From a bacterium (GTDB lineage Bacteria > Bacillota > Bacilli > Lactobacillales > Streptococcaceae), in contig CAJNDO010000003.1 of NCBI GenBank assembly GCA_905221545.1, positions 1-64,000 of the forward strand: a stretch of 64,000 bases of DNA, given 5' to 3'. Every line of letters begins with the position of its first letter. Position 1 is the first letter of the stretch. The position numbers and the translations under genes were made by a program. Of the stretch, positions 1 through 64,000 are shown one piece after another. The notes below the pieces were generated by a model that saw only the letters and a program-made list of their open reading frames with translations, was not told where the DNA came from and ran no database searches.

Positions 1-3000
1 TAATCATCTGTTAATGGTGTTTCTGTTTTATTTTCTCCTTCACCCTTAACATTAACTACTTTCACCAATGCTTTTTGCGGATCTGCCACGTATGTGATTG
101 GCGTATCCTTACCTGGTTTTTCCGGTATTTCTGGAACCTTGTATCCTTTTTTAGGATTTTTTGGATCTACCGGTTTTAATGGTACTAGCGGATTTGTCTC
201 AGGATCCACTGGTTGTGTTGGATCTGTTGGTATACCCGGTGTGTACCCTGGTTCGTATGGAATTACCGGTAATTCTGGAGTTTTTGGTTTTTCAGGAGTT
301 CCTGGAGTTTCACCGCCTGGAGTCTCATTTCCTCCACCTGGTGTGTTGTTCCCTCCTCCTGGTGTTTCACCACCTGGATTCTCAGGTTGTGGGTTTGGTG
401 TTCCATCCGGATTTTCCGGTGTTTTTGGATAATCTGGATATTTAGGTTTTGTTGCATCGTCTGGATCATTTGGATATGGGATTGGTGTTGGAGTTTTTCC
501 TGGTATCTTCGGTACCCATGATCCTATCTTAGTGTATACAACTTCTTTAGTCATATTCGTTACTTCGCCATTTTCATTTGGCGCTGCTGGTGCATCTGTA
601 ACTTCCTTAATATCTGCTACATATCCAGTTAATACTGGAGTTTTCACTGATGAAAAACTTGTAGCTGTATGTGTATCATCTGCAGTTGCTATCCACTTAC
701 CATAAGTAACTGTTTTGCTAACTAAGTTATATGTTGCAGTACGTTTGTATAATACTTTGTCTACCTTTGTAGGTTGTGCATCTGCAATTTTTTCCCCGTC
801 TGCAGTTTCTTTTTTAAAGTAATTAATTGTTCTTGTTACTTCTTTTGTAAGATCTGACTCTTTTAGTCCTGTTTCTGGCCATTTTGGTCCATCTGGAACA
901 GTAGGGTCAACCGGTGTATCTGGAGTTGGTGGAGTTGTTACTGTTACTACTTTTTCTCTCACAGTCACACTATACACCTGACTTGGTTCTTGTCCGTCAG
1001 TATCAGTCACAGAATCGATTGTTTTATCTCCATTAGTAAATGTATCACCTACAATTTCATATCCTGCATTTTTAAGTTCTGTGATTTTTGTATCTACATC
1101 TGTTGAAGAGAATGTCTCTCCTACATTACCAGAAAGCGTAATATCAGCATATTCAGTTAACGGTTCCGTTACTGTCTCAGATACTTGTTTCTTGAAGTGA
1201 ACGACACCTTTACCTGTAGGTGGAGCTGTGTATTCCTCATATACATAAGTTACTGTTCTTGCTCCTGTAGTTATCGTTCCTCTGTCACTTGCAGAAGCTT
1301 TTAATCTTCCATCTTCAACCGAATTGTCATCTAATGATCTCTTCAATCTATAGCGTTTACCATCAGCTGTTGTTAAAGTAGCAAGTTTTTTGCCTGTTAC
1401 ATCATAATCTGTACCTAATAATTGATCTTTTTGAGCAATATATGTTCCGTCTGTATCTTTTTTACCTAAAACATCTTCTCCTTGACCAGTTACAGTATTT
1501 TTAAGCGTCAATAGAGTTCCATCGACAGTTTGATACTTAACTTTTACATCTCCTGACATAGCTGATCTTAGTTCAGATGTCTTTTTACTCTTTTCAATTT
1601 CTTCTTTTATTTTTTTCTCTTGCTCTTCAGTAATCTTACCTTTTTCTTTTAATTTAGTAATGATACGTCTTGCGACTTCCTTCGATGGTTCTACCGTATC
1701 TTGAATTACTGAGAAATCGGCTAGGATAGGTAAGTTGTATTGAAGTCTTGGACTTTGCATATTAACACCAACACGTTTTTCATTTTCTGCAAACACTTGC
1801 ACTTTATAGGATACAACGTCTTTTCCTAGTGGAATATCTCCTGTTGAGAAGTAGCCACCTTTACCTAGTTTTTCCTTATCGCCATCAATTGCTTTTGTAA
1901 TTTCTTCTGATAATTTTTCATCAGAAATAACCCTATCACGCGAAACATTATATTTTTCAACAAAGTGGTTAGTGAATTTTTTTAAACCATCTTGTGCCTC
2001 CAAAGCGAGTGCATTGGTTCGTATTTTATTATACTCATCTTCCGTTAATTCGCTTTTGTCAGGTTGTCTGGTAGCGTACATGTTTGAACCAAGGATTTTT
2101 GCTTCTTTACCGTTTCTAGCCTCCATGTAAGTATAAGCATTTGTGGACCCAATGGCTGATTTTAGTCCAGAAATTTCTTGCTTAAGTTTAGTTTTTTGAG
2201 TTTCATCCGTAGTCGTCTCTAACAGAGCTTCTTTTTCCGTTAGCTTAGCCTTAAGTTCTGCACGATGAGTCTTCACTTTTTCTGAATCTGTCACTAGTTC
2301 CAGTTGATCTGTATCTCCATGATAGATAATTTTTTTCGCAGTCGGTAATATAAAATCTAGTAATTTATAGACACGATCTGAGTCTCTAGACTTAATTAAA
2401 TTTGTGTTGTCTGGATATTTTTCACTGGTAGTCAACCATGTTGGAGAGTTTTTTTGAACCTCCTTATCCTTCACTAGCTTTAATAAACCATTTAATTCAT
2501 TTCCATATCTAGTAAACGATTCTTTAAAATTAGTCTCATTTTTGAAATTTTTTTCATTCAATTTATCCTTATCTATCGGTAATTCAACTATCGCTTCTCC
2601 TTTTTCAGCGAGTTCTTTTTCTATAATAGGATACAGATGTTTATATTTAGTAACACTTGGATTACGTTGCCCTGGATTTTCTTTGATATATCGATCTTTT
2701 GCAAGTGCCTTAACTTTTTCATCGAACTCCTTCTTCAATAGTTCTTTAATTTTGGCATTAACCGCCGTTAAATTCACACCTTGAGCATAACGTTCTTCGT
2801 TCTCTACTACTCCGTCAATACGGTTGATAGTGTGGTCATAGACAGTTTCTTCAGATTTATCCTTTTTAATCGCTTTAACAACGATACGATAAGTTCCTTT
2901 TGACCCTGCAAAGTCTGAGATATACCCTGTTACAAAGTCAATTTTCAAACGACTTCCATATTTCGTTGAAAAGGCTTTAAAAGTTTTTTCAATTCCATTG

Positions 3001-4187
3001 AACCCCTCAACATTTGGAGCGTGTTGGAGAATATCTTCCCTTTCTTTGACAGGTAATTTAGCAAGCTCAGCTTTATTTTCATCACTATTTGCTGTCTCTA
3101 TATTAAACGTAGAGCCATCTTGTGCTTTATCAGTTTTATTTGCGATTGTACGACCTTTGGCAAGCATCAACATGTATTTGAAGCGACGGTCTAAGGCTTG
3201 CTCGTGTACGTAGATTTGGTCAAGAGCGTTAGATCCAACCATTCCACCTTCTTGGCGTTTGCCATCTTTGTCAGTGTACCAACCAGTGAAGTAACCTTCT
3301 TTATTTTTCATCCCAATAGCGAATTTCCCAGTTTCACCATCTTTTTTCATAATGGCTGTCCATCCACCGAAGCTACTGATTTCTCTAATTTCACCTGGTT
3401 GAAGTTTTACACCACTTGGGTCAGTAGTGACGTTTCCGTTTTTATCAAATCGAAGTTCGTCTCCTAGTGTATCCATGTTTCTCAAGTAGGAACGCTCATT
3501 ATTTTGGAAGTCATCGGGCATATTTTGGATAATATTCCACATTTCTTCAACTGTTGCAGTATGATCAGGATCATCGAAACTCAAGTGAGCACTCGGATCA
3601 TGTGCTCCATGGTCATCTCCTTTTGGTATATGTACCCCAGGTTGATCTGGTTTTACAGTAGCTCCCTTACGCTCGGTTAAAGTAGAATTTAATGCTCCGT
3701 TATTTCCAGTTGAAGTTTCTCCAGTAGGAGTCTCAGTTCCAGTAGAAGTATTAGCAGTTCCGGCGGCAGGAGCATCTCCCACGTCTCTTTTTGAACGGCG
3801 ACTTCTAGATGAAGATGTATCCCCTGTTGGCTGCGTTTCATTAAGAGTTTCTTTATTTTCTACTGGTTTCGTATTATTAGTTGCTAAAGTATCATTATTT
3901 TCTTTCTCTTTAGGTGTTGTTGACTCTGTTGAATTTCCAGAAACACCTGGATTTTGAGCAGGCTCCGCCCCATAGTTAGAGGAAGACAGACCGTTAGGTT
4001 GGCTCGTCTCCGGTTCTGGAGACGGACTAGAGTGACTTGCACCTCCATCAGTAGTAGTAGTATTCGTTTCCGCCGCGTGTACCACACCTGCCCCCATGGC
4101 AAGGTAAAAAGCACCAATGACGACACTAGCTGCACCGACACTTACTTTTCGAATACTATATTTTAGTTGTTTATCAAATTTACCCAT
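1..4187 (-). CDS. YSIRK-type cell-wall surface protein (adhesin-like), 3' end beyond window
   Basis: About 1395 residues are visible; the stop and any LPXTG sorting signal lie outside the window. The start is the ATG at 4187-4185, with GGAG eight bases upstream. Residues 10-14 are YSIRK, followed by SVGAASVVIGAF and a small-residue cleavage region near residue 39, so this is a YSIRK/G-S signal peptide that directs export at the septum. A Ser/Thr/Glu-rich linker (about 40-190) precedes a mixed, Lys-rich region with predicted helices (about 200-870). From about 875 come beta-rich modules resembling MucBP-type repeats, then a Pro/Gly-rich wall-spanning stretch (about 1240-1340) and the beginning of another module. 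The family suggests host or mucin binding, but I do not recognise a named adhesin. The gene is monocistronic as far as visible, with its own promoter and a TA-repeat leader. Confidence 0.85.
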   Translation of the reverse strand, partial: MGKFDKQLKYSIRKVSVGAASVVIGAFYLAMGAGVVHAAETNTTTTDGGASHSSPSPEPETSQPNGLSSSNYGAEPAQNPGVSGNSTESTTPKEKENNDTLATNNTKPVENKETLNETQPTGDTSSSRSRRSKRDVGDAPAAGTANTSTGTETPTGETSTGNNGALNSTLTERKGATVKPDQPGVHIPKGDDHGAHDPSAHLSFDDPDHTATVEEMWNIIQNMPDDFQNNERSYLRNMDTLGDELRFDKNGNVTTDPSGVKLQPGEIREISSFGGWTAIMKKDGETGKFAIGMKNKEGYFTGWYTDKDGKRQEGGMVGSNALDQIYVHEQALDRRFKYMLMLAKGRTIANKTDKAQDGSTFNIETANSDENKAELAKLPVKEREDILQHAPNVEGFNGIEKTFKAFSTKYGSRLKIDFVTGYISDFAGSKGTYRIVVKAIKKDKSEETVYDHTINRIDGVVENEERYAQGVNLTAVNAKIKELLKKEFDEKVKALAKDRYIKENPGQRNPSVTKYKHLYPIIEKELAEKGEAIVELPIDKDKLNEKNFKNETNFKESFTRYGNELNGLLKLVKDKEVQKNSPTWLTTSEKYPDNTNLIKSRDSDRVYKLLDFILPTAKKIIYHGDTDQLELVTDSEKVKTHRAELKAKLTEKEALLETTTDETQKTKLKQEISGLKSAIGSTNAYTYMEARNGKEAKILGSNMYATRQPDKSELTEDEYNKIRTNALALEAQDGLKKFTNHFVEKYNVSRDRVISDEKLSEEITKAIDGDKEKLGKGGYFSTGDIPLGKDVVSYKVQVFAENEKRVGVNMQSPRLQYNLPILADFSVIQDTVEPSKEVARRIITKLKEKGKITEEQEKKIKEEIEKSKKTSELRSAMSGDVKVKYQTVDGTLLTLKNTVTGQGEDVLGKKDTDGTYIAQKDQLLGTDYDVTGKKLATLTTADGKRYRLKRSLDDNSVEDGRLKASASDRGTITTGARTVTYVYEEYTAPPTGKGVVHFKKQVSETVTEPLTEYADITLSGNVGETFSSTDVDTKITELKNAGYEIVGDTFTNGDKTIDSVTDTDGQEPSQVYSVTVREKVVTVTTPPTPDTPVDPTVPDGPKWPETGLKESDLTKEVTRTINYFKKETADGEKIADAQPTKVDKVLYKRTATYNLVSKTVTYGKWIATADDTHTATSFSSVKTPVLTGYVADIKEVTDAPAAPNENGEVTNMTKEVVYTKIGSWVPKIPGKTPTPIPYPNDPDDATKPKYPDYPKTPENPDGTPNPQPENPGGETPGGGNNTPGGGNETPGGETPGTPEKPKTPELPVIPYEPGYTPGIPTDPTQPVDPETNPLVPLKPVDPKNPKKGYKVPEIPEKPGKDTPITYVADPQKALVKVVNVKGEGENKTETPLTDD

Positions 4188-4202
4188 TTCAGACTCCAAT
4201 CG

Positions 4203-4218
4203 TATATATATATATATA
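4203..4218. repeat. (TA)8 dinucleotide tract in the adhesin 5' leader
   Basis: Eight uninterrupted TA units lie between the adhesin promoter (-10 at 4274-4279) and its ribosome binding site near 4195. Tracts of this kind can change length by slippage; here that would change the leader, not the reading frame. Confidence 0.8.
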
Positions 4219-4273
4219 TTGTTATGCTATTAATTACACATAATTACTCAATAGCAGACAATCTCATTTATAT

Positions 4274-4302
4274 ATTATACATCAAACAACTATAAATTTC
4301 AA
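4274..4302 (-). promoter_or_regulatory. Sigma-A promoter of the surface protein gene
   Basis: On the minus strand TTGAAA (4302-4297) is followed by a 17-base spacer and a perfect TATAAT (4279-4274). Transcription would begin near 4267 and give a leader of about 80 bases that includes the TA tract. Confidence 0.75.
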
Positions 4303-4650
4303 TTTTTTTGATTTTTGATTGAAATGGAAAATTAGCGGGGAAAATTAGCAGATAGACGACTCTTTTTACCAATACCAAAGGTAGGGTAGGAATCCCTCAT
4401 CAGTAAACCAACAGCACAAATGAAACCCCATCAGCCTTGCCCTGTCGTGTGCATCTGATGGACCTTACTTCCTCCTATCAGCAAGCTCAGTCCTGTGCTT
4501 TGAGACCTTCCCAGCTTGCTTTAGGATTTCCATTAACTTTATACACTTATTTCTTTAAAAATGAAACAATTTGAGATTTTTTCTACCCTTTTTCTTCTTT
4601 TTCCGAATAAATAGATAGAGGCATCAAATTTAGTAAAACTAGATTAAAAA
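4303..4650. other. Gene-free stretch with two tandem inverted repeats (possible small RNA)
   Basis: No plausible ORF is present. Two inverted repeats lie side by side: CCATCAG/CTGATGG (4428-4434 and 4455-4461) and AGCAAGCT/AGCTTGCT (4480-4487 and 4513-4520, 25-base loop). The segment about 4380-4530 is visibly richer in G+C than its surroundings, as structured RNAs in AT-rich genomes often are. On the minus strand TATAAA (4543-4538) could start a transcript near 4531. There is no clear U-tract terminator on either strand. It does not match 4.5S RNA, RNase P RNA or tmRNA signatures that I know. Identity is unknown. Confidence 0.4.
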
Positions 4651-4653
4651 ATG

Positions 4654-4662
4654 TGCTATAAT
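4654..4662 (+). promoter_or_regulatory. Extended -10 promoter of the Rpn-type gene
   Basis: TGCTATAAT (4654-4662) is a full extended -10 element; the -35 (TAAAAC at 4634) is weak. Transcription would start near 4669, inside or after the ribosome binding site AAAGGAG (4664-4670), so the resulting mRNA may lack a complete site. Confidence 0.6.
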
Positions 4663-4677
4663 GAAAGGAGAGAAAGA

Positions 4678-5604
4678 ATGATTCTCAGACATCCGGGCAT
4701 CAGCCCAACTAACGATTTGGTTGCTAAGAAGATTTTCAGCAATCCAGAAATCACTTGTCAATTTATCCGCGATATGCTGGACTTACCTGCAAAAAATGTA
4801 ACGATTTTGGAGGGGAGTAATATTCACGTTTTGCCTTCTACGCCTTACTTGGCTCAGGGTTTCTATACCAGTATAGACGTCTTGGCGGAGTTGGATAATG
4901 GCACACAGGTTATTATCGAAATACAAGTTCATCATCAGAATTTTTTTATCAATCGTTTGTGGGCTTACTTATGCAGTCAGGTCAATCAAAATCTAGAAAA
5001 AATTCGTCAACGTGAAGGTGATACACACCAGAGTTACAAGCATATCGCACCTGTTTACGCTATCGCAATTGTGGATAGCAACTACTTCCAAGATGATTTG
5101 GCCTTTCACAGTTTCAGTATGCGCGAGGACACGACGGGTGAAGTTTTAACAATCACAAACAACGGTCAGGAAAATCATCTGGTCAAGATGGCATTCTTGG
5201 AATTAAAAAAATACAGAGAAACCAGCAAAGACGAGGTTCGTAAGCCGTGGTTAGAGTTTTTTGGGAACAAACCCTTTACCCAGCAACCTGAACGAGCCAT
5301 CAGCCAAGCAGACCAACTGCTGGACTACAAAAGCTGGTCCGAGGAGGACAGGAAAATGTTTAGTCAACTACGTATGCGAGAAGAACAAGCCTTGTTAGCA
5401 CAGGACTATGCCTTGGAACAAGCTGAGGAAAAGGGATTAGAGCGAGGTCGTGCAGAGGGGATTGAACAAGGGAAAGCTGAAGGTAGTTTCTCGATGTTAG
5501 CAAATCTAGTCCGCCAAGGTCTTCTGACTTCGGAGGTAGCTAGCCAGCAGTTGGGTATGACTGTGGCTGAGTTTGAGGCGCTACTGAAAGACTATCATAA
5601 ATAA
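4678..5604 (+). CDS. Rpn family recombination-promoting nuclease / PD-(D/E)XK transposase-like protein
   Basis: The 308-residue start at 4678 is chosen over the upstream ATG at 4651 because AAAGGAG sits seven bases before it and the upstream codons overlap the promoter. The N-terminal half is a PD-(D/E)XK nuclease domain of the PDDEXK_2/Rpn family; likely catalytic residues are Asp67 and the Glu81-x-Gln83 pair after the NGTQVIIEIQ strand. The C-terminal third is charged and helical, with a GLERGRAEGIEQG motif typical of the family, and ends in a small conserved helix. Rpn proteins are DNA endonucleases; in E. coli their toxicity is restrained by a C-terminal protein made from an internal start, and they act in phage defence. 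An equivalent internal start is visible here at 5356. The 3' end is duplicated downstream. Confidence 0.85.
   Translation: MILRHPGISPTNDLVAKKIFSNPEITCQFIRDMLDLPAKNVTILEGSNIHVLPSTPYLAQGFYTSIDVLAELDNGTQVIIEIQVHHQNFFINRLWAYLCSQVNQNLEKIRQREGDTHQSYKHIAPVYAIAIVDSNYFQDDLAFHSFSMREDTTGEVLTITNNGQENHLVKMAFLELKKYRETSKDEVRKPWLEFFGNKPFTQQPERAISQADQLLDYKSWSEEDRKMFSQLRMREEQALLAQDYALEQAEEKGLERGRAEGIEQGKAEGSFSMLANLVRQGLLTSEVASQQLGMTVAEFEALLKDYHK
5356..5604 (+). CDS. Candidate internally initiated C-terminal small protein of the Rpn gene (RpnS-like)
   Basis: Inside the Rpn gene, in the same frame, GAGGAGG (5341-5347) lies eight bases before an ATG at 5356. This is a stronger ribosome binding site than the one before the full-length start. 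It would produce 82 residues (MFSQLRMREEQALLAQDYAL onward): the charged helix, one GLERGRAEGIEQG unit and the terminal helix, with no nuclease domain. In E. coli, C-terminal products of this kind inhibit the full-length Rpn. The site is preserved at the same place in the downstream partial copy. Translation from it is inferred from sequence only. Confidence 0.45.
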   Translation: MFSQLRMREEQALLAQDYALEQAEEKGLERGRAEGIEQGKAEGSFSMLANLVRQGLLTSEVASQQLGMTVAEFEALLKDYHK

Positions 5605-5759
5605 GGCCTAAAAAATACAGAGAAACCAGCAAAGACGAGGTTCGCAAGCCATGGTTGGAGTTTTTCGGGAATAAACCCTTTACCCAGCAACCCGAGCGAG
5701 CCATCAGCCAAGCAGACCAACTGCTAGACTACAAGAGCTGGTCCGAGGAGGACAGGAAA

Positions 5760-6065
5760 ATGTTTAGCCAACTACGTATGCGAGAAGAACAAGCCTTGTT
5801 AGCACAGGACTATGCCTTGGAACAAGCTGAGGAAAAGGGCTTAGAGCGGGGACTAGAGCGTGGTCGAGCAGAGGGGATTGAACAAGGTCTAGAACGTGGC
5901 CGTGCTGAGGGAATTGAACAGGGACTAGAGCGTGGACGAGCAGAGGGGATCGAAGAGGGATTAAAAGTAGGTTTAGTAAATTTAGTCCGTCAAGGTCTGC
6001 TGCCACCTGAGGTTGCAAGTCAGCAATTAGGCATGACCGTTGCTGAGTTTGAGGCCTTGTTGTAA
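5760..6065 (+). CDS. Stand-alone Rpn C-terminal domain protein (possible free antitoxin-like product or remnant)
   Basis: In the duplicated copy the same GAGGAGG (5745-5751) precedes ATG 5760 by eight bases, giving 101 residues. It begins MFSQLRMREEQALLAQDYAL like the internal product of the full gene, carries three GLERGRAEGIEQ-type units instead of one, and ends with the conserved terminal helix (VRQGLLPPEVASQQLG). A longer ORF can be opened from a TTG at 5655, but that codon has no ribosome binding site. The frame is intact and differences from copy one are mostly silent or conservative, so it may be expressed. It could equally be a decaying duplication or a donor cassette for recombination with the full gene. 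Confidence 0.45.
   Translation: MFSQLRMREEQALLAQDYALEQAEEKGLERGLERGRAEGIEQGLERGRAEGIEQGLERGRAEGIEEGLKVGLVNLVRQGLLPPEVASQQLGMTVAEFEALL
5850..5957 (+). repeat. In-frame 36-bp minisatellite, three units
   Basis: Three 36-base units (5850-5885, 5886-5921, 5922-5957) each encode GLERGRAEGIEQ or a close variant. The units differ mainly at third codon positions, so the protein repeat is kept while the DNA has drifted. The full-length gene has only one unit at this place. Confidence 0.85.
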
Positions 6066-6073
6066 GACCAGCA

Positions 6074-6128
6074 CTAACGGTCAGAAAAACCATCTAGTCA
6101 AGATGGCCTTCTTAGAGCTAAAAAATAT
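6074..6128 (+). pseudogene. Third, tiny fragment of the Rpn gene
   Basis: ACGGTCAGAAAAACCATC and what follows repeats the segment of the full gene starting near 5163, encoding NGQKNHLVKMAFLELKN before it runs out of homology. It begins directly where copy two ends, so it is a third tandem remnant with no coding capacity of its own. Confidence 0.75.
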
Positions 6129-6189
6129 ATAAAATCAAACAGCAAACTAAACATCTCGCCACAAGACTGGGAAAAATCTTTAAAATTAA

Positions 6190-6236
6190 AAACCGCATAT
6201 AATCAGGTATTGAAGAACCTTGATAATATGCGGTTT
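6190..6236. terminator. Long, nearly perfect hairpin between the Rpn remnants and pgm
   Basis: AAACCGCATAT (6190-6200) pairs with ATATGCGGTTT (6226-6236). The stem continues inward, TCAGGT against ACCTTGA with one bulge, leaving a loop of about eight bases. It lacks a strong U tract, so it may be a weak bidirectional terminator or an RNA element. Confidence 0.5.
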
Positions 6237-6356
6237 ATTGTGGAGAGATTTACTTCATTTTCTCCTGAAATTGAGTTTTTCTACGCATCAACCTCATACA
6301 TACAGAAAAGTTAAGCTGACCTGGTTTGTCGAAAAGATTTTAGAGGAGTATAAGCA

Positions 6357-6385
6357 TTTACTAAAACTAAAAAAAATGATATAAT
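6357..6385 (+). promoter_or_regulatory. pgm promoter
   Basis: TTTACT (6357-6362), a 17-base spacer, then TGATATAAT (6377-6385) with an extended -10. The leader is about 33 bases and carries AAAGGAG before the start codon. Confidence 0.7.
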
Positions 6386-6424
6386 GAAGCCGATTAAATG
6401 TTTTAAAAATAAAGGAGAATTTTA

Positions 6425-8143
6425 ATGTCTTATCAAGAAAATTACCAGAAATGGGTTGATTTTGCGGAGCTTCCTGACTACCTTCGCCAAGATTTGGAAA
6501 ATATGGACGAAAAAACAAAGGAAGATGCCTTCTATACAAATCTTGAATTTGGTACTGCGGGTATGCGTGGCTTGATTGGTGCTGGTACAAACCGCATCAA
6601 CATCTACGTTGTTCGTCAAGCTACTGAAGGATTGGCTCGTTTGATTGAGTCAAAAGGTGGAAACGAAAAAGAACGTGGTGTCGCAATCGCCTACGATAGC
6701 CGTCACTTCTCACCAGAGTTTGCCTTTGAATCTGCAGCAGTTCTTGCTAAACACGGCATCAAATCTTATGTATTTGAAAGCCTTCGTCCAACTCCAGAAC
6801 TCTCATTTGCAGTTCGTCACCTCAACTGTTTCGCAGGTATTATGGTCACAGCCAGCCACAACCCTGCTCCATTTAACGGTTACAAGGTTTACGGTGAAGA
6901 TGGTGGACAAATGCCTCCACACGATGCGGACGCTTTGACTACTTATATCCGTGCAATCGAAAACCCATTTGCAGTTGAAGTTGCTGATGTGGAAGCTGAA
7001 AAAGCTTCTGGCTTGATTGAAGTTATCGGCGAAGCTGTTGACGTAGAATACCTTAAAGAGGTTAAGGACGTAAACATCAACCCAGCCTTGATTGAAGAAT
7101 TTGGTAAAGACATGAAAATTGTCTATACACCACTTCATGGTACTGGTGAAATGTTGGCTCGTCGTGCTCTTGCCCAAGCAGGATTTGACTCTGTTCAAGT
7201 CGTTGAAGCGCAAGCAACTGCCGATCCTGACTTCTCAACTGTAAAATCTCCAAACCCAGAAAGCCAAGCAGCCTTTGCCCTTGCAGAAGAACTTGGTCGT
7301 CAAGTTGGTGCAGATGTTCTTGTCGCAACTGATCCTGATGCTGACCGTGTTGGTGTTGAAGTTCTTCAAAAAGATGGTAGCTACCTCAACCTTTCAGGTA
7401 ACCAAATTGGTGCTATCATGGCTAAATACATCTTGGAAGCCCACAAAAACGCTGGAACTCTTCCTGAAAATGCAGCCCTATGTAAATCTATCGTATCAAC
7501 TGACTTGGTAACGAAGATTGCTGAAAGCTACGGCGCAACCATGTTCAACGTCTTGACTGGTTTCAAATTCATCGCTGAAAAAATCCAAGAATTCGAAGAA
7601 AAACATAATCACACTTACATGATGGGATTTGAAGAAAGCTTCGGTTACTTGATTAAACCATTTGTACGTGATAAAGATGCAATCCAAGCCGTTCTTGTCG
7701 TTGCTGAACTTGCTGCCTACTACCGTTCACGTGGTTTGACACTTGCTGACGGTATCGAAGAAATCTACAAAGAGTACGGCTACTACGCAGAAAAGACTAT
7801 CTCTGTTACCCTTTCAGGTGTCGATGGTGCAGAACAAATCAAAGCAATTATGGCTAAATTCCGCAACAATGCTCCAAAAGAATGGAACACAACAGCTATC
7901 ACTGTCTTAGAAGACTTCAAAGCCCAAACTGCTACTGCTGCTGACGGAACTGTTACAAACTTGACAACTCCTCCAAGTGATGTATTGAAATACACACTTG
8001 CTGACGGTTCATGGATTGCAGTTCGCCCTTCAGGTACAGAACCAAAAATCAAGTTCTACATTGCAGTTGTAGGTGAAACCAACGAAGAATCACAAGCTAA
8101 AATTGCTAATATCGAAGCAGAAATCAATGCTTTTGTAAAATAA
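6425..8143 (+). CDS. pgm: Phosphoglucomutase (alpha-D-phosphohexomutase)
   Basis: A 572-residue cytoplasmic enzyme that interconverts glucose 1-phosphate and glucose 6-phosphate, feeding nucleotide sugars for capsule, teichoic acid and other cell-wall glycans. The start ATG follows AAAGGAG by seven bases. Hallmarks of the phosphohexomutase superfamily are in order: TASHNP with the phosphoserine at Ser144, the Mg2+ loop DPDADR in the middle third, the sugar-binding GFEESFG segment, and the phosphate-binding RPSGTEPKIKFY near the C terminus. Length equals that of streptococcal Pgm as I recall it. It is monocistronic between its own promoter and a strong terminator. Confidence 0.95.
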   Translation: MSYQENYQKWVDFAELPDYLRQDLENMDEKTKEDAFYTNLEFGTAGMRGLIGAGTNRINIYVVRQATEGLARLIESKGGNEKERGVAIAYDSRHFSPEFAFESAAVLAKHGIKSYVFESLRPTPELSFAVRHLNCFAGIMVTASHNPAPFNGYKVYGEDGGQMPPHDADALTTYIRAIENPFAVEVADVEAEKASGLIEVIGEAVDVEYLKEVKDVNINPALIEEFGKDMKIVYTPLHGTGEMLARRALAQAGFDSVQVVEAQATADPDFSTVKSPNPESQAAFALAEELGRQVGADVLVATDPDADRVGVEVLQKDGSYLNLSGNQIGAIMAKYILEAHKNAGTLPENAALCKSIVSTDLVTKIAESYGATMFNVLTGFKFIAEKIQEFEEKHNHTYMMGFEESFGYLIKPFVRDKDAIQAVLVVAELAAYYRSRGLTLADGIEEIYKEYGYYAEKTISVTLSGVDGAEQIKAIMAKFRNNAPKEWNTTAITVLEDFKAQTATAADGTVTNLTTPPSDVLKYTLADGSWIAVRPSGTEPKIKFYIAVVGETNEESQAKIANIEAEINAFVK

Positions 8144-8152
8144 AATCCTATA

Positions 8153-8184
8153 AAAGATGAGACAAACCAATCTCATCTTTTTTT
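8153..8184 (+). terminator. pgm terminator
   Basis: AAAGATGAGA and TCTCATCTTT form a 10-bp stem with an eight-base loop, followed by a run of T. Confidence 0.85.
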
Positions 8185-8254
8185 CGTATCAAATCTAAGC
8201 AATTTTAGAAACTTTATGGCATACTAGACATATCAATGAAAGCGAGGTAATCTC

Positions 8255-8602
8255 ATGGAACAATTTTTAGAAAACATCAAAGACCTTGAAGTCACTACAG
8301 TTGCGCGTGCGCAAGAAGCTCTTGATAAAAAAGAAACTGCAACCTTCTTTATCGGTCGTAAAACTTGCCCTTACTGCCGTAAATTTGCAGGTACATTGGC
8401 AGGTGTCGTAGCTGCAACCAAAGCTCACATCTACTTCATCAACAGTGAAGAAGCAAGCCAACTCAATGAGTTGCAAGCATTCCGCTCACGCTACGGAATC
8501 CCAACTGTACCAGGCTTTGTTCACATCGCAGATGGCCAAATCAATGTCCGTTGCGACTCTTCAATGTCAGCACAAGAAATCAAAGAATTTGCTGGATTGT
8601 AA
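8255..8602 (+). CDS. bta: Thioredoxin-like protein (bacteriocin transport accessory protein family)
   Basis: A 115-residue thioredoxin-fold protein with a CPYC active site (about residues 38-41, TCPYCRKF) and the cis-proline region IPTVPGFVHI. No signal peptide or membrane segment is seen, so it probably acts in the cytoplasm as a small thiol-disulfide oxidoreductase. The name bacteriocin transport accessory protein is historical; no bacteriocin genes are nearby. GAGGT lies seven bases before the start. The pgm-bta order is the one I recall from pneumococcus. It ends at a hairpin shared with the converging channel gene. Confidence 0.8.
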   Translation: MEQFLENIKDLEVTTVARAQEALDKKETATFFIGRKTCPYCRKFAGTLAGVVAATKAHIYFINSEEASQLNELQAFRSRYGIPTVPGFVHIADGQINVRCDSSMSAQEIKEFAGL

Positions 8603-8626
8603 AAAGCCACTCATTGAGTGGTTTTT
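8601..8626. terminator. Bidirectional terminator between bta and the channel gene
   Basis: CCACTCA and TGAGTGG form the stem, with runs of A before and T after, so the hairpin can serve both converging genes. Confidence 0.75.
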
Positions 8627-8638
8627 AAATGGTCAAAA

Positions 8639-9412
8639 TTACCTTTTTTCAAGCAAATCTTGTATCATTCGATGCAGTTCTTCTATCTTCTCGGATTGTT
8701 TCTCTAGTAATATTCTCTGACTAGACAATTCATCTTGGAGTTTATCAAGTTTTATCTGTTCATCTGGATTATCTTTTACAAAAAAGTTCGTCAAGGCACT
8801 CGTTAACATTCCTATTGTTCCAATACCGACAAGCATTAATAAGACAGCTAACCATTTACCAAAGATCGAAGTCGGAACAATATCCCCATAACCAACTGTC
8901 GTTACAGTAACAAGAGCCCACCAAAGACTTTCTGAAAAAGATTTTTCTTCAACAACGGATAAAATCGAACTTCCTACCAGCACAATAAAGGAATTGAGAT
9001 AGAAAATATAAAGTAAGCCATTTGTTCGTAAGAGTTTTCCAATCTTCTTTTCCAGCTTACCAGTCAATCCAACGATTCTTAAAAGACGAGTCAGTTTCAG
9101 TAATTTTGTCAGCCTTGCTAGGCGAAAGATGCGTCCTAACCGAAACACTGTAAAAATAGCATTTAAAGGCAGGATAGCTAGCAAATCAAAGATATTTTCA
9201 ATTATGAATCGCCATTTCCCTTTACTTAAAAAGAACCGCCAGCCATAATCCACCACGAAAACACCCCAAAGTAGTAAATCAATAATATTGTACGGAGGAT
9301 TGTCCAAATCGACCATCTCAGCAAATCCAAGCAAGACTAGAACAACAGATATCAACGCAAGTATGATAATCGTTGTATCATAGTAATCCTTAAATAACCA
9401 TTTTCTTTTCAC
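8639..9412 (-). CDS. Voltage-gated-type potassium channel, six transmembrane segments
   Basis: A 257-residue membrane protein with the K+ selectivity filter TVGYGD. Ahead of it is an S4-like helix with regularly spaced basic residues (RLGRIFRLARLTKLLKLTRL, about residues 92-111), which would act as a voltage sensor. Hydrophobic segments fit the S1-S6 plan, and the C-terminal 35 residues form a coiled coil suited to tetramer assembly. The start is GTG at 9412 with AGGAG eight bases upstream. It is monocistronic with an extended -10 promoter. Streptococcal homologues are simply annotated ion channel; physiological role is not known to me. Confidence 0.9.
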   Translation of the reverse strand: MKRKWLFKDYYDTTIIILALISVVLVLLGFAEMVDLDNPPYNIIDLLLWGVFVVDYGWRFFLSKGKWRFIIENIFDLLAILPLNAIFTVFRLGRIFRLARLTKLLKLTRLLRIVGLTGKLEKKIGKLLRTNGLLYIFYLNSFIVLVGSSILSVVEEKSFSESLWWALVTVTTVGYGDIVPTSIFGKWLAVLLMLVGIGTIGMLTSALTNFFVKDNPDEQIKLDKLQDELSSQRILLEKQSEKIEELHRMIQDLLEKR

Positions 9413-9439
9413 GCTATTTCTCCTATATCATTTTTGAAC

Positions 9440-9448
9440 ATTATACCA
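9440..9448 (-). promoter_or_regulatory. Extended -10 promoter of the potassium channel gene
   Basis: TGGTATAAT on the minus strand, about 25 bases before the GTG start; no good -35 box. Confidence 0.6.
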
Positions 9449-9470
9449 CAACAAATATCTACTAATTTAT

Positions 9471-9498
9471 AAAAAAGAAGGCCCTCGCCTTCTTTTTT
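9471..9498 (-). terminator. vicRKX terminator
   Basis: AAAAAAGAAGGC and GCCTTCTTTTTT form a 12-bp stem with loop CCTC. The hairpin overlaps the vicX stop codon by two bases. Confidence 0.85.
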
Positions 9499-10306
9499 AT
9501 ATATCTGTCAATGGTGTTGCGGTATCTGGTGAGGTATCATAAACCTTAAAGTCTACTCCGACACCCAGATCAGCTTGCGCTAGCTGATTGACCATGGTCA
9601 TGTGAGCCAGCTCCTTGATATTGTTCTCCTTAGATAGATGCCCAAGGTAGATCTTCTTAGTGCGGTTTCCCAAGGTACGAATCATGGCCTCAGCACCATC
9701 TTCGTTAGAAAGGTGACCGAGATCCGATAGGATTCGTTGTTTGAGTCGCCAAGCATAAGATCCTGCTCGCAAAATCTCTACATCATGATTTGACTCAATG
9801 AGATAGCCATCCGCATTTTCAACAATCCCTGCCATACGGTCACTGACATAACCTGTATCTGTCAAAAGGACAAAACTTTTATCATCTTTCATAAAGCGAT
9901 AGAACTGCGGTGCGACTGCATCATGGCTTACACCAAAACTCTCGATGTCGATATCTCCAAAAGTTTTGGTTTTGCCCATTTCAAAGATGTGCTTTTGCGA
10001 AGAATCCACCTTGCCAAGATACTTGCTATTTTCCATAGCTTGCCAAGTTTTTTCATTGGCATAAAGATCCATACCATACTTGCGAGCCAAAACGCCCACT
10101 CCATGGATATGGTCTGAATGCTCATGGGTAATCAAGATGGCGTCCAAGTCTTCTGGCTTGCGATTTATTTCAGCAAGTAGGCTAGTAATCTTTTTACCAG
10201 ACAAGCCTGCATCCACTAAAAGTTTCTTTTTTGGGGTTTCCAGATAAAAGGAATTTCCACTGGAACCCGACGCTAAAATACTGTATTTAAAGCCTGTTTC
10301 ACTCAT
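9497..10306 (-). CDS. vicX: VicX (WalJ/YycJ), metallo-beta-lactamase-fold hydrolase
   Basis: A 269-residue cytoplasmic protein with the metal-binding motif THEHSDH (about residues 60-66) and further conserved His/Asp residues (FGVSHDAV, LTDTGY, GHLSNED). It belongs to the WalJ/YycJ branch of the MBL fold; relatives are linked to DNA replication or repair coordination and to modulation of the VicRK signal. It is the last gene of vicRKX, one base after vicK. Streptococci lack walH and walI, and none is present here. Confidence 0.93.
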   Translation of the reverse strand: MSETGFKYSILASGSSGNSFYLETPKKKLLVDAGLSGKKITSLLAEINRKPEDLDAILITHEHSDHIHGVGVLARKYGMDLYANEKTWQAMENSKYLGKVDSSQKHIFEMGKTKTFGDIDIESFGVSHDAVAPQFYRFMKDDKSFVLLTDTGYVSDRMAGIVENADGYLIESNHDVEILRAGSYAWRLKQRILSDLGHLSNEDGAEAMIRTLGNRTKKIYLGHLSKENNIKELAHMTMVNQLAQADLGVGVDFKVYDTSPDTATPLTDI

Positions 10307-10307
10307 T

Positions 10308-11657
10308 CTAGTCTTCTACTTCATCCTCCCATACTTCTTCTTTCACTGCATCCTTATCATAAGGGAGCACAATGGTAAAAGTTGATCCCTTGCCGTATTC
10401 ACTCTTGGCCCAAATAAAACCATTATGTTGTTTGATAATTTCTTTAGCAATAGACAGTCCCAAACCTGTTCCACCTTGGGCACGACTTCTAGCACGATCC
10501 ACACGATAAAAACGGTCAAAGATGCGTGGTAAATCCTGCTTAGGAATACCCAAACCTTGGTCTGAGATGGATAAAATCATCTGATCATCAGTCGTCTTCA
10601 TGGTCACTGTGATTTTCCCACCATCTGGCGAATACTTGATGGCATTGTTAAGAATATTATCAATGACCTGTGTCATCTTATCTGTATCAATTTCAATCCA
10701 GACAGAAGTAATTGGGTAATCTCTCACCAATTCGTATTTCTTCTCTTCATCCTGCCCTCTTATCTGATCAAAACGGTTGAGGATAAAAGTAATAAAGGCA
10801 GTAAAGTTAATCAGTTCCACATCCAGATGACTGGTCGCATTGTCAATCCGAGAGAGATGAAGGAGGTCAGTTACCATGCGCATCATACGATTGGTTTCGT
10901 CTAGAGATACCTTAATAAAGTCTGGTGCTACGGTTTCACACAAAGCTCCCTCATCCAAGGCTTCAAGATAAGATTTAACACTGGTTAAGGGTGTCCGTAA
11001 CTCATGGCTAACATTGGAAACAAAGAGTCTCCGCTCGCGTTCTTCCTTCTCCTGCTCCGTCGTATCATGCAAAACAGCAACTAGACCCGAAATAAAGCCA
11101 GACTCTCGACGAATCAAAGCAAAGCGAACACGAAGGCTCAGATACTCACCATTAGCATCCTGAGAATCAATGATGAGCTCAGGAATTTGGGTGATCAAAT
11201 CACGAAGTTCATACTCATCTTCAATCTTAAGCAATTCTAGAATACTTTTGTTGAGAACATCTTCTTTCTGAACACCTAACTGTTTCTTAGCCATGTCATT
11301 AATCATGGTAATCTTACCGCGACGATTGGTCGCAAGGACACCATCTGTCATGTAAGACAGGATACTATGTAATCTTTTACTCTCTTGTTCCAGATTTTCT
11401 TGGGTCAACCGAATTACTTCTGATAAATCATTGAGATTATTAGTAATATTGGTGATTTCAGAGCTTCCCTGCATATCCAATACCTGAGAATAATCTCCTG
11501 CAATCAGGTCTTTTACCTTTTGATTGATTTGCTTCAACCGAATATTATCCCGACGATTTTCTAGTAAAAGCAAGGTCACGACTAAAATAAAGCCAAGTAG
11601 AATGAGGATAAAGATAAAATCACTGGTTAAAACTGTGTCTTTAATTAGTTTAATCAT
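10308..11657 (-). CDS. vicK: VicK (WalK) sensor histidine kinase
   Basis: 449 residues. One N-terminal transmembrane helix (about 13-33) with almost no extracellular loop, the streptococcal form, in contrast to the two-helix WalK of Bacillus. Then HAMP (about 35-90), a PAS domain (about 95-200), HisKA with [13 protein letters not shown] (phosphorylated His218), and HATPase_c with [11 protein letters not shown] (N box), DQGLGIP (G1), FDRFYRVD (F box) and [12 protein letters not shown] (G2). It autophosphorylates and signals to VicR, controlling peptidoglycan hydrolases and membrane lipid genes. Its start overlaps the vicR stop by eight bases, so the two are translationally coupled. Confidence 0.95.
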
Positions 11658-12357
11658 TATTTCTCATATAATAACCAACACCGCGACGTGTTAGAATATA
11701 CTCCGGACGACTTGGTGTGTCTTCAATCTTCTCACGCAAACGTCTGATAGTTACGTCAACTGTTCGAACATCTCCGAAATAATCATACCCCCATACCGTT
11801 TCAAGCAAGTGTTCACGCGTAATTACTTGACCGATATGAGAGGCCAAGTGGTACAAGAGTTCAAATTCACGGTGAGTTAAGTCTAGTTCTTCACCGTATT
11901 TTTTAGCCACATAAGCATCTGGCACAATCTCCAAGTCCCCAATTTGCAAGGGTTGAGTTTTATTTTCATCTGATTCTTGATTATCTACAGAAGCCAAATC
12001 TGTACGACGGAGAAGAGCTTTGACACGCGCCTGCAACTCACGATTTGAGAAGGGTTTGGTTACATAGTCATCTGCACCAAGCTCTAAACCGATAACCTTA
12101 TCAAATTCGCTATCTTTAGCTGACAGCATGATAATAGGCACACTACTCGTCTTACGAATAGTCTTCGCAACTTCTAAACCATCAATTTCTGGAAGCATCA
12201 AATCCAGAATAATAATATCTGGCTGTTCTGATTCAAATTGTTCTAGCGCTTCACGACCATTAAAAGCAGTTACAACCTCGTAACCTTCCTTAGTCATATT
12301 AAACTTGATAATATCCGAGATTGGTTTTTCATCATCTACAATTAATATTTTTTTCAT
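11650..12357 (-). CDS. vicR: VicR (WalR) essential response regulator
   Basis: 235 residues from the ATG at 12357 ([10 protein letters not shown]); a longer frame upstream begins in the promoter region and is rejected. The receiver domain has acidic residues Asp8/Asp9, phosphoacceptor Asp52 ([10 protein letters not shown]) and Lys in VTKPFSNRE. The C-terminal OmpR-type winged helix has [16 protein letters not shown] as recognition helix. It is the DNA-binding half of the only two-component system known to be essential in pneumococcus, controlling cell-wall hydrolases. First gene of vicRKX, with its own promoter at 12379-12407. Confidence 0.95.
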
Positions 12358-12378
12358 TTGTTCACCTTTTTCTCTACT

Positions 12379-12407
12379 ATTATACCAAAAAAATAACAAG
12401 ACGACAC
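12379..12407 (-). promoter_or_regulatory. vicRKX promoter
   Basis: TTGTCG, 17-base spacer ending TGG, then TATAAT (extended -10). The start codon lies 22 bases downstream of the -10 box, with only a weak AAGGTG ribosome binding site between them. Confidence 0.65.
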
Positions 12408-12412
12408 AATAG

Positions 12413-13588
12413 CTAGTCTTTGCTCCTGTCTAAGTTGACTTTTGCATAAGCCTGCCAGATTTTTTGTTGGGGTTTGGCAAGTGGGTAATTCTTAAACTCT
12501 TCTGGTGAAAGCCAGCGAACTTCCCTATCTGAAAAATCATGGAAATCACTCACCTGACCTGCTACAATTTGAACATGCCATTTACGATGGCTAAAGACAT
12601 GCTTGACAGTCTCAAAATAACCATCAAGCCAATCAACATCTAGGTCATAGTCCTGCTGGAAACTCTCTTCTGGGCTGGGGCCAAAATTCACACTTTCTTC
12701 TGCAACCTGATGGAAGAGGTCAAACTGCTCCTCTTGCGAAAAGTCATCTACTTCTATCAAGGGAAAATGCCAAAATCCTGCTAATAACTTTTCACTTTCA
12801 TTTTTTTCAAGTAAAAATTGCCCCTGAGCATTTTTCACAACTAGTGCTTTTAGATAAATGGGAACTGGCTTTTTCTTTGGAGCCTTGATTGGATAACGGT
12901 CCATGGTTCCATTCTGATATGCCGCACTAAAGTCCTTCACTGGACTCTCTTCTGGCCTAGGATTAACTGGCGCCTCAATATCTGAACCCAAGTCCATCAA
13001 AGCTTGGTTAAAGTCACCTGGACGTTCTGGATCAATCAAGATTTCCATCATCGCCTGAAAAATTTTGCGATTACTTGGAATGCCGATATCGTGGTTGACT
13101 TCAAATAGACGCGCCAAAACCCTCATAACATTGCCATCTACAGCCGGCTCAGGCAAGTTAAAAGCAATACTAGAAATGGCTCCTGCTGTGTAAGGACCAA
13201 TTCCTTTCAAACTGGAAATTCCTTCATAGGTATTTGGAAATTGACCACCAAAGTCAGTCATAATCTGCTGGGCCGCAGCCTGCATATTGCGTACTCGAGA
13301 ATAATAGCCCAAACCTTCCCAAGCCTTCAACAAACGCTCTTCAGGCGCAGTTGCCAAACTTTCCACTGTTGGAAACCAATCCAAGAATCGTTCGTAGTAA
13401 GGGATAACTGTGTCAACTCTAGTCTGCTGGAGCATGATTTCAGATACCCAGATGTGATAAGGATTTTTACTTCTACGCCAAGGTAAATCTCGCTTGTTTT
13501 CATCATACCAGTTGAGGAGTTTCTCACGGAAAGAAATGATCTTCTCCTCCGGCCACATGACGACACCGTATTCTTTCAAATCTAACAT
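12413..13588 (-). CDS. mutY: MutY, A/G-specific adenine glycosylase (iron-sulfur-free type)
   Basis: 391 residues; it removes adenine mispaired with 8-oxoguanine. The N-terminal HhH-GPD domain has the catalytic Glu in [10 protein letters not shown], the helix-hairpin-helix [12 protein letters not shown] and the catalytic Asp in [13 protein letters not shown]; the C-terminal third is the NUDIX-like domain that recognises 8-oxoG. After ALMDLG, where most MutY proteins have four cysteines binding a 4Fe-4S cluster, this one reads [19 protein letters not shown], and the whole protein has no cysteine. Cluster-free MutY is known in some lactic acid bacteria. The start at 13588 has no Shine-Dalgarno; a -10 box ends seven bases upstream, so the mRNA may be leaderless. 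Met11 (MWPEEK) is the alternative start. Confidence 0.93.
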
Positions 13589-13594
13589 ATCTCT

Positions 13595-13623
13595 AGTATA
13601 ACACAGACGACTCTAACTGTCCT
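13595..13623 (-). promoter_or_regulatory. mutY promoter (leaderless type)
   Basis: AGGACA (13623-13618), a 17-base spacer ending TGT, then TATACT (13600-13595). The expected transcription start coincides with the ATG at 13588. Confidence 0.55.
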
Positions 13624-13636
13624 TTTCCTAGTATTA

Positions 13637-13833
13637 ATACTCTTCGAAAATCTCTTCAAACCACGTCAACGTCGCCTTGCCGTAGATATGGTTACTGACT
13701 TCGTCAGTTCTATCCACAACCTCAAAACAGTGTTTTGAGCTGACTTCGTCAGTTCTATCCACAACCTCAAAGCAGTGCTTTGAGCAGCCTGCGGCTAGTT
13801 TCCTAGTTTGCTCTTTGATTTTCATTGAATATA
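13637..13833 (+). repeat. BOX element (boxA-boxB-boxB-boxC)
   Basis: boxA begins TACTCTTCGAAAATCTC near 13638. Two tandem 45-bp boxB units (13696-13740 and 13741-13785) each carry TGACTTCGTCAGTTC and a CAAAnCAGTGnTTTGAGC hairpin. boxC (13786-13833) begins AGCCTGCGGCTAG and ends TTCATTGAATATA. BOX elements are non-coding mobile repeats of mitis-group streptococci that fold into stable RNA stem-loops. The short ORF across it is spurious. Confidence 0.93.
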
Positions 13834-13859
13834 AAAAGCCTCTTTCCAAGGGAAAGAGG
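13833..13859 (-). terminator. pta terminator
   Basis: On the minus strand CCTCTTTCC and GGAAAGAGG form a nine-bp stem followed by CTTTTT. It abuts the BOX element. Confidence 0.85.
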
Positions 13860-13867
13860 ACTAAATC

Positions 13868-14842
13868 TTATTGATGAACTGCTTGAGCTGCTGTGATGAG
13901 GGTCAACTTGTAAACATCATCTGCATTACATCCACGAGAAAGGTCGTTAACTGGCTTGTTCAAACCTTGCAAAACAGGTCCTACAGCCGCAAAACCACCA
14001 AGACGTTCGGCCATCTTGTAACCAATATTTCCTGCCTCGATACCTGGGAAGATAAAGACATTTGCTTGACCAGCTACTGTACTTCCAGGAGCTTTCAAAG
14101 CTGCAGTTTCAGGAACAAAGGCCGCATCAAATTGCAACTCACCATCGATTTCAAGGTCAGGACGCAAGTCGTGAGCAATTTTAGTAGCTTCCACAACCTT
14201 ATCAACGCTTTCACCAAACCCTGAACCTTTAGTAGAATAGCTTAGCATAGCAATTTTAGGCTCGATGCCAAACATCTTAGCTGTGATTGCTGAGTTGATG
14301 GCAATTTCAGCCAAGGCTTCTGCATCAGGATTGATATTGATAGCACAGTCTCCAAATAGGTAACGTTCCGTACCACGAACCATGAGGAAGGCACCTGAAG
14401 TACGCGTTACATTTGGACGAGTTTTGATGATTTGAAGGGCTGGACGTACTGTTGAAGCTGTTGAGTGAATCGCTCCTGACACCATTCCGTCAACCAAGCC
14501 CAGGTATACTAACATAACACCAAAATAGTTGACATCTTCAACCAAAACCTTGCGTGCATCTTCTTCAGACATTTTACCCTTACGACGCTCCACCAAGGCA
14601 GCAACCATTTCTTCAAATTGAGGATAATTTTGAGGGTCGATGACCTCATAACCATCCATGATTCCTTCAATTTCAAGATAAATTTTAATTTTTTCAGGAT
14701 TTCCAAGCAAAACAGGAATCACTTCTGTTTCTTTTACCAAGCGTTTAGTCGCTTGAAGAATACGTGGCTCTTCCCCTTCAGGGAGAACGATACGAGCATT
14801 TTTACCAACAAGGTTGGCTTTGAGACTTTCAAAAACTTCCAT
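13868..14842 (-). CDS. pta: Phosphate acetyltransferase
   Basis: 324 residues, the size of the short, regulatory-domain-free Pta. It converts acetyl-CoA and phosphate to acetyl phosphate, the step before acetate kinase yields ATP; acetyl phosphate made by pyruvate oxidase enters the same pool. Typical segments are LPEGEEPRILQA near the N terminus, MVSGAIHSTASTVRPALQII, FGDCAININPDAEALAEIA, and the C-terminal PVLQGLNKPVNDLSRG. AAAGGAG lies seven bases before the ATG. It follows the pseudouridine synthase gene on the same strand by 43 bases. Confidence 0.95.
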   Translation of the reverse strand: MEVFESLKANLVGKNARIVLPEGEEPRILQATKRLVKETEVIPVLLGNPEKIKIYLEIEGIMDGYEVIDPQNYPQFEEMVAALVERRKGKMSEEDARKVLVEDVNYFGVMLVYLGLVDGMVSGAIHSTASTVRPALQIIKTRPNVTRTSGAFLMVRGTERYLFGDCAININPDAEALAEIAINSAITAKMFGIEPKIAMLSYSTKGSGFGESVDKVVEATKIAHDLRPDLEIDGELQFDAAFVPETAALKAPGSTVAGQANVFIFPGIEAGNIGYKMAERLGGFAAVGPVLQGLNKPVNDLSRGCNADDVYKLTLITAAQAVHQ

Positions 14843-14885
14843 GAGTTTTCTCCTTTAAGATAATAATTATACTCTGAATTACTTT

Positions 14886-15782
14886 TTATAGAGTATTAGT
14901 TGATAACTGGGTAATTAGGTTACTGAAATCATCCGGCAAGGGACTTTCTAACTGCAAGTCCTGCTCTAGAAATGGATGATAAAAGGATAGGTAATGGCAA
15001 TGCAGGGCCTGACGTTGGATGCCGTCGTCCAGGCTACCACCATACAAATCATCTCCCAACAAAGGAAAACCGATATGGGAAAAATGGACTCGGATTTGGT
15101 GAGTACGTCCAGTATGTAGGCGAATATCTACCAAGTGAATATTCCCATAAGATGCTACAATCTTGTAGGAAGTATGAGCATACTTTCCACCTTTAGCTAC
15201 ACGTCTGGTAATAATGGAGTCTTCATCACGCGCAATCGGAGCAATAATTTCTCCTTCAGGCTCCAAATATCCATCTCCTTTAACGAGGGCAAAGTAGCGT
15301 TTCTCGATAGATTTCTTCTGCAACTGCTTGTCCAATCGTGCATGGGCATAACCGTGCTTGGCAAAAAGCATCAAGCCAGAAGTGTCCCTATCAAGTCTGG
15401 TCACAATGTGAACCTGCTGATTTTCGTAATTTTGCTTGACATAGTAACCCTTAATAAAATTGGCAATGGTATTAGAGTGATTGACACTAGGAATAGAAGC
15501 CACTCCATAGGGTTTATTCAGAACTAGAAAATGGTCATCCTCATAGAGAATATCCAATGGACGCTCGATAGCTTCCAGAGTTTCAAAACCTTCCTCAGCG
15601 GGAATATCGATAGTAACGCGGTCTCCAACGTCCAATAAATAAGTTGCATTTTTCGGTTGGTCATTGACCAGAATTGCACCACCTCGAAACTTAATCTTGG
15701 CCAAAAGTCCTTTAGAAACCTCGTGCTTTTTCAAAAAGGTCTTAACCTTGACGTGCTCATCTGCGATAAATTCAAACCTCAT
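14886..15782 (-). CDS. RluA/RluD-family RNA pseudouridine synthase
   Basis: 298 residues. A compact S4-like RNA-binding segment (about 12-60) precedes the catalytic domain with RLDRDTSG (catalytic Asp131) and the [13 protein letters not shown] motif. It isomerises uridine to pseudouridine, most probably in 23S rRNA; exact position unassigned. The start overlaps the nadK stop by four bases (ATGA), so it is translationally coupled in the relQ-nadK-pseudouridine synthase operon. Confidence 0.9.
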
Positions 15783-16609
15783 TCATCCACCTCGCCGATG
15801 AAAGCATCCTTAACACGGTTCCAGAAACTGGTATGGCTAGGAGTCGCAACAAAGTGAATCTTATGATGATCAATTTGATACTCGATTCGCTCGATATTGC
15901 GGAAAGAATACACACTATTATCCACCGAAATGGTATGGTAATCGTTTCTCGTTGGAATGAGTTCAATCTTATCCTTTTTAGGAACAATAATGGACGAACC
16001 CAGCGTTCGATAGACACGATTGTTTAGGCTAGCAATTTCCGTCAGCTGAAGAGCTTCAATGGTAGGGTGTAAAACAGCTCCACCGAGCGACTTGTTATAG
16101 GCTGTGCTACCAGTAGGGGTTGAAACTGTTAAGCCATCTCCGCGAAAACGTTCAAAGGGAACACCATTGATGACAATATCTGCTACCATGGTTCGATCAG
16201 ACCTGCGGATGCTGGCTTCATTAAGAGCACGAAAAATCTTGACCTCTCCATTTCCAAGAAAAACCTTCACATTCAAAACAGGATAAGAAACCCTTGCTCC
16301 AGTATCTAGCTGCAAATTAGTCATTAACTTATCCAACTCAAAATCACGATAGTCGGTATAAAAACCCAAATGTCCAGTATGAAGACCGATAAAGCGCACC
16401 TTATCAAGCTGGTCTTCGTACTTATGAAAGGCCGACAAGAGCATGCCATCCCCACCAATGGAAATGACAATGTCCGGATTGGTATCATTGAGTATAAACT
16501 GGTTTCTCTTTAAACGATCTCGCAATTCATACAAAATCCTTTGACTCTGCGGTTTTCTATTGGCTATCAAGTCAATTCTTTTACCTGTATTCTTCATCTG
16601 TATCGTCAC
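15779..16609 (-). CDS. nadK: NAD kinase
   Basis: About 276 residues; phosphorylates NAD to NADP. Motifs: GGDG (residues 52-55 with this start), ALNEAS and the Gly/Ser-rich [16 protein letters not shown] segment that binds NAD. The start is uncertain: GTG 16609 has AGGA four bases upstream, whereas ATG 16597 (MKNTGKRID) gives 272 residues, the length I recall for pneumococcal PpnK, but lacks a well-placed site. Both starts lie inside the 3' end of relQ, so the genes are coupled. Confidence 0.93.
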
Positions 16610-17252
16610 TATTTCCTACACCGTCATTTAATTTTCTACTCAAAGGATCAAAAAGAGCCTGGGCTTCTTGGATATCATCACGAATTTTGCCCATTTCTTC
16701 ATCCAATTGATGGGCAATCTTGGCCGTAATTTCCAGTCGCTTCTTTATCTCCTCTGGGAAATCCCCTTGGTACTTGTAGTTGAGAGAATGTTCTATCGTT
16801 GCCCAGAAATTCATGGCCAAGGTACGTATTTGAATTTCCGCCAAAATGGTCTTGGCACCATTGATAGTATCAACCGTATATTCTATTACCACGTGATAGG
16901 AACGGTAGCCTGAAGCCTTTCGATGAGTAATGTAATCTCGCTCCTGTATGATCCGCATATCCTGACGCTTACGCAAAATCTCCACCACTTCTCGGACATC
17001 ATCTACAAACTGGACCATCACACGCAAACCAGCAATATCCTGTAAATCATGTTCCAAGGTCGCATAAGTAATACCACGCCGGGCCATTTTTTCTTTTATA
17101 CTCTCAATTGGCTTGACCCGACCAGTCACAAACTCAATCGGAGAATGCTTATTTTGCTTACGATATTGCTTACGAATACCACGAAGTTTAATCTTTAACT
17201 CACCAACAGCTTGAATGTAAGGATCTAGAAATTCTTCCCATTCTAAGGTCAT
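16581..17252 (-). CDS. relQ: Small alarmone synthetase RelQ, (p)ppGpp synthase
   Basis: 223 residues with a single RelA/SpoT synthetase domain and no hydrolase, TGS or ACT domain. Conserved segments include [15 protein letters not shown], the Mg2+/ATP region [28 protein letters not shown], and [20 protein letters not shown]. It makes ppGpp/pppGpp from ATP and GDP/GTP under cell-wall or other stress and acts as a tetramer in relatives. GGGAG lies six bases before the ATG. First gene of relQ-nadK-pseudouridine synthase, divergent from the CYTH gene, as in other Firmicutes. Confidence 0.93.
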
Positions 17253-17334
17253 ATATTCTCCCTTGTTCTCATATTATCCTTCAAAAATATCTTTGATTTT
17301 TTCTCCAGATTCATATACAATAAATACAATGCTT

Positions 17335-17343
17335 ATTATACCA
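17335..17343 (-). promoter_or_regulatory. relQ operon promoter (extended -10)
   Basis: TGGTATAAT on the minus strand, about 80 bases before the relQ start, in the 128-base divergent intergenic region shared with the CYTH gene. Confidence 0.55.
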
Positions 17344-17380
17344 TAAATCCGCTTTCAACGATAAAGAAAAGGTAAGAAAA

Positions 17381-17950
17381 ATGAAACATTTAGAAATTGA
17401 ATTGAAAACACTATTGAAAAAAGATGAATATGATCGTCTAAAAGACCAGTTCACAGGTGTCACACCTGTTCTTCAAAAAAATTACTACATAGACACGCCT
17501 GATTTTGAACTACGAGAAAAGAAAGTCGCGATGCGCATTCGAACCTTTGAAGACTGGGCAGAATTGACACTCAAAGTCCCGCAAAGTGTTGGAAATATGG
17601 AATACAACCAAAAATTGCAACTAAAAGATGCTGAAAACTATCTGAGCAAGAAAGAGCTTCCTCAGGGACTGGTGCTGGATGAATTGGCTAAACATGGCAT
17701 CCAAAGTAAAAAATGGCAGGTCCTTGGTTGTCTATCAACGCTTCGCTATGAAATGCAAACATCCATTGGCCTCATGGCACTAGATGAAAGTCAGTACTTT
17801 GATATTACAGATTACGAATTAGAGCTTGAAGTGGAAAATCACGAGCAAGGCAAACAGGATTTCCAGCAATTTTTAGATGAAAATCAGATTGCTTATCAAA
17901 AAGCTCCTTCAAAATTGGTTCGATTTGTCAAAAGCATGAAAAATAGCTGA
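17381..17950 (+). CDS. CYTH domain protein (triphosphate tunnel metalloenzyme)
   Basis: 189 residues with the EIELK (ExExK) signature at residues 5-9 that defines the CYTH/TTM fold, plus basic residues lining the tunnel (AMRIRTFE, ELTLKVPQ, LRYEMQ, KLVRFV). Related enzymes hydrolyse inorganic tripolyphosphate or thiamine triphosphate; the substrate here is not determined. It lies divergent to relQ, a conserved Firmicute pairing that hints at a link to nucleotide triphosphate or ppGpp metabolism, though that is inference. AAGG precedes the ATG by nine bases. Confidence 0.88.
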   Translation: MKHLEIELKTLLKKDEYDRLKDQFTGVTPVLQKNYYIDTPDFELREKKVAMRIRTFEDWAELTLKVPQSVGNMEYNQKLQLKDAENYLSKKELPQGLVLDELAKHGIQSKKWQVLGCLSTLRYEMQTSIGLMALDESQYFDITDYELELEVENHEQGKQDFQQFLDENQIAYQKAPSKLVRFVKSMKNS

Positions 17951-17975
17951 AATAATCTCTATTTTTTGGTAAAAT
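17947..17975 (+). promoter_or_regulatory. prs promoter
   Basis: CTGAAA (overlapping the CYTH stop codon), a 17-base spacer ending TGG, then TAAAAT. Confidence 0.55.
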
Positions 17976-17993
17976 AGAAAAGATAAAATACAA

Positions 17994-18035
17994 AAATCCC
18001 AGTTCATATAGGCTAGACAGATATAGCTAGGATTT
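17994..18035 (+). promoter_or_regulatory. Stem-loop in the prs leader
   Basis: AAATCC (17994-17999) pairs with GGATTT (18030-18035); inside, GGCTAG and AGCTAG repeats can add pairing. It occupies most of the roughly 80-base leader. No known riboswitch consensus was recognised. Confidence 0.35.
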
Positions 18036-18061
18036 AAAAAGTTTACAGAGGACGGTCTATA

Positions 18062-19021
18062 ATGTCAGATAGAAAAAACATGAAACTTTTCGCACTCAAC
18101 TCTAACCAAGAGATTGCACAGAAAATTGCACAAGCTGTTGGTGTCCCACTTGGAAAACTATCATCACGTCAATTTTCAGACGGAGAAATCCAAGTAAATA
18201 TCGAAGAAAGTGTCCGTGGTTATGATGTTTACATCATCCAGTCTACAAGTTTCCCTGTTAACAACCACCTAATGGAATTGTTAATCATGGTTGACGCTTG
18301 TGTACGTGCAAGTGCCCACAGTATCAACGTTGTCCTTCCATATTTTGGCTATGCACGTCAAGACCGTATTGCTTCACCTCGTGAGCCACTTACAGCTAAA
18401 CTAGTTGCTAATATGCTGGTTAAAGCTGGGGTTGACCGTGTCCTTACCCTTGATTTGCATGCTGTTCAGGTTCAAGGTTTCTTTGATATTCCTGTCGATA
18501 ACCTCTACACAGTTCCTCTATTTGCAAAACATTACTGCGATAAGGGTCTACTTGGTTCAGATGTTGTTGTCGTTAGCCCTAAAAATTCAGGTGTAAAACG
18601 CGCTCGTAGCTTGGCTGAATATCTTGATGCTCCTATCGCCATTATCGACTACCCTCAAGATGATGCAACTCGCAACGAAGGTTATATTATCGGTGATGTT
18701 GAAGGTAAAAAAGCCATCTTAATTGACGATATTCTGAATACAGGACGCACCTTCTCTGAAGCTGCTAAAATCGTTGAACGTGAAGGGGCTACAGAAATTT
18801 ATGCTGTTTCTAGCCACGGTCTCTTCGTCGAGGGTGCTGCTGAACTTCTTGATAATACTAATATTAAAGAAATTCTTGTGACTGATTCAGTAGCAACAAA
18901 AGAAAAAACTCCTAAAAACGTATGCTACATCACTGCTAGTGAGTTAATTGGTGATGCTATCGTCCGTATCCACGAAAGAAAACCAGTCAGCCCACTCTTT
19001 GCTTACAACAAAAAGAAATAA
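18062..19021 (+). CDS. prs: Ribose-phosphate pyrophosphokinase (PRPP synthetase)
   Basis: 319 residues; makes PRPP from ribose 5-phosphate and ATP for purine, pyrimidine, NAD, His and Trp synthesis. Motifs: the N-terminal [14 protein letters not shown], the ATP-binding loop [28 protein letters not shown], and the PRPP loop [19 protein letters not shown] lies ten bases upstream of ATG 18062; an internal ATG at 18080 is possible. The cysteine desulfurase gene starts nine bases after its stop, so they probably share a transcript. Confidence 0.95.
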
Positions 19022-19030
19022 GGTGATTCT

Positions 19031-20146
19031 TTGATTTATTTGGACAATGCTGCGACGACTCCTATGTCAGCAGTTGCTATTTCAGCTATGACTAAGGTTA
19101 TGCAAGAAACCCATGGCAATCCTTCTAGTATTCACGGTCATGGTCGTCATGCTGGGAAACTCTTGCGTGAAGCCCGTCAGGAACTAGCTCAGTTACTGGG
19201 GACAAAACCTCAACATATCTTTTTCACTTCTGGTGGGACTGAAGGCAACAATACTGCCATCATCGGCTACTGTCTTCGTCATCAAGAACAAGGAAAACAT
19301 ATCATCACAACTGCCATTGAGCACCATGCTGTCCTTGAAACGATTGATTACTTGGTTCAACACTTTGGTTTTGAAGTAACCATTATCCAGCCAGAAAATC
19401 AAGAAATCACTGCTCAGCAAATTCAAGAGGCCTTACGTGACAATACGATCTTGGTTTCTACCATGTTTGCCAATAATGAGACAGGAAACCTACTTCCCAT
19501 TGCTGAAATTGGCCAAATACTCAAGCAACACCCTGCCGCCTATCATGTTGATGCAGTTCAGGCAATCGGTAAAATCCCTATTCACCCAGAAGAATTGGGC
19601 ATTGATTTTCTCACTGCTTCAGCCCATAAATTCCATGGTCCTAAGGGAATCGGTTTTATCTACGCATCTAGCATGGACTTTGATTCCTATCTCCATGGCG
19701 GAGACCAAGAACAGAAAAAGCGTGCGGGGACTGAAAATCTAGCTGCCATCGTGGGTATGGTTGCAGCCCTAAAAGAAGACCTAGAAAAGCAAGAAGAACA
19801 TTTTCAACATATACAAAATCTAGAAACTGCCTTTCTTGCGGAGCTTGAGGGAGTTCAGTATTATCTGAATAGAGGAGAACATCATCTTCCTTATGTTCTA
19901 AATATTGGATTTCCTGGTCAGAAAAATGACCTCTTACTCCTTCGTCTAGATTTAGCTGGAATTTCTATCTCTACTGGTTCAGCCTGTACAGCAGGTATTG
20001 TCCAATCCAGCCATGTTCTTGAAGCCATGTACGGCGCAAATTCAGAACGTTTGAAGGAATCCGTTCGCATCAGTTTGTCTCCACAAAACACTGTTGAAGA
20101 TCTACAAACCCTCGCAAAAACCTTAAAAGAAATTATCGGAGGTTAG
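19031..20146 (+). CDS. Cysteine desulfurase, NifS/IscS type
   Basis: 371-residue PLP enzyme that removes sulfur from cysteine. TTG is the start (AAGGTGA five bases upstream): the conserved MIYLDNAATTP begins exactly there and the next ATG would delete it. PLP lysine is Lys200 (TASAHKFHGPKG), the PLP phosphate is held by SGGTEGN, and the catalytic cysteine is Cys319 in STGSACTAG. The short loop around the cysteine and the absence of nearby iscU suggest a role in tRNA thiolation or cofactor sulfur supply rather than the main Fe-S pathway (inference). Second gene of the prs operon, followed by DUF1831. Confidence 0.9.
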   Translation: MIYLDNAATTPMSAVAISAMTKVMQETHGNPSSIHGHGRHAGKLLREARQELAQLLGTKPQHIFFTSGGTEGNNTAIIGYCLRHQEQGKHIITTAIEHHAVLETIDYLVQHFGFEVTIIQPENQEITAQQIQEALRDNTILVSTMFANNETGNLLPIAEIGQILKQHPAAYHVDAVQAIGKIPIHPEELGIDFLTASAHKFHGPKGIGFIYASSMDFDSYLHGGDQEQKKRAGTENLAAIVGMVAALKEDLEKQEEHFQHIQNLETAFLAELEGVQYYLNRGEHHLPYVLNIGFPGQKNDLLLLRLDLAGISISTGSACTAGIVQSSHVLEAMYGANSERLKESVRISLSPQNTVEDLQTLAKTLKEIIGG

Positions 20147-20150
20147 CCAT

Positions 20151-20498
20151 ATGGCATTTGAAAAAACCATTCAGTTAAAAAATTGTCGTTACGACTACAC
20201 TCTTAGCCCTTCTGTAAAAAAATTCACCCTCAAAGACAACACCTTTTTTGAGACTAAGGTTGGTAATTATGAACTAACTCGCCTACTTGAAAAGGTGCCA
20301 AACAGCGGTGAAGGCTTCCAACTCAAAATCATTATCAATAAAGAGCTAACAGGGGCTAAAATCAATATCACTGACAAGTTTGGTCTTCGTCTGGTTGATA
20401 TTTTCAAATCAGAAGACCACCACATTCATCAGGAAAAATTCTACTTCCTCATGGATAGCTTGGTAGAGCGTGGTGTCTTTACAAAATCTGAAAGATAG
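20151..20498 (+). CDS. DUF1831 family protein
   Basis: 115 residues, soluble and mixed alpha/beta, without signal or membrane segments. I recognise it as the DUF1831 protein that streptococci keep directly after this desulfurase. GGAGG lies eight bases upstream, inside the desulfurase stop region, four bases after the previous gene. The fixed neighbourhood suggests a role near sulfur transfer, but no function is established. Confidence 0.75.
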   Translation: MAFEKTIQLKNCRYDYTLSPSVKKFTLKDNTFFETKVGNYELTRLLEKVPNSGEGFQLKIIINKELTGAKINITDKFGLRLVDIFKSEDHHIHQEKFYFLMDSLVERGVFTKSER

Positions 20499-20505
20499 GC
20501 CCCAT

Positions 20506-20721
20506 ATGTTTGAACTAACCTATAAAGACAGTTATCATGTAGAGCGGACTCTCAAGTACGAAGATTATGAGGCACTCATGCTAGCTTTGTCAGGCTGTGT
20601 TACCCTACCAGATACACTTTATGTGACTTCTTTGACTTTTAAGGGACAAGAAGTTTATCAAGGCCTGGTCGGAGACCTCTACCGTTTTCTATCACATGCA
20701 GAATTTTTACATCAAAACTAA
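20506..20721 (+). CDS. DUF4649 family small protein
   Basis: 71 residues from ATG 20506 (MFELTYKDSYHVERTLKYED). An in-frame start at 20470 would overlap the upstream gene by 29 bases and add residues unlike the family. Small acidic alpha/beta protein of unknown function, last in the prs-desulfurase-DUF1831 transcript; a terminator overlaps its stop codon. Confidence 0.65.
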   Translation: MFELTYKDSYHVERTLKYEDYEALMLALSGCVTLPDTLYVTSLTFKGQEVYQGLVGDLYRFLSHAEFLHQN

Positions 20722-20739
20722 GATTTTTCTTAGTTTTTT
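20714..20739 (+). terminator. Terminator of the prs operon
   Basis: AAAACTAAGA and TCTTAGTTTT form a 10-bp stem with a TTTT loop and a following T run; it includes the DUF4649 stop codon. Confidence 0.8.
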
Positions 20740-20746
20740 CTTATTT

Positions 20747-20778
20747 TTGTTGATTTTTTCACAATGTTTCTATAAAAT
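20747..20778 (+). promoter_or_regulatory. rex promoter with Rex-like operator
   Basis: TTGATT (20750-20755), 17 bases, TAAAAT (20773-20778). The 18-base window TTGTTGATTTTTTCACAA (20747-20764) matches the Rex palindrome TTGTGA-N6-TCACAA in ten of twelve fixed positions and covers the -35 box. A further TTGTGA half site lies near 20793. This suggests that Rex represses its own gene. Confidence 0.55.
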
Positions 20779-20803
20779 AGAAGAATAGAAAGGTTGTGAT
20801 TTT

Positions 20804-21445
20804 GTGAAAGATAAACAGTCTGCTATTCCAAAAGCTACAGCGAAAAGACTCTCTCTCTACTATCGAATTTTTAAGAGATTTCATGCAGAAAAGATTGAAC
20901 GTGCCAACTCTAAACAAATCGCAGAAGCTATCGGGATTGATTCAGCGACCGTACGTCGTGATTTTTCTTATTTTGGTGAACTTGGTCGTCGTGGTTTTGG
21001 CTATGATGTCAAAAAACTGATGACGTTTTTTGCCGATTTGCTCAATGATAACTCTATTACCAATGTCATGCTGGTTGGTATTGGAAATATGGGCCATGCC
21101 CTTCTCCACTACCGCTTCCATGAGCGTAACAAGATGAAGATTATCATGGCCTTTGACCTAGATGACCATCCTGAAGTTGGTACCCAAACTCCTGATGGGA
21201 TTCCTATTTACGGGATTTCTCAAATCAAGGATAAAATTCAGGATGCTGATGTGAAGACTGCTATCCTGACTGTTCCTAGCGTTAAATCCCAAGAGGTTGC
21301 CAATCTCTTGGTGGACGCTGGCGTGAAAGGAATTCTCAGTTTTTCACCAGTCCATCTGCATTTACCAAAAGATGTGGTCGTTCAGTATGTCGATCTGACA
21401 AGTGAACTCCAAACCCTCCTCTATTTTATGCGAAAAGAGGATTAG
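20804..21445 (+). CDS. rex: Redox-sensing transcriptional repressor Rex
   Basis: 213 residues. An N-terminal winged helix ([34 protein letters not shown], quoted only as positions about 37-70) binds DNA; the C-terminal Rossmann domain has GIGNMGHAL as the NADH-binding glycine loop and a C-terminal swapped helix. Rex senses the NADH/NAD+ ratio and represses fermentation genes. The start is GTG at 20804. It is followed 17 bases later by the C26 amidotransferase gene, probably in one transcript. Confidence 0.93.
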
Positions 21446-21462
21446 AAAGCGAAAATCATTTT

Positions 21463-22152
21463 ATGAAAAAACCAGTTATTGGGATTACAGGAAACGAAAA
21501 AACTCATCCAGATGATGACATCATGATGAGCTACGCAGCAAAAGGCTTTGTGGAAGGCGTTAAAGACGCTGGAGGGATTCCCATCATCCTACCGATTGGT
21601 GATCAAGAAATGGCCTGCCACTATATCAGTATGATTGACAAGCTCATCTTGACAGGTGGGCAAAATGTTGATCCAAAATTCTATGGTGAACCAAAAACCA
21701 TTGATAGCGATGACTACCACCTTCAAAGAGATATCTTCGAACTAGCCCTCATCAAGGAAGCTATTAAACAGAAAAAGCCGATTTTCTCGGTCTGCCGTGG
21801 GACTCAGCTCTTTAACGTTGCCATGGGTGGAACTTTATATCAAGATATCGAAGACCACTGGCAGGATTGTTCTGCCGAGTACACAACACAACGTTTGGTA
21901 ACAGAACCAGATACTGTTCTTCGAGAAATCTATGGAGAAATCTCCCATATCAACTCCTTCCACCACCAGAGTATCAAGGATTTAGCACCTAACTTAAAGA
22001 TTGCGGCTCATGATCCTAAAGATGGTATCATTGAAGCTGTCATAAGTACGGATGATGTTGCCTTCCTCGGTGTTCAATGGCATCCAGAATTTCTTTTTGA
22101 AAATCGTCCCAAAGATAAAAACCTCTTTGACTATGTCGTTAATGAACTTTAA
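21463..22152 (+). CDS. Class I glutamine amidotransferase-like protein (peptidase C26, PuuD-like)
   Basis: 229 residues with the catalytic triad of class I amidotransferases: Cys111 in [15 protein letters not shown], His207 and Glu209 in VQWHPEF. The family includes gamma-glutamyl-GABA hydrolase; because polyamine genes are absent nearby, the substrate, probably a gamma-glutamyl compound, is unassigned. Its 3' end overlaps that of the converging radC by four bases, leaving no room for a terminator. Confidence 0.85.
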
Positions 22153-22829
22153 ATTAAATCTGTCTTTTCACGATAACTAAAGTAATTGGAGTGAGAGACA
22201 ATCAAATGGTCCAAGAGGACAATTCCCATCAGATCGCAGGCTTCCTTGACAAGCTTAGTGACATGATCATCATTTCGGCTAGGGGCTACCGCTCCTGAAG
22301 GATGGTTATGAACCAAGATGAGAGAGGTCGCCATATGCTTGATGGCATAATGAAGAATCTCTCGCGGCTCAGCGATACTACGAGTGGCAGAGCCGATAAA
22401 AATGGTCTGTTGATGAATGATTTGATTTTGAGTATTGAGATAGAGCGCCACCAGGTGCTCTTGTTTTTTTTCCCCCAATTCCTGTTGCATCTTCTTGGCC
22501 AGCTTTTGACTACTGAGAATACTTTCCATTTCAAGGGTCTCATGTTTATGAATACGATGCCCCAGTTCAATCATAGCTTGTAACTCTATTGCCTTAACTC
22601 GCCCGATACCAGATAGACTCTGCAATTCCTGCAGGGTCATTTTTTTCAAATCTGTTAGGCTTGAAAGATTATTCAAGACTTTCTGGGCAATTTCAAAAAC
22701 ACTGGACTGACGTGTCCCTGTTCTGAGTAAAATAGCTAGCAACTCTTGGTTACTGAGCGCTTCCACTCCTTCTTTGGCCAGTCTCTCTCTTGGTAATAAT
22801 GAATCTTCTTGGAATGAAATACTGTACAT
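22149..22829 (-). CDS. radC: RadC family (JAB/MPN domain) protein
   Basis: 226 residues from ATG 22829 ([10 protein letters not shown]). A GTG five codons earlier lies inside the ribosome binding site AGGAGG, which is six bases from the ATG, so it is rejected. The N terminus has a helix-hairpin-helix ([15 protein letters not shown]); the C terminus is a JAB metalloprotease-like domain with [17 protein letters not shown], the zinc ligands. Despite the name, a role in DNA repair has not held up in pneumococcus. Its ribosome binding site forms one arm of a hairpin at 22835-22864. Confidence 0.92.
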
Positions 22830-22834
22830 AAAAA

Positions 22835-22864
22835 TCCTCCTCACTTTATTATTCGTGAGAAGGA
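22835..22864 (-). terminator. Hairpin that contains the radC ribosome binding site
   Basis: On the minus strand TCCTTCTCAC (22864-22855) pairs with GTGAGGAGGA (22844-22835), ten pairs including one G-T, loop of ten bases, followed by TTTTT and the radC ATG. It looks like the pcrA intrinsic terminator, but its descending arm is also the radC Shine-Dalgarno. Confidence 0.65.
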
Positions 22865-22871
22865 TGAAAAA

Positions 22872-25163
22872 TTAGATTTTTTTCTCAATTGGGGCTACAC
22901 TGGCCAAAAGTTTTTTCAAACCTACTTCTGGGAAATTGATTTTCAATTCCTGCGTAGCACCGCTACCTGAAACTTCCAGAACAGTTCCCTCTCCCCATTT
23001 CTTGTGGAGGGCAATATCACCAATGGACCAATTTGTCTCGCTAGACGCTGATTTTGCACCAGCTGAAAATTGACCAAATGGAAGGCCGCTTGACTGGATA
23101 GTTTTTGGTGCCGCACTGCGTTTACGGTCTTGGAGGGCCTGGGCAAGACTCATACCTTGACCGAAGGCAACCCCACCACTGCTATAAGATGCCTTAAAGC
23201 TTGTATTGGCTGGACGGGCTAAGCCTTGATACTCAAGCAAGTCTGAACTAATTTCATTAATAAAACGAGTCGGACGGTTGTAGTTGGTACGACCAAAAAG
23301 CAGGCGTGAGTTGGCATTGGTCAGATAGAGAATTTTCTCTGCACGCGTAATTCCAACATAGGCCAGACGGCGCTCTTCTTCCAATTCATCTTGATCTTCA
23401 GCCGCACGGCTAAGCGGAAAGACATTTTCTTCCATCCCAATCAAAAAGACAACTGGAAACTCGAGACCTTTGGCAGCATGTAGGGTCATCAAGGTTACTT
23501 CTGATGTCTCCTGACTACCTGAATCTGTGTCCGCAATCAAGGCCAAGTCATTTAAGAAACGACTCAGTTTGTCCAAACCAGTTTCCTCTTCGGGCACATC
23601 AGAGGTGTCATCAAAGTTTTTCGTAACAGAGAGGAACTCTTCGATGTTTTCTACCCGAGCCTTGCTTTCTAAGGTCGCTTGGGCATTAAGAATATCGACG
23701 TAACCTGTTTTTTCTAGGACAGCCTCAACCAACTCTGTAATAGTTAATTGATCCAGTTTCTCCCGCAAATCCAGAATCATATTGGCAAAATCCCAGATAG
23801 ACTGGGCTGCCTTCCCCTTGATACCAGACAACATAATATTGGCTGAAGCATCTAGCATGGACATATCTTGCATATTGGCAAAATCACGGATTTTCTCAAC
23901 AGTACCTGAGCCAATTCCACGTTTAGGCTCATTGATAATACGCTCAAAACTAATATTGTCACTCAAATTGGCAATGAGGTTGAGGTAAGCAATAATATCT
24001 CGGATTTCCTTACGGCTGTAGAACTTGGTTCCGCCAACCATGGTATAAGGGATATTTGACTTGAGCAAGGCTTCCTCAATAGTACGAGACTGCGCATTAG
24101 TCCGATAGAGAACTGCAAAATCCTTGTGAAGGAAGTGTTGACTGCGACTAAGTTCATCGATGGTTCTAGCTACAAATACAGCCTCATCCAGCTCATCATT
24201 GGCACGATAGTATACGATTTGCTCCCCATCAGCGTTTTGGGTCCAGAGATTCTTAGGACGGCGGTTTTTATTATTTTTAATAACCTCATTGGCCGCTTGG
24301 AGAATGGTTTTAGTTGAGCGGTAATTTTCCTCCAGCAAAACAACTTTGGCTTGGGGATAATCCTTTTCGAAGTCCAAGATATTCTGCATATCAGCACCAC
24401 GCCAACCGTAGATAGACTGGTCTGCATCTCCAACCACACAAATATTTTTAAAGCGTGAAGCCAAAAGCTTGACCAATTGATACTGAGCGTGGTTGGTATC
24501 TTGGTACTCATCAACGTGGATGTATTGGAACTTCTGCTGGTAATAAGTCAAAACATCAGGATTTTGATCAAAAAGACGCAAGGTCAGCATAATCAAATCA
24601 TCAAAGTCAACCGACTCTGACTGGCGAAGCTCTTTTTGGTAAGCAGTGTAACACTGGGCTACGATTTGCGTATACATATCGCCAGCTTGAGCAGCATAGG
24701 CAACATCATCAATCAAATCATTCTTGGCATTTGAAATGGTCCCTAAGATGCTCCGTTCATTCCATTTTTTAGGATCCAGGTTCAACTGCTTGAGAATGCG
24801 TTTCATAAGGGTGCGTTGTTCACCAGGATCTACAATTGTGAAATTGCGGTTGTAGCCAATATGGTCCGCATCGCGACGCAGGATACGAACACACATGGAG
24901 TGGAAGGTCGCAATCAGACAGTCCTGAGTAGCTGGATTGAGGCTATAAGCACGTTCCTTCATCTCACGCGCAGCCTTATTGGTAAAGGTAATGGCCAAGA
25001 TATTCCAAGGATTGACCAGCTTTTCATCAATCAAATAAGCGATACGGTGGGTCAAAACACGGGTCTTTCCAGAACCAGCCCCCGCCATGATCAACAAGGG
25101 ACCTTCTGTCGTTTGCACCGCCTCAGCCTGACGGTCATTCATTCCATTTAATAATGCGTTCAT
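22872..25163 (-). CDS. pcrA: ATP-dependent DNA helicase PcrA (UvrD/Rep type)
   Basis: 763-residue superfamily 1A 3'-5' helicase for repair, rolling-circle replication and removal of RecA or RNA polymerase. Motif I is AGAGSGKTR near residue 28; then [13 protein letters not shown] (Ia), VDEYQDTN (II), [13 protein letters not shown] (III), ENYRST (IV), [14 protein letters not shown] (V) and YVGITRAE (VI). The C-terminal tail ends in the small Tudor-like fold ([15 protein letters not shown]) that contacts RNA polymerase in PcrA. An extended -10 promoter lies at 25197-25205. Confidence 0.95.
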
Positions 25164-25196
25164 CTTCTCTTCCTTACTCTTGAAGTCAATATTTCT

Positions 25197-25205
25197 ATTA
25201 TATCA
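25197..25205 (-). promoter_or_regulatory. pcrA promoter (extended -10)
   Basis: TGATATAAT on the minus strand, 33 bases before the pcrA start. Confidence 0.6.
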
Positions 25206-25273
25206 GAATTCAGGGAAAATATCTTTACCTAGACTAGTTACGTGTAGAAGGCAACTCCTCATATCTAGATAAG

Positions 25274-25308
25274 AAAATGAGCTTGGATCGTATTTCCAAA
25301 CTCATTTA
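25274..25308 (-). terminator. fhs terminator
   Basis: AAATGAGTTTGGA and TCCAAGCTCATTT form a long stem with one mismatch and a seven-base loop, then TTCTTAT on the minus strand. Confidence 0.75.
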
Positions 25309-25323
25309 AATTCAATTAAACTA

Positions 25324-26994
25324 TCAGAATAAGCCTAGAACAGTTCCGTCGCTTTCAACATCCATGTTGAGGGCTGCTGGTCGTTTTGGAAGACCAGGCA
25401 TAGTCATCACGTCTCCAGTTAGAGCAACGATAAAACCTGCACCTAATTTTGGTACTAATTCACGAATGGTAATTTCAAAGTTTTCAGGTGCTCCAAGTGC
25501 ATTTGGATTGTCTGAGAAACTGTATTGAGTTTTAGCCATACAGATTGGCAATTTGTCCCATCCGTTTTGAACGATTTGAGCGATTTGTGTTTGAGCTTTC
25601 TTCTCAAAGTTTACTTTGCTACCACGGTAGATTTCAGTAACAATCTTTTCAATCTTTTCTTGGACAGAAAGGTCATTATCATACAAACGTTTGTAGTTAG
25701 CAGGATTTTCAGCGATAGTCTTAACAAGCGTTTCAGCAAGAGCTACTCCACCTTCCGCGCCATCAGCCCAGACACTAGCCAACTCAACTGGCACATCAAT
25801 TGAGGCACAAAGTTCTTTCAAGGCTGCGATTTCAGCTTCTGTATCAGAAACAAATTCGTTGATCGCAACAACTGCTGGAATACCGAACTTACGGATGTTC
25901 TCAACGTGGCGTTTCAAGTTAGCAAAACCTGCACGAACTGCTTCTACATTTTCCTCTGTAAGAGCGTCCTTAGCTACGCCACCATTCATCTTAAGGGCAC
26001 GAAGGGTTGCGACAATGACAACTGCATCTGGAGAAGTTGGCAAGTTTGGTGTCTTGATATCAAGGAATTTCTCAGCACCAAGGTCCGCACCAAAACCAGC
26101 TTCAGTAACTGTATAATCAGCCAAGTGAAGGGCTGTTGTCGTTGCCAAAACAGAGTTACATCCGTGAGCGATATTGGCAAATGGACCACCGTGTACAAAG
26201 GCAGGTGTACCGTAAATTGTCTGAACCAAGTTTGGCTTAATAGCATCCTTCAAGATCAATGCTAAAGCACCCTCGACCTGCAAATCACCAACAGAAACAG
26301 GCGTACGGTCATAACGATAACCGATAACGATATTCGCCAAACGGCGTTTCAAGTCCTCGATGTCTGTTGCCAAGCAAAGAATGGCCATAATTTCAGAAGC
26401 AACTGTAATATCAAAACCATCCTCACGTGGAATACCGTTTAGAGGACCACCAAGTCCAACGGTTACATGACGAAGGGCGCGGTCGTTCAAGTCCACTACA
26501 CGTTTCCAGAGAATACGACGTTGGTCAATTCCTAGCTCATTTCCTTGGTGCAAGTGATTGTCAATCAAAGCAGAAAGAGCGTTGTTAGCAGTTGTAATGG
26601 CATGCATGTCTCCAGTGAAGTGGAGGTTGATGTCTTCCATTGGTAGCACTTGGGCGTAACCACCACCAGCAGCACCACCCTTGATCCCCATAACTGGACC
26701 AAGAGATGGTTCGCGGATAGCAATCATGGTTTTCTTGCCAATCTTATTCAAGGCATCCGCAAGACCAATGGTAATAGTTGATTTTCCTTCACCTGCTGGT
26801 GTTGGGTTGATGGCAGTAACCAAAATCAATTTCCCAACTGGATTGCTCTCAACTGCACGAATTTTATCAAAGCTGAGCTTAGCCTTGTACTTTCCATACA
26901 ACTCCAAATCGTCGTAAGAAATACCCAGTTTCTCAACAACATCAACGATTGGCTTCAACTCAATACTCTGTGCGATTTCAATATCTGTTTTCAT
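25324..26994 (-). CDS. fhs: Formate-tetrahydrofolate ligase
   Basis: 556 residues; makes 10-formyl-THF from formate, THF and ATP for purine and fMet synthesis. The nucleotide loop [19 protein letters not shown] starts at residue 64; [18 protein letters not shown] and the C-terminal [18 protein letters not shown] are typical of the family. GGAG lies seven bases before the ATG. Monocistronic, with its own terminator and extended -10 promoter. No THF riboswitch was recognised in the short leader. Confidence 0.96.
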
Positions 26995-27027
26995 TCAAAA
27001 CTCCTCTAACCTCTTATATGATAATTC

Positions 27028-27036
27028 ATTATAACA
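27028..27036 (-). promoter_or_regulatory. fhs promoter (extended -10)
   Basis: TGTTATAAT on the minus strand, about 33 bases before the fhs start codon. Confidence 0.6.
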
Positions 27037-27133
27037 CAAAACAAGATTTTTAACATCCTAAAACTCTCTAAACGTTCGTAAATATCCCTATTTTTAAGGT
27101 TTTTAGAGTCCTTTCTTAAATTTTATATGGCTT

Positions 27134-27150
27134 TATAGTTTGAAACTATA
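27134..27150. promoter_or_regulatory. Perfect 17-base palindrome between fhs and coaB
   Basis: TATAGTTTGAAACTATA: eight-base arms around a central G. It lies about 40 bases upstream of the coaB -35 box and about 100 bases upstream of the fhs promoter. It has the form of an operator for a dimeric regulator; the regulator is unknown. Confidence 0.45.
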
Positions 27151-27188
27151 GTAAATCTTCGTTTTTACAAAAAATTTATCGCTTTCAT

Positions 27189-27217
27189 TTTACTTACCGT
27201 TTATTTTTGTGTACAAT
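27189..27217 (+). promoter_or_regulatory. coaB promoter (leaderless type)
   Basis: TTTACT (27189-27194), 17 bases, TACAAT (27212-27217). The expected start of transcription falls at the ATG of coaB (27224). Confidence 0.55.
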
Positions 27218-27223
27218 AGTGCT

Positions 27224-27913
27224 ATGAAAATTTTAGTTACATCGGGCGGTACCAGTGAAGCTATCGATAGCGTCCGCTCTATCACTAACCATTCTACAGG
27301 GCGCTTGGGGAAAATCATCACAGAGACCTTGCTTGCTGCAGGGCATGAAGTTTGTTTGATAACGACAAAACGAGCTCTAAAGCCAGAAACTCATCCCAAC
27401 CTAAGTATTCGAGAAATTAACAATACCAAGGACCTTCTTCTAGAAATGCAAGAACGTGTCAAGGATTATCAAGTCTTGATTCACTCAATGGCTGTATCTG
27501 ACTATACTCCTGTTTATATGACAGGGCTGGAGGAAGTTCAGGCTAGCTCCAATTTAGAAGAATTTTTAAACAAGCAGAATCATCAGGCTAAGATTTCTTC
27601 AACTGATGAGGTTCAGGTTTTGTTCCTTAAAAAAACACCCAAAATCATCTCTTTAGTCAAGGAATGGAATCCTGCTATTCATCTGATTGGTTTCAAACTG
27701 CTGGTTGATGTCTCTGAGAATCATTTAGTTGACATTGCACGAAAAAGTCTTATCAAGAACCAAGCAGACTTAATTATTGCAAATGACCTGACTCGAATCT
27801 CAGCAGATCAGCACCGAGCTATCTTTGTTGAGAAGGATCATCTTCAAACTGTTAACACTAAAGAAGAAATTGCAAAACTCCTCCTTGAAAAAATTCAAGC
27901 CTATCATTCTTAG
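27224..27913 (+). CDS. coaB: Phosphopantothenate-cysteine ligase (separate CoaB)
   Basis: 229 residues from ATG 27224 (MKILVTSGGTSEAID); upstream in-frame codons overlap the -10 box. Catalyses CTP-dependent joining of cysteine to 4'-phosphopantothenate in CoA synthesis. Signature segments are VTSGGTSEAIDSVRSITN, SMAVSDYTP and the substrate-binding IGFKLLVD. In streptococci CoaB and CoaC are separate proteins rather than the bifunctional Dfp. No Shine-Dalgarno precedes the start, so the mRNA may be leaderless. First of coaB-coaC-ECF. Confidence 0.93.
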   Translation: MKILVTSGGTSEAIDSVRSITNHSTGRLGKIITETLLAAGHEVCLITTKRALKPETHPNLSIREINNTKDLLLEMQERVKDYQVLIHSMAVSDYTPVYMTGLEEVQASSNLEEFLNKQNHQAKISSTDEVQVLFLKKTPKIISLVKEWNPAIHLIGFKLLVDVSENHLVDIARKSLIKNQADLIIANDLTRISADQHRAIFVEKDHLQTVNTKEEIAKLLLEKIQAYHS

Positions 27914-27924
27914 AAAGGAAAGCT

Positions 27925-28476
27925 ATGGCAAACATTCTCTTGGCTGTAACGGGCTCAATCGCCTCTTACAAGTCGGCAGATTTAGTCAGTTCTCTAAAAA
28001 AACAAGGTCATCAAGTCACTGTCTTAATGACCCAGGCTGCTACAGAGTTTATCCAACCTTTGACTCTACAGGTCTTATCACAGAATTATGTTCACTTGGA
28101 TGTCATGAAGGAACCCTATCCCGATCAAGTCAATCATATCGAACTGGGAAAAAAAACAGATCTGTTTATCGTGGTACCTGCAACTGCTAACACTATTACA
28201 AAACTAGCCTACGGCTTTGCTGACAATATGGTGACCAGTACGGCTCTAGCCTTGCCCAGTCATATTCCCAAACTCATCGCACCTGCTATGAATACAAAAA
28301 TGTATGACCATCCAGCAACTCAGGCTAATCTGAAAACATTAGAAAGCTACGGCTATCAGCTGATTGCTCCTAAGGAATCCCTACTAGCTTGTGGAGACCA
28401 CGGACGAGGGGCCTTAGCTGACCTCACAATTATTTTAGAAAGAATAAAGGAAACTCTCGATGAAAAAACGCTCTAA
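27925..28476 (+). CDS. coaC: Phosphopantothenoylcysteine decarboxylase (separate CoaC)
   Basis: 183-residue flavoprotein that decarboxylates phosphopantothenoylcysteine. Evidence: NHIELGKKTDLFIVVPATANT with the catalytic His, the PAMNTKMYDHPA substrate clamp (PXMNXXMW type), and the redox Cys in LLACGDHGRGA. AGAAAGGAAAGCT precedes the ATG, 11 bases after the coaB stop. Its end overlaps the next gene by 17 bases. Confidence 0.93.
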   Translation: MANILLAVTGSIASYKSADLVSSLKKQGHQVTVLMTQAATEFIQPLTLQVLSQNYVHLDVMKEPYPDQVNHIELGKKTDLFIVVPATANTITKLAYGFADNMVTSTALALPSHIPKLIAPAMNTKMYDHPATQANLKTLESYGYQLIAPKESLLACGDHGRGALADLTIILERIKETLDEKTL

Positions 28477-29023
28477 TATTGCGCCCATTGCTATCTTCTT
28501 TGCAACCATGCTTGTGATTCATTTTCTAAGCTCACTTATCTTTAACCTTTTCCCATTCCCAATCAAACCGACCATCGTTCATATTCCTGTCATTATTGCC
28601 AGCATTATTTACGGTCCACGAGTTGGGGGTACACTTGGATTTTTGATGGGGCTTATGAGTATAACAATTAATACAATTTCTCCAATCCCCACAAACTTTC
28701 TCTTCTCCCCATTTGTACCAAACGGAAACATCTACTCAGCTATCATAGCTATCGTCCCACGTATTTTGATTGGTTTGACTCCTTATCTAGTCTATAAACT
28801 GATGAAAAACAAGACTGGGCTAGTTCTAGCTGGTGCCCTTGGTTCCTTGACCAATACTGTCTTTGTCCTTGTAGGAATCTTCTTCCTATTTGGAAATGTT
28901 TATAATGGAAATATCCAACTTCTTCTGGCAACCGTTATCTCAACAAACTCAATTGCTGAATTAGTTATTTCTGCAGTTCTAACCCTAGCTATTGTCCCAA
29001 GACTACAAACCTTAAAGAAATAA
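28460..29023 (+). CDS. ECF transporter S component, probably for pantothenate
   Basis: 187 residues with five to six hydrophobic segments, the size of an ECF-type substrate-binding (S) subunit that works with shared EcfT/EcfA modules encoded elsewhere. The overlap with coaC and the coaBC operon context suggest pantothenate as substrate (PanT-like). That is inference from genomic context, not from a substrate motif. Alternative: another vitamin precursor. Confidence 0.75.
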   Translation: MKKRSNIAPIAIFFATMLVIHFLSSLIFNLFPFPIKPTIVHIPVIIASIIYGPRVGGTLGFLMGLMSITINTISPIPTNFLFSPFVPNGNIYSAIIAIVPRILIGLTPYLVYKLMKNKTGLVLAGALGSLTNTVFVLVGIFFLFGNVYNGNIQLLLATVISTNSIAELVISAVLTLAIVPRLQTLKK

Positions 29024-29027
29024 AAAT

Positions 29028-29060
29028 AATCTCCGCTTTCATGCTTGAAGGTGGAGATTT
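29028..29060 (+). terminator. Terminator of the coaBC operon
   Basis: AATCTCC pairs with GGAGATT, with further inner pairing of CTTTC and GAAGG, followed by a short T run. Confidence 0.6.
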
Positions 29061-29165
29061 TGCTCTATATAGTTTGGGATTTTTAGTGAAATGTTTACGA
29101 GTCTTTAACTTAAAATGACTTATAGGCCTAAGTAAATCCTTGCTTTATTGTCTTCTTTGTTGTAC

Positions 29166-29179
29166 TATACTAGTGTATA
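29166..29179 (+). promoter_or_regulatory. Palindrome in the niaX-niaR promoter region (candidate NiaR site)
   Basis: TATAC-TAGT-GTATA is a palindrome 22 bases before the niaX start; TATACT within it could be the -10 box. Its place before a regulator that controls its own transporter makes it a natural operator. I could not confirm the NiaR consensus. Confidence 0.4.
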
Positions 29180-29200
29180 TACAGTAAAAAGGAGATTCTT

Positions 29201-29728
29201 ATGAATACACGGAAAAAGACCCAATTTATGACAATGACAGCCCTCTTAACGGCTATTGCGATTTTGATTCCAATTGTTATGCCTTTCAAGATTGTCATTC
29301 CACCTGCTTCTTACACTTTAGGAAGTCACATCGCTATTTTTATTGCCATGTTCTTGTCGCCCTTGATGGCAGTTTTTGTCATCCTAGCCTCTAGTTTTGG
29401 ATTTTTGATGGCTGGCTATCCCATGGTTATCGTTTTTCGAGCTTTTTCCCATATCTTTTTTGGGACTTTGGGAGCTCTTTACCTACAAAAATTCCCCGAT
29501 ACCCTAGATAAACCAAAATCTTCCTGGATTTTCAACTTTGTTTTGGCTGTTGTTCATGCTCTTGCTGAAGTATTAGCCTGTGTCCTTTTTTACGCAACTT
29601 CCGGTACCAATGTAGAAAATATGTTCTATGTTCTCTTTGTGCTAGTTGGATTTGGCACAATTATCCATAGTATGGTAGACTATACATTAGCACTAGCTGT
29701 CTATAAAGTGCTTCGAAAACGCCGTTAA
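29201..29728 (+). CDS. niaX: ECF transporter S component, probable niacin transporter
   Basis: 175 residues, about five membrane helices, small-vitamin S-component fold (TMTALLTAIAILIPIVMPFK at the N terminus). Co-transcribed with the NiaR-type repressor 11 bases downstream, which fits NiaX, the nicotinate uptake S component described in streptococci. AAAAGGAG lies seven bases before the ATG. Substrate is inferred from the neighbour. Confidence 0.7.
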   Translation: MNTRKKTQFMTMTALLTAIAILIPIVMPFKIVIPPASYTLGSHIAIFIAMFLSPLMAVFVILASSFGFLMAGYPMVIVFRAFSHIFFGTLGALYLQKFPDTLDKPKSSWIFNFVLAVVHALAEVLACVLFYATSGTNVENMFYVLFVLVGFGTIIHSMVDYTLALAVYKVLRKRR

Positions 29729-29739
29729 AAGGAAGAACT

Positions 29740-30255
29740 ATGACAAAAGATCGCAAACAAGCCCTGCTCCAACTCTTAAAAGAAGCTCCTAAAGCCCTCA
29801 ATGGCCAAAGTTTGGCTGAACATTTTCACGTCACACGTCAGGTCATTGTGCAGGACATTGCAATTTTGAGAGCCGATGGCGCTCCTATCCTATCCACCAA
29901 TCGTGGCTACGTCTATAAGCAAGTTGATACCAATCCTTATGTTCACAAACTTTTCAAAGTGAAACATGAAGTTGAAGAAATCGGTCAGGAACTCCTTGCT
30001 ATCGTCGATAATGGAGGGCGTGTCCAGAATACTTTGATTGACCATCCCGTTTATGGAGAAATTGAAACCTTGCTGAAACTGTCTTGTCGCAGAGATGTGC
30101 AACATTTTCTAGAACAAGTCGAGCATTCTGACTTTAGACCTCTGTCTGAATTGACAGATGGCATCCATTACCACCTAGTCGAAGCCGAAACACAACAAGA
30201 CCTCCACTATATCGAGGATGCCTTGGATCAGCTCGGTTATTTGGTAAAAGACTAA
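29740..30255 (+). CDS. niaR: NiaR-type transcriptional repressor (HTH_11 plus 3H domain)
   Basis: 171 residues. An N-terminal winged helix (LNGQSLAEHFHVTRQVIVQD, about 18-37) is followed by the 3H domain named for three conserved histidines (for example in HPVYGEI and GIHYHLV) that bind a metal and niacin. It represses niacin uptake and NAD salvage genes when niacin is plentiful. AAGGAAGAACT precedes the ATG. Its last codons also occur as an extra copy at 36381-36449. The stop overlaps the reverse-strand stop of a NUDIX 3' fragment. Confidence 0.85.
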   Translation: MTKDRKQALLQLLKEAPKALNGQSLAEHFHVTRQVIVQDIAILRADGAPILSTNRGYVYKQVDTNPYVHKLFKVKHEVEEIGQELLAIVDNGGRVQNTLIDHPVYGEIETLLKLSCRRDVQHFLEQVEHSDFRPLSELTDGIHYHLVEAETQQDLHYIEDALDQLGYLVKD

Positions 30256-30395
30256 AAAATCTCTTTCTCCCAGCCATCATCTGTACGGTGGCGGTAGAAA
30301 AACTCCGATTTGTCAGGAGCTTCCATCATCTCCATCAAGGGTAACATATCATAGACCAGATCCAAATTTGGAATCTGGTCTTTTTGCAGCCAAAA
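30187..30395. repeat. Left copy of the direct repeat that brackets the ribose operon
   Basis: It begins GAAACACAACAAGACCTCC inside niaR and continues through the niaR stop into the 3' end of a NUDIX gene. The same order recurs at 36381-36590, at roughly 85-90% identity by eye. The left copy holds the functional niaR end and a broken NUDIX end. Confidence 0.9.
30252..30392 (-). pseudogene. 3' fragment of a NUDIX hydrolase gene
   Basis: Reading leftward it encodes about 45 residues, including DQIPNLDLVYDMLPLMEMM and ending WEKEIF, closely matching the C terminus of the intact NUDIX protein at 36446-36913 but with several substitutions. It has no start and no NUDIX box. It differs enough to be another allele rather than a fresh copy. 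Confidence 0.85.
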
Positions 30396-30469
30396 GCTCA
30401 AATACTAACAATAATATTTAAAAACTACATTGAATGAAAATTAACAACTACCTACTTACTAAAAATATA

Positions 30470-31435
30470 TCACCAGTTATGTTGATCAACATTATCCTTA
30501 GTCACAAGATAAATTGGAGAAACTGTTTCTTTTTCCAGTTTTTTCCCTTGATAATGATCGATTGCTGATTGAATAGCGATTTCACCCATCTTAGCTGGTT
30601 GCTGAGCAATAGTGGCAGTAATATCACCTTTTGCAATAGCGTCATGTGCATCTGGTTGACCATCAATACCAACAATTAATACATTGCTAAGACCAGCTGC
30701 TTTTACTGCTTGTGCAGCTCCTAACGCCATCTCATCATTTTGTGCAAAGATTGCTTGTACTTCTTTGTTTCCTTGAATCATATTTTGCGCTGTATTCAAA
30801 GCTTTTGCACGATCAAAATTAGCGGATTGACTAGAAAGAACATCTAAATTTGTCTTTGAAATTTGTTCAAATCCTTTACCTCTATCTACTGTTGCAGAAG
30901 CGCCAGGGACTCCTGACAATTCAAAAGTTTTTGCTTTTTCTCCCAATTGCTTGGTAATAAATTCGGCAGCCATTTTACCTGCTTCTACGTTATCAGAAGC
31001 AACAGTTGTCAAGACTTCACCACCATTACTACCGCGGTCAATTAAGATTACTGGAATATTTGCATTATTAGCAGCTTTAATAGATGTAACAATTGCATCA
31101 GAATCAACTGGATTAATTAGTAAAGCATCTACATTTTGACTAATAAAATTTTGAATATCATCTGCTTGTCTAGCAGCATCATCTTGTGCATCTGCTATCT
31201 TCAAAGTCACTTCTTTTTCTCCTGCGGCTTTTTCAAGACCATCTTTCATAGCCACAAAATAGGGATTGTTAGTAGTCGAAATAGAAACTCCTAATTTTAA
31301 TTCTTTTGCTGACTTTTGAGTCGTAGATTTATTATCATTTGATGAATTTCCTAAACCAGTTTTTCCACAAGCTACTAAAGCAAAAATAAATGTTACAAAC
31401 AAAGCAAAAATGCTAATTTTTTTAATAATTTTCAT
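30470..31435 (-). CDS. rbsB: Ribose ABC transporter substrate-binding lipoprotein
   Basis: 321 residues. Lipobox LVAC at residues 20-23 makes Cys23 the lipid anchor. The mature part is a type I periplasmic-binding protein (LKLGVSISTTNNPYFVAMKDG, given as positions 46-66; QNDEMALGAAQAV; IVGIDGQPDAH). It captures ribose outside the cell for RbsAC. Last gene of rbsRKDACB, 103 bases after rbsC. No clear terminator follows; the NUDIX fragment does. Confidence 0.93.
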   Translation of the reverse strand: MKIIKKISIFALFVTFIFALVACGKTGLGNSSNDNKSTTQKSAKELKLGVSISTTNNPYFVAMKDGLEKAAGEKEVTLKIADAQDDAARQADDIQNFISQNVDALLINPVDSDAIVTSIKAANNANIPVILIDRGSNGGEVLTTVASDNVEAGKMAAEFITKQLGEKAKTFELSGVPGASATVDRGKGFEQISKTNLDVLSSQSANFDRAKALNTAQNMIQGNKEVQAIFAQNDEMALGAAQAVKAAGLSNVLIVGIDGQPDAHDAIAKGDITATIAQQPAKMGEIAIQSAIDHYQGKKLEKETVSPIYLVTKDNVDQHNW

Positions 31436-31463
31436 GTTATTACTCCTCGTAATATATATCTAT

Positions 31464-31482
31464 AGGGATAGTTTCAATCCCG
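31464..31482 (-). promoter_or_regulatory. Intercistronic hairpin between rbsC and rbsB
   Basis: GGGAT and ATCCC form a small stem with a seven-base loop in the 103-base gap before rbsB. Such hairpins can stabilise the binding-protein message or attenuate; role inferred only. Confidence 0.35.
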
Positions 31483-31538
31483 ATTATTGTTCGTCATCTA
31501 ATAAATTGTTACTATTTCCAAAAAAATTGAAAATGATT

Positions 31539-32483
31539 CTACTGTTTTACAACTTTAAAACGATCAATCAGAACAGCAATTAAGATTACAACTCCTTTTA
31601 CTACTTGTTGCCAAAATGCTGAAACACCGATAATATTAAGTCCATTATTCAACACCCCAATAATTAAAGCACCTATTAGAGTACCCAGTATACGACCTTT
31701 ACCTCCTGATAAAGAGGTTCCCCCAAGAACAACAGCTGCAATAGCATCCATTTCATAACTAGCACCTGCTGTTGGTTGAGCAGAACTTAAGCGTGATGTT
31801 ATAATCAATCCAGAAATTGAAGCCATAATACCTGAAATTGAATAAATGATAATTTTCACTTTATTTAGTTTCACACCTGATATATATGCTGCTTTTTCAT
31901 TCCCCCCTATAGCATACACAGATTTACCAAATGCTGTTTTATGAAGTAAAACATATAAAACAATAAATACAATAAACATAATAATTACAGGAAATGGAAT
32001 TCCGACTATATAACCTTGCCCCAAAAATTGAAATAAGAATGTATCACTTAATCCTTTTGTGATAGGATTCCCATTTGTATAAACAAGTGTTGCGCCTCTA
32101 AAAATAGTCATAGTTGCTAAAGTAACGATAAATGGAGCTAATTTCCCGTAGGAAATCAATAAACCATTCATCATCCCCAGAATACAACCCAAAATTAAAG
32201 AGATGAGAATTGCTAACGTAACAGGCATTCCAGATCCTAATAGGCCAGCGGTTAGCGCACTGGATAAGGCTAAAATTGATCCAACTGATAAATCAATTCC
32301 ACCTGTTAGAATAACAAAGGTCATTCCAAAAGCGATCAGTGCATTTGATGTTACTTGCAATAGTAAATTTAACAGATTATTTGCTGTTAAAAAATTTGAA
32401 TTGATAATAGTAATGACAGCCATTAAAATTATCAATGCTATTACTGTTGTCAATTCTGACATATACTTCATAGTATTTTTCAC
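31539..32483 (-). CDS. rbsC: Ribose ABC transporter permease
   Basis: 314 residues, strongly hydrophobic with eight to ten membrane helices, of the branched monosaccharide permease type. Family segments include NALIAFGMTFVILTGGIDLS, SVGSILALSSAL and the coupling region AAYISGVKLNKVKI plus YEMDAIAAVVLGGTSLSGG (shown in two parts). It pairs with RbsA. Only one base separates it from rbsA. Confidence 0.94.
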   Translation of the reverse strand: MKNTMKYMSELTTVIALIILMAVITIINSNFLTANNLLNLLLQVTSNALIAFGMTFVILTGGIDLSVGSILALSSALTAGLLGSGMPVTLAILISLILGCILGMMNGLLISYGKLAPFIVTLATMTIFRGATLVYTNGNPITKGLSDTFLFQFLGQGYIVGIPFPVIIMFIVFIVLYVLLHKTAFGKSVYAIGGNEKAAYISGVKLNKVKIIIYSISGIMASISGLIITSRLSSAQPTAGASYEMDAIAAVVLGGTSLSGGKGRILGTLIGALIIGVLNNGLNIIGVSAFWQQVVKGVVILIAVLIDRFKVVKQ

Positions 32484-32484
32484 A

Positions 32485-33969
32485 CTATTGTCCTCCTGTA
32501 GCTAGCTGCATAACTTTTTCTTGTGTAGCTTCTTGACGTGTTAATTCACCACTAATTCTTCCTTCATGCATGACCATAATGCGATCACTGACTCCAATCA
32601 CTTCTGGTAAATCTGAAGATACCATAATAATCGGCACACCTCGTTCAGCCAATTCATTCATTAATTGGTAAATTTCACGCTTAGCCCCAACATCTACCCC
32701 ACGAGTTGGCTCATCTAGAATCAGTACTTTTGGTGCAATGCCTATCCATTTTGCTAAAACTACTTTCTGTTGATTACCACCAGAAAGTGTTCCAACTTCC
32801 TTATCTGGATAACCTGATTTAATTCGTAGCCTATCAATTAAACGTTGTACAAATATATCACTTGTTTTATTATCAAAAATACCATTTTTAACAAAATCTC
32901 GAGTACTAGGTAAAGTCATATTATCTTTAATAGAAAAATCTAAAATCAATCCCTCATCTTTACGATCTTCTGTTAAGAAACCAATTCCATGCTTAATTGC
33001 TTCAAAAGGATTTTTAATTATCAGTTGTTCTTCGTTTATTATAATTTGACCAGATTTTAAAGAATCAATTCCAAAAATTGCTCGCATTATTTCAGTACGA
33101 CCAGCACCCATCAAACCAGAAAAACCAAGAATTTCCCCTTGACGTACATAGAAAGAAATATCCGTAAAAGCATCACCAGAAAGATTCTTAGCTTGAAAAA
33201 CAATATTCCCAATCTCAGCCTTTTTTTCTGGATAGTAATCTTCTAATTCACGCCCCACCATCTTTTGAACTAATTCATCCGCATTAGTTAACTTCGTTTT
33301 CTTGGTATCAATTACAAACCCATCCCTCATAACAGTTATAAGATCTGTAATCTTAAAGATTTCTTCCATCCGATGTGAAATATACACAATACCTACACCA
33401 TCAGATTTTAATCCTTCTATCACTTTAAAAAGTGTTTCAGTTTCACGATCAGTTAAAGCTGCTGTGGGTTCATCCATAATCAACAAGGAAACTTCTGATA
33501 ATAAACATTTTGCTATTTCTATCATTTGTTGTTGTCCGACTGATAATTGACCAATGATTGCATCGAGAGGAATAGAGATATTAAGACGTTTAAATGCTTC
33601 TTTAGCTTTCCTTTCCATACTAGCTTTATCTAGAAACCCAATCGAATTTTTAATTTCTCTTCCTAAAAAAAGATTATCAAGTACAGTCATATCTGGCCAA
33701 GTATTCATTTCTTGATGAATAAAACTCAGTCCAAACCGTTCCGCCTCTTGAGGATTAGAAAATGTTTTTTCTTTTCCATCAATAAAAATAGTTCCTGAAG
33801 TAGCTGGAAAAAGTCCAGTTAAAATATTCATTAAGGTTGATTTGCCTGCACCATTCTCTCCCATTAAAGCATGAACTTCTCCTGAATTAAGAACCAAATC
33901 AATACTTTCTAAAACACGATTATTCCCAAAAGATTTTGAAATGTTCTTCATTTCAATTTTCATAGGCAA
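32485..33969 (-). CDS. rbsA: Ribose ABC transporter ATPase with two nucleotide-binding domains
   Basis: 494 residues. The first domain has Walker A GENGAGKST, signature LSVGQQQM and Walker B LLIMDEPTAAL; the second has a degenerate Walker A (GLMGAGRTEIMRAIFG), signature LSGGNQQK and LILDEPTRGVDVG. This asymmetric pair is typical of RbsA/MglA. It powers ribose uptake. AAGGGAG precedes the ATG; seven bases after rbsD. Confidence 0.95.
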   Translation of the reverse strand: MPMKIEMKNISKSFGNNRVLESIDLVLNSGEVHALMGENGAGKSTLMNILTGLFPATSGTIFIDGKEKTFSNPQEAERFGLSFIHQEMNTWPDMTVLDNLFLGREIKNSIGFLDKASMERKAKEAFKRLNISIPLDAIIGQLSVGQQQMIEIAKCLLSEVSLLIMDEPTAALTDRETETLFKVIEGLKSDGVGIVYISHRMEEIFKITDLITVMRDGFVIDTKKTKLTNADELVQKMVGRELEDYYPEKKAEIGNIVFQAKNLSGDAFTDISFYVRQGEILGFSGLMGAGRTEIMRAIFGIDSLKSGQIIINEEQLIIKNPFEAIKHGIGFLTEDRKDEGLILDFSIKDNMTLPSTRDFVKNGIFDNKTSDIFVQRLIDRLRIKSGYPDKEVGTLSGGNQQKVVLAKWIGIAPKVLILDEPTRGVDVGAKREIYQLMNELAERGVPIIMVSSDLPEVIGVSDRIMVMHEGRISGELTRQEATQEKVMQLATGGQ

Positions 33970-33976
33970 CTCCCTT

Positions 33977-34375
33977 CTAAATAATAACTCCTGATTGCAA
34001 GATTATATTCGAATATGGTGTATCTTCCCCAGTGCGAATAACTGCCTTAACTTTAGTATTCATAGCTTTCAATTCTTCATGACTAATATATTCAATAATT
34101 ATATTCGATCCTAAAAGATCTAGAACTGCTTGCCACTGTTCTTTGTTTTTTTCTTTAATTTCTTCTGCTAAGAAAATTTTTTCAATAAGTACATGATCTG
34201 AATATTCTTTTAAAACTTCTAAAAAACTTGGGCTACCTTTTCTTAATGCTAAATCAATTTTATCAACACCTTTTGGAACTGGCAATCCTAAATCTCCGAT
34301 ACAAACCAAATCCATATGACCTAAATCATCAGCTAGTTTTGCTATATTACTATTTAAAATCCCATATTTCTTCAT
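33977..34375 (-). CDS. rbsD: D-ribose pyranase
   Basis: 132 residues; interconverts pyranose and furanose ribose so that RbsK can use it. Catalytic His20 is in DDLGHMDLVCIGDLGLPVP (residues 16-34) and the C terminus RTGEDTPYSNIILQSGV is highly typical. GGAG lies upstream inside rbsK, whose end it overlaps by 26 bases. Confidence 0.95.
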   Translation of the reverse strand: MKKYGILNSNIAKLADDLGHMDLVCIGDLGLPVPKGVDKIDLALRKGSPSFLEVLKEYSDHVLIEKIFLAEEIKEKNKEQWQAVLDLLGSNIIIEYISHEELKAMNTKVKAVIRTGEDTPYSNIILQSGVII

Positions 34376-35261
34376 ATCCTGAATGCTCCTTTACTTCTTT
34401 CAAACTCGGCATGCCTCCTTGCGCTCCAAATCTTTGAACAGAAAGATGTGAAGCAATCGTTGCAAAGGACAATGCAACATTCATCTCTTTTCGTTTTGAG
34501 ATAGCATAAGCAAAAGCACCATTAAACGTATCTCCTGCTCCTGTAGTATCAACTACTTCTGCTTTTATAGCAGGAATCTTCTGAACTGCTGTCCCATCAT
34601 AATAAATAGAACCTTCAACTCCTAATGTCACAATCATTTTATTAGGATAAATTTTAATAATTTCTTCTAATTTCTTATCTGGAAAAAGCTCTGAACATTC
34701 ATGCTCATTAGGAGTAATAAAATCACAAAAAGGAATCATCTCTATGTCTGTTTCTCTAGCTGGTGCAGGATTGTAAAGTACCTTAACTTTATTTTCTTGA
34801 CAAAATTTAGCTATACATAAGTTGGCTTCATGTGGTATTTCATTTTGTAATACAACAATACTTGCATCGCTAATCAATTCCCACTCATTTTTCCAATCAT
34901 TTGTTTTAACTAAATTATTCGCTCCAGGATAATAAATAATCCTATTATCACCTCCATATAAAGTAATTTGTGCAACTCCTGTAGATTGTGGTACCGTTCC
35001 CACATGTTCTATAGAAATATTATTATTTTGCAGATTACTTAGTAAATCTGCTGAAAAAATATCTTCCCCAACGTTCCCAAATATGTAAATATTATCTTCT
35101 ACACTGGATAATCTACCAATAGCTACAGCCTGATTTGCACCTTTTCCCCCTGGAACTATATTAAATGAATCCCCAAAAATCGTTTCACCTCCTTCTGGAA
35201 TCCTTTTTGTTCTCATAACTAAGTCCATTGAAATACTTCCAACAACAACAATTTTACTCAT
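34350..35261 (-). CDS. rbsK: Ribokinase
   Basis: 303-residue PfkB kinase that makes ribose 5-phosphate. N-terminal GGKGANQA (38-45) and the ATP/anion-hole motif DTTGAGDTFNGAFAYA with catalytic Asp. Start overlaps the rbsR stop by four bases (ATGA). The product feeds the pentose phosphate pathway and PRPP synthetase. Confidence 0.95.
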   Translation of the reverse strand: MSKIVVVGSISMDLVMRTKRIPEGGETIFGDSFNIVPGGKGANQAVAIGRLSSVEDNIYIFGNVGEDIFSADLLSNLQNNNISIEHVGTVPQSTGVAQITLYGGDNRIIYYPGANNLVKTNDWKNEWELISDASIVVLQNEIPHEANLCIAKFCQENKVKVLYNPAPARETDIEMIPFCDFITPNEHECSELFPDKKLEEIIKIYPNKMIVTLGVEGSIYYDGTAVQKIPAIKAEVVDTTGAGDTFNGAFAYAISKRKEMNVALSFATIASHLSVQRFGAQGGMPSLKEVKEHSGYEEIWDFK

Positions 35262-36235
35262 TTCTTTCTCCTTAATGTATTTCTTTCTACGTATCTAACA
35301 GGTAGTTTAATTTTAACTTCATCTATAGAGAACTTATTTGCCATATTATAGATTAGCTTTGCAGCCTGTTCCCCCATTTTATATGATGATTGGTGAATAG
35401 TTGATAAAGAAGGGTAAATAAATTGACTAAGTACAATATCATCGTAACCAATAATTTGAATATCATCTGGAATTTTTTTACCAATTGCTAAAATTTCATG
35501 AATATAAGCTATCGCATGAATATCAGAAGGTGCTATAATACTATCAATATTTGGATTTCTTTTTAGATTCTCTTTAGCTTCTTTTTGAATTTTTTCAAAC
35601 TCAAACGTTTCACTTTCTTCAATACGAATCTCTAAAGATTTATTCCTCAAATAGTTTAAACTTGCTTCAAATCGTTCCGCGATGTTCTCAGCTTTATCAT
35701 CTAAAACTTTAATAATCATAACTTGCTTAGCGCCAGCATTCCAAATTGCTTTAGCAGCCAAACGTCCACCCAACTGATTATCAGAAAAGACACCGTAACC
35801 TGTATCTTTACTAATTCGGTCAACCACAACAACAGGTAACGTAAGATTTGGAAATTCCTTTGTAAAGTCAAGTGTCGTTATAATACCAGCTGCATTTGTT
35901 TTTAACAAAAGGTTTATATATTCTTCTAACGAATCATGATCTGAAATAGTACCAACCATAATCCTATAACCTTTATCTTTCAAATATGATTCAGCTCCTC
36001 GAACCAATCTTGGAAAGAATGGATTAGAAATATCTGGCAATAAAAGTCCTACCATTTGATTTTTTTTAGTTTTCAAAGATTGTGCTAAAACATTCGGCGT
36101 GTAATTTAATTTCTTGATAGCATTTTTTATCTTTTCTCTAGCATCATCTCCGACATAGCCTTTTTTCGAAATATATCTTGAAACTGTTGATTTCGATACT
36201 CCAGCTTCTTCAGCAACCTGTTTTATTGTAGTCAT
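35258..36235 (-). CDS. rbsR: LacI-family ribose operon repressor
   Basis: 325 residues from ATG 36235; a GTG directly before it (36238) is possible, but AAGGAGG is better spaced to the ATG. N-terminal LacI helix-turn-helix (TIKQVAEEAGVSKSTVSRYI, about 3-22) and hinge (NVLAQSLKT); the C-terminal sugar-binding domain resembles periplasmic binding proteins. First gene of the operon it presumably controls, with a perfect palindromic operator at 36257-36267. In many other bacteria rbsR lies elsewhere in the operon. Confidence 0.92.
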   Translation of the reverse strand: MTTIKQVAEEAGVSKSTVSRYISKKGYVGDDAREKIKNAIKKLNYTPNVLAQSLKTKKNQMVGLLLPDISNPFFPRLVRGAESYLKDKGYRIMVGTISDHDSLEEYINLLLKTNAAGIITTLDFTKEFPNLTLPVVVVDRISKDTGYGVFSDNQLGGRLAAKAIWNAGAKQVMIIKVLDDKAENIAERFEASLNYLRNKSLEIRIEESETFEFEKIQKEAKENLKRNPNIDSIIAPSDIHAIAYIHEILAIGKKIPDDIQIIGYDDIVLSQFIYPSLSTIHQSSYKMGEQAAKLIYNMANKFSIDEVKIKLPVRYVERNTLRRKK

Positions 36236-36256
36236 CACTCCTCCTTTTTATATTAT

Positions 36257-36267
36257 GGAACCGTTCC
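36257..36267. promoter_or_regulatory. Palindromic operator, probably for RbsR
   Basis: GGAACCGTTCC is a perfect inverted repeat around a central C, between the -10 box and rbsR, typical of a LacI-family roadblock site. Confidence 0.65.
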
Positions 36268-36276
36268 CTTATTTAT

Positions 36277-36305
36277 ATAGTAAGCGTTTTCTTTGTTTTT
36301 GTCAA
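36277..36305 (-). promoter_or_regulatory. rbs operon promoter
   Basis: Perfect TTGACA (36305-36300), 17-base spacer, TACTAT (36282-36277) on the minus strand. Confidence 0.8.
36279..36292. promoter_or_regulatory. cre site for CcpA within the rbs promoter
   Basis: AGTAAGCGTTTTCT fits WGWAANCGNTTWCW at every position and overlaps the -10 box and spacer, so CcpA would repress ribose use when glucose is present. Confidence 0.75.
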
Positions 36306-36380
36306 TACTTTTTTAGAAATATTTTAAATTTATTTTAGAGTATATATGTTTTTTCCTAATCTTCTATTACTATTAGACAG

Positions 36381-36449
36381 GAAACACAACAAGACCTCCA
36401 CTATATCGAGGAGGCCTTGGATAAACTTGGTTATTTAGTAAAAGACTAG
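36381..36449 (+). pseudogene. 3' fragment of niaR
   Basis: Encodes ETQQDLHYIEEALDKLGYL and a stop, matching the last codons of niaR at 30187-30255 with a few substitutions. No start or upstream coding sequence exists here. Confidence 0.85.
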
Positions 36450-36590
36450 AAGATTTTCTTTTCCCAATCATCTTCTGTACGGCGAGGGTAGAAAAATTCA
36501 GATTTGTCAGGAGCTTCCATCATCTCGATCAAGGGTAACATATCATAGGCCAGATCCAAGTTTGGAATCTGGTCTTTTTTCACCCAAGAA
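36381..36590. repeat. Right copy of the direct repeat that brackets the ribose operon
   Basis: Same order as 30187-30395: niaR 3' end, convergent stop overlap, NUDIX 3' end. Here the NUDIX end belongs to the intact gene and the niaR part is the orphan. Confidence 0.9.
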
Positions 36591-36913
36591 ACTTCTCCTT
36601 CATCTGAAGAGCGAAGGGTACCAGAGAACTCAGTCGCCTTATAACAAATGACAATATAGCGCCCACCTGTATCTAGTGGCCAATTTTTAATGCCGACAAG
36701 TTGAGGATTTTGGATAGTTAACCCTGTTTCTTCATAGATTTCACGAATGACAGACTCTGCGAAAGACTCGCCATTTTCTACATGGCCTCCAGGAAAGGCA
36801 TAGCCAGACCAGCGATTGGCTTCAGGAGAGCGATACTGCATCACCACGCGCTGGTTTTCGAGGTCTTCAATCAGACAAATGTTTGTTAAAATCGTTAATT
36901 GGGAACGGGACAT
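36446..36913 (-). CDS. NUDIX hydrolase (8-oxo-dGTP diphosphatase-like)
   Basis: 155 residues with a complete Nudix box from Gly43 to Leu65 (GHVENGESFAESVIREIYEE), fitting GX5EX7REUXEEXGU. Residue pattern resembles MutT/YtkD-type enzymes that clean oxidised nucleotides; substrate unproven. AAAGGAG precedes the ATG, 22 bases after the uvrB stop, so it is probably co-transcribed with uvrB. Its last 42 codons recur as a fragment at 30252-30392. Confidence 0.87.
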   Translation of the reverse strand: MSRSQLTILTNICLIEDLENQRVVMQYRSPEANRWSGYAFPGGHVENGESFAESVIREIYEETGLTIQNPQLVGIKNWPLDTGGRYIVICYKATEFSGTLRSSDEGEVSWVKKDQIPNLDLAYDMLPLIEMMEAPDKSEFFYPRRTEDDWEKKIF

Positions 36914-36935
36914 ATTTTCTCCTTTAAGTACTATT

Positions 36936-38924
36936 CTAATCCAACGCCTTGACTTCCAGCATCATATCGCGAATCTGAGCTGCCAGTTCAAAGTCAAGCA
37001 CTTCGACGGCTTCTTGCATTTGTTTTTCTAGTTTCTTGACAAGCTCTTTGCGCTCTTGTTTGTTGAGGCTGTTGATGTCAACCTCCTTGTCTTCTTCCTT
37101 AGCAACTGCCTTGGTCACAGCAATCAGGTCACGGATTTCTTTCTTGATGGTTTGTGGTACGATACCATGTTCTTCATTATAAGCCATCTGGATTTTGCGA
37201 CGGCGTGCCGTTTCATCGATAGCACGTTGCATAGATTGAGTCATCGTGTCCGCATACATGATGACATGCCCTTCACTATTACGGGCAGCACGACCAATGG
37301 TCTGGATGAGTCCACGCTCGTTACGGAGAAAGCCTTCCTTGTCAGCATCAAGAATGGCAACTAAGCTTACCTCAGGAACGTCAATACCTTCACGGAGGAG
37401 GTTGATTCCGACTAAGACATCAAAGACACCCAAACGTAAGTCACGAATAATCTCTGTCCGCTCTAAAGTCTTGATATCCGAGTGCATATACTTGACCTTG
37501 ATGCCCATTTCCTTGAAGTAGTCGGTTAAGTCTTCTGCCATCTTCTTGGTTAAGGTTGTGATAAAGGTACGCTCGTTCTTTTCAACACGGGCATTAATTT
37601 CACCTAAGAGGTCATCAATCTGTCCCATTGTCGGACGGACTTCCACCTCAGGATCTAAAAGACCTGTCGGACGAATGATTTGCTCAATCACTGTCTCGGT
37701 CTGTTCATTTTCATAGTCACCAGGTGTCGCCGAAACGTAAACAATCTGATGCACATGGCTTTCAAATTCTTCACGACGGAGAGGTCGATTGTCCAAGGCG
37801 GACGGTAAACGAAAACCATAATTAACCAGCATTTCCTTACGCGAACGGTCTCCATTGTACATACCCTTGATCTGTCCCATGGTCATGTGACTTTCATCAA
37901 TCATAATCAAGAAATCATCTGGAAAGAAATCGAGAAGCGTATAAGGAGGCTCTCCTTCACTACGACCATCCATGTGGCGAGAATAATTCTCAACCCCATT
38001 GGTATAGCCCATCTCACGTAGCATTTCAATATCATACTCTGTCCGCTGTTTCAACCGCTGAGCTTCAAGTAATTTGCCTTCCTTCTCAAAGACAGCTAAC
38101 TGCTCCTCCAACTCAGTCTGAATTTTCGCAATGGCCACTTCCATATGGTCGTCATTGGTCACAAAGTGAGTGGCCGGGAAAATCGCCAAATGATCCACTT
38201 CTCCCAATACCTGCCCTGTCAAAGCTTCCACTTCACGAATACGGTCAATCTCATCTCCAAAGAACTCTACTCGAAAGGCATGTTCATCACGGGAAGCTGG
38301 GAAAATCTCCACCACATCTCCACGCACACGAAATCTTCCCCGTTGGAAATCAATATCATTACGTTCAAACTGGATATCAACCAAGTCATTCAAGAGTTTA
38401 TCACGAGAAATTTCAAGACCTGGACGCAGACTTACAACACTGTCAGCGTATTCCTTAGGCGAACCCAAACCATAGATACAAGAGACTGAGGCCACAACAA
38501 TGACATCATTACGCTCCAAAAGGGCTGAAGTCGCTGAATGGCGAAGCTTGTCAATCTCGTCATTAACAGAGCTGTCCTTCTCAATGTAGGTATCACTAGA
38601 AGGGACATAGGCCTCTGGTTGGTAATAGTCATAGTAAGATACAAAATACTCAACAGCATTCTCAGGGAAAAATTCTTTAAACTCCCCATAGAGCTGTCCT
38701 GCCAGAGTCTTATTGTGGGCAATGACCAGAGTGGGTTTATTGACTTTGGAAATGACCTGACTCATGGTATAGGTCTTCCCTGTACCAGTCGCCCCCATCA
38801 GAATCTGAGCTTTTTCTCCCCCCTCGATATTATCAACCAACTGCTCGATAGCTTGGGGTTGATCTCCTGATGGTTGATATTTTGATACTAGTTTAAATTG
38901 ATTATCTGTAATGCGGTTAATCAT
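36936..38924 (-). CDS. uvrB: UvrABC excinuclease subunit B
   Basis: 662 residues; damage-verifying helicase-like subunit of nucleotide excision repair. Walker [11 protein letters not shown] (about 44-53), the beta-hairpin [20 protein letters not shown] region (about 96-115), DESH box MIDESHMT, helicase motif [11 protein letters not shown], and the C-terminal UVR motif ([20 protein letters not shown], 633 onward) that binds UvrC. GAGG lies before the ATG; promoter at 38953-38961. Heads a short operon with the NUDIX gene. Confidence 0.96.
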
Positions 38925-38952
38925 AAGAATCCTCTCTCGATGTGCTATTCCT

Positions 38953-38961
38953 ATTTTAGCA
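38953..38961 (-). promoter_or_regulatory. uvrB promoter (extended -10)
   Basis: TGCTAAAAT on the minus strand, about 28 bases before the uvrB start. Confidence 0.5.
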
Positions 38962-39000
38962 TACTTGTATCATTTTCACGAAGAAAAGGACGGACCTAAG

Positions 39001-39954
39001 TCACATCCTTTCATTTTCTTTCTTTAATTGATAAGCGAGATAGACAATTAGCAGAAACAAAATAATACTGGACATGATGGAACCCTCAATACCAAAAGAC
39101 CCACCAGATAGCCAGTCTTGATTGCCTTGTGGAGTAAATTTCATGATTGAGGTTCCTGAAGACTGACCACTAACTAATACTCCAAAGAGGTTGCCCTGTG
39201 CGAAATTCCAAGCTCCATGAATACCACCTATACCCCATATAGTATCTGTTTTAAGAAGATATAGTGACATGGCAACTCCGAATAAAAAGAGATCAATTGC
39301 AGATAAGAAAGTTATGCCTGAATTTCCTAAATGAAGTAAGGTAAAGAACAGGCTAGATATAAGAACAGCTAGTTTTAGATTAGTTCTTGAGGCCAATTGA
39401 GGAAGGAGCCAAGTACGGGCCACCACTTCTTCTGTTGTCCCCTGTAAAATCCAAAATGGAATGGTAAAAATGACAAAGGCTAGCGAATAAGGATTCAAGT
39501 GAATGGACTCCAAACGATATTGTCCTAAGGCTACTAAACCTAACAAGGTCAGAAGAAAAAGTGCCAGACCTATACCAAACCCTTTAAGAAGATTGCTGAG
39601 GAAATTTTCTTTATAAAATCCTAAAGTTCGAATAGGTCTTTTCTCAACTTTTCTAGTCCATCTGAACACAGTGTTGAGAACGAAACCAAAGGCCAGCAAT
39701 TCTAAAATTAAACGAAAGTCACCTGTTTTATCCATCAAGCTCTGATGCAAGGTCTGCAAATAGGTTGCAAGATTTTGACCAGCCTCTCCAAAATTTCTAG
39801 CAAGTCCGATGAGAGCTAACAAACTAATACCATACAGAGTATAAGCCACAAACTCTCCTATGAAGACAAAAGCAAAGGCTAACAAGGGGCTTGTGTAAAT
39901 GTTTAAACTCATTTTTGAAGCTTGGAAGTCTTTAAATATTCTTTTGTTCTTCAT
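39001..39954 (-). CDS. CPBP family intramembrane protease (CAAX-like, Abi)
   Basis: 317 residues with about eight membrane helices. Conserved signature: TTEEVVARTWLL (paired Glu and Arg), LLHLGNSG, and GGIHGAWNFAQGN, which supply the metal and catalytic residues of CPBP/Rce1-type proteases. Some members protect against self-made bacteriocins, but no such genes are near. Divergent from glnP; its own extended -10 (TGCTATAAT, 39988-39996) lies 34 bases upstream. Confidence 0.87.
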   Translation of the reverse strand: MKNKRIFKDFQASKMSLNIYTSPLLAFAFVFIGEFVAYTLYGISLLALIGLARNFGEAGQNLATYLQTLHQSLMDKTGDFRLILELLAFGFVLNTVFRWTRKVEKRPIRTLGFYKENFLSNLLKGFGIGLALFLLTLLGLVALGQYRLESIHLNPYSLAFVIFTIPFWILQGTTEEVVARTWLLPQLASRTNLKLAVLISSLFFTLLHLGNSGITFLSAIDLFLFGVAMSLYLLKTDTIWGIGGIHGAWNFAQGNLFGVLVSGQSSGTSIMKFTPQGNQDWLSGGSFGIEGSIMSSIILFLLIVYLAYQLKKENERM

Positions 39955-39987
39955 ATCCCTGTCCTCTTTTCTTCTATATATACTATT

Positions 39988-39996
39988 ATTATAGCA
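39988..39996 (-). promoter_or_regulatory. Promoter of the CPBP protease gene
   Basis: TGCTATAAT, extended -10, on the minus strand. Confidence 0.55.
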
Positions 39997-40036
39997 CTTT
40001 ATAGTAGCAATTCAAGAAAGAAAAGGAAAAAAACAA

Positions 40037-40053
40037 TGTTACATTTTCTGACA
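40037..40053. promoter_or_regulatory. GlnR box upstream of glnPQ
   Basis: TGTTACATTTTCTGACA matches TGTNAN7TNACA at every fixed position. It ends 15 bases before the glnP -35 box. In pneumococcus GlnR represses glnPQ-zwf when glutamine is plentiful, so site and target agree. Confidence 0.85.
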
Positions 40054-40068
40054 CAGAAATATAAAAAT

Positions 40069-40097
40069 TTGCCTTTTTTTACTTTTTCTGATATAAT
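40069..40097 (+). promoter_or_regulatory. glnPQ promoter
   Basis: TTGCCT (40069-40074), a 17-base spacer ending TGA, then TATAAT (40092-40097). Confidence 0.75.
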
Positions 40098-40126
40098 GGG
40101 AAAATATTCGGAAAAGGAGACTAAAA

Positions 40127-42292
40127 ATGAAGAAAAAATTTCTAGCATTTTTGCTAATTTTATTCCCAATTTTCTCATTAGGTATTGCGAAAGCAGAGAC
40201 GATTAAGATTGTATCTGATACCGCCTATGCACCTTTTGAGTTTAAAGATTCAGATCAAACTTATAAAGGAATTGATGTTGACATTATCAACAAAGTCGCT
40301 GAGATTAAAGGATGGAACATTCAGATGACCTATCCTGGATTTGACGCAGCAGTCAATGCGGTTCAAGCTGGTCAAGCTGACGCTATCATGGCAGGGATGA
40401 CAAAGACTAAAGAACGTGAAAAAGTCTTCACCATGTCTGATACTTACTATGATACAAAAGTTGTCATTGCAACTACAAAGGCACACAAGATTAGCAAGTA
40501 CGACCAATTGTCTGGTAAAACTGTTGGTGTTAAAAACGGAACAGCCGCTCAACGTTTCCTAGAAACGATTAAAGATAAATACGGCTTTACTATTAAAACA
40601 TTTGACACTAGTGATTTGATGAACAACAGCTTAAGTGCTGGTGCCATCGATGCTATGATGGATGATAAACCTGTTATCGAGTATGCCATCAACCAAGGTC
40701 AAGACCTCCATATCGAAATGGATGGTGAAGCTGTAGGTAGCTTTGCTTTCGGTGTTAAAAAAGGAAGTAAATACGAGCACCTAGTTGCTGAATTTAACCA
40801 AGCCTTGGCTGAAATGAAAAAAGATGGTAGTCTTGATAAAATCATCAAGAAATGGACTGCTTCATCATCTTCAGCAGTGCCAACTACAACTACTCTTGCA
40901 GGCTTAAAAGCTATTCCTGTTAAAGCTAAATACATCATTGCCAGCGATTCTTCTTTTGCACCTTTTGTTTTCCAAAACTCAAGCAACCAATTTACTGGTA
41001 TTGATATGGAATTGATTAAGGCAATCGCTAAAGACCAAGGTTTTGAAATTGAAATCACCAACCCTGGTTTTGATGCTGCTATCAGTGCTGTCCAAGCTGG
41101 TCAAGCAGATGGTATCATTGCTGGTATGTCTGTCACAGATGCTCGTAAGGCAACTTTTGACTTCTCAGAATCATATTATACTGCTAATACTATCCTTGGT
41201 GTCAAAGAATCAAGTACCATAGCTTCTTATGAAGATTTAAAAGGGAAGACAGTTGGTGTTAAAAACGGAACTGCTTCTCAAACCTTCCTAACAGAAAATC
41301 AAAGCAAATACGGCTACAAAATCAAAACCTTCGCTGACGGTTCGTCAATGTATGACAGTTTAAATACTGGTGCTATTGATGCCGTTATGGATGACGAGCC
41401 TGTTCTCAAATATTCTATCAGTCAAGGACAAAAATTGAAAACACCAATCGCTGGAACTCCAATCGGTGAAACAGCCTTTGCCGTTAAAAAAGGAGCTAAT
41501 CCAGAATTGATTGAAATGTTCAACAACGGACTTGCAAACCTTAAAGCAAACGGTGAATTCCAAAAGATTCTTGACAAATACCTAGCTAGCGAATCATCAA
41601 CTACTTCAACAAGCACTGTTGATGAAACAACTATCTGGGGCTTGCTTCAAAACAACTACAAACAACTCCTTAGCGGGCTTGGTATCACTCTTGCTCTAGC
41701 TCTTATCTCATTTGCTATTGCCATTGTCATCGGGATTATCTTCGGTATGTTTAGCGTTAGCCCATACAAATCTCTTCGTGTGATCTCTGAGATTTTCGTT
41801 GACGTTATCCGTGGTATTCCATTGATGATTCTTGCAGCCTTCATCTTCTGGGGAATTCCAAACTTCATCGAGTCTATCACAGGCCAACAAAGTCCAATTA
41901 ACGACTTTGTAGCTGGTACCATTGCCCTCTCACTCAATGCAGCTGCTTATATCGCTGAGATCGTTCGTGGTGGTATTCAGGCCGTTCCAGTTGGTCAAAT
42001 GGAAGCCAGCCGCAGCTTGGGTATTTCTTATGGAAAAACCATGCGTAAGATTATCTTGCCACAAGCAACTAAATTGATGTTGCCAAACTTTGTTAACCAA
42101 TTCGTTATCGCTCTGAAAGATACAACTATCGTATCTGCTATCGGTTTGGTGGAACTCTTCCAAACTGGTAAGATTATCATTGCCCGTAACTACCAAAGTT
42201 TCAAGATGTATGCAATCCTTGCTATCTTCTATCTTGTAATTATCACGCTTTTGACTAAACTAGCGAAACGCTTAGAAAAGAGGATTCGTTAA
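40127..42292 (+). CDS. glnP: Glutamine ABC transporter: two fused substrate-binding domains plus permease
   Basis: 721 residues. A signal peptide (1-23, ending GIAKAE) is followed by two tandem solute-binding domains (about 26-245 and 265-485), visibly duplicated: [20 protein letters not shown] and [21 protein letters not shown] membrane permease domain follows (about 500-721) with the EAA-type loop [20 protein letters not shown]. This SBD1-SBD2-TMD fusion is the Lactobacillales GlnP type, in which the two domains bind Gln/Glu (and sometimes Asn) with different affinity. AAAAGGAG lies eight bases before the ATG. glnQ overlaps by one base (TAATG). Confidence 0.94.
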
Positions 42293-43032
42293 TGGCAAAA
42301 TTAAAAATTGATGTAAATGATTTACACAAAAGCTACGGAAAAAATGAAGTTTTAAAAGGAATTACGACCAAGTTCTATGAAGGAGATGTTGTTTGTATCA
42401 TCGGTCCTTCGGGTTCTGGTAAGTCAACTTTCCTCCGTAGCCTTAATCTTCTAGAAGAAGTTACTCATGGTCATATCACAGTGAATGGTTATGACTTAAC
42501 TGAAAAATCTACGAACGTTGACAACGTTCGTGAAAATATCGGGATGGTTTTCCAACACTTTAATCTTTTCCCGCACATGTCAGTTTTAGATAATATTACT
42601 TTTGCGCCTATTGAGCATAAATTGCTTACAAAAGAAGAGGCTGAGAAACTTGGTATGGAATTACTCGAGAAGGTTGGCCTAGCTGATAAGGCAAATGCCA
42701 ACCCAGATAGCCTATCAGGTGGTCAAAAACAACGTGTGGCCATTGCTCGTGGTCTAGCAATGAATCCAGATATCATGCTCTTTGATGAGCCAACTTCTGC
42801 CCTTGACCCTGAGATGGTTGGAGACGTACTTAACGTTATGAAAGATTTGGCCAAACAAGGCATGACTATGATTATTGTAACCCATGAAATGGGATTTGCT
42901 CGTCAGGTTGCCAACCGCGTTATCTTTACTGCAGACGGTGAATTCCTAGAAGACGGCACCCCTGATCAAATCTTTGATAACCCTCAGCACCCACGTCTAA
43001 AAGATTTCTTGGACAAGGTTCTAAATGTATAA
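42292..43032 (+). CDS. glnQ: Glutamine ABC transporter ATPase
   Basis: 246 residues. Walker [11 protein letters not shown] loop [11 protein letters not shown], signature LSGGQKQR, Walker [16 protein letters not shown] and H-loop VTHEMGFA: a polar amino acid ABC ATPase that drives GlnP. Its start overlaps the glnP stop by one base. A strong terminator follows immediately. Confidence 0.95.
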
Positions 43033-43037
43033 TAGTA

Positions 43038-43065
43038 AACTGTAAGGAAATCCTTACAGTTTTTT
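43038..43065 (+). terminator. Terminator between glnQ and zwf
   Basis: AACTGTAAGGA and TCCTTACAGTT form an 11-bp stem with an AA-loop, then a T run. Some readthrough would be needed if zwf is to share the glnPQ message. Confidence 0.88.
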
Positions 43066-43103
43066 CTATCTCGTATTGGATTTTTGATTTTTTTGAAAAT
43101 TAT

Positions 43104-43111
43104 GATAAAAT
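43104..43111 (+). promoter_or_regulatory. zwf promoter (extended -10)
   Basis: TGATAAAAT ends at 43111; TTGATT lies 16 bases upstream. A leader of about 64 bases follows. Confidence 0.5.
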
Positions 43112-43125
43112 TAAATTTATGAAAC

Positions 43126-43155
43126 TGAGGTTTCCTCACACCTAGATCGTCTAGG
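43126..43155 (+). promoter_or_regulatory. Two adjacent perfect hairpins in the zwf leader
   Basis: TGAGG-TTT-CCTCA (43126-43138), then CCTAGA-TCG-TCTAGG (43141-43155). The two stems sit three bases apart in the short leader, with only a weak GGT ribosome binding site downstream. Confidence 0.6.
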
Positions 43156-43181
43156 AATAAAAATAGAAATTAGGTAGCTAG

Positions 43182-44669
43182 ATGTCATCAAAAGTTATTG
43201 TTACAATTTTCGGTGCAAGTGGAGACCTGGCTAAACGCAAGCTCTACCCTTCCCTTTTTAGACTTTACAAATCAGGTAATCTTTCCGAACACTTTGCTGT
43301 CATTGGAACTGCTCGTCGTCCATGGAGCAAGGAATATTTTGAATCTGTTGTTGTTGAATCCATCCTTGATTTAGCAGATAGTACCGAACAGGCCCAAGAC
43401 TTTGCTAGCCACTTCTACTATCAAAGTCATGATGTCAATGATACTGAGCACTACATTGCTTTGCGTCAATTACAGGCTGAACTAAATGACAAGTACCAGG
43501 CTGAACACAATAAACTCTTCTTCCTGTCTATGGCTCCACAGTTCTTTGGAACAATCGCAAAACACCTCAAATCTGAAAACATTGTTGATGGAAAAGGTTT
43601 TGAGCGCTTAATTGTTGAGAAACCGTTTGGTACAGATTACGCAACTGCAAGCAAGTTGAATGATGAGCTCCTAGCAACATTTGACGAAGAACAAATTTTC
43701 CGTATTGATCATTATCTTGGTAAGGAAATGATTCAAAGCATCTTTGCGGTTCGTTTTGCTAACATGATTTTTGAGAATGTTTGGAACCGTGAGCATATTG
43801 ATAATGTACAAATTACCTTTGCTGAGCGCTTGGGTGTTGAAGAACGCGGTGGCTACTATGATGAATCAGGAGCCCTTCGTGATATGGTTCAAAACCATAC
43901 GCTCCAACTCCTATCCCTTCTTGCTATGGATAAACCAGCAAGTTTCACAAAAGATGAGATTCGAGCTGAAAAGATTAAGGTCTTTAAAAACCTCTATCAT
44001 CCAACTGATGAAGAACTTAAAGAACAGTTTATTCGTGGTCAGTACCGTTCTGGTAAAATTGATGGTATGAAGTATATCTCTTACCGTAGTGAACCAAATG
44101 TCAATCCTGAATCTAACACTGAAACTTTTGCGTCTGGTGCCTTCTTTGTGGATAGTGAGCGTTTCCGTGGTGTACCATTCTTCTTCCGTACTGGAAAACG
44201 CATGACTGAAAAAGGCACCCACGTCAATATCGTTTTTAAACAGATGGATTCTATCTTTGGTCAAGAACTTGCACCAAACGTCTTGACTATCTATATTCAA
44301 CCAACTGAAGGCTTCTCTCTTAGCCTCAATGGTAAAAAGGTTGGTGAAGAATTCAACTTGGCTCCAAATTCGCTTGATTACCGTACAGATGCGACAGCAA
44401 CTGGTGCTTCTCCAGAACCATACGAAAAATTAATCTATGATGTTTTAAATAACAACTCAACTAACTTTAGTCACTGGGATGAAGTGAGCGCATCATGGAA
44501 ATTGATTGACCGTATCGAAGAGCTCTGGGCTGAAAATGGTGCCCCACTTCACGACTACAAGGCCGGAAGCATGGGACCTCAAGCCAGCTTTGACTTACTT
44601 GAAAAATTCGGTGCCAAATGGACTTGGCAACCAGATATCGCCTATCGTCAAGATGGTCGTTTAGAATAA
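43182..44669 (+). CDS. zwf: Glucose-6-phosphate 1-dehydrogenase
   Basis: 495 residues; oxidises glucose 6-phosphate to 6-phosphogluconolactone, yielding NADPH. NADP-binding FGASGDLAKRKLYP near the N terminus, the catalytic RIDHYLGKE motif, EKPFGTD and FRTGKRM are present. No strong Shine-Dalgarno precedes the ATG. In pneumococcus zwf is described with glnPQ under GlnR; here a terminator and a separate -10 box suggest that it also has its own transcript. Confidence 0.96.
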   Translation: MSSKVIVTIFGASGDLAKRKLYPSLFRLYKSGNLSEHFAVIGTARRPWSKEYFESVVVESILDLADSTEQAQDFASHFYYQSHDVNDTEHYIALRQLQAELNDKYQAEHNKLFFLSMAPQFFGTIAKHLKSENIVDGKGFERLIVEKPFGTDYATASKLNDELLATFDEEQIFRIDHYLGKEMIQSIFAVRFANMIFENVWNREHIDNVQITFAERLGVEERGGYYDESGALRDMVQNHTLQLLSLLAMDKPASFTKDEIRAEKIKVFKNLYHPTDEELKEQFIRGQYRSGKIDGMKYISYRSEPNVNPESNTETFASGAFFVDSERFRGVPFFFRTGKRMTEKGTHVNIVFKQMDSIFGQELAPNVLTIYIQPTEGFSLSLNGKKVGEEFNLAPNSLDYRTDATATGASPEPYEKLIYDVLNNNSTNFSHWDEVSASWKLIDRIEELWAENGAPLHDYKAGSMGPQASFDLLEKFGAKWTWQPDIAYRQDGRLE

Positions 44670-44674
44670 AAAAA

Positions 44675-44707
44675 TTTCCTGCAAGTTTGTGCCTTGCAGG
44701 ATTTTTG
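44675..44707. terminator. Bidirectional terminator between zwf and ftsY
   Basis: TCCTGCAAG and CTTGCAGGA form a nine-bp stem, with A/T runs on both sides. Confidence 0.85.
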
Positions 44708-44714
44708 TTTCTGA

Positions 44715-45998
44715 TTAGATTAAGCCTTCCAAGAGACCTTTCATAAAGTTTTCTGAGTTAAATTCCCCAATATCATCGATTTTTTCACCAAAACCAATCA
44801 ATTTCACAGGAATATTGAGTTCTTCGCGGATGGCTAGAACAACACCACCTCGGGCAGTTCCATCAATCTTAGTCAAGACAATTCCTGTCAAAGGGGTAAT
44901 TTTTGAAAATTCTTTGGCCTGTACCAAGGCATTCTGACCTGTTGATGCATCAAGAGCCAAGAAGGTTTCATGCGGTGCTTCTGGCACAACACGTTTGATG
45001 ATGCGACCAATCTTTTCCAACTCAGCCATGAGGTTGTCCTTGTTTTGCAGACGACCAGCGGTGTCAATCATAAGAATATCGATACCTTCAGCCACAGCAC
45101 GTTCCATACCATCAAAGACTACACTAGCTGGGTCAGCTTTTTCAGGTCCAGTTACTACTGGAACACCCACACGACGGCCCCATTCAGCAAGCTGGGCTAC
45201 TGCCCCTGCACGGAAAGTATCTGCCGCAACCAGCATGACCTTCTTACCAGCTTGTTTGTAGCGGTGGGCTAGTTTCCCGATAGAAGTTGTTTTCCCAACA
45301 CCATTAACCCCCACAAAGAGCATGACTGTCAAGCCATCTTGGAAGTGAATACTTTCATCGTAGTTGCCATCCTTTTCATAAAGCTCAACCAATTTCTCAA
45401 TGATGACACGGCGAAGGGCGTCAGGTTTCTTGGCATTTTCAAGCTTGGCTTCGTAGCGTAGCTCCTCTGTTAAGTTAGAAGCAACTTGGACACCAACGTC
45501 ACTCATGATCAGCAGTTCTTCTAGTTCCTCGAAAAATTCTTCGTCAACGGAACGGAAGTTGGCAAAGAAAGCGTTCAAGCGAGCACCGAAGCCTGTACGA
45601 GTTTTCTTAAGACTACGGTCATATTTTTCCTGAACAGTTTCTTCTGTTTGAGGAGTTTCGGGTTCAAGAACTTCAGAACTATTTTCTTCTACAGATTCTT
45701 CAAGCTCAGGATTCTCTTCCTCTGCGACTTCTTCTGAGTTTGGTAATTCTTCTACTTTTACTTGTTGAACTTCTACAGCTGGGTCTGAATCATAATTTTC
45801 TTCAACTGTGTCTTGGATTTCCTCTTCTTCAAGCACAGCTTCTTCAACAATTTCAACCTCTTCTTGAGAAACTTCCTCAGCTTCTGTAAGGGCAGGTTCA
45901 GTATCTTCAGACAAATCAAGATTTTCCAGAGCTTCTTTTACAACTTCTTCGATTTTAGGTTCTTCTTTTTTTCCGAATAGACGGTCAAATAATCCCAT
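44715..45998 (-). CDS. ftsY: Signal recognition particle receptor FtsY
   Basis: 427 residues. After MGLFDRLFGKKEEPK comes a long acidic A domain (about 16-125, Glu-rich), then the NG GTPase: GVNGVGKTTSIGKLAH (P loop), DTFRAGAVAQLAEW, DTAGRLQNKDNL, TKIDGTARGG and the C-terminal GFGEKIDDIGEFNSENF. It docks SRP-ribosome complexes at the membrane translocon. Last gene of rnc-smc-HAD-HAD-ftsY; three bases after the previous gene. Confidence 0.96.
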   Translation of the reverse strand: MGLFDRLFGKKEEPKIEEVVKEALENLDLSEDTEPALTEAEEVSQEEVEIVEEAVLEEEEIQDTVEENYDSDPAVEVQQVKVEELPNSEEVAEEENPELEESVEENSSEVLEPETPQTEETVQEKYDRSLKKTRTGFGARLNAFFANFRSVDEEFFEELEELLIMSDVGVQVASNLTEELRYEAKLENAKKPDALRRVIIEKLVELYEKDGNYDESIHFQDGLTVMLFVGVNGVGKTTSIGKLAHRYKQAGKKVMLVAADTFRAGAVAQLAEWGRRVGVPVVTGPEKADPASVVFDGMERAVAEGIDILMIDTAGRLQNKDNLMAELEKIGRIIKRVVPEAPHETFLALDASTGQNALVQAKEFSKITPLTGIVLTKIDGTARGGVVLAIREELNIPVKLIGFGEKIDDIGEFNSENFMKGLLEGLI

Positions 45999-46001
45999 AT
46001 C

Positions 46002-46820
46002 TTAGTTCTCCTTTAGCACGTATTCTTCGATAGCCCAGGCGACAGCTTCTTCATCATTGGTCATTGGAGTCACCACATTTGCGACTGCCTTGACTTCAGG
46101 AACAGCGTTTTGCATGGCAACACCAAGCCCTGCCCATTCAATCATAGAAAGGTCATTGGCTTCATCACCACAGGCCATCACTTGGCTTTTGTCAATTCCC
46201 AGATGGCTGATTAGTTTGGCCAAACCTGTTGCTTTGTGTACATTCTTTGGTGACCACTCTAGCAACATTTCACGTGATTTAAAGATTTCATATTGTTCAA
46301 ATAATTCTGGCGAAATCTTCTGAATGGCTGCATCCAAGGGTTCTTGAGCAAAAGCAGTCACGCATTTATTGTAGGTCATTTGACTAGATAAGTCTTCAAA
46401 GTCCACTGGTACAAAAGCCAAAGCTGGATTAAATTTGGCATAAAGACTTTCTTGGTCCGATTGGATTTGATAGACAGTTCCTTCTGAGATGGCATCAAGA
46501 GGTAGTGATAATTTCTCTGTTTCTTCATACAAGCGTGCCACATCATCATATGAAAAGACTGTCTTATCAAGGATTTCACCTGTATTTTTCTGAACCAAAC
46601 CACCATTAAAGGTAATGGTATACTCATCTTCGTGGCCGTCAGTCCCTAGCTCATGGAGAAAGAAATCCATAGCTTTTAAGGGACGACCCGTTGTCAACAC
46701 AACCTTGATACCACGATCACGCGCAGCTTTCAAGGTTGTCTTGGTACGATCCGTCAACCTTTTATCAGTAGTCAGCAAGGTCCCGTCCAAGTCCAATGCA
46801 ATCAATTTTATATCTGCCAT
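46002..46820 (-). CDS. Cof-type HAD superfamily hydrolase
   Basis: 272 residues. HAD motif I LDLDGTLL (catalytic Asp pair near 9-11), motif II VVLTTGRP, and motif IV CGDEANDLSMIEWAG; the C2 cap sits between. These are sugar-phosphate or flavin-phosphate phosphatases with broad specificity; substrate unknown. It overlaps its paralogous neighbour by one base (TAATG), pointing to coupled translation. Confidence 0.9.
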   Translation of the reverse strand: MADIKLIALDLDGTLLTTDKRLTDRTKTTLKAARDRGIKVVLTTGRPLKAMDFFLHELGTDGHEDEYTITFNGGLVQKNTGEILDKTVFSYDDVARLYEETEKLSLPLDAISEGTVYQIQSDQESLYAKFNPALAFVPVDFEDLSSQMTYNKCVTAFAQEPLDAAIQKISPELFEQYEIFKSREMLLEWSPKNVHKATGLAKLISHLGIDKSQVMACGDEANDLSMIEWAGLGVAMQNAVPEVKAVANVVTPMTNDEEAVAWAIEEYVLKEN

Positions 46821-47614
46821 TATAAGCCCTCCATATAAGCTATAACCGACTGATCCTTATGGTGACCAATCACAGTTTCTGCTAATTCTAAAATTTCTGG
46901 TCGTGCATTTTCAGGAGCTACAGGATGTCCAACAACCTGCATCATGTGCAAATCATTTAGATTGTCTCCAAAAGCCATAACCTGATCCATTGTGATACCA
47001 AGTTTTTTAGCTAATTCAACAATAGCCACTCCCTTATCGACATAGTCCAGAACGATATCAATAGATTCAAAGCCAGTTGTCATGGCCTTAACACCAGGAA
47101 CATGTTCATTAACCCAAGCTTCTCCAGCTTCAAGCGTTTCTTCTGTGAAGTTGGTTGTAAATTTGAAAATGTCATCTGTGATATCTTCCAAACTCGCTAC
47201 TTTTTGGATATTTTCATTATAATGCTGGCTCTCTTTCAAATAGGTCTCATCAACCGTATCCAGAACATAAGATCCCTTCTTCCCAGTCAAAAGCAATTTA
47301 TTGATATCTACATAAGGTGACGTTTTCAGCTTTTCAAAAGTCGTCAAATAAAACTCACGAGACATGGTCGCTTCATACAAGTCTTGACCTTGATATTCTA
47401 CCAAACTGCCATTTTCCGCGATGAAAATAATGTCATCACGAACATCAGCAAATAATTTTTCTAAAGACAGAAATCCCCGACCCGAAGCCACCGCAAAGTA
47501 AATCCCTTTTTCCTTGTAGGAAGCCAAAAGAGACTTGAGGCGGTCCATATCAAAGCGTCCCTTCCCATCTAGGAAGGTTCCGTCCATATCCGTTGCTACT
47601 AGTTTAATTGTCAT
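46820..47614 (-). CDS. Cof-type HAD superfamily hydrolase (paralogue)
   Basis: 264 residues with DMDGTFL, AVASGRGF and AFGDNLNDLHMMQVVG. A divergent paralogue of the neighbour that it overlaps; both belong to the smc-ftsY operon. The start overlaps the smc stop by four bases (ATGA). Substrate unknown. Confidence 0.9.
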   Translation of the reverse strand: MTIKLVATDMDGTFLDGKGRFDMDRLKSLLASYKEKGIYFAVASGRGFLSLEKLFADVRDDIIFIAENGSLVEYQGQDLYEATMSREFYLTTFEKLKTSPYVDINKLLLTGKKGSYVLDTVDETYLKESQHYNENIQKVASLEDITDDIFKFTTNFTEETLEAGEAWVNEHVPGVKAMTTGFESIDIVLDYVDKGVAIVELAKKLGITMDQVMAFGDNLNDLHMMQVVGHPVAPENARPEILELAETVIGHHKDQSVIAYMEGL

Positions 47615-50600
47615 CCTTCAATACTTTCTAAATCTTTTAACTTAACTGAAACAATTTTTGAAACACCTGATTCTTGCATGGTCACTCCATAGATGGAATC
47701 GGCTGCTGCCATGGTTCCCTTACGGTGGGTTACGACGATAAACTGGCTGTCCTTGTCAAAGCGGTTGAGATAATCTCCAAAGCGTTTGACATTGGCTTCG
47801 TCTAGCGCAGCCTCTACCTCATCCAAGATAACAAACGGAATCGTCTTAACTCGAATAATAGAGAAAAGCAAAGCTAGAGCCGACAGGGCTTTTTCCCCAC
47901 CACTCATGAGGTTGAGAGACTGGATTTTCTTACCTGGTGGTTGGACAGAAATCTCAACCCCAGCTGTCAGCAAGTCTCCCTCAGTCAAAATCAGGTCTGC
48001 CTGACCTCCGCCAAACATCTGCTTGAAGGTCACTTTAAAGGACTCACGAATAGCTTCAAAGGTTGATTTAAAGCGGTCTTTGACCTCATCATTCATCTCT
48101 GTGATGGTCTCAAGAAGCAGATTTTTCGCAGACAAAATATCATCTCGCTGGCTATTTAGGAAATCCAGACGGTTGTATACTTCGTCATACTGTTCTATAG
48201 CTTCCAAGTTGACAGGACCCAGTGAGCGTATAGCCTTCTCCAAATCCTTAACTTCCTGCTCCGCCAGATTGAGGTTTTCAAGTTCATGTGCCTTTTCTAA
48301 AGCTTCTGTATAGCTAATCTGGTACTGGTCTGTTAATTGACTTTGTAGATGACGCAAGCGCTCGCTGACCTTTTCTTTCTTGGCTTCAGCACGAGTTTGC
48401 TTGCGAATCCACTCTTCATTCTGCTGGCGAGCCTGTTCCAAATGACTGGCAATATCATCCAGCTGACCTTCTATATCATCCAACTCAAACTGCTTGCGAA
48501 TCAAACCTTGTTGGAGATTTGTTTTCTGAGTTTTGGCTTCTTCGGCCTGCTGACTGAGCAAATCCGTATCAACTTTCTCAAGATTGTCAACCTTTTCTTG
48601 AAGAAGGCGCTGGATTTCCTCTTGCTCGATATTCAGATTGTCCAATTCCTTGCCTAGACGTTCAATATCAGCTACTTCATAACGTTTTTTCCCTTGCAGT
48701 TCTGTCTTAAGCAAACGAGCTTGCGCTACCTCTTCCTGCAAGTTTTGATAGCGTTCTTGGATGGCGTTTTTGTTAGACTTAATCTCTTCAATCTCAGCTT
48801 CCAGATTTTGCTTTTCACTGGCGATAGCAGTAAGGCGCTCTTGGCATTTTTCCTTATCCGCTTGCCAATCTCCCTCAGAAAGACGATTTAATTCCTCTTC
48901 TTGGAGTTTCCACAGAGTTTCCAGTTCTTCAACTTGCTGACTGGTCTGCTGATAAGCAAGGAACAAGCCCTGCTCCTGGATACGAGCCTGCTCTCCCTGA
49001 GATTTAATAGCTTCTAATGATTCGGTCAATCTAACTATCTCATCTTGCAAGGTCTTCAAACTCGCTTCATCTGAACGCAAACTTGCTTCTTCTTCAGCAA
49101 TTTCTTTTTGTAATTGCTCCAGTTCTGGCTTGATGAAAATACTGTTATTCTGGCGATTGGCTCCACCTGCATAGGAACCACCTGTACGAAGTTCTGTCCC
49201 ATCCAATGTCACCATACGAACCTGATAACGAACTTGTCGAGCTGCTGCACGCGCATGTTCCACGGTATCAAAAATAACCGTCGTAGCTAGCAAATTCTTA
49301 AAAATAGCTTCCAGTCTAGTGTCGAATGTCACCAACTCATCTGCCATCCCAAGGAAACCTGGGCTTGCAGCAATAGCATCTTGGTTCTGACTAGAAATCG
49401 TACGCGCCTTGATTGTTGTCAACGGAAGGAAGGTCGCACGACCAGCTCTATTTCGTTTGAGGAAATCAATCGCCTTGGTTGCCGCATGTTCATCTTCTAC
49501 GATGATATGCTGACTGCTGGCTCCTAGCGCAATCTCTAAAGCAGTTTGATAATGCACATCAAAGGTCAGGTGCTCACTGACTGCCCCAATAATCCCACCA
49601 AGGCGGTCTTTTTCTTGGAGAACACTCTTAACACCTGCATAAAAGTTACTATGATTTCTCAGGATGTTTTCCAAACTTTGGGCTCTAGCCTGCTTGTTTT
49701 TGAGACTATCCAGACGGTCAAAGAGTTGACTTTGTTGAGCTTGATAGGAAGTTTTCTGTTCCTCTTGCTCCTTGGCACAGATTTGGTAGTCAGCCAATAA
49801 TTTTTGAACCTGTTCCTTGGCAGTTTCAAGTTCTTCTTTTTGCTGACTAGCTTTCTCCTTAGCTGTAGCCAGCTGTTCTTTCAGCTTTTCTAGTTGATCT
49901 GCTTGTTTTTGAGAAAGCTGACGACTATTTTCCAACTCGTTTTCGATACGGGTCAACTGGTTTGAGACATCGGCTTCTTCTTGTAAAAGTGCTACAAAGC
50001 GTTCACGCAAGAGCTCAATCATCTGATCAGGATTATCTGAAAAAGCCAGCAATTCAGCTTCTAAACGATTGAGCTTTTGATTATTTTGGATTAGATTTTC
50101 TTCCAAGAGGGCTAAGGAGCTTTCTTTATCGGATTTTTCTTTGCTGAGTGAATTTCTCTTATCCTCTAAAGCAGCCAAACGAGCTTGTGCTTCCTGTTGA
50201 TTCAAGGCTACTTGCTCAGATTCTAATTTCGATAGGGCTAATTTTCTCTCTAAATCACTAATCAGACTAGTCAAGTCCATCAAACTGCCCTGGTCTTTGG
50301 CCATTTCAGCCTGTAAATCTTGGCGTTGCTTTTTAAGAGTTTGATTTTCTTCTTCTAACTCTTCACGTTTTTGGTAATAACTGGTCAAGAGTTCCTGAAC
50401 CTGAGCCAACTCTTCTTCTGTCGAGTCTAGTTCAGCCTTATTTTCCTTGATTTGAGCAACCAAAACATCTAAATAAATGGCCTTACGTTGACCTTCCAAG
50501 TCTAGAAATTTACGGGCATTCTCGGCTTGCTTCTCAAGAGGCTTGATTTGATTATCCAACTCGTAGATAATGTCTTCAAGACGGTCTAGATTGTCCTGAG

Positions 50601-51150
50601 TTTGTTGCAGTTTGCTCTCTGTTTCTTTTCTGCGAGTCTTGTATTTCAAAACTCCTGCAGCTTCTTCAAAAATGGCACGGCGTTCTTCAGGCTTGGAATT
50701 GAAAATCTCCTCAACCTTCCCTTGGGAAATGATAGAAAAGGAATCTCGTCCCAAACCTGTATCCAAGAAAAGATCATGAATATCACGCAGACGGACTTTC
50801 TTGCCGTCAATCTTGTATTCGCTATCTCCACTACGATAGATATGGCGTTCCACCCTGATTTCTTGACCAGCGTCCTTGATAAATTCGTCATGATTATCCA
50901 GAGTCACAACTACAGAAGCATAATTGAGCGGTTTGCGACTTTCGGTCCCAGCAAAGATGACATCCGGCATCTTGCCACCACGGAGACTCTTAACACTTGA
51001 CTCCCCCAAGGCCCAACGCAGACTTTCTGTAATATTCGACTTTCCAGATCCATTGGGTCCAACGACTGCCGTCACACCTTGGTCAAAGACGACCTTGGTC
51101 TTGTCAGCAAAAGACTTGAATCCCTGAATTTCAATTTCCTTTAAATACAT
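47611..51150 (-). CDS. smc: Chromosome partition protein SMC
   Basis: 1179 residues, usual length. N-terminal Walker [21 protein letters not shown]; two long coiled coils (about 170-480 and 670-1010) around the hinge (about 510-660, with [20 protein letters not shown]); C-terminal signature [18 protein letters not shown] and Walker [14 protein letters not shown]. It organises and segregates the chromosome with ScpA and ScpB, encoded elsewhere. Overlaps the end of rnc by ten bases. Confidence 0.97.
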
Positions 51151-51839
51151 GAATCCAGCCCTTTCTCAACGGCATTTTTGGCAGCTTCCTGCTCTGCTAA
51201 TTTCTTAGAACGACCTTGACCTTGACCAATACTCTTACCTTCGACAAGAACTTCTACATCAAAGACCTTATCATGGGCAGGTCCCGTTTCAGAAATCACC
51301 TGATAACGAATAGCCACGTCCCCATTGACCTGAAGCAACTCTTGGAGATAGGTTTTGTAGTCTGTAATCATCTCAAATTCGCCTGCTTCAACTTTGGGAA
51401 TCATGACTTGATAGATAAATTCCTTGACCTTTGCCACATCCTTGTCCAAAAGAAGGGCACCAAGAAAGGCTTCGAAGGCATCACCAAGAATGGTATCACG
51501 ATTACGACCCCCAGACTTTTCTTCCCCTTTACCAAGTTTAATAAACTGGTCAAACTGGCAATCACGCGCAAAACCAGCCAAACTCTCCTCGCGAACAATC
51601 ATGGCACGGAGTTTGGACAAATCACCTTCAGGCTTTTTAGGATATTTTTTATACAGATATTCTGAAATCAATAACTGTAGAACAGCGTCTCCTAAAAATT
51701 CCAAGCGTTCATTGTGTGAAATTTTTAAGAGGCGGTGCTCATTGGCATAACTCGTATGAGTAAAGGCAGTTTCCAGTAACTTTTTGTCTGCAAATTCGAT
51801 TGCAAAATGGTTCTTTAGTACAGTTTGTAATTCTTTCAT
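51141..51839 (-). CDS. rnc: Ribonuclease III
   Basis: 232 residues. N-terminal endonuclease signature [16 protein letters not shown] (about 42-57), [14 protein letters not shown] with the second acidic cluster, and a C-terminal double-stranded RNA-binding domain (about 160-228; [19 protein letters not shown]). Matures rRNA and cuts structured RNAs. First gene of rnc-smc-HAD-HAD-ftsY; promoter 51874-51882. Confidence 0.96.
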
Positions 51840-51873
51840 ACCAACCTCTTTCTAACTGATAACAGTCCTTTTT

Positions 51874-51882
51874 ATTATATCA
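51874..51882 (-). promoter_or_regulatory. rnc operon promoter (extended -10)
   Basis: TGATATAAT on the minus strand, directly after the T run of the upstream terminator. Confidence 0.6.
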
Positions 51883-51923
51883 AAAAAAGCCCCCTGAGTC
51901 ACTTTAAAACGGGACTCGAGGGG
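51883..51923 (-). terminator. Terminator upstream of the rnc promoter
   Basis: CCCCTCGAGTC and GACTCAGGGG form the stem on the minus strand, followed by GCTTTTTTT. It would stop transcription coming from the tRNA/BOX side. Confidence 0.7.
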
Positions 51924-51957
51924 ATTTGGACATTCTTTAGACAGAGATTTTCAGTTT

Positions 51958-52155
51958 TATACTCAATGAAAATCAAAGAACAAACTAGGAAGCTAGCCAC
52001 AGGCTGCTCAAAGCACTGATTTGAGGTTGTAGATAAGACTGACGAAGTCAGCTCAAAACACTGTTTTGAGGTTGCAGATAGAACTGACGAAGTCAGTAAC
52101 ATAACTACGGTAGGGCAACGCTGACGTGGTTTGAAGAGATTTTCGAAGAGTATTA
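51958..52155 (-). repeat. BOX element (boxA-boxB-boxB-boxC), inverted
   Basis: Reading leftward: boxA' 52155-52096 (TACTCTTCGAAAATCTC), two 45-base boxB units (52095-52051 and 52050-52006) and boxC down to 51958. The two boxB units differ at several positions. The ORF across it is spurious. Confidence 0.93.
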
Positions 52156-52181
52156 GAGTCAAATTTGAGACAGTGTAAAGA

Positions 52182-52206
52182 AAAAAGCCCTATTTAAAGG
52201 CTTTTT
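52182..52206 (-). terminator. tRNA-Arg terminator
   Basis: AAAAAGCC and GGCTTTTT stem on the minus strand with a following T run. Confidence 0.65.
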
Positions 52207-52218
52207 AGGATATTTACA

Positions 52219-52290
52219 TCCACCCTGAGGGAATCGAACCCCCATCTCAAGAACCGGAATCTTACGTGATATCCATTACACTAAGGGTGG
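52219..52290 (-). tRNA. tRNA-Arg (anticodon CCG)
   Basis: 72 bases on the minus strand. Acceptor arms CCACCCT and AGGGTGG pair fully, discriminator A, T-loop GGTTCGATTCC. The anticodon stem TAAGA/TCTTG encloses TTCCGGT, giving anticodon CCG, which reads the rare codon CGG. The CCA end is not encoded. It is a single, unclustered tRNA gene. Confidence 0.93.
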
Positions 52291-52356
52291 AAACTTGTTT
52301 TATTATAACAAAAATCTGCTCTAATAACAAGTTTTTTTCTGGCTAGACAGCCCATC

Positions 52357-53343
52357 TTAGTGGGAAGCATCCCCATTCCAGATAGAGTTTTTCACGATCA
52401 CATAATCAACGTGTTTAAGGTCAGCAACCTGACGTCCACCTGCATAAGAAATAGCACTTTGAAGGTCTTGTTCCATCTCAGTTAAAGTGTCTTGCAAGTG
52501 TCCTTTGGCAGGAAGCAAGATGCGTTTGCCTTCCACGTTTTTGTAGGCTCCTTTTTGATATTGTGAGGCTGAACCGTAATATTCTTTGAACTGTTCGCCA
52601 TCAACTTCAATCGTTTTCCCTGGACTTTCGATGTGTCCTGCAAAGAGGGAACCAATCATAACCATGCTGGCACCGAAGCGGATAGACTTGGCAATATCAC
52701 CGTGAGTACGAATTCCTCCATCAGCAATAATCGGTTTACGGGCAGCCTTGGCACACCAACGGAGAGCAGCCAACTGCCAACCACCTGTACCAAAACCAGT
52801 CTTGACCTTGGTGATACAAACCTTACCAGGACCGATTCCAACCTTAGTCGCATCCGCACCAGCATTTTCCAACTCGCGAACTGCTTCTGGTGTTCCCACA
52901 TTTCCAGCAATGACAAAAGTATCTGGCAATTCTTTCTTGATGTGTTGAATCATAGAAATCACGCTATCTGCATGACCATGAGCGATGTCAATCGTGATGT
53001 ATTCTGGAGCATCAGCCTTGAGCTGGCTAACAAAATCATACTCATAGTCCTTAACACCGACAGAAATAGAAGCAATGAGCCCTTGATCGTGCATGCGTTT
53101 GATAAAAGGAATGCGTCCAGCTTCATCAAAACGGTGCATAATGTAAAAGTAGCCTCCTTTAGCTAGTTGCTCTGCTACATTTTCATCCAAAATCGTCTGC
53201 ATATTTGCAGGTACAACAGGTAGTTTGAAGGTGTGATTTCCTAGAGTGACGCTTGTATCCGCTTCTGCACGGCTTTTAATCACACATTTATTTGGAATCA
53301 ATTGAATATCTTCGTAATCAAAAATTGGAAATTCATTTAACAT
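52357..53343 (-). CDS. guaC: GMP reductase
   Basis: 328 residues; converts GMP to IMP with NADPH, balancing guanine and adenine pools. IMPDH/GMPR barrel with the catalytic cysteine in [16 protein letters not shown], the phosphate site [13 protein letters not shown] and [12 protein letters not shown]. The Firmicute GuaC2 form without CBS domains, which separates it from IMP dehydrogenase. A perfect promoter, a PurR-like box and a structured leader lie upstream. Confidence 0.95.
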
Positions 53344-53363
53344 ATCGATGTCTCGTTTCTTTT

Positions 53364-53395
53364 GTAATGACCTACCTATGCTCTCGCATCACTAC
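53364..53395 (-). promoter_or_regulatory. Structured guaC leader
   Basis: On the minus strand GTAGTGA (53395-53389) pairs with TCATTAC (53370-53364), enclosing TGC-GAGA-GCA, a GNRA-like tetraloop hairpin, and an unpaired TAGGTAGG-type segment. It does not match the purine riboswitch core. Confidence 0.5.
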
Positions 53396-53420
53396 GCCTT
53401 TTCCGACGTTTCCTTAATTT

Positions 53421-53449
53421 ATTATAAACTAAAGTACAGTTTTTGTCAA
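53421..53449 (-). promoter_or_regulatory. guaC promoter
   Basis: Consensus TTGACA (53449-53444), 17-base spacer and TATAAT (53426-53421) on the minus strand. Confidence 0.85.
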
Positions 53450-53471
53450 ATTATTTTATAAAACAAAACAT

Positions 53472-53484
53472 ATCGTTCGGTTTT
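53472..53484 (-). promoter_or_regulatory. PurR-like box upstream of guaC
   Basis: AAAACCGAACGAT on the minus strand matches AWWWCCGAACWWT at twelve of thirteen positions, 23 bases upstream of the -35 box, a place from which PurR activates in Lactococcus. Confidence 0.55.
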
Positions 53485-53500
53485 TATTGTGTAAATAACA

Positions 53501-53525
53501 AAAGAAAGGAGAGATTATTTTCTCC
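53501..53525 (-). terminator. Terminator of the leucine operon / YrdC-like gene
   Basis: GGAGA and TCTCC stem around an eight-base loop on the minus strand, followed by TTTCTTTTG. Confidence 0.6.
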
Positions 53526-53541
53526 CCACTCCTTCTCTATC

Positions 53542-54321
53542 CTAATAATACTCCCCTTGGCGGTAGTCCCATGAGTTAAAGGTATCTGACAGGTGCATCA
53601 TAATCTTATCAATGTCAAGCCCTTTACGGATCACAACTGGCGCTGGTGAAGTTGAACGTGCTCCTCCTTGTTCTGGAATGAGTTTGCCGTCTTTATCAAC
53701 CATAGACACCATCACACCCTGTTCGTAGCGAGTTTCAATCGTTTTGTCAGGTTGGATAGATGCCACATAGTCGTCTGCTTCAATAACAAGGTCCACTGCT
53801 CCTTCAATACGTTCTCCAATACCTTCTACCTTACCACGGTTTCCTTTTCCAGATGGGTTTGCAGATGAAGCATAAACCATTTTACCTTCTTCCCAAAGTT
53901 TGGCAGCTAATTGTTCTCCAGCTTTCCCGAATTTGATAACAAAGCAGCTAGTACCACGCACGTCAGTCATAAGTTCTTCACGGCCATCCCCATACTCTTT
54001 GAGTTTCTCAAAGGCTTCTGGTTTCCATGGAAGGATACAACCAAGAAGAATGTCTTCGTCCCAATGTTTTTGGTAGAAGGCTTCAATTTCTGGGTTAAGT
54101 TGTGCTAAAGCGCGAAGCTCATCCATACTACCGCAGAGAACAACACCTGGTTTATTGCGGTTACGTTCTTTGGCTGCGAACTTGCGCTCAAGTCCTGCCT
54201 TGTCGCTAGTCATGATAATGTAACCAACTTTAGTAGGGCAAACGATGCACCCGCCCTCACCTTTTAAAATGTCATAGCCTTCTTGTGAAAGTGTTCCGTT
54301 CCATTGAATGTGTTTTGTCAT
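53542..54321 (-). CDS. Sua5/YciO/YrdC/YwlC family protein
   Basis: 259 residues with a YrdC-like fold: CIVCPTKVGYIIMTS near the N terminus, KERNRNKPGVV (nucleotide-binding Lys/Arg), and SSANPSGKGNRG. The family makes threonylcarbamoyl-AMP for tRNA t6A. This longer, divergent branch is of uncertain activity and may not be the cell's true TsaC. Only 27 bases after leuD with AAAAGGAAA upstream, so it is probably read with the leucine operon. Confidence 0.8.
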   Translation of the reverse strand: MTKHIQWNGTLSQEGYDILKGEGGCIVCPTKVGYIIMTSDKAGLERKFAAKERNRNKPGVVLCGSMDELRALAQLNPEIEAFYQKHWDEDILLGCILPWKPEAFEKLKEYGDGREELMTDVRGTSCFVIKFGKAGEQLAAKLWEEGKMVYASSANPSGKGNRGKVEGIGERIEGAVDLVIEADDYVASIQPDKTIETRYEQGVMVSMVDKDGKLIPEQGGARSTSPAPVVIRKGLDIDKIMMHLSDTFNSWDYRQGEYY

Positions 54322-54348
54322 AGTTCTATATTTCCTTTTCTATTTTTT

Positions 54349-54942
54349 CTAATCCCGCCAGTAGGCTGGTCGTTGTTTTTCATAAGCAGCAATCAAGTCT
54401 TCATACTGCAAGGTAATACCGATATCATCCAAACCATTTAAGAGCTTGTGTTTCCATTCGCTATCTATTTCGAAAGTGAATTCTCCAACCGGTGAGATGA
54501 TTTTTTGTTGTTCTAAGTCCACAGTTACCTGGTCAGTCGGTTTAAGCCGGGCTAGCTTTTCTCTAACCTCTCTAGGCTGAACAATTGGTAACATGCCATT
54601 ATTAAGTTCATTATTGTAATGAATGTCACCGAAAGAGCCTGCAATCACGACCTTAAAACCGTAGTCTGCTAGTGCCCAAGCTGCGTGTTCCCTCGAAGAA
54701 CCTGCCCCAAAGTTATCCCCTGAGATAAGGATACTAGCTTTGCGGTATTCAGGTCGGTTAAAAACAAAGTCTGGATCCTCAGTATACTTGTCATCTAGAT
54801 AACGCCAAGCATACATGAGATACTTACCAAAGCCTTTCTTATCAATCAACTTGAGAAACTGCTTGGGTAGGATTTGGTCGGTGTCGATGTTATCATTCAT
54901 GAGAGGAACGGTCGTTCCCGTATAAACTGTAAATTTCTCCAT
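54349..54942 (-). CDS. leuD: 3-isopropylmalate dehydratase small subunit
   Basis: 197 residues. Swivelling domain with [15 protein letters not shown] (residues 17-31), [18 protein letters not shown] and NNGMLPI. Works with LeuC to isomerise isopropylmalate. Nine bases after leuC; full length. Confidence 0.96.
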
Positions 54943-54951
54943 ATCCTCTCC

Positions 54952-56334
54952 TTACTGGGCTTCTGGCATTTGCCGAACATCTACAAAGCGACCTGCGATA
55001 GCTGCCGCAGCTGCCATGGCTGGACTGCAGAGATGGGTCTTAGCTCCAAATCCCTGCCTGTCTTCAAAGTTTCGATTGCTGGTTGAGGCGCAGTGGACAC
55101 CATCAGGAACCTTGTCCGGATTCATCCCTAGGCACATTGAGCAACCTGGATCTCTCCACTCAAAGCCAGCATCTAGGAAAACTTTATCCAAGCCCAATTT
55201 CTCCGCAGCTCGTTTGACAGGACGAGAGCCTGGAACTACGATAGCCGTTAAGTTAGGAGCTATTTTCTTCCCTTTGACAAATCGAGCAGCCAGTTGCAAA
55301 TCGCTGAGACGAGCATTGGTACATGAGCCAATAAAGATATAGCCTAGTTCAATATCCGCTGGCTTTTGACCAGGCTCCAAGTCCATGTAATTGTAGGCTC
55401 TCTCATCATTCATATCCTTAATTTCTGGGAATCTACTGTCAAAGTCAACCCCCATAGCGGGATTGGTTCCCCAGGTTACCATAGGAGCTAAGTCTGAGAC
55501 ATCCATCTTGATAACCTTATCATAAACGGCATCCTCATCACTGACAATTGTTTTCCAATCAGCCACAGCCTCTTCGAAATTCTCTGGAACACATTCCCGT
55601 CCCTTGAGATAATCATAGGTAGTCTGATCTGGATTCATGATTCCCATCTTAGAGCCAAACTCGATGGACATATTGCAGATGGTCATTCGCTCTTCCATGC
55701 TCAGTGCATCAATCGCTTGCCCACGATATTCCACCACATAGCCAACACCACAGGCAACACCATACTTGGCAATCAAGGCGAGAATATAATCCTTAGAATA
55801 AACTCCTTTTTGAGGAACACCAGTGAATTCTACCAACATTTTCTTAGGTTTAACTTGCCAGAGGGTCTGGGTAGCAAAGACATGCTCGACTTCACTGGTC
55901 CCAATTCCAAAGGCAATCGCTCCGAAAGCCCCGTGCGTTGCGGTATGGCTGTCTCCACAGACGATGAATTTTCCTGGTTGGGTTCGTCCTGTTTCTGGTC
56001 CAACCATGTGAACAATCCCCTGCTTTTCAGAACCGTGGGCCGCATGTTCGATCCCAAACTCCTCAACATTTTCAGCAAGCTTATCAATTTGCGCTTTAGA
56101 AATCACATCTCGAATATCGTAGATATTGACTGTCGGAACATTATGATCGAAAGTTCCAAATGTCAAGTCTGGTCGTCTTAATCTGCGACCTGCGTCTCGT
56201 AATCCTTGAAAAGCCTGAGGACTGGTCACTTCGTGGATATAGTGCTGGTCCACATACATGAGTTGGGGTTGCCCCTCTTCTCCTGTGATGACATGACGGT
56301 CCCATAATTTATCAAAAATCGATTTTCCTGCCAT
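54952..56334 (-). CDS. leuC: 3-isopropylmalate dehydratase large subunit
   Basis: 460 residues, aconitase family. Cysteines for the 4Fe-4S cluster are in [12 protein letters not shown] and [27 protein letters not shown] and [14 protein letters not shown] are family blocks. Intact in this genome. Three bases after the DUF1294 gene. Confidence 0.96.
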
Positions 56335-56337
56335 CCA

Positions 56338-56607
56338 TTACCTCCAAATAAAATATAAGGCTACCAGTGTGGTCACCATCCCAAAAAACCAAACCGTCTT
56401 AAAGTACCATTTTCGAGTCTTGTGATGAAAAGTAATTCCTGCTAACCAAGCTCCAAAACCACCACAAGTAAAGGCTAAAATAAGTAAGATTTTCTCTGGG
56501 ATGCGCCAAGCTCTTCTCCTTGCCTTAGATTTGTCAATGCCATAAATCAAGAAAACCATGACATTCCAAATCAAAAGGACTAGAGTAATTTTTTCATCTA
56601 ACTTCAT
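56338..56607 (-). CDS. DUF1294 small membrane protein inside the leucine operon
   Basis: 89 residues with two to three membrane helices (LVLLIWNVMVFLIYGID; ILLILAFTCGGFGAWLAGI; TVWFFGMVTTLVALYFIW) and a basic segment DKSKARRRAWRIPE between them, characteristic of DUF1294. Start overlaps the leuB stop by four bases; three bases separate it from leuC, so it is tightly built into the operon. Function unknown. Confidence 0.8.
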   Translation of the reverse strand: MKLDEKITLVLLIWNVMVFLIYGIDKSKARRRAWRIPEKILLILAFTCGGFGAWLAGITFHHKTRKWYFKTVWFFGMVTTLVALYFIWR

Positions 56608-57641
56608 AACCTTGCAATAATAGCTTCCGTCATTTCCTTAGTCGAAGCCTGTCCACCTATATCTCTTGTTAAAATGCCAGCCGCTAAACTAGCCTCAACA
56701 GCACGCTCGATACGCTCTGCATCCTCATAACGTCCAAAACTATCTCTCAACATCATGGCCACTGATAAAATCATGGAAATAGGATTTGCAATTCCTTGAC
56801 CTGCAATATCAGGAGCTGAACCGTGAATGGGCTCATAGAGACTTGGACCCTTTTCAGAGTGACTGGCTGATGGCATAACTCCAAGTGTGCCAGATAGAAC
56901 GCTTGATTCATCAGATAGAATATCTCCGAAAAGATTCTCTGTCACGATAACATCAAACTTAGCAGGATTGGTAATCATAAGCATAGCAGCTGAGTCAACC
57001 AGCTGATGTTCCAAGGTTACATCTGGGAAATCCTGCGCAACTTCCTCAGCTACTTTCCGCCAGAGTTTTGAGGTCGCTAGAACATTTTGCTTATCAATAC
57101 TGGTAACGATTTTTCTGCGACTTCTTGCGATTTCAAAGGCCTTACGAATAATCCGCTCCACTTCCTCATAGCTATAGTCGTTGATATCACGCGCTTTTCG
57201 CTCTTCAAGGATATGGTCCCCAAAGTAGATACCACCTGTCAACTCACGCACCACGACAAAGTCTACACCAGCAATTCGTTCTGGTTTGAGTGGTGACAAA
57301 TGTTTGAGACTATCAAAGATTTTTACAGGCCGAATATTAGCGTAAAGATTGAGTTCCTTACGGAGAGCCAGCAGGCCTTGTTCAGGGCGAACCGCTGCTC
57401 CATCATACTGAGGACTACCGATAGCTGCTAGGATAATGGCATCTGCTTCTCTACATGCCTTGAGGGTTTCATCAGGTAAGGGATGCCCCGCTGCATCAAT
57501 ACCTGCACCTCCGAAGGGTCTTCTATCAATCTCATAGTCAAAACCTGTTTTTTCAGCTAGAGCCTCCAGAACCTCTAAACCAGCCTCCATGATTTCTGGA
57601 CCGATTCCGTCCCCTGCTAGAGCTACTATTTTCTTTGTCAT
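56604..57641 (-). CDS. leuB: 3-isopropylmalate dehydrogenase
   Basis: 345 residues; NAD-dependent oxidative decarboxylation in leucine synthesis. GDGIGPEIMEAG at the N terminus, RELTGGIYFGD, DKQNVLATSKLWR and the NAD-binding HGSAPDIAGQGIANP. Eleven bases after leuA. Confidence 0.96.
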   Translation of the reverse strand: MTKKIVALAGDGIGPEIMEAGLEVLEALAEKTGFDYEIDRRPFGGAGIDAAGHPLPDETLKACREADAIILAAIGSPQYDGAAVRPEQGLLALRKELNLYANIRPVKIFDSLKHLSPLKPERIAGVDFVVVRELTGGIYFGDHILEERKARDINDYSYEEVERIIRKAFEIARSRRKIVTSIDKQNVLATSKLWRKVAEEVAQDFPDVTLEHQLVDSAAMLMITNPAKFDVIVTENLFGDILSDESSVLSGTLGVMPSASHSEKGPSLYEPIHGSAPDIAGQGIANPISMILSVAMMLRDSFGRYEDAERIERAVEASLAAGILTRDIGGQASTKEMTEAIIARL

Positions 57642-57652
57642 AGCCTTCTCCT

Positions 57653-59215
57653 TTATACACTAGGCATGTCACGATAGGAAACACTGTGTCCTATCTCACC
57701 AGCATTCTCTTTTTGAACAAAGGTATTAGCATTGATGTAGGCAATAGCCGAAGCCTTCAGCACATCGAAATCAAGACCTGCTGCATTAAAGATGGTTTCT
57801 GTATCTCTGTTTTCAACAGTGACCAAAACCCGAGCCTGGGCATCGATCCCATCGGTCACCGCGTCAATAGTATAGGACACCAAGCGGACAGATTGGTTAA
57901 AGAACTTATCGATAGCATTAAAGATTGCTTCAACGGAACCTTGCCCTGTCGCATTAAATTCGACTTGCTCACCATCCATATTAGCCAGGCTAACAAGTGC
58001 TTCAATGTCATTGACTGCGTGAGTTTGAAGTTGTAAATCATCAAAGTGGAAGCCTTCTGGATTTTCAACCATGGTTCCAGCTACCAGAGCTCGAATATCT
58101 GCATCTGTGATTTCTTGTTTCTTATCGGCCAGAGCCTTGAACTTAGCAAAGAGTGGCTTGATATCCTCTTCTGTAAAATCTAGGGCTAGCTCTCTCAGTT
58201 TTTCAACAAAGGCATGGCGACCAGACAATTTTCCAAGCGGAAGACTATTGCTCTTAACACCAACCAATTCAGGGGTGATAATTTCATAAGTAAGAGGATT
58301 TTTAAGGACTCCGTCTTGGTGAATACCAGACTCGTGAGAAAAGGCATTGCCACCAACCACAGCCTTGTTTTTAGGAACTGGAATACCAGAGAAGCGAGAA
58401 ACCATTTCAGAAGTATTGATGGTTTCATTTAAAACAATACTGGTCTCTGCTTGATAGTAATCTTGGCGAATATTGAGGGCAACTGCAATTTCTTCCAAAG
58501 CAGCATTTCCAGCTCTCTCACCAATACCGTTGATAGTTCCTTCGACTCGTCCTGCACCGTTCTTGACAGCAGCAAGGCTATTAGCCACTGCCATTCCGAG
58601 GTCATCGTGGCAGTGTGGCGAATAGACAATCTGACGATCCGTCTTGACATTCTCAATCAAGTGTTTGAAAATGGCACCATATTCCTCTGGTGTGGTAAAT
58701 CCAACCGTATCAGGGATATTGATATAAGACGCCCCTGCATCAACCGCTGTTTGAACAACTTGCAAGAGGAAATCCAACTCTGTTCTAGTTGCATCTTCAG
58801 GAGAGAATTCGACCACTTCAAACTTAGAGCGTGCATAGGAAACATGCTCCTTAATAGCTGCCAAAATCTCTTCCTTGCTCTTATTAAGTTTATACTTACG
58901 ATGAATGGGACTGGTAGCGATAAAGACGTGAACCTGTGGATACTTTGCGTCCTTGAGGGCCTCATAACAAGCATCGATATCAGACTTGACCGAACGTGCC
59001 AAACCAGTCACCGCTGTTTTCTTCAAGACCTTAGCAATCTCCTGCACTGCCGTAAATGAGTCTGGACTAGCCGCTGGAAAACCAGCTTCGATGGCTGAAA
59101 TGCCCCATTTCTCCAGCTGCCTTGCTATGGCAATTTTTTCCTTGATTGAAAAATTAACACCCGGCGTCTGTTCTCCATCCCGAAGGCTGGTATCTAGAAA
59201 TTCAACTGTTCTCAT
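57653..59215 (-). CDS. leuA: 2-isopropylmalate synthase
   Basis: 520 residues; first committed step of leucine synthesis. The barrel domain begins [17 protein letters not shown], with [15 protein letters not shown] metal ligands and [12 protein letters not shown]; linker and LeuA dimer regulatory domain (about 390-510) for leucine feedback. AGGGGAAATCTT precedes the ATG. First enzyme gene of the operon; a leader peptide and attenuator lie upstream. Confidence 0.96.
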
Positions 59216-59244
59216 AAGATTTCCCCTTTTCCAAATGTGGTTTT

Positions 59245-59282
59245 TAAAAAAACATCTCGCTTAGAAGTCCAAGCGAGATGTT
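59245..59282 (-). terminator. Leucine attenuator (intrinsic terminator in the leuA leader)
   Basis: On the minus strand AACATCTCGCTT and AAGCGAGATGTT form a perfect 12-bp stem with an eight-base loop and a T run. Upstream, AAGCGGGAGT near 59290-59299 can pair instead with ACATCTCGCTT to form an antiterminator. Confidence 0.85.
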
Positions 59283-59328
59283 GATTCACTCCCGCTTGGT
59301 AAGCCAAACAGGACTAATGCTTTTTGCA

Positions 59329-59382
59329 CTAGCCCGAGTACCTCAACAACAAAGCAAATTGATTAAACTTAGCTGTTTTCAT
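59329..59382 (-). CDS. leuL: Leucine operon leader peptide
   Basis: 17 codons, MKTAKFNQFALLLRYSG, with three consecutive TTG leucine codons (59352-59344). AAGGAG stands ten bases before the ATG. It ends 47 bases before the attenuator hairpin. Ribosome stalling at the leucine codons when charged tRNA-Leu is scarce would favour the antiterminator, as in the Lactococcus leu leader. Too short for ordinary gene finders. Confidence 0.85.
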   Translation of the reverse strand: MKTAKFNQFALLLRYSG

Positions 59383-59418
59383 GTTTGACTTTCTCCTTCG
59401 TTTGATATCTTGTTTAGT

Positions 59419-59447
59419 ATTTTAGCATAGGCAAAAGCACTTGTCAA
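59419..59447 (-). promoter_or_regulatory. leu operon promoter
   Basis: TTGACA (59447-59442), a 17-base spacer ending TGC, and TAAAAT (59424-59419). Confidence 0.82.
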
Positions 59448-59459
59448 GAAAAAATCCAA

Positions 59460-59474
59460 TATTTTCTGAAAATT
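59460..59474. promoter_or_regulatory. CodY box upstream of the leu promoter
   Basis: TATTTTCTGAAAATT matches AATTTTCWGAAAATT at fourteen of fifteen positions, thirteen bases upstream of the -35 box. CodY senses branched-chain amino acids in streptococci. Confidence 0.8.
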
Positions 59475-59529
59475 TCTTCAGTATAGAATATTTAGCTAAT
59501 TGAAAGTTCTTGAAAATCCTTGAAATGTT

Positions 59530-60186
59530 TCATTTTTTAGAAGTTAAATTCCAACTTTTTTCTATCAATTCCAGTAACTCTTCGTCCGACAAGGTATCAT
59601 CAAAAGCCACACTAATCCAGTAGCGTTTGTTCATATGAAAAGCTGGATAAATCCCCTTTTGTGAAAGCAAGTCCTCTACTTGGTCGTGCTTGAGATTGAC
59701 TGCTTCCACTAATCCTTCTCTGCCCTTTTCTAGCTTATCCCAAGAAATTTTCATCAAAACGGCATACCACTTTTGATTACCTTCATGTCTTAAAACTGCT
59801 GTATAAGGCGATTTCTCCCACAGATACTCCAACTGGCTTCCATACTTTTCCTGAACCTGAGCCATAATACGCTTAGTCTGAGAACAGATAAAATCTTGCA
59901 CATCAAAACAAGCCTTGCGAATCTGGTAAAGAATTTCCAAACAAGCCTCACGGACACTTCCTACAAAACTTCCTCTCATACTTTCCATATGGACTTGAGG
60001 ATAGAGGTCGCCCGTTTCCTGATCAAAGACCTGAAAATTCACATTATCAGTAGTGATGGAGACTATCATGAAAAAGTCACCCTGCAAAATCTGGCAACTA
60101 TAAGTCCAGACTTCCCCATTTTCTACAAAACCATAGGCACGAGCCTTTTCTTGATTAAACTGATAGGATTTAAAAATTTCAAACAT
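59530..60186 (-). CDS. MmcQ/YjbR family protein
   Basis: 218 residues. The C-terminal half is a YjbR (DUF419) fold: WYAVLMKISWDKLEKG, AVNLKHDQVEDLL, GIYPAFHMNKRYWISVAFD. The N-terminal half (1-100) is a beta-rich extension seen in streptococcal homologues. YjbR is often called DNA-binding from a double-wing fold, but function is not established. It stands alone, 43 bases after cutC. Confidence 0.8.
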   Translation of the reverse strand: MFEIFKSYQFNQEKARAYGFVENGEVWTYSCQILQGDFFMIVSITTDNVNFQVFDQETGDLYPQVHMESMRGSFVGSVREACLEILYQIRKACFDVQDFICSQTKRIMAQVQEKYGSQLEYLWEKSPYTAVLRHEGNQKWYAVLMKISWDKLEKGREGLVEAVNLKHDQVEDLLSQKGIYPAFHMNKRYWISVAFDDTLSDEELLELIEKSWNLTSKK

Positions 60187-60192
60187 AAGTGA

Positions 60193-60217
60193 AAACTGCT
60201 ACCCAAAGCTAGCAGTT
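60193..60217 (-). terminator. cutC terminator
   Basis: AACTGCTA and TAGCAGTT form an eight-bp stem on the minus strand, followed by TTCACTT. Confidence 0.65.
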
Positions 60218-60229
60218 CCTTTCTATTTT

Positions 60230-60862
60230 TTAAAAGACAACCTTGGTTCCATGCAATTGTGTCACACCTAGCTGGTCGATAAAGGTTTGACGGTTGTCCA
60301 AGTCAATCCCCCCACCTGGTAGAATTTCAATTTTACCTTTAGCGTGCTCCAAAATTCTGTGATAATGAGCAAAACGTTTCTCTAGTGAATCGCCAGATAC
60401 ACCAGAACGAGTTAAGATACGGGTGACACCAGCTTGACTGAGCCAGTCAATAGCTTCCAACTGATCTTCATCACTCAATTCATCAAAGGCCATGTGGAAG
60501 ACAATTTCCATCCCTTTTGATGCTGCAATTAACTTTTCAAGATTATGCTTATCCAACTTCTTATCAGCAGTTAAAGCACCAAATACAACCCCTTGACTTC
60601 CAGCCTGAGCAGTCAATCGAATATCTTCTAGCATGATAGCAATTTCCATATCATTATAGACAAAGTCGCCACCACGGGGACGAATCATGGTCATAATGGT
60701 CGTATCGTAGTTGGTTGCCAGTTCAACCGCTGCCTTGGTCACTCCATAGCTGGGTGTTGTTCCACCAACTGCTAGATTATCACAGAGTTCGATTCGGCGA
60801 GCTCCAGCCTGCATCGCTTTTTCAAGCAAGGTCACATTTTCAGCACAAAATTCGTAAATCAT
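60230..60862 (-). CDS. cutC: CutC family protein (copper homeostasis annotation)
   Basis: 210-residue TIM barrel; conserved EFCAENVTLLEKAMQAGA at the start, RIELCDNLAVGGTTPSYG, MIRPRGGDFVYND, FHMAFDE, ILTRSG and ILPGGGI. Named for copper tolerance in E. coli, but the role in copper binding is contested and no copper genes are near. Confidence 0.9.
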   Translation of the reverse strand: MIYEFCAENVTLLEKAMQAGARRIELCDNLAVGGTTPSYGVTKAAVELATNYDTTIMTMIRPRGGDFVYNDMEIAIMLEDIRLTAQAGSQGVVFGALTADKKLDKHNLEKLIAASKGMEIVFHMAFDELSDEDQLEAIDWLSQAGVTRILTRSGVSGDSLEKRFAHYHRILEHAKGKIEILPGGGIDLDNRQTFIDQLGVTQLHGTKVVF

Positions 60863-60955
60863 TTGATTCTCCTTGAAGATTACTTTGAACTTATTATATC
60901 ATATTGTTGTGAATATACTTTCAATTTTATCAAGGGAAATAGTAACAAATTTTAC

Positions 60956-61315
60956 CTATTCTTTGTCTGGAATAACCTTAAAGAGATAATAGGTGATAAA
61001 GATGGTCAAAGCTCCCAGACCGATTTTGACCGGCAAAAGAGGCGCAAAGTAAATGGAAATTCCCATCAAGATGTAGATGGATACGATGATTTTTTTCTTA
61101 CGTTCACGCGCAATAGACTTTGTCTCACGAAAATCAGCTACATATGCTTGATAAAGCTTGGTATGATACAACCAATCTTCGAAGCGCTTGGAACTTCTTG
61201 AGAAACAAGCGATAGACAACAAAAGGAAAGGCGTTGTCGGCAACAAAGGCAGAACAACCCCAACAATAGCCAAGGCCAGTGATAAAAAACCAATAATTAG
61301 ATAAATAATACGCAT
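60956..61315 (-). CDS. DUF454 (YbaN) family membrane protein
   Basis: 119 residues with hydrophobic segments at about 3-22, 27-40, 76-92 and 97-113. The PLLPTTPFLLLSIACFSRSS motif is the family hallmark. Function unknown. It stands alone between cutC and topA. Confidence 0.85.
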   Translation of the reverse strand: MRIIYLIIGFLSLALAIVGVVLPLLPTTPFLLLSIACFSRSSKRFEDWLYHTKLYQAYVADFRETKSIARERKKKIIVSIYILMGISIYFAPLLPVKIGLGALTIFITYYLFKVIPDKE

Positions 61316-61384
61316 AACTACTCCTAATTAAAATAATCTTCTTCTAGTTTCGCATACAATGATGAATTTTGTCAAGCTCCAACC

Positions 61385-61412
61385 AAAAAGAGCCTGAAAT
61401 TCACTTTCAGGA
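61385..61412 (-). terminator. topA terminator
   Basis: CCTGAAA and TTTCAGG stem on the minus strand followed by CTCTTTTTGG. Confidence 0.8.
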
Positions 61413-61420
61413 CTCTCCTC

Positions 61421-63508
61421 TTATTTAATCTTTTCCTCTTCGTAGTCGCCCTTACTACATACAACCTGCTTGCCACCACCACGGACTTTTTTCTCCATGA
61501 GGAAGTTGCCACATTTTGGACACTCACGACCAGCAGGCTTATCCCAAGATGTAAATTCACATTCTGGATAGCGATTGCAACCATAGAAAAGGCGATTGCG
61601 TTTTGTTTTACGTTCAATGATTTGACCTTGATGACAACTTGGACACTCTACACCAATCTCTTTCACGATTGCTTGGGTATGGCGACAATCTGGGAAATTG
61701 CTACAAGCGTAGAACTTACCAAAACGACCAAGTTTAATGACCATTGGACTGCCACAGACTTCACAGTCAAATCCAGCTGGTTCATCCTTGATTTGGATTT
61801 TTTCCATTTCTTCTTCAGCCTTGGCCACTTCTTTAGAGAATGGTTTGTAAAAGGCATCAATAACACGTTGCCACTGCTCTTTTCCAACTTCGACATCATC
61901 TAGTTTGCCTTCCATTTCAGCTGTGAAGGTGACGTTTACGATATCTGGGAAATATTCAACGATAAGCTTGTTGACAATTTCACCCAACTCTGTTGGTTCA
62001 AAGCGTTTGGCTGCAAGGCGAACATAATAACGTTTCTGAATGGTTTCAATGGTTGGAGCGTAGGTTGACGGACGTCCAACCCCATTTTCCTCCAAGGTCT
62101 TGATCAGTGTTGCTTCAGAATAGCGAGCAGGTGGTTGAGTAAAATGTTGCTCTGGTTTGCTATTGACCTGTTTGACCACATCTCCAACAGCCATGTCCGG
62201 TAACATCTTATTCTTGTCAGAATCATTATAAATGGCAAGATAACCATCAAACTTAACCTGACTACCATTAGCAGCAAATTGAACCCCATTTTGAGACAAT
62301 TTAACAGCCATGGTATCAAAGACGGCAGCTGTCATCTGGCTAGCCACAAAACGATTCCAGATAAGGGTATAAAGCTTAAGCTGATCCTTATCCAGATACT
62401 TAGCGATGCTTTCAGGTGTATTAAAGACACTAGACGGGCGAATAGCCTCGTGGGCATCCTGAGCTCCTGAAGCGTTTTTGACTTTGCTACCATGCTTAGA
62501 ATACTTGCTACCAAAACGGTCTGTAATAAAACTTGCAGCTTCATTTTGCGCTACTGGACTGATACGAGTCGAATCGGTACGCATATAGGTAATCAAACCT
62601 TGGACACCAGAACCAATATTAATCCCTTCATAGAGCTGTTGGGCAACCATCATGGTCTTTCGAGTACGGAAATTGATTTTATTAGCCGCATCCATCTGCA
62701 TAGATGAAGTGGTATAGGGTAATGGAGCATTGCGCTTGCGCTCTTTCTTATCCACCTGATCCACTGAAAAATCTTTACTAGTCAGACGAGACAAGACTTC
62801 CTTAACCTCGTCATTGCTAGTCAGTTTCATCTTTTTGCCATCTACTCCATAGAAAGCAGCCTGGAATTGCTTGGTTCCCTTTTTAAAGACAGCATCAATT
62901 GTCCAGTATTCTTCTGGCTGGAAGGCGTTGATTTCATTCTCACGGTCAATGATGAGTTTAAGGGCAATAGACTGTACGCGCCCTGCTGACAAGCCCTTCT
63001 TGACCTTCTTCCACAAAATAGGCGAAATCGAATAGCCTACCAAGCGGTCCAAGACACGACGAGCTTGTTGAGCATCGACCAAGTCCATATCAATCTTGCG
63101 TGGCTCTTTGAAAGCATTTTTAACTGCATCCTTGGTGATTTCATTGAAGACCACACGGTTAGCATCATTCTCATCCAAATTAAGGATATGAGCCAAATGC
63201 CAAGAAATCGCTTCTCCTTCTCGGTCCGGGTCACTCGCCAGAAAGACTTTATTAGCTTTTTTAGCTTCTTTTTTCAAGTCATTGATAAGAGGGCCTTTTC
63301 CTCGGATATTGATATATTGCGGTTCGTAATTATTTTCAATATCGACGGACATACTGGATTTCTTCAAATCACGGATATGCCCAACACTGGCTAAAACCTT
63401 GTAATTTCTGCCTAGATATTTTTCAATCGTTTTCGCCTTAGCAGGCGACTCCACGATGACTAGATTTTTTTTAACTGTTGATTTTTTCTTTTTTGTTGCC
63501 GTAGCCAC
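61421..63508 (-). CDS. topA: DNA topoisomerase I
   Basis: 695 residues from GTG 63508 ([20 protein letters not shown]); an upstream TTG start is rejected because AAAGG, the ribosome binding site, lies between. Type IA enzyme relaxing negative supercoils. Toprim domain with [17 protein letters not shown] and DPDREGEA, active-site tyrosine in [13 protein letters not shown], then three C-terminal zinc-finger-like repeats ([24 protein letters not shown]; the last has only three Cys). Gap of about 93 bases to DUF454. Confidence 0.96.
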
Positions 63509-63626
63509 AGTATCACACCTTTTCAAAGTAATAAACTTTATAAAGTGTAAACCATTTTGCCATAACTGTCAAGACTTAGCTACTATATATAGAAGAAAAG
63601 TTTGTCTAGTAAGCGGACTTTCTTCT

Positions 63627-63733
63627 TATACTCAATGAAAATCAAAGAGCAAACTAGGAAGCTAGCCGCAGGCTGTACTTGAGTACGGCAAGGTGAAGCT
63701 GACGTGGTTTGAAGAGATTTTCGAAGAGTATTA
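63627..63733 (-). repeat. Short BOX element (boxA-boxC, no boxB)
   Basis: Reading leftward: boxA' from 63733 (TTAATACTCTTCGAAAATC) joined directly to boxC (AGCCTGCGGCTAGCTTCC) ending at 63627. The 45-base boxB unit is missing. Its outer end supplies the TAA stop codon of dprA. Confidence 0.92.
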
Positions 63734-64000
63734 AAATTCAAATTCTGCAAGAACATCCTGCCCGCTGGTGACCAATTTTGCTCCTTCTTGGATCAAATGA
63801 TGGCAACCGTCTGATAGTCCATCTAAAATGCTACCAGGAATAGCAAAGACATCGCGCCCTTCTTCCATTGCTCGCTCACAGGTAATAAGACTCCCCGAGC
63901 GCATCTTAGCCTCTGCTACAATCACACCACGACAAAGTCCAGCAATGATACGATTACGGGCAGGAAAATGAAATTTCAGAGGTTGTTCACCAGGTCCATA
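63731..64000 (-). CDS. dprA: DNA processing protein DprA (3' end only)
   Basis: The last 89 codons of a gene that continues past the window. Diagnostic segments FPARNRIIAGLCRGVIVAEA, SGSLITCERAMEEGRDVFAI and HHLIQEGAKLVTS identify the Rossmann-like core of DprA, which loads RecA on incoming single-stranded DNA during transformation. The stop codon (63733-63731) is the end of a BOX element, so the last residues EFEF may be set by that insertion. Confidence 0.93.
   Translation of the reverse strand, partial: YGPGEQPLKFHFPARNRIIAGLCRGVIVAEAKMRSGSLITCERAMEEGRDVFAIPGSILDGLSDGCHHLIQEGAKLVTSGQDVLAEFEF

Follow-up and report, generated by a model that had tools for sequence, protein, structure and literature searches.

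Does the Rpn-type nuclease gene on the plus strand of this streptococcal DNA contain a second gene, translated from an internal start codon, and is the product of the latter an antitoxin? The question arises from comparison with E. coli, where, according to a preprint (PMC10327210), RpnL proteins inhibit growth, RpnA cleaves DNA, and RpnS, translated from a start inside the gene, both binds to RpnL and prevents cleavage, the number of repeats affecting the specificity. The same preprint describes RpnS for a gene of C. difficile tested in E. coli. The initial annotation knew of no report of such a start in streptococci; given the C. difficile gene (PMC10327210), its novelty does not extend to Gram-positive bacteria. 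Below, "the window" denotes the whole analysed stretch of 64,000 nucleotides.

Features of the locus

The coordinates of the features are given in Table 1.

Table 1. Features of the rpnL/rpnS locus, in window coordinates
Feature	Position	Strand	Remarks
ComX/SigX (late-competence) promoter-like element	4588..4616	+	core TCCGAATA at 4602-4609
rpnL, full-length Rpn-family PD-(D/E)XK nuclease	4678..5604	+	308 aa, Shine-Dalgarno box GAAAGGAG
internal Shine-Dalgarno box GAGGAGG	5341..5347	+	GGAGG in 153/153 relatives
nested rpnS, 82-aa C-terminal protein, candidate antitoxin	5356..5604	+	ATG in 153/153 relatives
downstream cassette without nuclease part: duplicated linker and C-terminal part	5608..6065	+	5610-5851 95% identical to 5206-5447
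GAGGAGG of the downstream cassette	5745..5751	+	same Shine-Dalgarno box and ATG as at the internal site
free-standing rpnS copy, 101 aa	5760..6065	+	more four-residue repeats than the nested 82-aa one
remnant of one more copy (end of the nuclease domain)	6076..6125	+	50 nt, 86% identical to 5161-5210, repeat family D4
strong hairpin, possible end of transcription unit	6190..6236	+	-21.7 kcal/mol, z -5.8

The product of rpnL exceeds the curated cut-offs of both PF12784 (E 9.4e-19, 68.5 bits, cut-off 27.4) and TIGR01784 (77.5 bits, cut-off 52.1). Residues D67, E81 and Q83, the presumed catalytic residues of the PD-(D/E)XK type, are invariant in all 12 aligned cluster representatives described below. 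Foldseek searches with both structural models (mean pLDDT 77 and 70) gave no match at E 0.001, and no Rpn structure was present among the 50 matches listed per model.

As the initial annotation had it, GAGGAGG at 5341-5347 is followed after 8 nt by an in-frame ATG (5356-5358), codon 227 of the 308-codon ORF 4678-5604, and the predicted product has 82 aa. The accompanying claim that this Shine-Dalgarno box is stronger than the main one has to be dropped, as the duplex energy is -11.6 at the internal site and -12.7 at the start 4678 (GAAAGGAG); by this measure, the two ribosome sites of rpnL, internal and main, are of about equal strength. Among the 336 internal in-frame ATGs of mechanically defined ORFs of at least 150 aa within the window, two have a Shine-Dalgarno duplex of -11.6 kcal/mol or lower, ATG 5356 being one of them, and thus the internal pair stands above chance. 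A separate sigma-70 promoter for rpnS was considered and rejected: the region yields no more matches than shuffled sequences do, and the one match at 5146-5175 is weak.

The nested RpnS is predicted, with modest confidence (mean pLDDT 70), to consist of a long helix and two short helices, and its four-residue repeats fall inside the predicted helix 3-53. The RpnS lengths form two classes modulo 4, which cover 109 of 113 full genes and 59 of 63 free copies (RpnS of at least 60 aa).

Among the database matches listed for the 101-aa free RpnS in a search limited to 8000 candidates, at least 120 small proteins are 69-90% identical to it over the whole length. Several small RpnS-like proteins (P0138, P0142, P0227, P0237) bear names, for example adenylosuccinate lyase or flagellar assembly protein H, that look like misannotations. 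The cassette protein itself matched FliH and Yae1; these matches were rejected as due to the low complexity of the charged repeats. A scan of the region 4300-6480 for consensus terminators found none. At the left end of the window (94-469) there are overlapping open frames on both strands, and the plus-strand translation is repetitive and rich in Gly, Pro and Ser.

Conservation of the internal ribosome site

The loci compared were the best 80 of the 166 found, together with a chosen part of the matches from a sample of 197 Streptococcus genomes, of which 47 have an Rpn match and 150 have none. These loci contain 155 distinct full-length frames; the 153 frames of at least 270 aa were aligned, and L015 and L043 were left out as short. 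At 90% identity the 153 genes form 12 clusters, the largest with 115 members, and the representatives are mutually 34-89% identical.

Both GGAGG and the ATG are present at the internal site in each of the 153 aligned genes, although the mitis-type copies are close relatives, possibly subject to mutual conversion, and their counts are not independent. The contrast with other positions of the same alignment is drawn on the 12 representatives, which are not 12 independent lineages, as identity reaches 74-89% in some pairs. In this set, five of the 271 third codon positions are invariant: two in Trp codons, one in the Met codon and two in codons of the ribosome site. Thus the latter two are the sole degenerate codons with an invariant third base, and GGAGGA at -13 is the sole invariant nucleotide run of five or more in the aligned gene. 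The codons of the site are (GAG, AAG, CAG or AGG)-GAG-(GAA, GAG or GAC), i.e. the residue before the fixed Glu may be E, K, Q or R; AGGAGG is kept nevertheless, with GGGAGG in the cluster using AGG. Elsewhere in the 12 representatives, Glu is encoded by GAG in 124 of 354 cases. As a control, a Shine-Dalgarno box of -9 or better precedes one of the 34 in-frame ATGs in codons 20-200 of the same genes.

The initial annotation had named conservation of this pair at synonymous positions as a check, and free drift of the motif in conserved proteins as a reason to abandon the idea. Drift was looked for and the opposite was seen (GGAGG in 153 of 153 genes), the DNA motif being fixed in 12 clusters while the encoded residue varies. 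Since the residue varies and AGGAGG stays, the alignment indicates that selection at the DNA level maintains the internal ribosome site.

In non-streptococcal Lactobacillales, an in-frame ATG with a duplex energy of -9.4 or lower was found 64-97 codons from the end in all 14 loci examined. This test is weaker than the streptococcal one, because a start anywhere between 45 and 140 codons from the end was accepted and because no main start was identified in two loci (L159, L160), that of the remaining ones being a guess.

Free-standing rpnS copies

The mitis-type loci contain 114 full genes and 71 free cassettes, the latter defined as copies of the internal site preceded by fewer than 200 open codons (at most 81 in 70 of the 71). 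The ATG is kept in 70 cassettes and GAGGAGG in 69; RpnS is intact, that is, has at least 60 aa and the EFE motif, in 59. Most cassettes (63) follow a full gene (48) or another cassette (15) at a distance of up to 900 nt, and the remaining eight are the first in the stretch fetched.

In the 40 codons upstream of the ATG, the ratio of nonsynonymous to synonymous changes is 111:390 in cassettes and 99:644 in full genes (Fisher p 6e-5, which assumes independent changes, whereas these changes are not independent). For the first 21 codons of RpnS the ratios are 51:196 and 77:290, respectively (p 1.0). By these counts the upstream remnant is relaxed in cassettes and the RpnS part is as constrained as in full genes. 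Six cassettes carry a total of seven stop codons in the 40 upstream codons; however, stops alone are no evidence of relaxation, because full genes exclude them by definition.

An RpnS-like frame was also found within 800 nt behind 16 of 38 divergent full genes, and 15 of these frames have their best start at the Met matching the internal one, L100 being the exception. In L087, L091, L112 and L113 the linker is gone, and the nuclease's stop codon is followed 12 nt later by the ATG of the free copy. In L087 and L112 this stop, TAG, doubles as a part of the ribosome site (TAGGAGG); the site of L091 and L113, TAAGAGG, is weak (-6.5). The part beginning at the internal ATG has thus become a gene of its own more than once in evolution.

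The RpnS sequences are distinct in 109 of the 114 full genes and in 70 of the 71 free copies, and in 62 of 63 pairs the cassette and the unit preceding it have RpnS of unequal length. A match of cassettes to the unit just upstream is thus not supported, as the lengths coincide in one of the 63 pairs and 5.3% would be expected by chance. Seven of the 63 cassettes match other full genes of the set (at least 95% identity and equal length). If the repeat-number rule of E. coli holds here, the free copies would fit other nucleases rather than the neighbouring one.

Candidate ComX promoter

The element upstream of rpnL agrees with the published 29-bp ComX consensus (PMC6560143) at 23 of the 24 informative positions. 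The T-rich stretch and the cin-box TNCGAATA expected of a ComX/SigX promoter are both present. The sole other site of the window scoring 23 (22871-22843, minus strand) lies before the ORF 22149-22844 on the same strand and served as a positive control. Judging from its sequence, we take this ORF to be radC. The latter gene is listed as ComX-regulated (PMC6560143). No cin-box match occurs in the window between 4609 and 12153.

The box TNCGAATA is present at most 130 nt upstream of 121 of the 149 streptococcal full genes with enough upstream sequence (102 of 112 mitis-type genes and 19 of 37 others). The background is 1.8% in 3000 random 130-nt pieces of the loci, and in the controls the box precedes two of 86 other ORFs and one of 70 cassettes. 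At the level of clusters, eight of 12 have the exact box in at least one member (four of six in L115, one of two in L114), in L094, L101 and L130 the last base of the box is changed in some or all members, and L120 has no box. L094 and L120 are represented by one gene each. In L101 and L130 taken together, the exact box is found in none of 13 genes and the box with the changed last base in 11; TTCGAATG or TTCGAATT at about -52/-57 from the start replaces the exact cin-box. The replacement may reflect variation of the ComX site in these lineages, or its decay. The wider consensus scores 15-22 of 24 in the divergent clusters and mostly 22-24 in the mitis-type genes. Outside Streptococcus the box was found in none of the 14 Rpn loci, where the main starts are uncertain.

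The box is found at -75/-76 in mitis-type genes; elsewhere its position is mostly between -51 and -56. Among the 102 mitis-type copies the agreement is about 0.4 upstream of the box and T-stretch and 0.83-0.91 just after, the value within the box being high by construction, as the alignment was anchored on it. As the agreement rises at the box from a near-background level to a high one, the shared mitis-type unit appears to start at the promoter.

In pneumococcal D39V, two Rpn-derived pseudogenes are induced by ComX according to RNA-seq, and an intact Rpn copy might matter for transformation (PMC6560143). These are Rpn-derived genes under ComX control; unlike the genes considered here, they are pseudogenes, and their description in PMC6560143 mentions no internal start or antitoxin. 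No Rpn gene is among the S. mitis-specific SigX genes named in passages of a pheromone RNA-seq study (PMC6001120). Literature joining Rpn with competence was found for the pneumococcal pseudogenes alone (PMC6560143).

Discussion

The most likely reading, to which we assign a probability of about 0.8, is that the locus is a streptococcal RpnL/RpnS toxin-antitoxin gene-within-gene, probably expressed as a ComX-promoted mRNA and accompanied by a downstream rpnS copy. We consider it to be of the same kind as RpnL/RpnS because the gene encodes a nuclease of this family with its presumed catalytic residues, has an internal start and repeats, and is accompanied by free copies. One mRNA, probably from a ComX-dependent promoter, would be made in competent cells. 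Translation from 4678 would yield the PD-(D/E)XK nuclease RpnL, and translation from the internal site at 5356 on the same mRNA would yield the 82-aa RpnS. Through its helix with the repeats, the latter would pair with the same domain of RpnL and restrain the nuclease. The longer downstream rpnS (5760) has its own ribosome site and would be carried by the same presumed transcript. RpnL and RpnS would thus be produced together in competent cells. We infer the translation of RpnS, its pairing and inhibitory action, and ComX control in this strain. The proposal of the initial annotation, a nested antitoxin as in the rpn genes of E. coli, is therefore borne out in the family, the domain split, the repeats and the free copies, translation and antitoxin activity being the parts that we infer. 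It mentioned neither the duplication just downstream nor the likely control by competence.

The known systems (RpnA-E and RpnP2 of E. coli and the C. difficile gene; PMC10327210) share with the streptococcal one the PD-(D/E)XK Rpn nuclease with an internal start before the C-terminal helical domain, the four-residue repeats varying in number, and downstream free rpnS copies. In particular, a free RpnS copy downstream of a full gene is seen in E. coli YpaA/RpnES; however, a single copy is described there (PMC10327210), whereas streptococci have up to two in a row after the full gene. The streptococcal system further differs from that described in PMC10327210 in a promoter resembling ComX promoters and in the number of Rpn matches in some mitis-like genomes, at least 12 per genome. 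Such genomes are G067, G086 and G164, with 15-20 candidates.

An entirely different explanation of the conserved GAGGAGG is that it is retained for the protein alone, as an acidic motif before a helix, and no small protein is made. Indeed, the motif sits in codons for S-E-E-D-R-K, and near-zero synonymous diversity is seen in 17% of 259 conserved degenerate codons (42 of 96 mitis-type genes used). However, the first residue is E, K, Q or R, the next Glu is GAG in 12 of 12 representatives while the following codon drifts (GAA, GAG or GAC), none of the other degenerate third positions among the 271 is invariant, and the site is kept in free copies without the upstream protein, all of which makes this explanation very improbable. 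It is also quite improbable, if less so, that the internal site is real and its short product, instead of acting as an antitoxin, serves the nuclease as an assembly partner or as an activator. The Cas10d/Cas11d gene-within-gene, cited in PMC10327210, is a precedent, as its short product is a working subunit; on the other hand, the same domain in E. coli blocks toxicity, SOS induction and cleavage (PMC10327210).

Two further alternatives concern the cassettes and the promoter. The downstream cassettes may be inert remains left by tandem duplication, or may act as silent donors of repeat variants, and not be working antitoxin genes. This is a possibility to be taken seriously, though not the one we favour: 12 of the 71 mitis-type cassettes are not intact, 70 of 71 cassette sequences are distinct, and the length mismatch in 62 of 63 pairs would make for a poor inhibitor by the repeat-number rule of PMC10327210, but the RpnS part is as constrained as in full genes and the upstream remnant is relaxed, similar free copies exist in divergent lineages, and RpnES of E. 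coli is made (PMC10327210). Somewhat less likely, the gene has no part in competence and has simply inherited its ComX-like promoter. The induced pneumococcal examples are pseudogenes (PMC6560143), and deletion of other species-specific CSP-induced genes of S. mitis left transformation unaltered (PMC6001120). However, the exact box occurs in at least one member of eight of 12 clusters, its position differing between the mitis type (-75/-76) and the others (mostly -51 to -56), and the mitis-type sequence right upstream of the box is not conserved.

If the locus is indeed an RpnL/RpnS pair, its role may, as a tentative suggestion, be release of the nuclease against incoming or phage DNA around DNA uptake. 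A more speculative and rather unlikely scheme is that the ComX promoter together with rpnL/rpnS constitutes a spreading unit, whose dispersed copies are jointly switched on in competent cells. The nuclease would then cut recipient or incoming DNA and favour copying-in of rpn-bearing donor DNA, the unit being an element, selfish or driving recombination, that exploits natural transformation, and the free rpnS cassettes would shield the host from the many non-matching nucleases.

The RpnL/RpnS gene-within-gene was already known, and it is the competence-timed Rpn toxin-antitoxin system that appears to be new. If our reading is correct, the Rpn antitoxin-within-gene would be general in streptococci and tied to natural competence. 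The many natural RpnL/RpnS variants could be used for tests of partner specificity. The competence peptide would be a condition that may switch on a silent Rpn system, which bears on the release of RpnL, a question left by PMC10327210.
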